Source: a virus
IMG/VR virus record: IMGVR_UViG_3300020187_000267
Location: 1 to 21,008 of that record
Direction: 5' to 3' (one strand)
Length of the DNA stretch: 21,008 nt
Shown here: in pieces, positions 1-21,008 of the stretch
How the letters are laid out: each line of letters starts with the position of its first letter
Position numbering within the stretch: the first letter of the stretch is position 1
Translations under genes and position numbers: made by a program
The notes under the pieces: generated by a model
What the model was told of the DNA's origin: nothing
What the model saw: only the letters and a program-made list of their open reading frames with translations
Databases searched by the model: none

Positions 1-82
1 AACACTGAAGATAGCGACACCGAAGGTGTTCGCTAGTCTGGCTGGTTATACCTTTAATTTTAACCGAAACCAAGAACTATGA
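1..82 (+). CDS. C-terminal end of an unidentified CDS (partial, runs off left edge)
   Basis: Reading from base 2 gives an open frame of 26 residues ending in TGA at 80-82 (C-terminus ...NRNQEL). The stop overlaps the ATG of the next gene as ATGA, the junction used repeatedly in this genome (3214, 5467, 8708, 12013). That overlap is the main support. The frame from base 1 is also open but stops at 34-36 and would leave a 42-base gap. The fragment is too short to assign a family. Confidence 0.35.
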   Translation, partial: TLKIATPKVFASLAGYTFNFNRNQEL

Positions 83-264
83 AAACATATCACATATACG
101 CAAAAATCTACGATGGCGAAAGGCTTCACTCCCGTTTTGATGGAGTGGTCGAGTGGGATGGCCATCTTCTGACAGAATACCAAGAGCTAAAGAAAAAAGT
201 ATTTGAATTAGCTGATGCCCCGATTGGAGTTTTGGTTGTTATAAAATCTCTTTCCCTTGTATAA
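79..264 (+). CDS. Small hypothetical protein, 61 aa
   Basis: I do not recognise this protein. It is a short soluble-looking product with a charged centre (YQELKKKV) and a hydrophobic C-terminal strand (IGVLVVIKSLSLV). The ATG at 79 overlaps a possible upstream stop as ATGA, which supports this start. The leader is A-rich with no Shine-Dalgarno sequence. It heads a run of small early genes, and the next gene follows after 15 bases. Such genes in phage early regions often act on the host or on host defences, but nothing in this sequence shows that. Confidence 0.6.
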   Translation: MKTYHIYAKIYDGERLHSRFDGVVEWDGHLLTEYQELKKKVFELADAPIGVLVVIKSLSLV

Positions 265-279
265 CGAAAGAGATATAAC

Positions 280-546
280 ATGAGTGAAACGAATTGTAAT
301 AATCGACTGGTTCTCTGCTTGTTGGAGTGTGAGACATACTATTGGTCTACGGATGAGCCACTTGGCACGAATATGGACAATATGCAGGACTTCTTTAACC
401 AACTGCCAGAGGGTGTTGAGATAACCCTAGATGATGGAACCTATGCTGAGATCAAATATGAGGGCTTGGAGTATGAGCTGCACGCTTCTGGCGATGGGGA
501 TTTTACGCATCACATGGTCGAGATTTCCCTCAAAGAGAACCACTAA
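280..546 (+). CDS. Small acidic hypothetical protein, 88 aa
   Basis: Unrecognised. The product is strongly acidic, with many Asp and Glu residues between about residues 20 and 85 (for example EGVEITLDDGTYAEIKYEG), and has no membrane segment. The fairly regular alternation of charged and hydrophobic residues in the C-terminal half suggests beta structure. The ATG at 280 follows the A-rich stretch GAAAGAGATATAAC, the closest to a ribosome-binding purine run in this part of the window. Acidic early phage proteins sometimes mimic DNA or inhibit host enzymes. That is only a possibility here. Confidence 0.6.
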   Translation: MSETNCNNRLVLCLLECETYYWSTDEPLGTNMDNMQDFFNQLPEGVEITLDDGTYAEIKYEGLEYELHASGDGDFTHHMVEISLKENH

Positions 547-591
547 TTAACGTGTCGAGGGACGAGATCACCGTTCAATAGCAAGTTCAAC

Positions 592-616
592 AGCCCAGTA
601 GGGCGCACACATTATG
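592..616 (+). repeat. 25-bp direct repeat, copy 1, spanning a start codon
   Basis: These 25 bases are repeated exactly at 787-811. The copy runs from AGCCCAGTAGGG to the ATG of the 60-aa gene (614-616). In both places the repeat ends exactly at a start codon, so it acts as a duplicated translation leader. Confidence 0.9.
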
Positions 617-796
617 GAAATAAACACAAGAATCGTTAGCCTCAACTGGATTAACATTGAGGTGAGCTTAGGAAGTACAAAGGTGGATTTAGGTCTGCAC
701 GACTTAGACCAAGCCCATCTGATACTGGCAGAGTTAAAGGACTCTGTTGAAAACCTGCAAGAGTGCATCATTAAACTAGAACGCCAAGCCCAGTAG
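614..796 (+). CDS. Small hypothetical protein, 60 aa, helical C-terminal half
   Basis: Unrecognised. The N-terminal part (about residues 5-27) reads as beta strands with the pattern RIVSLNWINIEVSL. Residues 30-58 read as one or two amphipathic helices rich in Leu and Glu (LDQAHLILAELKDSVENL). The start lies at the end of a 25-bp repeat. The stop TAG at 794-796 lies inside the second copy of that repeat, so this gene is bracketed by the duplication. That suggests the leader was copied by recombination around this gene. Confidence 0.6.
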   Translation: MEINTRIVSLNWINIEVSLGSTKVDLGLHDLDQAHLILAELKDSVENLQECIIKLERQAQ

Positions 797-811
797 GGCG
801 CACACATTATG
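787..811 (+). repeat. 25-bp direct repeat, copy 2, spanning a start codon
   Basis: Exact copy of 592-616. It contains the TAG stop of the preceding gene (794-796) and ends at the ATG (809-811) of a small membrane-protein gene. The distance between copies is 195 bases. Confidence 0.9.
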
Positions 812-955
812 AAATACATAAAAGAAAACATCGGAGCATTATCACTTATTACACTTTGCGGATGCATTGGGTACTTTCTAGGCAGCCCTGTTCCGGGCGT
901 AGTAGCTGGGATTACCATCGTGACAGCTGTTACACTTGCCTCCGTTTTACCATAG
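809..955 (+). CDS. Small predicted membrane protein, 48 aa
   Basis: This short ORF begins MKYIKENIGAL and ends TLASVLP before TAG at 953-955. Two hydrophobic segments, at about residues 8-25 and 29-47, are joined by a Gly-Ser-Pro-Val-Pro-Gly turn. This fits a helical hairpin in the inner membrane with positive charge only at the N-terminus. Cys17 and Cys19 do not form a proper lipobox, because the residue before Cys17 is Leu. Its start shares the duplicated 25-bp leader used by the previous gene, which supports translation. A holin-like role is possible from the shape alone, but there is no direct evidence. Confidence 0.55.
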   Translation: MKYIKENIGALSLITLCGCIGYFLGSPVPGVVAGITIVTAVTLASVLP

Positions 956-959
956 AACT

Positions 960-1205
960 ATGAACGCACCACAGCACGCTATGAAAAACGAGGAAGTGTA
1001 TGAAACCAAATGCAGCCTATTGCGAGAGGATCTTAATGTTGAAGTTGAAGCAGATGTCATTCGCTTTCGACCAAATCAGTTCCTAAAAGTTGTCATTGGG
1101 AACTCAGTTATTATCAATCTACAGTACGAGCCATCCTACCATGGTTACATTGGAACAAAGTCTAAGATGAACTTTTTATCTAAAGGACCAGTTCGTTTGA
1201 AATAA
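960..1205 (+). CDS. Small hypothetical protein, 81 aa
   Basis: Unrecognised. I chose ATG at 960 (MNAPQHAMKNEE), five bases after the previous stop. An in-frame TTG at 936 would overlap the membrane-protein gene by 20 bases, and an ATG at 981 is also possible. The body reads as mixed alpha/beta with a strand-rich middle (VIRFRPNQFLKVVIGNSVIINLQYE) and a basic C-terminus. It ends 10 bases before a perfect inverted repeat that probably terminates this first early operon. Confidence 0.6.
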   Translation: MNAPQHAMKNEEVYETKCSLLREDLNVEVEADVIRFRPNQFLKVVIGNSVIINLQYEPSYHGYIGTKSKMNFLSKGPVRLK

Positions 1206-1215
1206 TAGAAAACAG

Positions 1216-1248
1216 AATTAATCTCTACCGAACTGGTAGAGATTAATT
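1216..1248 (+). terminator. Perfect hairpin, probable terminator of first early operon
   Basis: A 14-bp perfect inverted repeat (arms 1216-1229 and 1235-1248, core ATCTCTACC / GGTAGAGAT) encloses the 5-base loop GAACT. It lies just after the stop at 1205. The arms are AT-rich and the T-run behind is weak (TTTG), so termination may be inefficient, or the stem may bind protein or protect the RNA end. Confidence 0.55.
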
Positions 1249-1273
1249 TGTGCCTAGTTACTAAGTCTGGTAG

Positions 1274-1458
1274 AAAGTGCAAAACTTTTGTGTTTTAAAA
1301 AAAACTATTTGAAGTTTGGAAAAAGCAAATAACTTTTGTGTTTTAAAAAAAACTATTCGAAGTCCGAAGAAAAGTGCAAAACTTCTTGTTCTTAAAAAAA
1401 ACTATTCGAAGTTTCCAAAAAGCAAATAACTTTTGGTTGTTTAGAAAAACATTCAATT
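1274..1458. repeat. Four tandem AT-rich repeats, 48/49 bp, alternating A-B-A-B
   Basis: Units begin at 1274, 1322, 1371 and 1419. Each has the order AAAG - GCAAA - AACTT - TTAAAAAAAACTATT - GAAGT, and the last is degenerate. Units 1 and 3 share the opening AAAGTGCAAAAC; units 2 and 4 share AAAGCAAATAAC, so the larger period is 97 bp. Units 2 and 3 contain the palindrome TTCGAA. With the hairpin before and the promoter after, they fill the 332-base gene-free gap 1206-1537; I find no gene in it. The array ends directly upstream of a promoter. Binding sites for a regulator or an origin of replication are the likely roles. Confidence 0.85.
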
Positions 1459-1500
1459 TAGGGGTTTACAGGTGGCTGGGGGGCTGTGGTAACATAACCC
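1459..1500 (+). promoter_or_regulatory. Promoter P1 (conserved phage promoter motif)
   Basis: The elements are TTTAGGGG, then TTTACA as a -35-like box (1465-1470), a 19-base spacer rich in G, and CTGTGG followed by TAACAT as a -10-like box (1490-1495). The same blocks recur at 2329-2370 and, more weakly, at 15677-15712. The inferred leader begins near TTCTTTCAA and runs through AAC/AAT repeats to the ATG at 1538. The call rests on recurrence and on position directly upstream of genes. Confidence 0.7.
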
Positions 1501-1537
1501 TTCTTTCAATAACAACAATAACAATAATAATAATAAC

Positions 1538-1861
1538 ATGAAGACAAAACTTACTCTCGAAAGGGAAATGATTGGATATTCTATTTCCAAGAAATGGCTA
1601 GATAGCTCGGAGAAATACCTCTCCGGGGACGAAGGCGAAGGTCGCGGCATTAACACTCTTACAAGTTCATTTGATCGTTTTTATGACAATGAGGTTGCCG
1701 ACGAATCATGCGATCCAGGCAGCGAAGGGTATTGGAAAAAATATGAAGGAGTAAGAGTTAGGAGAGCAATCCTTCGATCAGCAATTGCTCAAGCTAAAGT
1801 ATTTCTGGCTTCTGGCGACTATCCCAACACCTTGGACTACATTAGAGCCAACTGGATTTAA
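1538..1861 (+). CDS. Hypothetical early protein, 107 aa
   Basis: Unrecognised. First gene after promoter P1, with a long unstructured leader of AAC and AAT triplets and no Shine-Dalgarno sequence. The protein is soluble-looking. It has a charged N-terminus, a Gly/Glu-rich turn (GDEGEGRG, about residues 30-37), a Trp/Tyr patch (EGYWKKYEGVRVRR) and a helical C-terminal segment (RSAIAQAKVFLASGDYPNTLDYI). The last segment, an Ala-rich helix followed by DYPNTLDYIRANW, could be a small helical bundle. Placement directly behind a strong promoter suggests early, abundant expression. Confidence 0.65.
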   Translation: MKTKLTLEREMIGYSISKKWLDSSEKYLSGDEGEGRGINTLTSSFDRFYDNEVADESCDPGSEGYWKKYEGVRVRRAILRSAIAQAKVFLASGDYPNTLDYIRANWI

Positions 1862-1893
1862 ATCAACACCGCAACCAATAACTAAAGTAAAAT

Positions 1894-2121
1894 ATGAACT
1901 CATTTAAAACAGAACTTTTTAAGATCTCCTTCGAGATAGAGACTACTGGCCCTTGCGTCATTATTGAAAACATTCAATCCTTTGCTTATACCGAGCTATT
2001 TAGTCTAAGCAAACTATGTGAAAACGTACTAGATCTAATGCAAAACGACAAGCTAAGCTCCGACGAGGCTATTCGAATTGTTCACAAGGCGTCTTCCTTC
2101 TTCGTTCTAAACGAACGATAA
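1894..2121 (+). CDS. Hypothetical early protein, 75 aa
   Basis: Unrecognised. The N-terminal part looks like a beta hairpin (TELFKISFEIETTGPCVIIENI) and the rest like two helices (LSKLCENVLDLMQ and SDEAIRIVHKASSFF). It follows the previous gene by 32 bases and precedes the next by 7, in the P1 operon. The leader is A-rich. No catalytic or metal-binding motif is visible. Confidence 0.6.
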   Translation: MNSFKTELFKISFEIETTGPCVIIENIQSFAYTELFSLSKLCENVLDLMQNDKLSSDEAIRIVHKASSFFVLNER

Positions 2122-2128
2122 CTTTAAC

Positions 2129-2314
2129 ATGGCATTACTACAAAAACTAAGATTCGAATCAGAAATCGTATATTCATTTCCAGGCGACCGTATTACCGCG
2201 GGGATTTGGATCGGGGATGGTTTAAATGATGTTATAGAAATTAGCGCTATGACTAAGAAAGAAGCTGCGGATAGCTTGTACGATGTTTTAAAGTCAATGG
2301 GTTTAATTGATTAG
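2129..2314 (+). CDS. Hypothetical early protein, 61 aa
   Basis: Unrecognised, last gene of the P1 operon. The sequence has strands up to about residue 40 (including ITAGIWIGDGLNDVIEI) and then a helix (TKKEAADSLYDVLKSMGLI), giving a compact alpha/beta shape. It lies 7 bases after the previous stop. Fifteen bases after its own stop begins promoter P2, with no clear terminator between, so P1 transcripts may read into the next operon. Confidence 0.6.
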   Translation: MALLQKLRFESEIVYSFPGDRITAGIWIGDGLNDVIEISAMTKKEAADSLYDVLKSMGLID

Positions 2315-2328
2315 TAATATAGTTAAAT

Positions 2329-2370
2329 TTAGGGGTTTACATGATCCCGGGGGCCTGTGGTAATGTACCT
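2329..2370 (+). promoter_or_regulatory. Promoter P2 (near-copy of P1)
   Basis: It repeats the P1 blocks: TTTAGGGG, TTTACA (2336-2341), a 19-base spacer, CTGTGG and TAATGT (2361-2366). Similarity continues into the leader, with TTCTTTCAA and a run of AATAAT before the ATG at 2409. The spacer differs from P1 while both boxes are kept, which argues for selection on the boxes. Confidence 0.7.
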
Positions 2371-2408
2371 TTTCTTTCAACGATAACAATAATAATAATA
2401 ATACCAAG

Positions 2409-2840
2409 ATGAGCTACAAAATTAATAAAGAAAAAACTATCGATCGTTTACGCGAGCTAGATTCTACCTTCCCTTTGGAACTAAAAAAGATTCTGGAAGA
2501 GAAACACGATCTTCCAGCTGAGCTAGAAAAAATCGTCGACAAGATGGAGCATTTCCAACTTCGACTTACAATTTATAACAACTATGAAGAATCTATTTAC
2601 GATTTCTTCATTACACACGTCGAGGGATATTCATATCTAACCCATGCCCAATTATTTATTAGTAAGCGTCGTGGCTACACTTGGGAGCTAACGGGTGGAA
2701 CAGATCGCGTTCGAGGTGAAAAATCCGTTCGCAATCTAAAGGATATGTTTTTTAATCGCTTAGAAGATATTTCCAATAAGAATCCATCCGCTAAGTGGAA
2801 GTTTAAAACACGTGCGGAACTAATGAAACCAACCAGCTAA
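2409..2840 (+). CDS. Hypothetical protein, 143 aa
   Basis: Unrecognised. First gene after promoter P2, with an AAT-run leader. The N-terminal 55 residues are highly charged and helical (LRELDSTFPLELKKILEEKHD). The middle (about 55-95) is aromatic and strand-like (YNNYEESIYDFFITHVEGYSYL). The C-terminal part is basic (RRGYTWELTGGTDRVRGEK, later KWKFKTRAELMKP), which would suit nucleic-acid binding, though no known fold is visible. It is followed after 26 bases by the lysozyme-like gene. Confidence 0.65.
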   Translation: MSYKINKEKTIDRLRELDSTFPLELKKILEEKHDLPAELEKIVDKMEHFQLRLTIYNNYEESIYDFFITHVEGYSYLTHAQLFISKRRGYTWELTGGTDRVRGEKSVRNLKDMFFNRLEDISNKNPSAKWKFKTRAELMKPTS

Positions 2841-2866
2841 AATCTCAACAACTAATACTAATAATT

Positions 2867-3217
2867 ATGACACTAATGCAAATAATACTTATCCTGATTC
2901 AAATCGAATCAGGAGGCAATGATAACGCTATTGGCGACAATGGCTTGGCTTACGGATGCTTACAAATGCATGCTTGCTACGTTCAAGATGCTTCTGAGTT
3001 TTCAAAGGAAAAGTGGATTCACAAGGATGCATTTGACCGCGAAGTCTCCATTGACATATTCATGTCCTACATGGCACGCTACGCCACCGAAAAGCGTCTT
3101 GGTCGACCGGTAATGGTTGAAGATATTGTAAGGATGCACAACGGCGGTCCAAACGGTTACAAGAGAAAGTCAACTGATGCTTATTGGGCAAAGTTTAGAA
3201 AGGCAGCAAAAATATGA
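2867..3217 (+). CDS. Lysozyme-like lytic transglycosylase domain protein
   Basis: Predicted to cleave the glycan strands of peptidoglycan. The single domain shows the family marks in order: a helix ending in the catalytic Glu (IQIESGG, Glu14), then GDNGLAYGCLQM (about 25-36), and a late RMHNGGPNGY block (about 92-101) that usually lines the substrate groove. At 116 aa it is a bare catalytic domain with no signal peptide; the hydrophobic N-terminus is the domain's own first helix. It would need a holin or a virion to reach the wall. The position is odd: it lies in the early/replication operon, not in a late lysis cassette. The 3' end overlaps the next start as ATGA. Confidence 0.75.
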   Translation: MTLMQIILILIQIESGGNDNAIGDNGLAYGCLQMHACYVQDASEFSKEKWIHKDAFDREVSIDIFMSYMARYATEKRLGRPVMVEDIVRMHNGGPNGYKRKSTDAYWAKFRKAAKI

Positions 3218-3480
3218 GAACAACTTTTACTACAATAGAATACGTCGAAGACGGTATTGAAAAAGAGGGTGGTTTAACCATTCATTGGACTTGCGAAGAG
3301 TGCGAGTGTACTACAACGTTTGGCGAGTCAGCTACTACCGAGTACTGGGAGGAGCACCACCCAGAGTCAGTTATCTTGGATGACAAAGAAGAATGGAATA
3401 TTCACGAAGAGTACGAGTCTAAGCCATGGCATTATGCATTCTTGGGGTTACTATACAAAGGGGAGATTATTTATGAGTAA
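3214..3480 (+). CDS. Small acidic hypothetical protein with CxxC pair, 88 aa
   Basis: Unrecognised. A Cys-rich patch (WTCEECECTT, about residues 26-35) is followed by several His residues (EEHHPES). This could bind a metal, but the spacing does not match a standard zinc finger. The protein is very acidic. It overlaps the lysozyme-like gene by four bases and the next gene by eight, so translation is probably coupled. Confidence 0.6.
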   Translation: MRTTFTTIEYVEDGIEKEGGLTIHWTCEECECTTTFGESATTEYWEEHHPESVILDDKEEWNIHEEYESKPWHYAFLGLLYKGEIIYE

Positions 3481-3673
3481 AAATCCTAAATACAACTTTG
3501 CAATTTCCTACGCTAATCGAAAGCACTACTCTGGGAAAAAACACGTACAAGACCGTTCGATGGACATTGCTCAAGAAGTTGACAAGTCTTGGAGAAAGTT
3601 TTGGGAAAAAAGAGGTTGCAATCCACCCTCTGTAAGTAAAAAAGTTATTGGGGAATTTCAACTAAAATGTTAG
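3473..3673 (+). CDS. Small basic hypothetical protein, 66 aa
   Basis: Unrecognised. I place the start at ATG 3473 (MSKNPKYNFAIS), which overlaps the previous stop by eight bases; the same frame is open further upstream, but those starts lie deep inside the previous gene. The product is strongly basic (RKHYSGKKHVQ, then WRKFWEKRG), with Trp/Phe residues that may support a nucleic-acid-binding helix. Its stop (3671-3673) overlaps the helicase start at 3667, so it is likely coupled to helicase expression. Confidence 0.6.
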   Translation: MSKNPKYNFAISYANRKHYSGKKHVQDRSMDIAQEVDKSWRKFWEKRGCNPPSVSKKVIGEFQLKC

Positions 3674-5250
3674 TTCTACGAGATTACCAAACGGAAGCAA
3701 TCGAGTCAGTAAATCTTTTCTTAAAGCACAAGAAAGGTAACCCTGCCATAGTACTTCCAACAGGATCGGGTAAATCTTTGGTCATGGCAAAAATGATTTC
3801 TAACTGGGTTAAGATTTCGCCAAAGATTAGAGTGATGGTATTAGCACATAGAAAAGAGCTAGTCGAGCAAAACTACTTAGAATTAAAAAAGTTAGACTCA
3901 GTGCCTGATATTGGAATTTATTCTGCTGGACTAAATAAAAGGCAAACGCAATCCTTGATTACATTCGCAAGTATTGATAGCGTTTACAATAAGTGCAATA
4001 GCTTTCAAGTTCAAACTGTTTTTATTATAGACGAAGCACATCGTATCCCAGTTCGTGGCGAGGGGAAATATAGGAAATTAATCGTTGACATGACGCTACG
4101 CAATCCAAACCTAAAGGTAATTGGATTGACAGCAACACCGTACCGACTTGGAACAGGTAACATTTGCCACCAAGACTATATTTTAAATGAAGTATGCTAC
4201 GAAGCACGAATTAAAAAGCTAATCGATGATGGATACCTTTGCCCAGTTCGAACCATTGAAGGAGATCACAGTGAGTTAAATCTAGATGGTGTTCAAAAAA
4301 TAGCAGGGGAATATAATTCAAAGCAACTATCGGATAGAGTCAATCGGGAGGAAGTGGTTAACCAAGCAGTGGAACACCTAGTGCTCTCTTGTAACAGATA
4401 CGAGCGAAAAAGCGTAATTGTCTTTTGCATTGATGTAGACCATTGCAAGAGTATTTCAACGAAAATGGAGTCAATGGGTATTAAAGCACCCTATATCATT
4501 GGTAAGACCAAAGCAAGTGAAAGAACGTCTCTATTGAAACAGTTTAAGGATGGTAAGGTGCAGTTTCTCCTAAGTGTCGATTGCTTTTTCGAAGGTTTTA
4601 ATGCACCCGGTGTCGACTGCGTTGCAATGCTAAGACCAACTCAGTCTAAAGGCTTATGGGTACAAGCTATTGGACGAGGCTTACGAACCAAGTCGGGCAA
4701 AAGCTATTGCTTGATCTTGGACTACGGAGATAATATACAAAGACATGGGCCAATTGACATGGATCAAATTGGTGACATCGTCTTGGAAGAGTGTAAGCAA
4801 TGCAGTAACCAATTTAATAAAAGGCTAGGCCAATGTCCTTCGTGTGGTTGGGAGATTCCCAAGCAAGAGCGTAAGCAAATGGAACGACTGGAAGAAGTGG
4901 AGAAAAAGATTCACAACGCATTTGCGGCTAAAGGGGAATTATTTGCTTCGCAAAAAGATGTAAAGGTAACCTCCTACTCCGTCCGAGTGCATCGCAAGTT
5001 GGGCAAACCAGATAGCGTTAGAATCGACTTCCTCTGCGGGTTAACTACCATTAGCCATTGGGTTACAGTTGAGCATAAAGGATACGCAAGAGACAAAGCT
5101 AAGCATTGGCTAAACTCTATGTCTTTACCATTTTACGACTCTTGTACGGAGATGATAAAAGATGAACGATTTCAATCGAAACTAAGTACTATTAAAACAC
5201 TTTCTATTAACACATCTGGGAAATATCCCGAAATTATATCATATAACTAA
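3667..5250 (+). CDS. Superfamily 2 DEAH helicase with C-terminal zinc ribbon
   Basis: ATP-dependent DNA or RNA translocase of the ResIII/SF2 type, probably used in phage replication or recombination. Motifs in order: Q-motif-like RDYQ (5-8), Walker A LPTGSGKS (30-37), AHRKEL (60-65), DEAH (122-125), GLTATP (153-158), and motif VI QAIGRGLR (333-340). A four-cysteine zinc ribbon follows (Cys376, Cys379, Cys390, Cys393; CPSCGW). The last 130 residues form an unassigned tail. At 527 aa it matches common phage helicases of this type. It overlaps the preceding gene by 7 bases and is followed two bases later by a small gene and then the RuvC-like nuclease. This arrangement suggests branched-DNA processing. 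All core motifs are intact. Confidence 0.9.
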   Translation: MLVLRDYQTEAIESVNLFLKHKKGNPAIVLPTGSGKSLVMAKMISNWVKISPKIRVMVLAHRKELVEQNYLELKKLDSVPDIGIYSAGLNKRQTQSLITFASIDSVYNKCNSFQVQTVFIIDEAHRIPVRGEGKYRKLIVDMTLRNPNLKVIGLTATPYRLGTGNICHQDYILNEVCYEARIKKLIDDGYLCPVRTIEGDHSELNLDGVQKIAGEYNSKQLSDRVNREEVVNQAVEHLVLSCNRYERKSVIVFCIDVDHCKSISTKMESMGIKAPYIIGKTKASERTSLLKQFKDGKVQFLLSVDCFFEGFNAPGVDCVAMLRPTQSKGLWVQAIGRGLRTKSGKSYCLILDYGDNIQRHGPIDMDQIGDIVLEECKQCSNQFNKRLGQCPSCGWEIPKQERKQMERLEEVEKKIHNAFAAKGELFASQKDVKVTSYSVRVHRKLGKPDSVRIDFLCGLTTISHWVTVEHKGYARDKAKHWLNSMSLPFYDSCTEMIKDERFQSKLSTIKTLSINTSGKYPEIISYN

Positions 5251-5251
5251 A

Positions 5252-5470
5252 ATGCTTAAATCAGATCTAAAAGACGCAAACGCAATGGCAATTATTTGCA
5301 ACAACCTGTTCGAAAAGCTCCATTACGCAAAAGAACAAATTTTAAGAATGGATGTAAAGGAAAACTCTCCATCCAATCGCGTTCACTACAAAGCAACTAT
5401 TCAATGGATTGACTCTGCTAAGAGCGAATTGACATGGGAAAAAGAACCTAAGGATGGGGTTAAAAAATGA
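5252..5470 (+). CDS. Small hypothetical helical protein, 72 aa
   Basis: Unrecognised. It appears all-helical with charged faces (NNLFEKLHYAKEQILRMD; IQWIDSAKSELTWEKE). It sits in the one-base gap after the helicase stop and overlaps the resolvase start by four bases (ATGA). A small partner or loading factor for the helicase or nuclease is plausible from position only. Confidence 0.6.
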   Translation: MLKSDLKDANAMAIICNNLFEKLHYAKEQILRMDVKENSPSNRVHYKATIQWIDSAKSELTWEKEPKDGVKK

Positions 5471-5967
5471 AAAGATTTGTTGGAATCGACTGCGGGAAAA
5501 CAGGTGGAATAGTTTCAATTGGCCACGACCAAGAAATTGACCTTAAAGTAATAATGCCGACAATGCCCGATGGGAAAAAGAAGAAGATTAATATAAAAGC
5601 ATTGAATGACATTATTATTTTTTTAAACGTATTGGAGCCAATCTTTATAGTAGAAGATCCAGGTGGACATGCACCGAGTGCAGCAGGGCTAAGGTCAATG
5701 ACCTATTCCTTTGCCGTTGTAGAAGCATTACTTGTCGTTAACCAATGTAGCTACATTAATGTGACCGCACGTAAATGGCAAAAGGAATTCTGGACCAAGC
5801 CGAAGGAACTAAAAGGCCAAAAGTGGAATACGAAAGAACAAGCTTTAAACAGCGCCAATGAAATATGGCCAAACACCGACTGGAGACAAAACGATCGTTG
5901 TCGAGTTGCACATGATGGGATCGTAGATGCGGCTTTGATTGGGATGTATGGATTTAGACAAAAATAA
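5467..5967 (+). CDS. RuvC-like Holliday junction resolvase / RNase H-fold nuclease
   Basis: Predicted metal-dependent endonuclease that resolves four-way or branched DNA during replication and before packaging. The RNase H-fold acidic residues are visible in the usual order: Asp8 in GIDCGKTGG, Glu63 in IVEDPGG, and Asp150 with Asp154 in the C-terminal HDGIVDAALIG. The length (166 aa) is close to RuvC. The basic middle (ARKWQKEFWTKPKELKGQKWNTK) would contact DNA. It overlaps the preceding small gene by four bases. All predicted catalytic acids are present. Confidence 0.85.
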   Translation: MKRFVGIDCGKTGGIVSIGHDQEIDLKVIMPTMPDGKKKKINIKALNDIIIFLNVLEPIFIVEDPGGHAPSAAGLRSMTYSFAVVEALLVVNQCSYINVTARKWQKEFWTKPKELKGQKWNTKEQALNSANEIWPNTDWRQNDRCRVAHDGIVDAALIGMYGFRQK

Positions 5968-6013
5968 ATATATACAATGACAAAAGAATAAGATAACCAA
6001 CTATTTAATAATA

Positions 6014-8086
6014 ATGATAAGCTACTATAAAACGATAACAAAACCAATACCCGAGCGAAGTATTTCTATTTCCTCTTTCATAGATTTGGTCAAAAGCAAT
6101 AGCTTTGAATCTATTTGTAATGACATTCGTAGATCTCCGGACAAAGAAACTAGGCAAAGCATAAAGCAAAAATTACCAGCAGTTACCTTTTCCGGTGTTT
6201 TCCATAAAAGATCTATTAACTCCATTAAAGAGCATAGCGGTGTTTTAGCATTAGACATCGACACTGATGATAATCAACAGATACTAACTGACACGATCTA
6301 TGAAGAAACAAAGAGAAGGTTATGCTTAGATCCCATCGTCCACTTTTTCTTTAGATCGCCTTCCGGCGGGATCAAGGTCGGCGTAAAGATTGCAAAGGAC
6401 CTAGATCAACATGTACAGCACTTCGAGCAACTTTCCCATTACTTTCTTTCCACCTATGGGTTAGTATGCGATAAAGCATGTCGGGACGTTTCTAGGCTAT
6501 GTTTCGTCTCGCACGATGCAGATGCTTACTTCAAGGAATCCAGCAAAACATACCAACTTAGAATTGCAAAAGTGGAGGAAACAAAAACCTTTCTACCTAG
6601 CAATAATGTGTCAGACTTGCCTGGGGATCAATTTAACGCAAAGGTTGATCCATCAGTGCTGCTAATTGAAAATGGTTGGACATCAAGGGATGGGAGATAT
6701 TGGACACGACCGGGTAAAACTGCTGGAATCTCTGGAACGCTAGGAGTAGTAGCTGAGAACGTTTTCTTTTGCTTTTCTAGTAATGCTTCCCCATTGGAAC
6801 CAAACAAGTCCTATACGTCCTTTGCCTTGTTTACTTACTTTAACCACCAAGGAAACTTTAAGGAAGCTTTAAAGGAGCTAAATCAAAACGGAATGAATAG
6901 CAGCGGGCCAGAGATTAGTCCATCTCTTGTTAAGTCTATTAAAAACTTGGTTGGTGAAGCAATTGAGGAAAATGAAAACAAATGGAAGGAAAAGATTGAC
7001 CCAGAAGTTCAAGCTGCAATTCAGTTAATTGAAGAGAAATCGGAGTCAGAGGGATTCTTAGCAAGTCTACAAGCCTTGAAGGCAAATGGAGATGCAACGA
7101 TAGAATCTATGCGGAAAAGATCTCAAGAAGCAGTCTTCATACTTCCAGACGTTGCTCTATCCGGAGACTCTACTCTTATTAATGCTTCGCCAAATACAGG
7201 TAAGACATTAATAACACTTTGGCTACTTTCCAAGGGTGATCTAAAGGGAAAGGAAATCTTCTACATTAATGCAGATGATTCATTTAATGGGTCTATTGAG
7301 AAAATGGAAGTATTAAATCAGTTTGGCGTTAATACTTTAATCCCAAATGAAAATGGCTTTGGCGTTGACATGTTCGAGGGAATGGTCAAGGGTGCTATTA
7401 AAACAGAGTCTGCAAATAAACTTGTATTCGTCTTGGACACACTTAAGAAATTCTGTAGCACAATGAGTAAGGATGAAGCCAGAAACTTTACGTCTTTAAT
7501 TAGAGGATTTACTCAGGCAGGAGGGACGGTTATTGCATTGGCCCACACTAATAAAATGAAGGATAACAATGGTAAATCAATTGCTGAAGGTGTTTCCGAT
7601 TTTGAGAGCGATTTCGATTGCGCTTACACTATTGAAAAGCAGCAAGGCATGATGGAAAGCGATAAGCGCATTGTTTGCTTTGAGAATAGAAAGAATAGAG
7701 GGCCAAACTCCCTTAAGCTTACTTTCGCCTACGATGGATCAGAAAAAAAGTCTTGGACACATCGATTCCACTCCGTGCAACGTCAAGATAGCGAGAGTGC
7801 ATCTATTCTAGTCCGTAGGAACGAAGAAGAAACTTTCTTCAATGAAAATGAATCAGTTGTTTACTTTCTTCAATCTAAGATTAGTAATGCAACTGAGGAA
7901 CCAATTACAAAGTCAGCATTAGAGAGAGAAGACATTGAATTAGATGGGTCAGGATCAAGAAGCTCACGCAGCAAAGTTCTTGCCAGATTCTCGCAAAGAA
8001 ATGAATTTGAAGACTTTCAACTATGGGAAACCATTCAACTTAAGAATGGCGGAACTGGTTATCAACCCACCAAGAATAAAAAATAA
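6014..8086 (+). CDS. VirE-N-type primase-like / RecA-fold helicase fusion
   Basis: Predicted replication protein of 690 aa. Residues about 50-190 resemble the VirE N-terminal/BT4734-like domain: SGVLALDIDTDDN with Asp81 and Asp83, then FFFRSPSGGIKVGVKI, and a later CRDVSRLCFVSHD. That layout resembles archaeo-eukaryotic primase or prim-pol-like folds. A middle segment (about 215-290) has the DGRYWTRPGKTAGISGT pattern found in phage primase-helicase linkers. The C-terminal half is a RecA-fold ATPase: Walker A ASPNTGKT (391-398), Walker B VFVLDT with Asp475, and a sensor-like VIALAHTNK. This resembles RepA/DnaB-like phage helicases. It stops at 8086 and shares the base A with the next ATG (TAATG). 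The leader is a TTTAATAATA run without a Shine-Dalgarno sequence. Confidence 0.8.
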   Translation: MISYYKTITKPIPERSISISSFIDLVKSNSFESICNDIRRSPDKETRQSIKQKLPAVTFSGVFHKRSINSIKEHSGVLALDIDTDDNQQILTDTIYEETKRRLCLDPIVHFFFRSPSGGIKVGVKIAKDLDQHVQHFEQLSHYFLSTYGLVCDKACRDVSRLCFVSHDADAYFKESSKTYQLRIAKVEETKTFLPSNNVSDLPGDQFNAKVDPSVLLIENGWTSRDGRYWTRPGKTAGISGTLGVVAENVFFCFSSNASPLEPNKSYTSFALFTYFNHQGNFKEALKELNQNGMNSSGPEISPSLVKSIKNLVGEAIEENENKWKEKIDPEVQAAIQLIEEKSESEGFLASLQALKANGDATIESMRKRSQEAVFILPDVALSGDSTLINASPNTGKTLITLWLLSKGDLKGKEIFYINADDSFNGSIEKMEVLNQFGVNTLIPNENGFGVDMFEGMVKGAIKTESANKLVFVLDTLKKFCSTMSKDEARNFTSLIRGFTQAGGTVIALAHTNKMKDNNGKSIAEGVSDFESDFDCAYTIEKQQGMMESDKRIVCFENRKNRGPNSLKLTFAYDGSEKKSWTHRFHSVQRQDSESASILVRRNEEETFFNENESVVYFLQSKISNATEEPITKSALEREDIELDGSGSRSSRSKVLARFSQRNEFEDFQLWETIQLKNGGTGYQPTKNKK

Positions 8087-8313
8087 TGAATACAATACAC
8101 TACCTAGAGCATCACCTAAACGCCACTAACATTAAAAGCTATATTAATCCAGCCAATCACATTGGCACTTTAAGCTTTGAAATTAATGGAGTAATCATCG
8201 ATGCCCAATTCGACATCGATAACAATGGAATCTATGCAATCCAAATCGAAGGGGGATTAGAAGATCTAAAGACTATCACTAAAACATCGACAAATAACCC
8301 AATTCAATACTAA
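8086..8313 (+). CDS. Small hypothetical protein, 75 aa
   Basis: Unrecognised. The middle looks like a beta meander (IGTLSFEINGVIIDAQFDIDNNGIYAIQIEGG, residues about 26-57) flanked by short polar ends. The start overlaps the primase-helicase stop by one base (TAATG), so translation is probably coupled. The MazG-like gene follows after two bases. Confidence 0.6.
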   Translation: MNTIHYLEHHLNATNIKSYINPANHIGTLSFEINGVIIDAQFDIDNNGIYAIQIEGGLEDLKTITKTSTNNPIQY

Positions 8314-8315
8314 TT

Positions 8316-8711
8316 ATGAGTAATGACCTATTTAAAGACTTAAAGGAAATGCACGCTAAGTATGGCGTCCATGAACGTATTAAGACAATGTCGAAGGATC
8401 AATTATCCAACTTCATGATGTTTCGATACAACTGCTTGGAGGAGGAAATGGAGGAACTAAACTATGCTCTTAAAACACGTGACAAAACTGAAATCGTTGA
8501 TGCACTGATTGACCTCACTGTCTTTGCCATTGGAACCTTAGATGCTTTTCTAATTGACGGTCAGTTAGCCTGGGACGAAGTATTAAAGGCAAACATGAAT
8601 AAGACCCCAGGCATTAAACCGGAACGACCCAATCAGTTTGGCTTTCCCGACCTAATTAAGCCAAGCGATTGGATTGCTCCTACTCACAAGAATAACACCG
8701 GATTACTATGA
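8316..8711 (+). CDS. MazG-like all-alpha NTP pyrophosphohydrolase
   Basis: Predicted to hydrolyse a (deoxy)nucleoside triphosphate to monophosphate and pyrophosphate. The metal-binding pattern is clear: a first helix with repeated acids (LEEEMEEL, residues 41-48), then EIVDALIDLTVFAIGT with Glu59, Asp62 and Asp66, and the tail AWDEVLKANMNK typical of phage members. The length of 131 aa suits a single-domain dimer. T4 gp56 (dCTPase/dUTPase) does this kind of work in a phage with modified cytosine, and the genes downstream make a similar role likely here: removing dCTP, or making dCMP for the hydroxymethylase-like enzyme. Substrate choice cannot be read from the sequence. It overlaps the next gene by ATGA. 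Confidence 0.8.
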   Translation: MSNDLFKDLKEMHAKYGVHERIKTMSKDQLSNFMMFRYNCLEEEMEELNYALKTRDKTEIVDALIDLTVFAIGTLDAFLIDGQLAWDEVLKANMNKTPGIKPERPNQFGFPDLIKPSDWIAPTHKNNTGLL

Positions 8712-9067
8712 GCCCAGAAGAAGTACTAGAAAAAGCGATGCAAGTGCGCATTGCTAAGTCCCAAGACTACCAAAGCTTGTGCTCTACAGTAACACAAGCG
8801 CAATACTATCCTCGCGGGATCGAAACGATCTACGATATAATGTGGGGAAAGATGCTAAGGATTAAATCCATAATGGAAGCTACCAAAGCTACCAACGGAG
8901 TTAGCCATCCACAGTATGAATCCATACAAGATTCTGCATTGGATTTAATTAATTATGCATCTTTCCTATCTGCCTACATGGACCACGATATCGAAGGCCA
9001 AAGTATCTACCAAGATGTATTTAATCGAAACCTAGAAGGTCCTTCTATTCTATGCGAAAGCGAGTAA
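8708..9067 (+). CDS. DUF1599 / nucleotide-modification-associated (Nmad1)-like protein
   Basis: The pattern fits the DUF1599 family, named nucleotide-modification-associated domain 1 because it recurs in phage base-modification cassettes: a KSQDY block (residues 17-21), a central helix MLRIKSIMEA, and a late helix with DSALDLINYASFLSAYM. The acids in the last helix resemble the MazG-like all-alpha NTP-PPase arrangement, so it may act on a nucleotide, but I know of no proven reaction. At 119 aa it is a single domain. It overlaps the MazG-like gene by four bases and the hydroxymethylase-like gene by 16, which places it firmly in the cassette. Confidence 0.6.
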   Translation: MSPEEVLEKAMQVRIAKSQDYQSLCSTVTQAQYYPRGIETIYDIMWGKMLRIKSIMEATKATNGVSHPQYESIQDSALDLINYASFLSAYMDHDIEGQSIYQDVFNRNLEGPSILCESE

Positions 9068-9807
9068 GCTTAAAAGGTGCATTGTGGATGCTAAGAAAGC
9101 ATTTGCATGATCATGGTGATGCTGTGACAACCTCAACTTGGCAATCAATGACCAAGCCTCCAGAGTTTCTAGAGGTTCTGCATGCCCATTTTGTGGCACA
9201 AATGGAGCAGACGGAAGCAAAGGCAAGCGATGCGGTGGGTGCTAATCAACCATGGGCAAAGGTTCATTTCGGAGAACGGGTTGGTGGGAAACCACTTAAC
9301 CCGCCTCCTTCGCATTCGATGTGGAACAAGGACACCGAGCTACATCTACTTGCAGATGGAGCATTCTCCCATAGTTACCCAGAGAGAATGTGGTGCGATC
9401 GTCACATGTCCGGCATTAGGTTTAAGTTTGGCAACTTATCAGATGCAGTGCAGTTACTTAAGAAAGACCATACCACTCGACAGTGCTATGTTCCAATGTG
9501 GTTCCCGGAAGATATATCAGCAGCTAACCTAGGCGAGCGAGTACCTTGCTCCTTTGGTTGGCATTTTTTGTATCGGAATGGAAAGCTCCATTGCTCGTAC
9601 CACATGAGAGCATGTGACGCAGTTAGACACTTGCACAATGATTTGTATTTTGCAAACTGCTTAGCGATATGGATGAACGAAGCATGTGGGTTGGATGCAG
9701 AAATTGGAGATTTACACTTCACCTCTACATCCCTACATTGCTTTTTAAATGAGAAGTATTCAATCAATAAACTAATAAGAAAAGAAAAATGTGTGGATTC
9801 GTTATAA
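9052..9807 (+). CDS. Deoxycytidylate hydroxymethylase-like (thymidylate synthase fold)
   Basis: Predicted to add a one-carbon group from methylene-tetrahydrofolate to C5 of dCMP. The fold marks align without gaps to E. coli ThyA: TRQCYVPMW with Arg143, VPCSFG with catalytic Cys166, GKLHCSYHMRACD, then HND with Asp197, and TSTSLHCF. Thymidylate synthase has Asn177 where this protein has Asp197, exactly 31 residues after the catalytic Cys. T4 gp42 has Asp179, 31 after Cys148, and shares the NVGSLH-like ending (here STSLH) and similar length (246 versus 251 aa). From T4 and engineered thymidylate synthases, Asp here favours cytosine over uracil. Methyl versus hydroxymethyl product is not decided by these residues. 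The gene overlaps both neighbours by about 16-19 bases. Confidence 0.75.
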   Translation: MRKRVSLKGALWMLRKHLHDHGDAVTTSTWQSMTKPPEFLEVLHAHFVAQMEQTEAKASDAVGANQPWAKVHFGERVGGKPLNPPPSHSMWNKDTELHLLADGAFSHSYPERMWCDRHMSGIRFKFGNLSDAVQLLKKDHTTRQCYVPMWFPEDISAANLGERVPCSFGWHFLYRNGKLHCSYHMRACDAVRHLHNDLYFANCLAIWMNEACGLDAEIGDLHFTSTSLHCFLNEKYSINKLIRKEKCVDSL

Positions 9808-11105
9808 CAGAAGACAAAAAAAATATAGACCTATACATGTCTATGATTTCTCACAGGGGATTAGATGGATACCAATCCACCTCCACTGTTGGTAAGTTTG
9901 GACTTGCCCATTGTGCATTACCGTTTGTTACTTTAGACAAAAAGATTGCTACCCAACCGGTCAACGGTAGGTCAGTCTTCGTCGGTGAGATATTTAACTT
10001 CTCCCAACTAACAAATAGAGGCTTACCTACTGACGCTCACTTTATGGATCATGTTTTCCATAAAGAGCCAGGCCTACTTAAGAACTCTCACTTATGGGAT
10101 GGGTTTTGGTCTTACGGTACTGTTATTAAGAACAAGCTAATCTTAGTTGCTGACTACCTTAGCCAAAAGCCAATCTACTATCGAACAGATATGAAAGCTG
10201 CTGCTAGTGAGATTACTCCGCTTTTGGCAATGAAGCACTCGAAGCCAGACGAAGTGTTTCTTTCTAACGTTCGTAAATGGGGCTATTCTCCAGATGGTCG
10301 AACACCTTGGGAAAACATTAAGCAACTCGAAGCTGGATGCATGTATGTCAATGGTAAGATAAAGAGGTACTTTAATTGGGACCACGTTCAAACTGGCGAT
10401 TTGTTCCAAATGATGGAATCTGCTGTTGCCTCTCGATTGCAAGGTCAACATGAGGTTGCTTTGCTGCTATCCGGTGGCTTAGACTCTTCCATTGTCTACG
10501 GTTTGGCCAAGAAAGTAATAGATACGATTACCGTTATCCATGTCGAGAACGAAGAAGAGGAATGGGCAAAGCTAGTTCACAACTACCAAGGCGCACAAGA
10601 TCCATTAGAATCTATTTCTATTAATAAGGTAACTGACCAAGAAGCATTAGCTGCACACCAAACACCTGTAGACCTTGGCTCAGTAAAGCCACAGTTAGCA
10701 ATGGCCAAGCGAATTAAAGAGCTTGGACTACATTGTGTACTAACTGGAGACGGTGCAGACGAACTATTCGGAGGATACCGTCGGGCAAGCACCTACGATA
10801 GCCAACAAAGTGACATCTTTAGCGAACTACCTTACTACCATTGCCCACGCTTAGATCGGACAATGATGAAGCACACCATAGAGCTAAGATCCCCATTCAT
10901 GCGGTCAGATATCGTTAAGTATGCACTAAACATACCATACTCGGAACGTAATGGGACCAAGAAGGTGCTAATGGATACGTTCGAATCTATTGTTCCGCAT
11001 GAAGTACTACACCGCGACAAGCGTGCTCTTAAGACCAAAGAGATCTACGAACAACCACTTACACAACGACTACACAACGATTCAATATGGAAAATGATGA
11101 ATTAA
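9789..11105 (+). CDS. Asparagine-synthetase-like class II amidotransferase with altered glutaminase site
   Basis: Two-domain AsnB-family enzyme. The N-terminal class II glutaminase domain begins MCGF, so Cys2 becomes the catalytic N-terminal residue and fixes the start. HRGLD (22-26) and Asp82 match AsnB, but the Arg49 position is Ala43 (GLAHCALP) and the oxyanion-hole Asn74 position is Val65 (VGEIFN). The C-terminal ATP-pyrophosphatase domain keeps the PP-loop SGGLDS (228-233), TGDGADELFGGY (319-330) and LRSPFMRSDIVKYAL. Such enzymes activate a carboxylate as an adenylate and attack it with ammonia or another amine. It is shorter than AsnB (438 versus about 554 aa). It overlaps the hydroxymethylase-like and deaminase genes by 19 bases each. 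Either a host-metabolism gene or a base-tailoring enzyme; context favours the latter. Confidence 0.8.
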   Translation: MCGFVITEDKKNIDLYMSMISHRGLDGYQSTSTVGKFGLAHCALPFVTLDKKIATQPVNGRSVFVGEIFNFSQLTNRGLPTDAHFMDHVFHKEPGLLKNSHLWDGFWSYGTVIKNKLILVADYLSQKPIYYRTDMKAAASEITPLLAMKHSKPDEVFLSNVRKWGYSPDGRTPWENIKQLEAGCMYVNGKIKRYFNWDHVQTGDLFQMMESAVASRLQGQHEVALLLSGGLDSSIVYGLAKKVIDTITVIHVENEEEEWAKLVHNYQGAQDPLESISINKVTDQEALAAHQTPVDLGSVKPQLAMAKRIKELGLHCVLTGDGADELFGGYRRASTYDSQQSDIFSELPYYHCPRLDRTMMKHTIELRSPFMRSDIVKYALNIPYSERNGTKKVLMDTFESIVPHEVLHRDKRALKTKEIYEQPLTQRLHNDSIWKMMN

Positions 11106-11611
11106 ACAAGTGGCACGAACGCTACTTAGGGTTATGTGACTCCATTTCATCGTGGTCGAAAGATCCATCTAGTCAAATTGGATGTGTAATCGTTGGTCGC
11201 AATGGTCAAATCTTATCACAAGGCTACAATGGATTTGCACGCGGGATTAAAGATACGATTGAAAGATACGATGTAAGAAGCCTAAAGTACCGATTAGTGG
11301 TCCATGCAGAGGCAAATGCTATCTACAATGCATCTAGGATTGGTGTTTCCCTAGAAGGATCTACTATGTACGTTAAAGGACTACCGGTTTGTAACGAATG
11401 CGCTAAAGCAGTGATCCAATCGGGCATTTCTACCCTTATCTGCTCATTTGATCACGTTAAACCACAATGGATAGAGTCCTGTGGGAATGCAATCGACATG
11501 CTAGAAGAAGCTGGTGTGTCTTACTACCACTTGGGCCCTCTCCCTAGCAAGCTGAGCAAGCTGAGCAAGCTGAGCATAGGTCTGTTATCACGGGAATATA
11601 GAGATGTATAA
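11087..11611 (+). CDS. Deoxycytidylate (dCMP) deaminase
   Basis: Converts dCMP to dUMP. The zinc site is complete: His73 and catalytic Glu75 in VVHAEANAI, and Cys102 and Cys105 in PVCNECA. Family blocks before it (SKDPSSQIGCVIVGRNGQILSQGYNG) and after it (WIESCGNAIDMLEEAGVSY) also fit. The start overlaps the AsnB-like gene by 19 bases. The C-terminus is odd: LPSKLSKLSKLSIG repeats Ser-Lys-Leu because the DNA there (11545-11577) is a 9-bp iteron array forming one arm of a large inverted repeat. The tail is probably tolerated rather than functional. In this cassette it competes with the hydroxymethylase-like enzyme for dCMP, or supplies dUMP for thymidine synthesis elsewhere. Confidence 0.85.
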   Translation: MENDELNKWHERYLGLCDSISSWSKDPSSQIGCVIVGRNGQILSQGYNGFARGIKDTIERYDVRSLKYRLVVHAEANAIYNASRIGVSLEGSTMYVKGLPVCNECAKAVIQSGISTLICSFDHVKPQWIESCGNAIDMLEEAGVSYYHLGPLPSKLSKLSKLSIGLLSREYRDV

Positions 11612-11744
11612 GTCATTGTATATAATACACATGCTCAGCATGCTCAACATGCTCAACATGCCAGACCCTGCTCAGTCATATTCCATTTAAATCACCGCAT
11701 GCTCAGCATGCTCAATCATAACCATATAAATACACCGATGAGCA
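11545..11744. repeat. Inverted 9-bp iteron cluster around an AT-rich core, candidate origin
   Basis: TGAGCA occurs at 11553, 11562 and 11571, every 9 bp. Its complement TGCTCA occurs at 11632, 11641 and 11650 (again every 9 bp), then at 11669, 11700 and 11709. One more TGAGCA lies at 11739 over the next start codon. The arms 11546-11577 and 11631-11662 form an imperfect inverted repeat with 26 of 32 positions complementary. They flank about 53 bases of AT-rich DNA containing TGTATATAAT. The first arm is inside the dCMP deaminase gene. Iterons around an AT-rich core are typical of origins, and also of operator clusters. Confidence 0.8.
11617..11626 (+). promoter_or_regulatory. Possible -10 element (TATAAT) inside iteron core
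   Basis: TATAAT at 11621-11626 lies between the two iteron arms and upstream of the gene at 11738. No convincing -35 box stands at the right distance, and it does not match the P1-P3 motif. It may instead be the unwinding part of an origin. Confidence 0.3.
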
Positions 11745-12016
11745 CATCCATACAAGAAGAACGAGAACTAAAGCAACTACGACTAATGAGAGAGATCCAC
11801 TTAGGCATCCAAGACTTAGAGTGTCAACTATCTAACGTTGCTAAGAGATACCGAACAGGCATCCGATTACTAAAGAAAGAGATCTCTAACCAAGAGTCCC
11901 ACTTAGACATGGGTCTATTACCAGGCATGGAAGACACATTAGGCGTTCCACCTGAGATCGCTAAGCTAATCGTTAACCCAGTCCTATCCAATATCCCATC
12001 AGACAATAAAGTATGA
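11738..12016 (+). CDS. Small helical hypothetical protein, 92 aa
   Basis: Unrecognised. I prefer ATG 11738 (MSTSIQEERELKQL). An in-frame ATG at 11699 lies inside the TGCTCA iterons and would add a repeat-encoded 13-residue tail. Residues about 5-55 look like a coiled coil (EERELKQLRLMREIHLGIQDLECQL, then KEISNQESHL). The C-terminus is Pro-rich (LGVPPEIAKLIVNPVLSNIPS). It follows the candidate origin and overlaps the next gene by ATGA. A repeat-binding or accessory replication protein is conceivable from position only. Confidence 0.6.
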   Translation: MSTSIQEERELKQLRLMREIHLGIQDLECQLSNVAKRYRTGIRLLKKEISNQESHLDMGLLPGMEDTLGVPPEIAKLIVNPVLSNIPSDNKV

Positions 12017-12450
12017 GAACAGTTAAATTAGTTGAGCAATTGAACTACCCATCACCAATTGTAGACCCTAAGCCAACTCACCACTCCATAGCGTGTGAGA
12101 TAGCATCCCGACTACAAGAGATGGATGAGCTACTCCCAGGCACTAATGACCATCCACCCGGTGGCATACGGATGATAAGTCGTTTGGCTTCTGTATCACG
12201 TAAGTCGAGGAGGGCATACCGACTACTGTTAGATCTACTCTCCAAGCAAGATGCATTAACATTATCTCTACATGATCTGGCAAAGGAACATCTTAACGGC
12301 CAGGGGCATCCATGCAAGAGACAAGCATGGCTTCAGAACAATCAAAAGGATGTAGAGCTAATCACTGAGATATGGCCAGAAGTTGGTGATGTATTAGCGG
12401 AAGTGATGCAACGTCGACCAATCGAAGAAGAACATGAATCCAATGAATAA
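12013..12450 (+). CDS. Hypothetical protein, 145 aa, last gene before the head module
   Basis: Unrecognised. Mostly helical and charged, with an Arg/Ser-rich block (ISRLASVSRKSRRAYRLLL, about residues 55-73). A segment TLSLHDLAKEHLNGQGHPCKRQAW (about 83-106) could be a helix-turn-helix with basic recognition residues. The tail is very acidic (PIEEEHESNE). A late-gene regulator would suit the place between early and head genes, but I see no family match. It overlaps the preceding gene by four bases. Confidence 0.6.
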   Translation: MRTVKLVEQLNYPSPIVDPKPTHHSIACEIASRLQEMDELLPGTNDHPPGGIRMISRLASVSRKSRRAYRLLLDLLSKQDALTLSLHDLAKEHLNGQGHPCKRQAWLQNNQKDVELITEIWPEVGDVLAEVMQRRPIEEEHESNE

Positions 12451-12563
12451 CACCATACCGCACCGGGTAGCCTTCAGATACTGTGAAACCACCACCCCCT
12501 GGAGTCCCGGCCGAGGGCTACGCACTTTTGCGAGATTTTTGCCAAAAGGCTTACTGAACGACA
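12451..12563. other. GC-richer intergenic stretch before TerS, candidate packaging site
   Basis: This 113-base gap lies between the replication and head modules. It contains C-runs (ACCACCACCCCCTGG), GGCCGAGG, and GTAGCC at about 12468 matched by GGCTAC downstream. Its composition differs from the A/T-rich spacers elsewhere. Lambda-type small terminases often bind next to their own gene, so a cos or pac site here is a reasonable guess. I find no P1-type promoter or clear terminator. Confidence 0.3.
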
Positions 12564-13076
12564 ATGACCAATAAACCAACCACATGGCGAGAGGTCGCCG
12601 AACACCTCAGGGTAACGGAGTCAACCTTGGCCAAATGGCGTAAGAAGTTCGACAACTGCCCACCCTCGAAGGAACTAAAGGCATGGTCCATTTGGATGGC
12701 GGACCATGCTTCTAAGCAGAAGCAAGGTGCTGGCAAGTTAAAGATAGATGGCAAGGAGTATACTGCTGAAGACATCCACGACCTGAAGGCAAAGCTTATT
12801 GCTGCACAGGAAAGGCGTGAGAGTGCCATGGCTCAAATTAGAGAACTAGAGCTAGAGCAAAAGAAAGATAACTTAGTGCCGGAGTCGGATGCTGCTGAAG
12901 CTGTGGTAAAGCTACTTACTCCTCTTCGAAGACTATTAGATGCACTTCCACGTCAGGTAGCAGCACAGGCTAACCCGACTAACCCATCACTGGCGGAGCT
13001 TGCCTTTCGAAATGGCCTAGACGATCGTGTCTTTGCTGAGATCAAAAAGATCCTAAGCAACCACCAAATTAACTAA
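12564..13076 (+). CDS. Terminase small subunit (Nu1-like)
   Basis: DNA-recognition subunit of the packaging motor. The N-terminal residues 6-29 form a winged-helix-like DNA-binding unit (TTWREVAEHLRVTESTLAKW). Residues about 65-110 are charged and helical, suiting oligomerisation (AKLIAAQERRESAMAQIREL). The C-terminal segment LLTPLRRLLDALPRQVAAQANP is typical of Nu1-type small terminases and leads to the part that meets the large subunit. The length of 170 aa is close to lambda Nu1 (181). It begins the head module and precedes TerL with one extra gene between. Confidence 0.8.
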   Translation: MTNKPTTWREVAEHLRVTESTLAKWRKKFDNCPPSKELKAWSIWMADHASKQKQGAGKLKIDGKEYTAEDIHDLKAKLIAAQERRESAMAQIRELELEQKKDNLVPESDAAEAVVKLLTPLRRLLDALPRQVAAQANPTNPSLAELAFRNGLDDRVFAEIKKILSNHQIN

Positions 13077-13088
13077 GGCGCGTTTTAT

Positions 13089-13856
13089 ATGAGCAGAAAA
13101 GAATTTAAATTAGATTCAAGTGGCTTTGATCGTATGATTAAGGAACTTAGCCGCAAGACTGGAATGAGCTACATGGATGTAATTAAGTCCCAGGCAGGTT
13201 CTATTCTAGAGAACACTGCTAGGCGAACGGGTAAGTCTAGTCTTAAGAAGCTAAAGGAAAGCATCGACAAAACTCTAGGCATCTTTTTCACTGCCAGCAA
13301 TGGGGATAAGATTCGAAGGGCAAAAAACGGTGCAATGATTTACCGAGCATCCAGCATGCCAGCGGGCAAGTGGATTAAGCTTCGTAACACTTACCGAACG
13401 AATGCGGTGTCGGCAAAGAAGCCATCATCTGGGGACCTTTCCAAAAAGTACGTTACGCGAATTAACAAAGCTCTGGCTGGTCTTCGCCAAGCAAAGCAAA
13501 AGGCATACAAAAAGAAAAAGAGTTCTATTGCAACGTCTCAGGCAAGTTGGTTGCAGATAATGAAAGACCTAAAGATCTCCATAAAGAACACTAGGTCACT
13601 GAAGAAGGCAATGAATACAAGGATAAGTACACCTGCTAAAGGTGCGGTAAAGGGAACAAAGATTCCAAGTAAGGATAAGCCACGCCTAATGATATCGAGT
13701 CGATCGAAGGCAGCTTTGAATCCATACGCAAAAGGAATTAAAGAATTCAAAAGGTCGTTTAATGGTCAGACAAAAGCCTTTGCAACTGCCGCCAAGAAAG
13801 ATCTAGAAACATACGCCAAGAAGTTTGCTGCTAAGAATGGGTTCATTGTTAAATAA
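13089..13856 (+). CDS. Lysine-rich hypothetical protein between TerS and TerL, 255 aa
   Basis: I do not recognise this protein with confidence. It is very basic (about 46 Lys by my count), with runs such as AYKKKKSS and many Ser, Ala and Thr. The N-terminal 50 residues (FDRMIKELSRKTGMSYMDV, then ILENTARRTGKSS) recall the start of phage morphogenesis proteins that join head and tail, but this is weak. The DNA-binding-like composition suggests packaging, ejection or DNA condensation. In lambda nothing sits between Nu1 and A, so this is an extra gene. Its 3' end overlaps the TerL start by 20 bases. Confidence 0.65.
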   Translation: MSRKEFKLDSSGFDRMIKELSRKTGMSYMDVIKSQAGSILENTARRTGKSSLKKLKESIDKTLGIFFTASNGDKIRRAKNGAMIYRASSMPAGKWIKLRNTYRTNAVSAKKPSSGDLSKKYVTRINKALAGLRQAKQKAYKKKKSSIATSQASWLQIMKDLKISIKNTRSLKKAMNTRISTPAKGAVKGTKIPSKDKPRLMISSRSKAALNPYAKGIKEFKRSFNGQTKAFATAAKKDLETYAKKFAAKNGFIVK

Positions 13857-15651
13857 AGAGCTAGACCGCTTATTCTCCCCACGACAGTTACAACCACCGT
13901 CGGAATGGGTCTTTAATAACTGCTCGCTAAGGGATAACATATCGGAACTACCTGGTTCGGTTAAGATTTTTCCCTATGCAGAAGAGCCATTAAACGCTTT
14001 GGTCGATCCAACGGTGAACAAAGTAACGCTATGCTGGGGCTCGCAATCTAGTAAGACGACGACCATGTATGCAGGAATAGCTTATTTGCTAAGTGAATTC
14101 CCCAAGGACACGCTTTGGATTATGCCTAGTGCGGAGAATGCTCGCAACTTTTCGAAGGGTAGATGGCTACCCTTCATCGAAGATTGCGCCCCATTGCGAT
14201 ATCAATGCCCAGTCAGTGCTGCTTCCGGACGCATGGACATGGACAAGATAACAAACATGCGTCAAGAATTCCTGTCTTGCACCCTAACGTTTGCAGGTGC
14301 TGGATCCGAGAGCAATGTGAAATCAGCCCCAGTTGCTTACTTAGTCTTAGATGAGATCGATGAAATTGATTCAGAGATTCGTTTAGCAGCACTAGAACGT
14401 ATTAAAGGTCGTCGTGACTACAAGATAATACAAACAAGCACGCCGAAGGACGAGACCGGCGGGGTTTGGGAAGAATATATTTATGGAGACCAAAGGAAGT
14501 ACTTTATGCCTTGCCCTCATTGTAGTGAAGAGATTCAATTCACTTGGAAGCAAGAAGACAAGGAAGGCAAGCCTAGGTACTCAATAGGCTTCGACGAAGA
14601 TGCAAAGCTAGACGAGGGATATGACTATGAACTTGTTTCCAAGTCGTGCTACTATCGATGTGAGCATTGCGAAGGTAAGATCCTGGATGCACATAAGCCG
14701 GGGATGATTAAAGAAGGCTATTGGAAACCCCAGAACCACCAAGCGCCTCCCGGTCACAAGAGCTACCACTTGAATTCAATGTATGCACCAGCACTGACTT
14801 TCGCACAGTTGATGATTAATTGGCTACAAGTAAGTGGATCTATTCATGGGTTAAAGAAATTCGTCCAGGGAAATTTGGCAGAGCCATGGAGAGAGGACTG
14901 GGCCAACCAAGAGCAATCGGAAGCAAACCAATTAGAGTTGGACTATTCTCGAGGCGAATTAAAAGGTGAGTATAGAATCCTTGCTGCTGATACGCAAACG
15001 GATCACTTCTGGTTTGTTGTTCGCGGATTCGATCGCGACGGGAAAAGTTACTTGGTAGACTTCGGTCAAGTTGCTTCCGTTCGCGATCTAGATGAAAAGT
15101 TTGACCAGAACTTTTGCCACGCAGCCGTGATTGACTGTGCTGGAGATAGAACTGCAGAAATCTACGATGAGGTTTATAGACGAAGAAACCGTTGGTTTGG
15201 TTCTCGCGGCTGGGCAAACCTACAGGGAGACCAACCTTACCGAATGCAAATGAAAGATCCCTACACCGGTGACACTAAAGGAAAAGGAGGCAAGTCCAAG
15301 ATTAGGTACCTACATGTTAATAAAGGAATCTATGACGAAGAGATGGCAAGACTTAGGTCTGCGCAAATGCCTGGCTTCCATACGTTCTCTGAAACGCCTA
15401 GTGTTTACTATGACCAACTCTTTTCTACCTACTGGACGAAGCAAACGGATCGGAGCGGACATATTAAAACGGTCAAAAAGGTTAAAAGGGGAAAGGGTGA
15501 TCACCTTTGGGATTGCGAGATTTTAGCCAGAGCTTTGTCCAAGTTCCTTGGCATCGCTAGAATTGACCGCCCACAAACAGTCAGTGGCGATGGTGAGCAG
15601 CAAGAGCCAAAAACCAACAAGAAGCAAAAGGCCCAAAGCTTCTGGGGTTAA
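13837..15651 (+). CDS. Terminase large subunit (GpA family)
   Basis: Packaging motor ATPase and DNA-cutting nuclease. I chose ATG 13837 (MGSLLNKELDRLF, 604 aa) over an in-frame TTG at 13825. The ATPase domain has a GpA-style Walker A GSQSSKTT (68-75), IMPSAENARNFSKGRW, and Walker B YLVLDEID with Asp172-Glu173, followed by motif III-like QTSTPKDETGG. Then come the zinc-ribbon CPHC and CEHC pairs typical of GpA proteins (FMPCPHCSEEIQFTW). The nuclease part starts near AADTQTDHFWF. The length suits the family (lambda gpA is 641). It overlaps the preceding gene by 20 bases. All expected motifs appear intact. Confidence 0.92.
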   Translation: MGSLLNKELDRLFSPRQLQPPSEWVFNNCSLRDNISELPGSVKIFPYAEEPLNALVDPTVNKVTLCWGSQSSKTTTMYAGIAYLLSEFPKDTLWIMPSAENARNFSKGRWLPFIEDCAPLRYQCPVSAASGRMDMDKITNMRQEFLSCTLTFAGAGSESNVKSAPVAYLVLDEIDEIDSEIRLAALERIKGRRDYKIIQTSTPKDETGGVWEEYIYGDQRKYFMPCPHCSEEIQFTWKQEDKEGKPRYSIGFDEDAKLDEGYDYELVSKSCYYRCEHCEGKILDAHKPGMIKEGYWKPQNHQAPPGHKSYHLNSMYAPALTFAQLMINWLQVSGSIHGLKKFVQGNLAEPWREDWANQEQSEANQLELDYSRGELKGEYRILAADTQTDHFWFVVRGFDRDGKSYLVDFGQVASVRDLDEKFDQNFCHAAVIDCAGDRTAEIYDEVYRRRNRWFGSRGWANLQGDQPYRMQMKDPYTGDTKGKGGKSKIRYLHVNKGIYDEEMARLRSAQMPGFHTFSETPSVYYDQLFSTYWTKQTDRSGHIKTVKKVKRGKGDHLWDCEILARALSKFLGIARIDRPQTVSGDGEQQEPKTNKKQKAQSFWG

Positions 15652-15676
15652 ATAAAATTTGAAATAATTCAAAATA

Positions 15677-15712
15677 GGGGGTTCTCAAGATCGGTTTGTT
15701 GTGGTATAGTCA
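15677..15712 (+). promoter_or_regulatory. Promoter P3 (divergent copy of the P1/P2 motif)
   Basis: The stretch has GGGG, a -35-like TTCTCA (15682-15687), a 17-base spacer, and TTGTGG followed by TATAGT (15705-15710). It keeps the GGGG and TGTGGTA parts of P1 and P2 with a shorter spacer. It lies in the 112-base gap after TerL and upstream of an AATAA-rich leader for the gene at 15764. Confidence 0.6.
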
Positions 15713-15763
15713 TCCTATCTTAATCTAAGATACATTAATAATAACCAATCAATAAAAAATACT

Positions 15764-16141
15764 ATGAACAACATCTCCATCATCTCGACTCACACAACAC
15801 TCACTTCCGCAATCGAAGCTGCCGGTGGCCTCAATCGCGAATACAACCAACGCGAGTTCGACAAAGAAGTTCGCCGCACTGAAAAAGGAGCAGCCAAAAA
15901 CGAGTTTTATGTAATTGAATATCTCGGCAGAAAAACAGTTATTTACCACTTCAGCGCTGACATTAATTTGCTTAACGCTTTTTCTCCATACGGAGCGACT
16001 CTTAGCTCATCCACTCAAGTCGGCTATCTCAAAGGCGAGGAAATTGTAATTTCAAAATGCATCGACAACAGTAGATCCAACCGCAAAAAGATCGCAGCCA
16101 TCCAAAAGACTCGCTCCGATTTCTTTGTCATCAACTTCTAA
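15764..16141 (+). CDS. Hypothetical moron-like protein, 125 aa
   Basis: Unrecognised. It reads as a soluble alpha/beta protein: an N-terminal helix (TLTSAIEAAGGLN), a basic helix (REFDKEVRRTEKGAAK), then strands (FYVIEYLGRKTVIYHF; VGYLKGEEIVISKCI) and a basic end. It has its own promoter (P3) and a terminator-like hairpin directly after it, so it is an autonomous unit inside the head operon. Codon use differs from the replication genes: more CTC, CGC, GGC and AAC, like the decoration and capsid genes. This suggests high expression. Host takeover, superinfection exclusion or a virion-associated role are all open. Confidence 0.7.
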   Translation: MNNISIISTHTTLTSAIEAAGGLNREYNQREFDKEVRRTEKGAAKNEFYVIEYLGRKTVIYHFSADINLLNAFSPYGATLSSSTQVGYLKGEEIVISKCIDNSRSNRKKIAAIQKTRSDFFVINF

Positions 16142-16155
16142 TTCACCCGAAAATT

Positions 16156-16190
16156 GGCTCGCTCCTAAACGGAGCGGGCCACATTTTCAC
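16156..16190 (+). terminator. Hairpin terminator after the 125-aa gene
   Basis: GC-rich arms GGCTCGCTCC (16156-16165) and GGAGCGGGCC (16171-16180) pair over 10 positions with one T-G wobble around the loop TAAAC. ACATTTT follows. The T-run is short, so some read-through to the next gene is likely. Confidence 0.65.
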
Positions 16191-16210
16191 CTCTATTAAT
16201 AATTAATAAT

Positions 16211-16660
16211 ATGAAACTATCAGACTACACCCACGATCTCGAAGGTCAAACCCTTTTCGTTACCTTCAACAATCGCCCTCAGCATTGGCAACAGCACGAA
16301 TATATTATCGTTGGTTCTCGAGCCATTCACATTGGCGCTCGCAACTACTGGTGCAGCGTTCAAGGCAGCTTCGAGCAGCAAGAGATTGCATTCTCTAGCG
16401 ATATCGAAGTCCGCGACGGATCGCTTTACATCGCCGACACCTACGCTGGCGACTTACCTTCCAGCTCCGTTCTTAAGTCCGAGCATACTTGCCAAGAATG
16501 GAAGTTTTGGACCGTCGCTTACTCGGTCCCCGGTAAGATCATCGAGGAAAACGTCGGCTTCAAGGGACGCAAGGCTGCTATCGAATACGCCATGGCATTT
16601 GACTTAATGGACAAAGTCGGCATTAAATTCATTTCCTGCACTGCTCGCAACTTAGCTTAA
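16211..16660 (+). CDS. Hypothetical protein, 149 aa
   Basis: Unrecognised. The first 90 residues read as beta strands with many Trp, His and Gln (FVTFNNRPQHWQQHEYIIVG; ARNYWCSVQGSFEQQEIAF). The C-terminal 60 include a strand (WKFWTVAYSVPGKIIEE) and an Ala-rich helix (GRKAAIEYAMAFDLMDK). Its codon use is biased like the previous gene (GGC, CGC, ATC). The leader is AATAATTAATAAT with no Shine-Dalgarno sequence. It belongs to the extra block between TerL and gpW. Confidence 0.65.
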   Translation: MKLSDYTHDLEGQTLFVTFNNRPQHWQQHEYIIVGSRAIHIGARNYWCSVQGSFEQQEIAFSSDIEVRDGSLYIADTYAGDLPSSSVLKSEHTCQEWKFWTVAYSVPGKIIEENVGFKGRKAAIEYAMAFDLMDKVGIKFISCTARNLA

Positions 16661-16676
16661 ATTTTTTTATAATACG

Positions 16677-16904
16677 ATGAGCATAACACTTTTAAATGCA
16701 ATTCGCGATTCACACTCGCGTGAAGCTATTGTTCTCCTTGGAGATTGCCACGATTCCCGAGTTGCGCTTAGTCGGAAGCAAGCACGTGACATCCTATGCG
16801 ATTTCCTAAAGTTAAAGGATACTAAGGTTCCTGGCTACTTTTACCGCGACGATGATTACTTGGTAGCAAGCTTAGATCCCAATAATCATTTAACAATAGG
16901 ATAA
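16677..16904 (+). CDS. Small hypothetical protein, 75 aa
   Basis: Unrecognised. Two helical parts (TLLNAIRDSHSREAIVLLG; SRKQARDILCDFLKLKD) are followed by a strand-like end (GYFYRDDDYLVASLD). No metal or catalytic motif is visible. Its codon use is more mixed than the two preceding genes. It is the last gene before a strong terminator, which closes the inserted block. The leader is T- and A-rich (ATTTTTTTATAATACG). Confidence 0.6.
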   Translation: MSITLLNAIRDSHSREAIVLLGDCHDSRVALSRKQARDILCDFLKLKDTKVPGYFYRDDDYLVASLDPNNHLTIG

Positions 16905-16930
16905 CAAAGTTTTTAGATTAAGTTCGGTGT

Positions 16931-16982
16931 AGGCCGACTCGTTTGGGTTTATTGGTATTTTCCTATTCGAGTCGGCCTTTTT
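16931..16982 (+). terminator. Rho-independent terminator closing the inserted block
   Basis: An 11-bp perfect stem (AGGCCGACTCG at 16931-16941 with CGAGTCGGCCT at 16968-16978) encloses a 26-base loop and is followed by TTTT up to 16982. This is the best terminator in the window. It lies between the extra genes and the gpW-like gene, so head genes downstream need read-through, antitermination or a promoter not recognised here. Confidence 0.8.
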
Positions 16983-17020
16983 GCGTGTTTAACCAAGTTG
17001 ACAACGAATTCGATGTTAAG

Positions 17021-17263
17021 ATGGCATCCTTAACAACCACCGCTCAACTGGTATCTATTAGAGACAAACTTCTGCTTGCAATTGGAAAGCTTGCAGAGGA
17101 AGGTGTTACTTCTTACAGTATCGGCGACCAAACATTCTCTCTGGCCGACGTGGGAGACTTACTTAATCAAGTGGAAAGGCTTGATAAGTTAATTGCTTTA
17201 AAAGATCGAACACTTGGACTTCGTGGAAGGAACCGAATCGATTTGATGAACTACAATGGCTAA
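17021..17263 (+). CDS. Head-tail joining protein, gpW-like
   Basis: Small head-completion protein that in lambda closes the portal after DNA packaging. I chose ATG 17021 (MASLTTTAQLVSI, 80 aa), because upstream in-frame starts fall inside the terminator. The pattern fits gpW: an N-terminal helix (LVSIRDKLLLAIGKLAEEG), a short beta hairpin (VTSYSIGDQTFSLAD) and a second helix (VGDLLNQVERLDKLIA), with a basic tail. The length is near lambda gpW (68 aa). Its place directly before the portal gene, which it overlaps by eight bases, is the lambda order A-W-B. Confidence 0.75.
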   Translation: MASLTTTAQLVSIRDKLLLAIGKLAEEGVTSYSIGDQTFSLADVGDLLNQVERLDKLIALKDRTLGLRGRNRIDLMNYNG

Positions 17264-18725
17264 GAAAAAAACAAATACATCTAAGTTCGGATTTGCGGCT
17301 AAGCAATTCTGGAAAGCTTTCCAAGCATACGACGCGGTTAAGAGTACCCGATACCGTGCGAGCCGTGGCAGTCAGCCAATTCGAAGCGAAGAGTTGGAGC
17401 TACCTTCGTACGATCGGGATCGAATGATTTCGACCTGCTTAGAATTTAGGCGGAACAACCCAGTCGTTGCTTCTTTATCTCGATTGCGAAAGGCAGACAT
17501 TGTAGGGCGTGGTTTAATTCCACAGCCTGCGACTGGAGACGATGCGGCCGATGCAGCTATCCTAGATAAATGGAGAGAGTTTGCAGACTCTCCGGAGATC
17601 ACGGGTCAGCTGGACATGAGAGAGCTTCAACAGCAAATGATTGACTCTCTACTGTTCTACGGAGACTCCGGATTAATAATGGGAGACGGCAAGGTTCAGT
17701 TTATTGATGGAAGTCGAATTGGCAATCCATCCGGGGAAACTACTACCAATGAAGAATCTAGCTTTCAGAATGGCGTCGAGATCGACAAGGTAGGCAAGCC
17801 AATTTCCTATGCAGTTGGCAACCGAGTATCCGGTACACTGAGAGACTTCCGACAGATACCAGCTAAGGACTTTATTCCCTTCCTACGTCGCATGAGACCC
17901 AACCAATACCGCGGCACACCGGAGCTCGCGCCTGTTATCAATACCCTTCAAGACTGTGACGAATACGACCGCGTAGAGATGATGGCAGCAAAGGTCAGTG
18001 CTTCCCTTTCGGTTGCGGTTAAGCGTGAAAGTAGTTACGAGTTCGAGCTTCAGAACCGGATGGATGCTGGCAACCAAGACAGCGGCAGAAACTTAGAACA
18101 ATTCGAGCCTGGACAATTCCATTACATGGAGCCAGGTGAAGACGTTTCCGTCATCTCATCCAATGGACGTCCAAATGTTGATGGAATTCAATTTGTTAGC
18201 TATATGCTACGCAAGGTTGGAAGTGCAGTTGGTATTCCATTAGAGTTTCTACTGATGGAAATCGGAGGATCTTCCTTCTCGGCTTCCCAAGGTGTTGTAT
18301 TACAATACCAACAAACAGTTGAAAGCTACCAATCCGATCTCATCAAGGTAATGGACAAGCTTTATCGGCGTTGGTTATCCCAGGTGATTGCTAAAGGCGA
18401 AGTGGACATTTCGAATGCTACATCCCCATTTGGAGTTCGTTGGCAACGTCCAGCCTTCCGGTGGATCAACAAATCAGCGCAAGTTAAATCGGACATGGAG
18501 TATTTTAGGGCTGGTGCAATGTCATTAGATGATATTACTGCCCCGTTCGGATACACTGCCCAGGAGGTTCTAATCAGGAAGGCACAAAACATTAAAGAAG
18601 CAAAAAAGATCGCAGCTGAGAACGACTTAGACTGGCGAGAACTAATAAATCCATTCCAAACTTCAATGAGCGGAAGCTATGAAGAAATGATTGGCGAATC
18701 TACAAACTTGACAACAACATCCTAA
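17256..18725 (+). CDS. Portal protein (lambda gpB family)
   Basis: Forms the dodecameric ring through which DNA is packed and ejected. It shows the lambda-portal pattern: a basic N-terminus, an early NNPVVASLSRLRKADIVGRG block (about residues 68-87), the stem and wing region with DSLLFYGDSGLIM (about 129-141), VQFIDGSRIGNP, and later VGIPLEFLLMEIGGSSFSASQ (about 325-345), the family's conserved LPYE-like to SFSSA region. The length of 489 aa compares with 533 in lambda. The ATG at 17256 overlaps the gpW-like gene. The C-terminal tail is short and polar. Confidence 0.85.
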   Translation: MAKKKTNTSKFGFAAKQFWKAFQAYDAVKSTRYRASRGSQPIRSEELELPSYDRDRMISTCLEFRRNNPVVASLSRLRKADIVGRGLIPQPATGDDAADAAILDKWREFADSPEITGQLDMRELQQQMIDSLLFYGDSGLIMGDGKVQFIDGSRIGNPSGETTTNEESSFQNGVEIDKVGKPISYAVGNRVSGTLRDFRQIPAKDFIPFLRRMRPNQYRGTPELAPVINTLQDCDEYDRVEMMAAKVSASLSVAVKRESSYEFELQNRMDAGNQDSGRNLEQFEPGQFHYMEPGEDVSVISSNGRPNVDGIQFVSYMLRKVGSAVGIPLEFLLMEIGGSSFSASQGVVLQYQQTVESYQSDLIKVMDKLYRRWLSQVIAKGEVDISNATSPFGVRWQRPAFRWINKSAQVKSDMEYFRAGAMSLDDITAPFGYTAQEVLIRKAQNIKEAKKIAAENDLDWRELINPFQTSMSGSYEEMIGESTNLTTTS

Positions 18726-18730
18726 GCATA

Positions 18731-19858
18731 ATGGAATTTAAATCAAAATCATTCGACTCACCTGAGCAATTTGCCTTTGGAGTCGAAGATATTAACAAGA
18801 CGAAAGTTAACGCTGAGAATGGTATCATGACCGGTGTTTCCTTGATCTCTACAGGCCCTGCACTAGGTCATGAGCTTTACGTTGATGACGAATCAATCGA
18901 AACTATTCTTAGCAGTCTTGGGGATAAGTTACCTGCTTACATTACACATAGCGGGGCTTTGTTTTCCGATCGGCTAACTAATGAGATTGGTATGTTTCAA
19001 AACTTTAGGCAAGATGGGAATCGTTTGCTAGCTGACTTTGAAGCATTTGAGTCTTTCATGAAAGATGACGAGCGTGAATATAATCGCCTATTCGAAATGG
19101 CTGAAAAGATGCCAGAAAGATTTGGATTATCTATTGTTTTTAGTGCTAAATCAGCCTGGTCAACTCCGCATGGTGATGTTTATACCGTAGATCAACCAGA
19201 CGACGCAATTTTTGACTATCCATCGATAAGAGCCGAAGAAGTCTCAAGTGCGGACTTTGTGGATACACCAGCAGCAAACGATCGAGGACTATTCTCCAGT
19301 AATAAATCTAAACCCTACTATATAATGACCAAGTTAGAACTATCCGAAAGGAACGAAGTTCTAGAAGCTGAAAACACTAAGCTTCTGGAAGGAACAACAA
19401 ACGCTGCACTTAGCGTTACCGATTCAGAGGCTCAAGTTGAGTCTCTTGAGATTAAGTTAAGCGAAAAGGAGGACGTCATGTCTACTCTTGAAGCTGATCT
19501 TGCCTCCAAGCTAGAAGACATTGCAGATATTGAGTCTAAAATTTCAGACATTAAGGAAGAAATGGCAGAAAAAGATGAAGTAATCGTTAAAAAGGACGAA
19601 GAAATCAAAGTCGTTAAAGACGAGAATTTGGGCCTAGGAGCTAAACTAGACGAACTAAGCGCTAAGGTATTGTCCTTTGAATCCATTATTAAAGGCTCTA
19701 AAATGGTCGAAGTTTCCTCTGTAGAAGAAGAAATCTACGAACCAAGTAAGTCTAGCCGATCTAAAGTCATCTCTGAATTTGCTACCGAAAAAGGAATTTC
19801 CGAGTTCTCCGCAACAATTCGTCTGGGTAAAGAACGCCCAGAGCTATTCACCTCTTGA
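18731..19858 (+). CDS. Prohead protease fused to scaffold (C/Nu3-like)
   Basis: The N-terminal 195 residues look like a herpes-fold prohead protease, with a His in YITHSG (His73) and a Ser in FGLSIVF (Ser134) as the likely catalytic pair, then SSADFVDTPAANDRGLF, a block typical of these proteases. Residues about 200-330 form a long coiled coil rich in Glu, Lys and Leu (EKEDVMSTLEADLASKLEDI), which suits an internal scaffold. The C-terminus (SKVISEFATEKGISEFSATI) is where scaffolds usually contact the coat protein. An in-frame Met199 at the junction may start a separate scaffold. It lies between portal and decoration genes, as lambda C/Nu3 does. No S49-type SppA-like pattern is seen, so the fold differs from lambda gpC. 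Confidence 0.75.
   Translation: MEFKSKSFDSPEQFAFGVEDINKTKVNAENGIMTGVSLISTGPALGHELYVDDESIETILSSLGDKLPAYITHSGALFSDRLTNEIGMFQNFRQDGNRLLADFEAFESFMKDDEREYNRLFEMAEKMPERFGLSIVFSAKSAWSTPHGDVYTVDQPDDAIFDYPSIRAEEVSSADFVDTPAANDRGLFSSNKSKPYYIMTKLELSERNEVLEAENTKLLEGTTNAALSVTDSEAQVESLEIKLSEKEDVMSTLEADLASKLEDIADIESKISDIKEEMAEKDEVIVKKDEEIKVVKDENLGLGAKLDELSAKVLSFESIIKGSKMVEVSSVEEEIYEPSKSSRSKVISEFATEKGISEFSATIRLGKERPELFTS
19325..19858 (+). CDS. Candidate nested scaffold from internal in-frame start, 177 aa
   Basis: The ATG at 19325 (residue 199 of the fusion, MTKLELSERNEVLEAEN) falls exactly between the protease domain and the coiled coil. It is preceded by the A/T-rich leader CTACTATATA, like genuine starts in this genome. 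A product from here would be the complete coiled-coil scaffold alone. Lambda Nu3 is made the same way inside gene C. The evidence is positional; no separate product is proven. Confidence 0.4.
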   Translation: MTKLELSERNEVLEAENTKLLEGTTNAALSVTDSEAQVESLEIKLSEKEDVMSTLEADLASKLEDIADIESKISDIKEEMAEKDEVIVKKDEEIKVVKDENLGLGAKLDELSAKVLSFESIIKGSKMVEVSSVEEEIYEPSKSSRSKVISEFATEKGISEFSATIRLGKERPELFTS

Positions 19859-19864
19859 ATTTTA

Positions 19865-19893
19865 AGAATTCCATCCTAAAGTATAGGAATTCT
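19865..19893 (+). other. Perfect hairpin between scaffold and decoration genes
   Basis: AGAATTCC (19865-19872) and GGAATTCT (19886-19893) form an 8-bp stem around a 13-base loop. No T-run follows, so it is more likely an RNA-processing or protective element at the start of the capsid message than a terminator. Confidence 0.45.
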
Positions 19894-19923
19894 AATAAAC
19901 TAACAACTACATACTAAAAAATT

Positions 19924-20292
19924 ATGTCAGCTACAACTGTTCAAAACAATACCCGCACCTTCGTCGCAGGAGAAGCTCTCGCAGCTTATCTGCTCGTTAA
20001 GGTTGAATCCGACGGCACAGTAATCAAAGCCACAGCAACAGCAGCAGAGCCTAAAGTAGGTTTTACTGTCGCTCCTGTCGCTTCTGGTGCAGCCGCTAAT
20101 ATCTCTCTCACTCACGGCGGCGGCACAAGCTACGGCACCGCAGCAGAAGTTCTCGCTATCGGCGACATCGTTTACGGCGACGCTGCAGGTAAGCTATCAG
20201 CTTCGGGTTCGAGCGGCGACAAAATCGGCATTACTCTCACAGCAGCGACTGCGGACGGCGACGTTATCGAAGTCACTCCTATTCACTCTTAA
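19924..20292 (+). CDS. Head decoration / cement protein (DUF2190-like)
   Basis: Predicted to bind the outside of the capsid and stabilise it. At 122 aa it is Ala/Gly/Thr-rich and nearly all beta, with the DUF2190 pattern of a buried N-terminal strand (TFVAGEALAAYLLVKV), PKVGFTVAPVASG, and a late GDIVYGDAAGKL block before GDKIGITLTAA. Lambda gpD (110 aa) has the same place before the capsid gene. Codon use is strongly biased to CTC, GGC and GTC, as expected for an abundant virion protein. The leader is A-rich without a Shine-Dalgarno sequence. Confidence 0.75.
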   Translation: MSATTVQNNTRTFVAGEALAAYLLVKVESDGTVIKATATAAEPKVGFTVAPVASGAAANISLTHGGGTSYGTAAEVLAIGDIVYGDAAGKLSASGSSGDKIGITLTAATADGDVIEVTPIHS

Positions 20293-20310
20293 TCATTAGA
20301 ATTTAATAAT

Positions 20311-21008
20311 ATGAGCTTATATACATCAGCAAGTTTCAACCCTATCCTCTCGGAAGCTCTAAACAAAATCGGTGAAAACCGTTTTGTTGGGACTCAAATC
20401 CTTCCGGTTCGCAACGTATCGACCAAAAATGGTCAATACCCAGTCTTCGGCGCCGCACAATTCGACAACAACGCTTCTAAAGCGCGTGCTGCTGGATCTC
20501 TTTTTGCACGTCAAGACTTCTCCTACGATCAAGCCGATTACCTCTGCAAACAATACGCACTTGAAGGCGTTCTTCCAGACGAAGACGAAACTCAAGCTAA
20601 TGCTGATGGTGTTACAGATGCAGCCGCTTCGATTGCTCAAAAGCTCCAACGCGACCTAATGGTTGGTCACGAGCTTCGTGTAGCATCCACCATCGCGGCT
20701 GCTGGTTTCAACGCTACGGCAGCAACTGCAGCAATGAGCGCAGCCGGTGCCAAGCCAATCGAAGATATCCAAAATGCAGTTGAGCGACTCAACGGCAATG
20801 GTTTCTATGACGGTCTAGCTCTTATCATTGAAACTAGCTTGTTCAATGAAATGATCAACACGGACGATGTTCGCGGGATCTTTAATGGCAATGGTCAGTA
20901 CAACAACCGTCAAGTAATGCTTGATGCATTCGGTGTTAACCAAATCATCATCTGCCCAACTCGCTACAACAGCGCTGCAAAGGGCAAAGCAGCAGCACGT
21001 ACCAAGAT
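20311..21008 (+). CDS. Major capsid protein (partial, runs off right edge)
   Basis: The frame is open from ATG 20311 to the window end, giving 232 residues. The N-terminus MSLYTSASFNPILSEALNKI fits coat proteins, as does the block FSYDQADYLCKQYALEGVLPDEDE (about 71-94) followed by a long helix (AQKLQRDLMVGHELRVASTIAA), which matches the spine helix of the HK97 fold. Later ALIIETSLFNEM and QIIICPTRYN fit the P-domain and A-domain core. Position after the decoration protein matches lambda D-E. Codon use is strongly optimised (CTC, CGC, GGC), in line with the most abundant virion protein. The leader is ATTTAATAAT. Confidence 0.8.
   Translation, partial: MSLYTSASFNPILSEALNKIGENRFVGTQILPVRNVSTKNGQYPVFGAAQFDNNASKARAAGSLFARQDFSYDQADYLCKQYALEGVLPDEDETQANADGVTDAAASIAQKLQRDLMVGHELRVASTIAAAGFNATAATAAMSAAGAKPIEDIQNAVERLNGNGFYDGLALIIETSLFNEMINTDDVRGIFNGNGQYNNRQVMLDAFGVNQIIICPTRYNSAAKGKAAARTK

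Follow-up and report, generated by a model that had tools for sequence, protein, structure and literature searches.

Five overlapping genes on a viral contig raise the question of whether they form one pathway for modifying cytosine, and of what an enzyme resembling asparagine synthetase would contribute to it. The window analysed here is the entire 21,008-base IMG/VR record, which is probably a fragment. The initial annotation had described five genes overlapping by 4 to 19 bases, and this arrangement was borne out by the ORF coordinates, strand and starts: all five ORFs lie on the plus strand and begin with ATG, with consecutive overlaps of 4, 16, 19, and 19 bases (Table 1). Its family labels also held for the MazG protein, the thymidylate-synthase fold, the AsnB-like protein, and the dCMP deaminase, which matches PDB deoxycytidylate deaminases including 1vq2; the Nmad1 label (DUF1599/PF07659) is weak, its Pfam score of 20.5 not reaching the gathering score of 25 bits. 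PHROGs assignments of the five genes agree with those from Pfam. In our reading, the cassette very probably alters cytosine before its entry into the viral genome.

Table 1. The five cassette genes, with positions in the window and profile matches (E-values).
Predicted product	Length (aa)	Position	Strand	Evidence
MazG/PRA-PH-type NTP pyrophosphohydrolase	131	8316..8711	+	PF01503 1.5e-08; predicted dNTP to dNMP, putative substrate
Nmad1-like helical protein	119	8708..9067	+	PF07659 6e-04, below gathering score; phrog_18404, phrog_1485
Thymidylate-synthase-fold enzyme, dCMP-hydroxymethylase type	251	9052..9807	+	PF00303 3.3e-09; phrog_160 8.8e-29
AsnB-like ATP-dependent amide-forming enzyme (predicted)	438	9789..11105	+	PF00733 4.9e-37
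dCMP deaminase	174	11087..11611	+	PF00383 1.6e-19; phrog_174 3.6e-43

The likely substrate of the synthase-fold enzyme can be read from its active site. Across an alignment of 46 rows, representing 45 distinct proteins since the window was entered twice (as itself and as L001), every row has the catalytic Cys166, an Asp at position 197 (E. coli Asn177, T4 D179), and Ser or Thr at the position of E. coli His147 (46/46 in each case). Asp also occupies this dUMP/dCMP specificity position in gp42 of phages T4 and PS2, whereas Asn occurs there in phage Motura's ordinary synthase. NCBIfam scores lie far under the synthase cut-offs, and a dCMP-type active site is supported by these residues. Of the 45 loci of relatives, 20 also encode ThyX, so that the synthase-fold enzyme appears dispensable for dTMP in those.

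The AsnB-like protein joins an Ntn glutaminase-type domain to a PP-loop synthetase domain, and the best PDB match of its AF2 model (pLDDT 89.8) is E. coli AsnB (1ct9). In an alignment of 45 rows (44 distinct), the N-terminal Cys nucleophile is present in 44/44 rows covering that end (L047, the remaining row, is truncated there), and the S, G, G, D, and S of the PP-loop (SGG-D-S) are present in 45/45; Lys449 is retained too, as are the acidic Asp351 and Glu352. The glutamine pocket is altered throughout: Arg49 is replaced by Ser or Ala in 45/45 rows, and at the oxyanion residue Asn74 the aligner placed a gap in 45/45. The residue preceding the invariant Gly-Glu near Asn74 is Val, invariant among 13 aligned proteins and found in at least 90% of 41. 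Cellular AsnB relatives, examined as controls, keep Arg49 in 67/78 and Asn74 in 70/78 cases. The score against TIGR01536 (asparagine synthase, glutamine-hydrolysing) is 169.4 bits and does not reach the NCBI curated cut-off of 267.1. Judged by this sub-cut-off score and the two lost pocket residues, the protein is predicted not to be an ordinary asparagine synthetase. A change of Glu348 to Asp was rejected as a special feature, as Asp is present in 78 of 79 genome-collection relatives. A single-sequence scan with AsnB matched only L047, and the alignment was therefore used as the query; 209 stretches of the viral contig collection were then found to encode a relative, and none of the 50,697 deposited phage records searched held a close one.

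In the MazG protein, E43, E44, E47, and D62 are invariant and E59 nearly so among 11 aligned proteins, leaving intact the EExxE + ExxD pattern that we take to be the MazG superfamily motif. Relatives of the Nmad1-like protein are 40-50% identical to it, and a scan with Nmad1 as query found no relative. Its AF2 model (pLDDT 85) gave weak Foldseek matches to MazG/DCTPP1-like folds (E 0.3 and above) and a VIA Z of 5.7 to mouse dCTPase amid unrelated helical rows, with an hhalign probability against MazG of 0.4 percent. Since MazG and Nmad1 match separate parts of phrog_18404 (52-139 and 171-250, respectively), this family represents a fusion of the two. Nmad1 adjoins gp42 in Serratia phage PS2 and, in Xanthomonas phage Mallos, forms a fusion with MazG next to the synthase. 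Synteny and phrog_18404 lean in the same direction as the label, which is provisional. The earlier statement that AsnB and Nmad1 lack counterparts in the T4 pathway does not hold for Nmad1, which occurs in T4-like phages.

When gene neighbourhoods were compared, the proposed five-gene set did not recur as an exact contiguous block in any of the 45 loci of relatives (0/45), and what proved conserved was a part of it. AsnB lies downstream of the synthase in 43/43 loci with room and the deaminase directly behind AsnB in 42/42, while Nmad1 is directly upstream of the synthase in 15/39 loci with room. A survey of 80 AsnB-anchored loci, many of them the same contigs as the 45 synthase-anchored ones, found the synthase nearby in 66/66 and the deaminase in 78/78 loci with room. 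It is the trio synthase-AsnB-deaminase, rather than the five-gene block, that forms the conserved unit. These locus counts are not independent events, because 40 of the 45 loci carry T4-like replication markers. The association extends beyond chance, as the trio recurs in distant relatives and L047, at 95% identity, retains the 19-base AsnB/deaminase overlap.

Of the 12 further window genes run as queries, none is shared with any of the 45 loci, and the cassette therefore appears to move between unrelated genomes. It is present in three unrelated phage backgrounds, the third being the phage contig L127, where the AsnB, synthase-like, MazG, and deaminase genes are arranged differently and a C5-methyltransferase homologue comes immediately after AsnB. 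The L127 synthase-like protein has the same Asp at E. coli position 177 and no Pfam match, and it groups, on long branches, with its counterpart from phage Almagne, in which no AsnB is annotated next to that gene.

We also looked for further pathway partners. The initial annotation had seen no nucleotide kinase or glycosyltransferase in the window, and Pfam bore this out for the 20 main ORFs out of the 68 listed, an absence that is little informative in a probable fragment. Among the same 20 ORFs there was no match to PF00145 and no carbamoyltransferase, hence none next to the synthase. A dNMP kinase elsewhere, the search for which had been suggested as a check, was found for some T4-like relatives, with a DNMK-type kinase in 1/16 virus contigs (T4 control positive) and a sub-cut-off match in L025. 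T4-type beta-glucosyltransferase was found in 0/16 larger relatives, with the T4 control positive. Carbamoyltransferase PF16861 is encoded in 4/16 of these, among unrelated genes and, by contig coordinates, at about 15 to 87 kb from AsnB. Where they align with the published 5hmC enzyme, these proteins share 25-29% identity with it, and they might carry out the tailoring in those four relatives.

The T4-like cytosine logic proposed at the outset is well supported by the dCMP-type synthase residues, the intact MazG motif, the dCMP deaminase, and the Pfam set that the MetaGPA study describes on cytosine-modified phage contigs (PMC8670742). We consider it probable that the cassette modifies cytosine for phage DNA at the nucleotide level, with the C5 group then tailored by the AsnB-like enzyme. 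MazG would convert dCTP to dCMP, lowering dCTP, and the synthase-fold enzyme would transfer one carbon from methylene-tetrahydrofolate to the C5 position of dCMP, a substrate backed by its active-site residues, most likely yielding 5-hydroxymethyl-dCMP. The deaminase would turn unmodified dCMP into dUMP for dTMP. In the place held by sugar or carbamoyl transferases of known 5hmC pathways, the AsnB-like enzyme may, as linkage and fold suggest, decorate the C5 group by joining an ATP-activated carboxylate, which may belong to the base or to an amino acid, through an amide-type (or ester) bond. Two published precedents favour this reading, the module with a 5hmC carbamoyltransferase (PMC8670742) and the glycine-ligating AsnB homologue (PMC12783734). 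This pathway is weakened by the fact that AsnB chemistry requires a carboxylate, which a hydroxymethyl group lacks, as well as by the altered glutamine pocket, the divergent L127 synthase-like protein, and the carbamoyltransferase in four relatives. In a variant that we hold to be possible but unlikely, 5-methylene-dCMP would be trapped by an amino acid such as glycine instead of water, and the resulting carboxylate amidated by AsnB, perhaps without free glutamine; MnmE/MnmG chemistry on tRNA is the model for such trapping.

Other explanations divide over which of the enzymes is read differently. The synthase-fold enzyme might be a dCMP C5-methylase giving 5-methyl-dCMP, with AsnB acting elsewhere, and changing Asn to Asp in an ordinary thymidylate synthase does give 5mdCMP (PMC8670742). 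This is rather unlikely, as AsnB is always linked to the synthase and a methyl group would leave it without a handle. It is a degree less probable that AsnB is a genuine asparagine synthetase for protein synthesis, whose place in the operon is accidental or serves its expression: the sub-cut-off score, the family-wide loss of pocket residues that cellular relatives mostly keep, and the synthase linkage in three phage backgrounds stand against the overall fold and the retained PP-loop, Lys449, Asp351, and Glu352.

We regard as quite improbable a pathway of the CmoA/CmoX/CmoY type, in which AsnB would act as CmoY on 5-carboxymethylcytosine made in DNA. CmoY lacks a glutaminase domain and matches the window AsnB only in the PP-loop part, at 23% identity; CmoX-type C5-methyltransferase and CmoA were each found in 0/16 AsnB-bearing virus contigs, which may be fragments, with S-B43 positive. 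On the other side, CmoY is likewise an AsnB homologue and attaches glycine to 5-carboxymethylcytosine in DNA, a second large cluster of AsnB-like ligases retains the glutaminase domain, and host CmoA could serve a phage pathway (PMC12783734); a MazG gene lies upstream of CmoA-CmoY-CmoX in S-B43, and the L127 gene order would also fit. That the module supplies only dTMP, the deaminase making dUMP and the synthase-fold enzyme dTMP, is very improbable: deaminase and synthase do form the classical dTMP route and public annotations of distant relatives read thymidylate synthase, but the residues at 177 and 147 in all rows, the ThyX genes, and the low NCBIfam scores argue otherwise.

The cassette suggests that uncultivated phages contain a modified cytosine yet to be characterised, which would be a likely anti-restriction feature invisible to sequencing alone, and that AsnB-type ligation may be a more general cytosine tailoring step, beyond carboxymethylcytosine. 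Amino-acid trapping, if true, would be a new cytosine hypermodification, analogous in DNA to the wobble bases that carry amino acids; it would arise in the nucleotide pool and have spread among unrelated phages. Among the open-licence papers searched, we found none that pairs AsnB with a dCMP hydroxymethylase, though other works may mention this.

Compared with E. coli asparagine synthetase B, the window enzyme shares the two-domain fold, N-terminal Cys, and PP-loop, and differs in two glutamine-pocket residues and in its score. The T4 pathway (gp42, gp56, gp1, Cd, and glucosyltransferases) has the same dCMP-type synthase fold, pyrophosphohydrolase, and dCMP deaminase, whereas the cassette adds AsnB and Nmad1, its relatives lack T4-type beta-glucosyltransferase in the contigs searched, and only some have a gp1-type kinase. 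In Synechococcus phage S-B43, an AsnB-like AMP-forming ligase also tailors a C5-modified cytosine, but there CmoX uses carboxy-SAM to install the handle on DNA (PMC12783734), whereas the partner in the window is a dCMP-type synthase. Tailoring in the MetaGPA module is by a 5hmC carbamoyltransferase, whereas the window has AsnB, which the sections of that report consulted here do not name; the experimentally cytosine-modified phage contigs described there otherwise carry the same Pfam set as the window, namely Asp177 thymidylate synthase, PRA-PH, dCMP deaminase, and MafB19-like deaminase (PMC8670742).

The predicted cytosine-modification cassette is real and widespread, and it includes an uncharacterised, putative tailoring enzyme. 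The five overlapping genes of the initial annotation lie where that annotation placed them. AsnB and the deaminase have strong family matches, MazG and the synthase fold have moderate ones, and the Nmad1 match falls below threshold. Elsewhere in the window, which takes up an entire IMG/VR record of 21,008 bases, are genes for a helicase, RuvC-like resolvase, primase-like ATPase, lysozyme-like protein, gpA-type terminase, and lambda-type portal.

Features of the window and of compared loci
Locus	Positions	Feature
Window	8316-11611	Cassette, five genes; overlaps of 4, 16, 19, and 19 bases
Window	6014-8086	690-aa protein, BT4734-like N-terminal domain; match to CRISPR-associated primase-polymerase type B below cut-off
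L017, relative	2602-4829	Between synthase and AsnB: 423-aa protein resembling S-adenosylhomocysteine hydrolase, by eye
L025, T4-like relative	3815-7903	Sugar-pathway genes (DAHP-synthetase-type, cytidylyltransferase, cupin, phosphomannomutase-like) adjoining cassette
L050, phage Motura	7395-12146	AsnB within 7-deazaguanine gene cluster
L061, phage S-B43	4452-7705	MazG and CmoA genes
L127, third background	7373-8791	C5-methyltransferase homologue (PF00145), directly behind AsnB

The synthase-fold enzyme as query located 45 loci, and among these AsnB lies at most 3 kb downstream of the synthase in all 43 with room (34 within 150 bases), and the deaminase immediately follows AsnB in 42 of 42 with room. 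Of 39 loci with room, 15 have Nmad1 directly upstream of the synthase and 4 have it at another position, while in 20 it was not found; MazG occurs somewhere in the retrieved sequence of 26 of the 45. The expectation that the five genes form a conserved block was not borne out, as their exact contiguous order recurs in none of the 45 loci; in L017-L019, MazG, Nmad1, and the synthase are consecutive, but insertions precede AsnB. A methylase-like gene also lies between synthase and AsnB in L017, and its cluster's member in L033 matches PF01555. Relatives of AsnB are encoded by 209 stretches, and in the best 80 of these 209 the synthase lies within 4.5 kb of AsnB in 66 of 66 loci with room and the deaminase near it in 78 of 78. 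The two locus sets have contigs in common, and because T4-like markers occur in 40 of the 45 loci, the linkage counts reflect few lineages. The stronger argument is that, of 12 other window genes searched for, not one is common to the window and the 45 loci, together with the existence of a third phage background.

This background, L127 (contig RPRB01000006.1, from a Myxococcaceae assembly), has an AsnB with 38% identity and a synthase-like protein with 28%, along with genes for MazG, a deaminase, and a C5-methyltransferase homologue, arranged in an order differing from the window's. It is a phage contig, since matches of 30 proteins picked out of 61 filtered ORFs include portal, major head, terminase, tape-measure, tail-fibre, and DNA polymerase families. 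Its synthase-like protein was recognised by PHROGs and not by Pfam, and groups in the tree with that of phage Almagne on long branches. The methyltransferase homologue carries HPEC where a PPC-type motif is usual, and its pairing with AsnB echoes that of CmoY and CmoX in Synechococcus phage S-B43.

Against 50,697 isolated-phage records, AsnB of the window or L025 found matches at 24-28% identity only. The synthase-fold enzyme matched 140 records, every one below 60% identity and about half from Gordonia phages; in the three inspected (KimJongPhill, Almagne, and Muddy), annotated neighbours of its gene include kinase, MazG-like, dUTPase, or deaminase genes, with no AsnB. In Serratia phage PS2, which also encodes a beta-glucosyltransferase, Nmad1 adjoins gp42, while Xanthomonas phage Mallos has a MazG-Nmad1 fusion, synthase, and deaminase.

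Alignment of the synthase-fold enzyme with T4 gp42, PS2 gp42, and others showed that the catalytic Cys and nucleotide-binding Arg, Asp, and His are all retained. In all 46 rows (45 distinct proteins, the window appearing both as itself and as L001; L044 was omitted as too short), Asn177 of thymidylate synthases (E. coli numbering) is replaced by Asp, which L127 also retains, and position 147 holds Ser or Thr. According to PMC8670742, exactly these two positions separate enzymes of cytosine-modified and unmodified phage contigs, with 177 mostly Asp in the former. A ThyX gene is present in 20 of the 45 relatives, where dTMP thus has another source.

The AsnB-like protein gave a confident two-domain AlphaFold2 model (pLDDT 89.8), its nearest structures being, in order, E. 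coli AsnB, human asparagine synthetase, beta-lactam synthetase, and carbapenam synthetase. Across 45 aligned rows (44 distinct proteins), equivalents of E. coli Gly75, Glu76, Asp98, the PP-loop, Asp351, Glu352, and Lys449 are retained, as is the nucleophile Cys in all 44 rows reaching that end. Arg49 is replaced by Ser or Ala in every row, and the Asn74 column is an aligner gap, with Val (invariant in 13 aligned proteins, nearly so in 41) preceding the invariant Gly-Glu. The equivalent Arg48 and Asn74 of human asparagine synthetase belong to a glutamine-recognition network, as described in PMC6748925. These replacements suggest that the amide donor may differ from ordinary free glutamine. In tblastn alignments, comparison relatives from 79 further genome-collection loci have Arg in 67 of 78 and Asn in 70 of 78, and L127 keeps Arg with Val at the Asn74 site and Ser at Asp98. 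Phage Motura AsnB retains both pocket residues.

The evidence supports a synthase-fold site of the dCMP type, a MazG protein with its motif intact, the presence of a deaminase, an AsnB fold whose glutamine pocket has changed, and linkage without exception. We infer the order of steps, in which the first product would be hydroxymethyl and the modified nucleotide would be the AsnB target. Such a product would lack a carboxylate, a difficulty that might be met if AsnB activated and attached an amino acid, or if the synthase-fold enzyme installed a carboxylate-bearing adduct.

Four of 16 larger virus contigs that carry AsnB (L211, L212, L213, and L214) encode carbamoyltransferases remote from the cassette, which show only distant likeness to the published 5hmC carbamoyltransferase. 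CmoX and CmoA were found in 0 of 16 AsnB-bearing virus contigs searched, which may be fragments, with S-B43 as positive control; the host could supply CmoA. CmoY, shown in PMC12783734 to be an AsnB homologue that ligates glycine to 5-carboxymethylcytosine in DNA, resembles the window AsnB only weakly. That paper also describes, but leaves uncharacterised, a second cluster of ligases that have a glutaminase domain, to which window-type enzymes could be related. S-B43 has a MazG gene positioned two genes upstream of CmoA, and MazG therefore also accompanies the CmoA-CmoY-CmoX pathway.

Follow-up and report, generated by a model that had tools for sequence, protein, structure and literature searches.

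A five-gene operon in the virus record IMGVR_UViG_3300020187_000267 is predicted to supply the phage genome with a hypermodified cytosine, a reading to which we assign a probability of about 0.55. The genes are located at positions 8,316 to 11,611 of the window, by which the whole 21,008 nt stretch of analysed DNA is meant, and successive reading frames overlap by 4, 16, 19 and 19 nt. In order, they encode a MazG-like protein, a DUF1599-like protein, a thymidylate synthase (TS)-fold protein, an asparagine synthetase-like (AsnS-like) protein and a dCMP deaminase (Table 1).

Table 1. Genes of the operon and key codons of the TS-fold protein, with positions in the window.
Feature	Position	Strand	Predicted role or equivalent	Evidence
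MazG-like / PRA-PH nucleotide pyrophosphohydrolase	8316..8711	+	candidate dCTP-clearing	PF01503 35.4 bits; phrog_671 E 2.2e-20; homologue in 26/46 loci
DUF1599-like (Nucleotide modification associated domain 1), 119 aa	8708..9067	+		PF07659 20.5 bits, under cut-off 25; homologue in 23/46 cassette loci
TS-fold protein, phrog_160 type, 251 aa	9052..9807	+	predicted C5 modification of dCMP	PF00303, phrog_160, AF2 model
His72 codon	9265..9267	+	probable replacement of catalytic Glu (ThyA Glu58)	alignment via L473-L475; family-invariant His
Cys166 codon	9547..9549	+	TS-superfamily nucleophile (ThyA Cys146)	invariant in 75/75
Asp189 codon	9616..9618	+	ThyA Asp169; Asn in FAD hydroxylase AfhB	Asp in 75/75
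Asp197 codon	9640..9642	+	cytosine-selecting (T4 gp42 Asp179, ThyA Asn177)	Asp in 75/75; Asn in ThyA, SPO1, ViI
AsnS-like protein, 438 aa	9789..11105	+	Ntn glutaminase-like and PP-loop ATPase domains	PF00733 128.8 bits; AF2 pTM 0.89; Z 35.8 to AS-B 1ct9; TS-linked in all testable relatives
dCMP deaminase, 174 aa	11087..11611	+	third conserved cassette gene	HAE and CxxC zinc motifs; PF00383 70.1 bits; phrog_174 E 3.6e-43

Fold and active-site residues of the TS-fold protein

The sequence-only reading had placed a TS-fold enzyme at this locus, an assignment borne out by a Pfam Thymidylat_synt match (PF00303; Bitscore: 36.7; cut-off: 24.3), a match to the PHROGs thymidylate synthase family phrog_160 (e-value: 8.8e-29) and an AlphaFold2 model (mean pLDDT: 78.9; pTM: 0.81) which aligns with many chains of solved TS-superfamily structures at Z-scores of 16 to 18, including those of AfhB (9iqu; Z: 17.9), MilA (5jnh; Z: 16.7) and a thymidylate synthase (3bnz; Z: 16.6). 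The structure of T4 gp42 is not among the best 50 matches listed in this comparison, an absence that excludes nothing. Cys166 and Asp197 are 31 residues apart, as first counted, and align without gaps to Cys146 and Asn177 of ThyA and to Cys148 and Asp179 of T4 gp42. Viral relatives were collected from IMG/VR, giving 75 distinct sequences (56-70% identity) for which columns are numbered after ThyA. All 75 have Cys at position 146, Ser or Thr at 147 and Asp at both 169 and 177, and the Asp at 177 is also found in more distant phage isolates of the family. At the level of sequence conservation, the 75 relatives and the distant isolates together rule out chance as the source of Asp197. The residues at positions 147 and 177 are Thr and Asp in T4 gp42, His and Asn in ThyA, and Asn and Asn in the dUMP hydroxymethylases of SPO1 and ViI, and the original designation of Asp197 as the dCMP-specific Asp, as in T4 gp42, is upheld by this distribution.

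In all 75 relatives Gly173 is replaced by His and Tyr209 by Phe. The latter substitution affects the ribose-contacting Tyr of gp42, ThyA and MilA, such that the SLH block of the AsnS-linked family reads SLHCF; its partner, His207 of ThyA, is present as His229. This block had been taken to support the likeness to gp42, with which it does agree, but the SPO1 gp29 dUMP hydroxymethylase also has SLHVY, so that the block does not discriminate dCMP from dUMP enzymes and was rejected as a gp42 marker. The region of the catalytic Glu58 was not reliably aligned by hhalign (A1 versus A3), and intermediate sequences were used in its place. These intermediates (L473-L475) align well and carry Glu where the family has His72, while the seven-residue spacing from His72 to a Gly (Gly79) is kept and an invariant Glu75 is located close by. 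On this alignment, His72 probably replaces the catalytic Glu58.

The motif R-S/A-C-D is present in 75/75 relatives, and the AfhB-type RSQN motif, with Asn at position 169, is absent. The protein stops approximately 20 residues past the SLH block and is without a ThyA-like C-terminal segment. Furthermore, ThyX is encoded on 12/15 of the larger T4-like relative contigs, suggesting that dTMP synthesis in these phages does not depend on a ThyA-fold protein. On the combined evidence of Asp197, the missing C-terminal segment and the ThyX of the relatives, the TS-fold protein is not a canonical, dTMP-making thymidylate synthase. A scan of genome contigs found no bacterial or prophage copies of its gene.

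Ala187 (window positions 9610-9612) places Ala at ThyA position 167 (RACD) in the window protein, as is also the case in L045, while nearly all other relatives have Ser (RSCD). In MilA, a Ser-to-Ala change at this position plus an Arg-to-Lys change shifts the preference from dCMP to CMP (PMC5175136). The Arg that changes to Lys in MilA is kept in the window protein, despite Ala187.

Linkage of the TS-fold and AsnS-like genes across viruses

The genomic neighbourhood was compared in three overlapping sets of loci. Among those found with the TS profile (best 80 of 112 matches), an AsnS-like gene is located 3′ of the TS gene in all 43 with enough contig, mostly directly adjacent and within approximately 2.3 kb. 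Among those found with the AsnS profile (best 80 of 296 matches), a TS gene is located upstream in 70/70 testable loci, the other ten being cut at the start of the AsnS gene. A DNA pattern within the AsnS gene retrieved the third set, 67 AsnS loci, of which 57 have the TS gene and seven are cut at the contig edge, i.e. 57/60 of those not edge-cut; in the remaining three, divergent loci, a TS with Asp177 is encoded at another place in the same record. The dCMP deaminase gene usually joins the TS and AsnS genes as the third gene of the cassette. In L382, a divergent AsnS gene (4271-5898; Bitscore: 358) has a DUF1599-like gene directly 5′ and a TS gene approximately 1.5-2 kb downstream in the record. 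A literature search found no paper on AsnS with a phage TS, and no biochemistry or DNA analysis for any cassette member.

The relatives are T4-like, with genes for polymerase, primase, UvsX and helicase around the cassette (clusters 10, 6, 3 and 4, those of 3, 4 and 10 being identified by reading their sequences together with the T4 gene order). The backbone of the window phage, shared with L064 (95% identity), includes a GpA-type terminase and a primase-helicase of a different kind. The cassette is not tied to one phage type, occurring in T4-like phages as well as in the window phage with its GpA-type terminase. TS and AsnS divergences are correlated (Mantel r: 0.70; 0/500 permutations), with r values of 0.70-0.88 among the TS, AsnS and deaminase distances. 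TS distances also correlate with those of the polymerase and other core genes, and as such the co-inheritance of TS and AsnS is partly phylogenetic. The AsnS-linked TS proteins are monophyletic in the tree (98/100), and a single clade of this kind suggests that the partnership may have arisen once.

Additional genes can be observed around the cassette. A small nucleotidyltransferase (RfaE-like, CTP_transf_like) is encoded before the TS gene in many T4-like relatives (25/46 loci; e.g. L022 7547-8122), while others have the DUF1599 gene there. A phage ribosomal protein S21 gene is found just 3′ of the cassette in L043 (2702-2980) and nine other loci. The T4-like relatives also encode DAHP/KDO8P-synthase-like, cytidylyltransferase and phosphomannomutase-like proteins (L022 3619-4434, L032 4795-5493, L025 7136-7903), which possibly constitute a KDO or sugar-nucleotide pathway.

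Sister TS proteins of the same phrog_160 family are encoded by Gordonia, Mycobacterium (Muddy), Streptomyces (KimJongPhill), Pseudomonas (Almagne) and Yersinia phages. They share 31-40% identity over most of their length with the AsnS-linked proteins, as well as the Cys, Ser/Thr, Asp169, Asp177 and Phe209 residues and the His that probably occupies position 58, and their genes mostly adjoin those for nucleotide pyrophosphohydrolase and dCMP deaminase. An AsnS-like gene is, however, present in 0/80 of these viral loci, which mostly have a phrog_13667-like gene upstream instead, or a phrog_34294-like one. In such AsnS-lacking phages a protein of approximately 260-350 aa (phrog_13667 in several isolates) is encoded directly upstream of the TS gene (L049 4030-4923; L056 4222-5010; 49/80 of the loci L288-L367), and may be an alternative modifying partner of the phrog_160 TS. 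Its WGSCM motif suggested a second TS-fold paralogue, a candidate dropped at an hhalign probability of 0.2.

The AsnS-like protein and comparable systems

The AsnS-like neighbour, which was absent from the sequence-only reading, gave an AlphaFold2 model (pLDDT: 87.9; pTM: 0.89) matching both domains of E. coli asparagine synthetase B (AS-B; 1ct9; Z: 35.8 over 401 residues). As in AS-B, the 82 distinct AsnS-like sequences keep the PP-loop SGGLDS, the GxGxDE motif (as GDGADE), Lys449 and Cys1, along with Gly75, Glu76 and Asp98. They differ from AS-B in the replacement of Arg49 by Ser or Ala and the loss of Asn74 (82/82), in the replacement of Glu348 by Asp (81/81), in a conserved H-Q-S/T-P-V-D-L-G-S block in place of the segment at Thr322, and in a shorter C-terminus. 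Among class II amidotransferases, Arg49 is the residue that binds the carboxylate of glutamine and Asn74 the one that provides the oxyanion hole. With the PP-loop site kept and these two residues lost, the ATP-dependent half of the protein looks active and the donor half changed. The bacterial relatives are distant AsnB-like proteins, none above approximately 32% identity and mostly below 30%, and a bacterial source of the phage AsnS was rejected on these grounds. An AsnS-like gene is also located within the 7-deazaguanine cluster (queC, tgt, queE, GTP cyclohydrolase) of Achromobacter phage Motura (L051 8001-9281), hinting that AsnS enzymes are repeatedly used in DNA base modification.

The cassette resembles the 5hmC carbamoyltransferase pathway identified by MetaGPA, in which a TS with Asp177 is clustered with PRA-PH and dCMP deaminase domains (PMC8670742). 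The second enzyme of that pathway is, however, a carbamoyltransferase, whereas that of the cassette is AsnS-like, and the main text of PMC8670742 makes no mention of Asn_synthase. No carbamoyltransferase gene was found among the scanned proteins of the window, a 21 kb fragment. An AsnS-superfamily enzyme likewise hypermodifies cytosine in the CmoA/CmoX/CmoY 5-carboxymethylcytosine system, where the phage-encoded AsnS homologue CmoY links glycine to 5-carboxymethylcytosine through an amide (PMC12783734). The handle of that system is, by contrast, installed on DNA by the C5-methyltransferase homologue CmoX, and the CmoX-linked ligases include a cluster that bears a glutaminase and is described as uncharacterised (PMC12783734). 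No PF00145 match, and hence no C5-methyltransferase or CmoX homologue, was found in the 15 larger cassette contigs or among the scanned window proteins, all of them from fragments, and the lack of a CmoX-type gene in the 15 relatives suggests that the cassette is probably not a Cmo system. Direct kinship of the cassette AsnS to CmoY was also rejected, as the AsnS-family profile does not find the CmoY of S-B43, a short frame of approximately 271 aa.

Substrate, chemistry and proposed pathway

Metagenome-wide, the positions most associated with modified cytosine in MetaGPA are 177 and 147, with Asp177 going with modified contigs (PMC8670742), and in the MilA structure paper Asp marks enzymes using cytosine nucleotides (PMC5175136). 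As Asp177 and Ser/Thr147 are invariant in the family and coincide with these positions and this marker, the prediction that the TS-fold enzyme acts on dCMP (or CMP) is well supported. The retained Asp189 corresponds to ThyA Asp169, a folate contact that is Asn in AfhB; folate-type chemistry is therefore favoured, with a flavin-dependent reaction as its main rival, and a hydroxymethyl product is moderately supported. T4 gp42, the dCMP hydroxymethylase, shares the TS fold, the Cys nucleophile, Asp179 and the Asp at ThyA 169, but has Glu60 and Tyr218 where the AsnS-linked family has probably His and Phe, respectively. Together with His for Gly173, these substitutions suggest that the catalytic chemistry may differ from that of gp42. 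In the tree, the AsnS-linked family lies far from gp42, across a deep split with very long branches, and kinship of the TS-fold protein to gp42 is not evident from this placement. The alignment and tree with gp42, ThyA and the dUMP hydroxymethylases, proposed at the outset as a check, hence set Asp197 on gp42 Asp179 while separating the two proteins. Of the one-carbon transfer to C5 of dCMP originally predicted, the substrate stands, on Asp177 and Ser/Thr147; the one-carbon step and 5-hydroxymethylcytosine are not established, given the probable His for Glu58, AfhB as the closest solved structure by fold and the lack of clear gp42 kinship.

The foremost alternative, which we consider unlikely, is a TS-fold protein that works like AfhB of phage HY126, a flavin-dependent dCMP 5-hydroxylase, and makes 5-hydroxy-dCMP with no one-carbon unit involved, after which the AsnS-like enzyme would decorate the hydroxyl or the ring. 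The phage dCMP hydroxylase AfhB, whose crystal structures include dCMP and FAD complexes (9iqu, 9iqc), is both the top structural match (Z: 17.9, versus 16.7 for MilA) and the best PDB profile match (e-value: 3.9e-5), it has the same fold, the Asp at 177, a Thr after the Cys (position 147) and the Phe at 209, and the tree places the AsnS-linked family on its side of the deepest split. Moreover, 5-hydroxy-dCMP synthases belong to the TS superfamily, and Mosigviruses make 5-hydroxy-dCMP with one (PMC13390438). AfhB and its Rhizobium relative have, however, Asn at position 169 and Phe at 58, whereas the AsnS-linked family has Asp at the former (75/75) and probably His at the latter; the Z-score lead of approximately 1 is nearly a tie, and the branches joined in the tree are long. 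A dCMP methylase like that of phage XP12 would yield 5-methylcytosine and leave the AsnS-like gene to an unrelated metabolism. A single Asn-to-Asp change does move canonical thymidylate synthase towards dCMP, giving 5-methyl-dCMP, according to work cited in PMC8670742, but the missing ThyA C-terminal segment and an AsnS gene that is never lost from the TS neighbourhood make this very unlikely. Least probable of all, and scarcely to be expected, is an enzyme that uses dUMP despite the Asp, with a thymine derivative as the modified base. The reshaped pocket (probably His for Glu58, His for Gly173, Phe for Tyr209) and the dUMP-making dCMP deaminase in the operon would fit such an enzyme, but the SPO1 and ViI dUMP hydroxymethylases combine Asn177 with Asn147 where the AsnS-linked family has Asp with Ser/Thr. 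T4 likewise combines a dCMP enzyme with a dCMP deaminase.

The AsnS-like gene could also be an ordinary auxiliary metabolic gene making asparagine which merely adjoins a cytosine hydroxymethylase gene. Its product matches AS-B in fold (Z: 35.8) and ATP site and scores 169 bits against NCBIfam asn_synth_AEB, although this is below the cut-off of 267, and asparagine synthase/asnB is also mentioned in passages of the literature on viral auxiliary metabolic genes. Asparagine synthesis is nevertheless quite unlikely in view of the lost Arg49 and Asn74, the Glu348-to-Asp change, the replaced Thr322 segment, the obligate linkage to TS across unrelated phages and the lack of any bacterial relative above approximately 32% identity.

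In the preferred reading, that of cytosine hypermodification, the MazG-like and DUF1599-like proteins would clear unmodified nucleotides, while the TS-fold enzyme would bind dCMP via Asp197, attack C6 with Cys166 and install a substituent at C5, most likely a hydroxymethyl group from methylene-tetrahydrofolate. The AsnS-like enzyme would use ATP to adenylate a carboxylate or carbonyl, forming a C-N bond that decorates the modified base on the nucleotide or on DNA, a reaction class suggested by its conserved PP-loop site. The dCMP deaminase would supply dUMP for thymidine, which in the T4-like relatives would itself be made by the separate ThyX. Both the further AsnS-catalysed C-N bond on cytosine and the incorporation of the modified base into virion DNA are moderately supported. 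The "further modified base" of the sequence-only reading is its best-supported part, through the obligate AsnS-like neighbour, while support for its 5-hydroxymethylcytosine is partial. The hmC glucosyltransferase gene of T4 is located between gene 42 and uvsX; T4-like cassette phages have the AsnS and dCMP deaminase genes in the same interval, with the AsnS-like enzyme instead of a glucosyltransferase. Several points count against the pathway. The Arg and Asn of the standard glutaminase pocket are absent from the AsnS-like protein, no T4-type dNMP kinase (PF21448) was found in the 15 relatives, and we know of no carboxylate-bearing cytosine from a TS-type reaction. More tentatively, and at somewhat less than even odds, we propose an undescribed cytosine hypermodification in which a third type of TS-fold enzyme (His for Glu58, His for Gly173 and Phe for Tyr209) adds a new C5 group to dCMP, on which an AsnS-family enzyme whose amide-donor site has changed forms a C-N bond, the module passing intact between T4-like phages and tailed phages unrelated to them.

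By modifying their DNA, phages defeat restriction and CRISPR, and these modifications are a source of enzymes for sequencing and labelling. The pairing of a dCMP-type TS with an AsnS-like enzyme in a conserved cassette predicts a modification that has apparently not been looked for in environmental T4-like phages, and offers a small, testable set of genes. By the same token, some of the viral asparagine-synthase genes regarded as auxiliary metabolic genes may in fact serve DNA modification. The occurrence of a TS-like enzyme re-tuned to cytosine beside an AsnS-like enzyme suggests an undescribed chemical disguise of the cytosines in phage DNA.

Follow-up and report, generated by a model that had tools for sequence, protein, structure and literature searches.

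The AsnB-like gene and its cassette

The window, by which is meant the whole stretch of DNA analysed (21,008 nucleotides, from a 21 kb viral record of IMG/VR), carries the following cassette of genes, all read in the same direction:

8316..8711, + strand: MazG/PRA-PH-like nucleotide pyrophosphohydrolase, a candidate dCTPase (PF01503, 35.4 bits, cut-off 21.3; phrog_671)
8708..9067, + strand: Nmad1/DUF1599-like small protein (PF07659, 20.5 bits, E 6e-4, below the curated cut-off of 25)
9052..9807, + strand: TS-fold protein, dCMP-hydroxymethylase- or dCMP-hydroxylase-like, 251 aa (PF00303, 36.7 bits, cut-off 24.3)
9789..11105, + strand: AsnB-like two-domain protein, 438 aa, ATG start, open ORF
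11087..11611, + strand: dCMP deaminase (PF00383, 70.1 bits, cut-off 25; phrog_174)

As the preliminary description of this DNA had reported, the AsnB-like ORF overlaps the TS-fold ORF at its 5' end and the deaminase ORF at its 3' end, by 19 bases in each case. Homologues of the small Nmad1-like protein are found in 49 of the clustered relatives' loci. The AsnB-like protein itself divides into two domains:

about residues 1-195: N-terminal Ntn/class-II glutaminase-like domain, bearing C2, A43, V65, G66, E67, N70 and D82
C-terminal: PP-loop ATP pyrophosphatase domain, with SGGLDSS at 228-234, TGDGADELFGGY at 319-330 and the family motif YDSQxSD at 336-342

With a class-II amidotransferase domain followed by a PP-loop ATPase in which SGGxDS is present, the protein falls within the AsnB-fold superfamily. 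Pfam finds Asn_synthase (PF00733) at 128.8 bits (cut-off 21), and GATase_7 at 13.8 bits, under its cut-off of 25, which is consistent with divergence of the glutaminase domain; the asparagine synthetase equivalog TIGR01536 scores 169.4 bits and misses its curated cut-off of 267.1, and NCBIfam gives weak matches to lasso cyclases. The best PDB match of an AlphaFold2 model (pLDDT 91.3, pTM 0.91) is E. coli AsnB (1ct9; Z 35.8 over 401 residues at 2.8 A, spanning the whole length), other matches being TsnB9 (Z 34.8), human ASNS (31.6), beta-lactam synthetase (30.2) and carbapenam synthetase (26.5). The likeness to E. coli AsnB comprises the two-domain fold, Cys2, Asp82 and the SGGLDSS and GxGxDE motifs. 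However, Ala43 and Val65 take the places of Arg49 and Asn74 in the glutamine pocket, the C-terminus is shorter, the gene sits in a phage operon, and the synthetase domain bears YDSQxSD, a motif found in both branches of the clade described below and not in AsnB. Glu348 of the E. coli enzyme corresponds to Asp321, and Asp also stands at this position in most of the bacterial relatives aligned. TsnB9 and the beta-lactam and carbapenam synthetases are structural matches in which the AsnB fold has been turned to other substrates or nucleophiles, as it has in the lasso cyclases. To our knowledge beta-lactam synthetase and CarA make no use of a glutaminase Cys, whereas the clade keeps the catalytic Cys.

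PP-loop enzymes can also activate a ring carbonyl, as TilS does on cytosine and GuaA on xanthine, and GMP synthases do occur among the structural relatives of the ATP domain (Z about 10.9). The AsnB-like enzyme might likewise adenylate an oxygen of a pyrimidine ring, with an amine then displacing AMP. This chemistry is judged improbable, however, as over the whole protein it is AsnB that matches, at more than three times that Z, and as the dCMP deaminase of the same operon would reverse an amination at C4.

Linkage to nucleotide genes across viral lineages

A scan of viral contigs with the AsnB-like protein returned at least 453 relatives, and the top 80 among them (45-52% identity, plus one at 95%) were used; a scan with the TS-like protein gave 45 loci, in which the AsnB-like gene is present wherever the contig continues, and a second set came from a scan with a more distant clade member. 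The clade that results has no fewer than 105 distinct proteins, every one of them encoded on a viral contig. Among cultured phages (INPHARED, August 2025) no clade member was found, the best matches there being generic AsnB-like proteins at 22-28% identity. A possible host relative, the one close hit in a bacterial genome, on a contig labelled as a Myxococcaceae MAG (L124, RPRB01000006.1), was rejected, being 100% identical to the viral contig IMGVR_UViG_3300009168_000004; as both are 75,335 bases long, a phage contig has likely been binned into the MAG.

The preliminary description had placed the gene in a base-modification context, and the neighbourhoods of its homologues agree; the outcome that it had named as refuting, homologues lying for the most part apart from nucleotide genes, is not what is seen. 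Where at least 3 kb is available on both sides, a TS-like gene lies within 5 kb in 60 of 61 members, a deaminase is near the AsnB-like gene in 56 and a MazG-like gene in 45, counts that are slightly biased towards TS, since about nine loci, in branch 1, were reached by the TS scan only; most loci were reached by AsnB searches. A control set of 79 generic bacterial AsnB loci yielded a single weak TS match (L200, 23.6 bits) and neither a deaminase nor a MazG-like gene.

In a tree of 58 rows the 47 viral members group together (support 100/100), a long branch separating them from bacterial AsnB and from the AsnB-like proteins of phages TurkishDelight and Motura; the window protein lies at the base of branch 1 (support 100/98). 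Branch 1 has the order TS-AsnB-deaminase, and branch 2 either AsnB-C5-MTase-like-TS-MazG-deaminase or TS-kinase-AsnB-MazG-deaminase. In branch 2, 17 loci have a P-loop (dNMP-kinase-like) gene, which often immediately precedes AsnB and hints at action on nucleotides before replication. Many members of branch 1 share a T4-like core, with a DNA polymerase upstream and UvsX and a gp41-like helicase downstream (all three named by eye). The T4 order is 43-imm-42-b-gt-(segA)-uvsX-40-41, and in the T4-like members the gp42-like gene and uvsX flank the AsnB-like gene, which thus occupies the slot of the T4 beta-glucosyltransferase. The same succession of cytosine-type TS-fold enzyme, decorating enzyme and uvsX is thus shared, although T4 has beta-gt where the clade has the AsnB-like protein and a dCMP deaminase. 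The window phage is not T4-like and yet has the same cassette; as gene order also varies by lineage, the linkage is not the mere inheritance of one genome.

Such linkage could also arise if the enzyme modified a protein or peptide, for example a replication protein, in the manner of a lasso cyclase or a QueC-family enzyme. QueC-family PP-loop enzymes of anti-phage systems have been proposed to join a base to protein (PMC13329287), a proposal that, with the weak lasso cyclase matches, speaks for such a role. However, no conserved small peptide gene adjoins AsnB across lineages, and this explanation appears very remote.

Several further genes recur around the cassette. The C5-cytosine-MTase-like protein adjoining AsnB in branch 2 (L207-L223, L228, L230, L240, L264) has HP(E/D)CG where a Pro-Cys motif is usual, in 19 of 19 copies; it was rejected as a CmoX, having HP(E/D)C and not SPPC, and may act on a base already substituted at C5. 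A mini protein of the uracil-DNA-glycosylase superfamily, about 115 aa long, occurs in L037 (1813-2169) and 19 other loci, several times beside the deaminase, and KDO-pathway-like genes (KdsA/KdsB-like by eye) lie upstream of the cassette in L055, L056, L058, L070, L092 and L097.

The glutaminase pocket

The residues that the preliminary description had singled out, Cys2 and Asp82 as kept along with the ATP-pyrophosphatase domain, and Ala43 and Val65 as substitutes for the Arg and Asn of AsnB, are confirmed by alignment. This alignment comprised the window protein, E. coli AsnB and 79 bacterial AsnB relatives (77 rows readable); the match to 1ct9 was found independently of it. All 77 readable bacterial rows have Arg at the Ala43 column, Asn at the Val65 column and Asp at the Asp82 column. 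Of 75 family members, 46 have Ser and 29 Ala at residue 43 and none has Arg; V65 is present in 74, and G66, E67, N70 and D82 are present in every one, as are SGG(L/I)DS and GDGADE; Cys2 is found in all 71 that can be read there, as in the window, and in the wider clade its single exception is a Ser in L258. A comparison with the 95% identical L002 gives a dN/dS of 0.07 for residues 24-438, and of 0.066 when only the glutaminase-domain part is counted, so that the N-terminal domain is not decaying. Given this low dN/dS and the conservation of the residues, the gene and its altered pocket are real and selected, and not the product of sequencing error or chance.

The two substitutions differ in their spread. 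Val65 occurs in nearly all members of both branches. Most of branch 2 retains Arg43, which is gone from branch 1 and from L227 and L229 next to it, and a group of three members combines Trp43 with Asn65. On this distribution the loss of the oxyanion Asn is general, and that of the Arg probably came later, since Val65 is in both branches and Arg43 is lost only in branch 1 and its nearest relatives. The preliminary description had gone further and proposed that glutamine is dropped, as in lasso cyclases and beta-lactam synthetase. That step is unproven, because the domain is under purifying selection, Cys2 and Asp82 hardly vary and the Arg persists in the sister branch; the residues point to a glutaminase domain that is remodelled rather than shown to be dead.

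The same pocket bears on whether the gene is metabolic, an ordinary glutamine-dependent asparagine synthetase that boosts the amino-acid or nitrogen supply of the host. The AsnB fold and the intact ATP domain would suit such an enzyme. However, the score for the asparagine synthetase equivalog lies far under its cut-off, the glutamine pocket is without its Arg and Asn, and the strict linkage to TS and dCMP deaminase would be unexpected, so that we regard a metabolic role as very improbable.

Possible chemistry on a 5-modified cytosine

The TS-like partner is of the cytosine type, having both the catalytic Cys and an Asp at the position of Asn177 of TS. Cys166 occupies the nucleophile position and is invariant in the family members aligned; Asp197 aligns with the Asp of the RND motif of T4 gp42 (Asp179) and is likewise Asp in all of them. 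Work cited in a passage of PMC8670742 has it that Asp at this position switches the preference of TS to dCMP. The family profile scores best against the phage dCMP hydroxylase AfhB (1.8e-7), next against MilA (3.9e-6) and, weakly, against the T4 dCMP hydroxymethylase gp42 (0.0038), and by structure TS, MilA and AfhB are tied near Z 18. The product may be 5-hydroxymethyl- or 5-hydroxy-dCMP, modifications of both types being found in phages (PMC13390438). In the actinophages KimJongPhill and Muddy a phrog_13667 protein, of unknown family and by eye like a second TS-fold paralogue, stands directly before the TS-like gene (L205 4883-5944; L206 5030-5923).

In the literature on AsnB with hydroxymethylcytosine or TS in phages, one paper proved directly relevant. 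CmoY, an AsnB homologue of Synechococcus phage S-B43 described in 2025, ligates glycine to 5-carboxymethylcytosine in phage DNA, and it is proposed to adenylate the base-borne carboxylate before the amide is formed (PMC12783734). The preliminary description had supposed that a tailoring step on a base would be new for the family; with CmoY acting on phage DNA (PMC12783734), a role of this kind has a precedent, and what is distinct is the clade itself. The two are alike in being phage PP-loop, AMP-forming AsnB homologues that adjoin an enzyme modifying cytosine at C5. However, CmoY has 271 aa, is without the N-terminal domain and is 23% identical to the clade protein over the core, and its neighbours are CmoA and CmoX in place of a TS-fold dCMP enzyme. 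Of the 2,251 AMP-forming ligases on CmoX contigs, one cluster has a glutaminase domain (PMC12783734), and this second cluster (A0A7T0Q3R0) shares the domain make-up of the clade.

The present data allow a model in which the AsnB-like gene encodes an enzyme that tailors 5-modified cytosine in phage DNA, consuming ATP, releasing AMP and probably forming an amide, a function to which we give an even chance. Judged from sequence, the foundation of the model is the intact ATP domain, the altered pocket, the near-invariant Cys2 and Asp82, the cytosine-type TS and the linkage in unrelated phage lineages. The MazG-like enzyme would convert dCTP to dCMP, with dCMP deaminase balancing dCMP against dUMP, and the TS-fold enzyme, its Asp selecting cytosine, would yield 5-hydroxymethyl-dCMP or possibly 5-hydroxy-dCMP. 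The intact PP-loop domain would then adenylate a carboxylate, perhaps that of the carboxylate-bearing adduct supposed in the preliminary description, and form an amide bond, leaving an amide-linked group on the cytosine, with ammonia or a small amine passing through, or binding in, the remodelled N-terminal domain. We infer the substrate (a modified cytosine, as nucleotide or in DNA), the amide bond and the identity of the donor from this arrangement. Of the tailoring interpretation in the preliminary description, the base-modification context thus stands, and amide formation accords with both the family and the example of CmoY; the novelty of the role and the dropping of glutamine do not. A fuller version, in which the clade installs an undescribed amide-type cytosine hypermodification on a TS-made handle, using a nitrogen donor other than glutamine or handled unusually and an Ntn domain that is remodelled and still catalytic, is less probable and is offered tentatively.

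The weak point of the amide model is the missing source of the carboxylate, as hydroxymethyl- and hydroxycytosine carry none, no carboxylate-adding gene is conserved in the cassette and no carboxylate-making gene was found in the window. Two candidate sources were considered and rejected. CmoA was not found in 36 family records or the window, records that may be fragments, although it was found in the positive control S-B43, and a C5-MTase of CmoX type was not found in the window or in 17 branch-1 records, which may likewise be fragments; in branch 2 the C5-MTase-like gene is present without CmoA. A UGDH-like gene, which might turn an alcohol into an acid, was rejected as a general source, being confined to 26 clustered loci, with many copies lacking the catalytic Cys motif. 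These are truncated UDP-glucose-dehydrogenase-like proteins following the deaminase in 26 branch-1 loci (e.g. L097 9484-10326, L101 9617-10462), some keeping that motif and others having lost it.

An alternate scenario dispenses with a carboxylate on the base, which would itself be the nucleophile: a free carboxylic or amino acid would be adenylated and its acyl group moved to the hydroxyl of hydroxymethylcytosine or 5-hydroxycytosine, or to N4. This accords with a TS product that offers a hydroxyl and an amine and no carboxylate, with the intact PP-loop domain, with the family motif that sets the synthetase pocket apart from that of AsnB and, in the T4-like members, with a gene placed in the slot of a hydroxyl-decorating enzyme. 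However, an N-terminal domain with conserved Cys2 and Asp82 would then be superfluous, and we know of no case in which an AsnB-family enzyme acylates a hydroxyl; on balance we consider such acyl transfer unlikely.

The amide model may also be set beside the cassette of the 5-hydroxymethylcytosine carbamoyltransferase of uncultured phages, whose neighbours are PF00303, PF01503 and PF00383/PF14437 (PMC8670742). There too a tailoring enzyme is paired with a cytosine-type TS among the same neighbour domains, although that enzyme is of another fold. A carbamoyltransferase was not found in the window. One (PF16861) lies away from the cassette in four of the 17 branch-1 records (L039, L070, L094, L097), so that mutual exclusion of the two genes was rejected. 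In the T4-like relatives that carry one, the carbamoyltransferase could be the enzyme decorating hydroxymethylcytosine, and the AsnB-like enzyme may not be the sole decorating enzyme, since these four records encode both.

Many of the uncultured phages in this large clade are T4-like, and its members probably have a cytosine modification that has yet to be described. If the amide model is true, amide-forming tailoring of phage DNA evolved on handles made by TS as well as on those made with Cx-SAM. The Ala/Ser43-Val65-Asp82-Cys2 pocket would offer a natural test of a change of nitrogen source in class-II amidotransferase domains, and the short gene set of TS-like and AsnB-like genes is amenable to testing.

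Two AsnB-like genes outside the clade lie in other modification cassettes. That of Achromobacter phage Motura (L003 8001-9281), whose product retains both the Arg and the Asn of AsnB, belongs to a 7-deazaguanine cassette, in which queC and a tRNA-guanine-transglycosylase-like gene flank it; a scan with it matched Motura alone, so that this link is not generalisable. Gp124 of Streptomyces phage TurkishDelight (L272 5968-7368) looks like the CmoX-linked ligases with a glutaminase domain, keeping the Arg and Asn and being without YDSQxSD; its gene has a methyltransferase gene on each side and ParB genes upstream, surroundings that resemble a CmoX/CmoA cassette.
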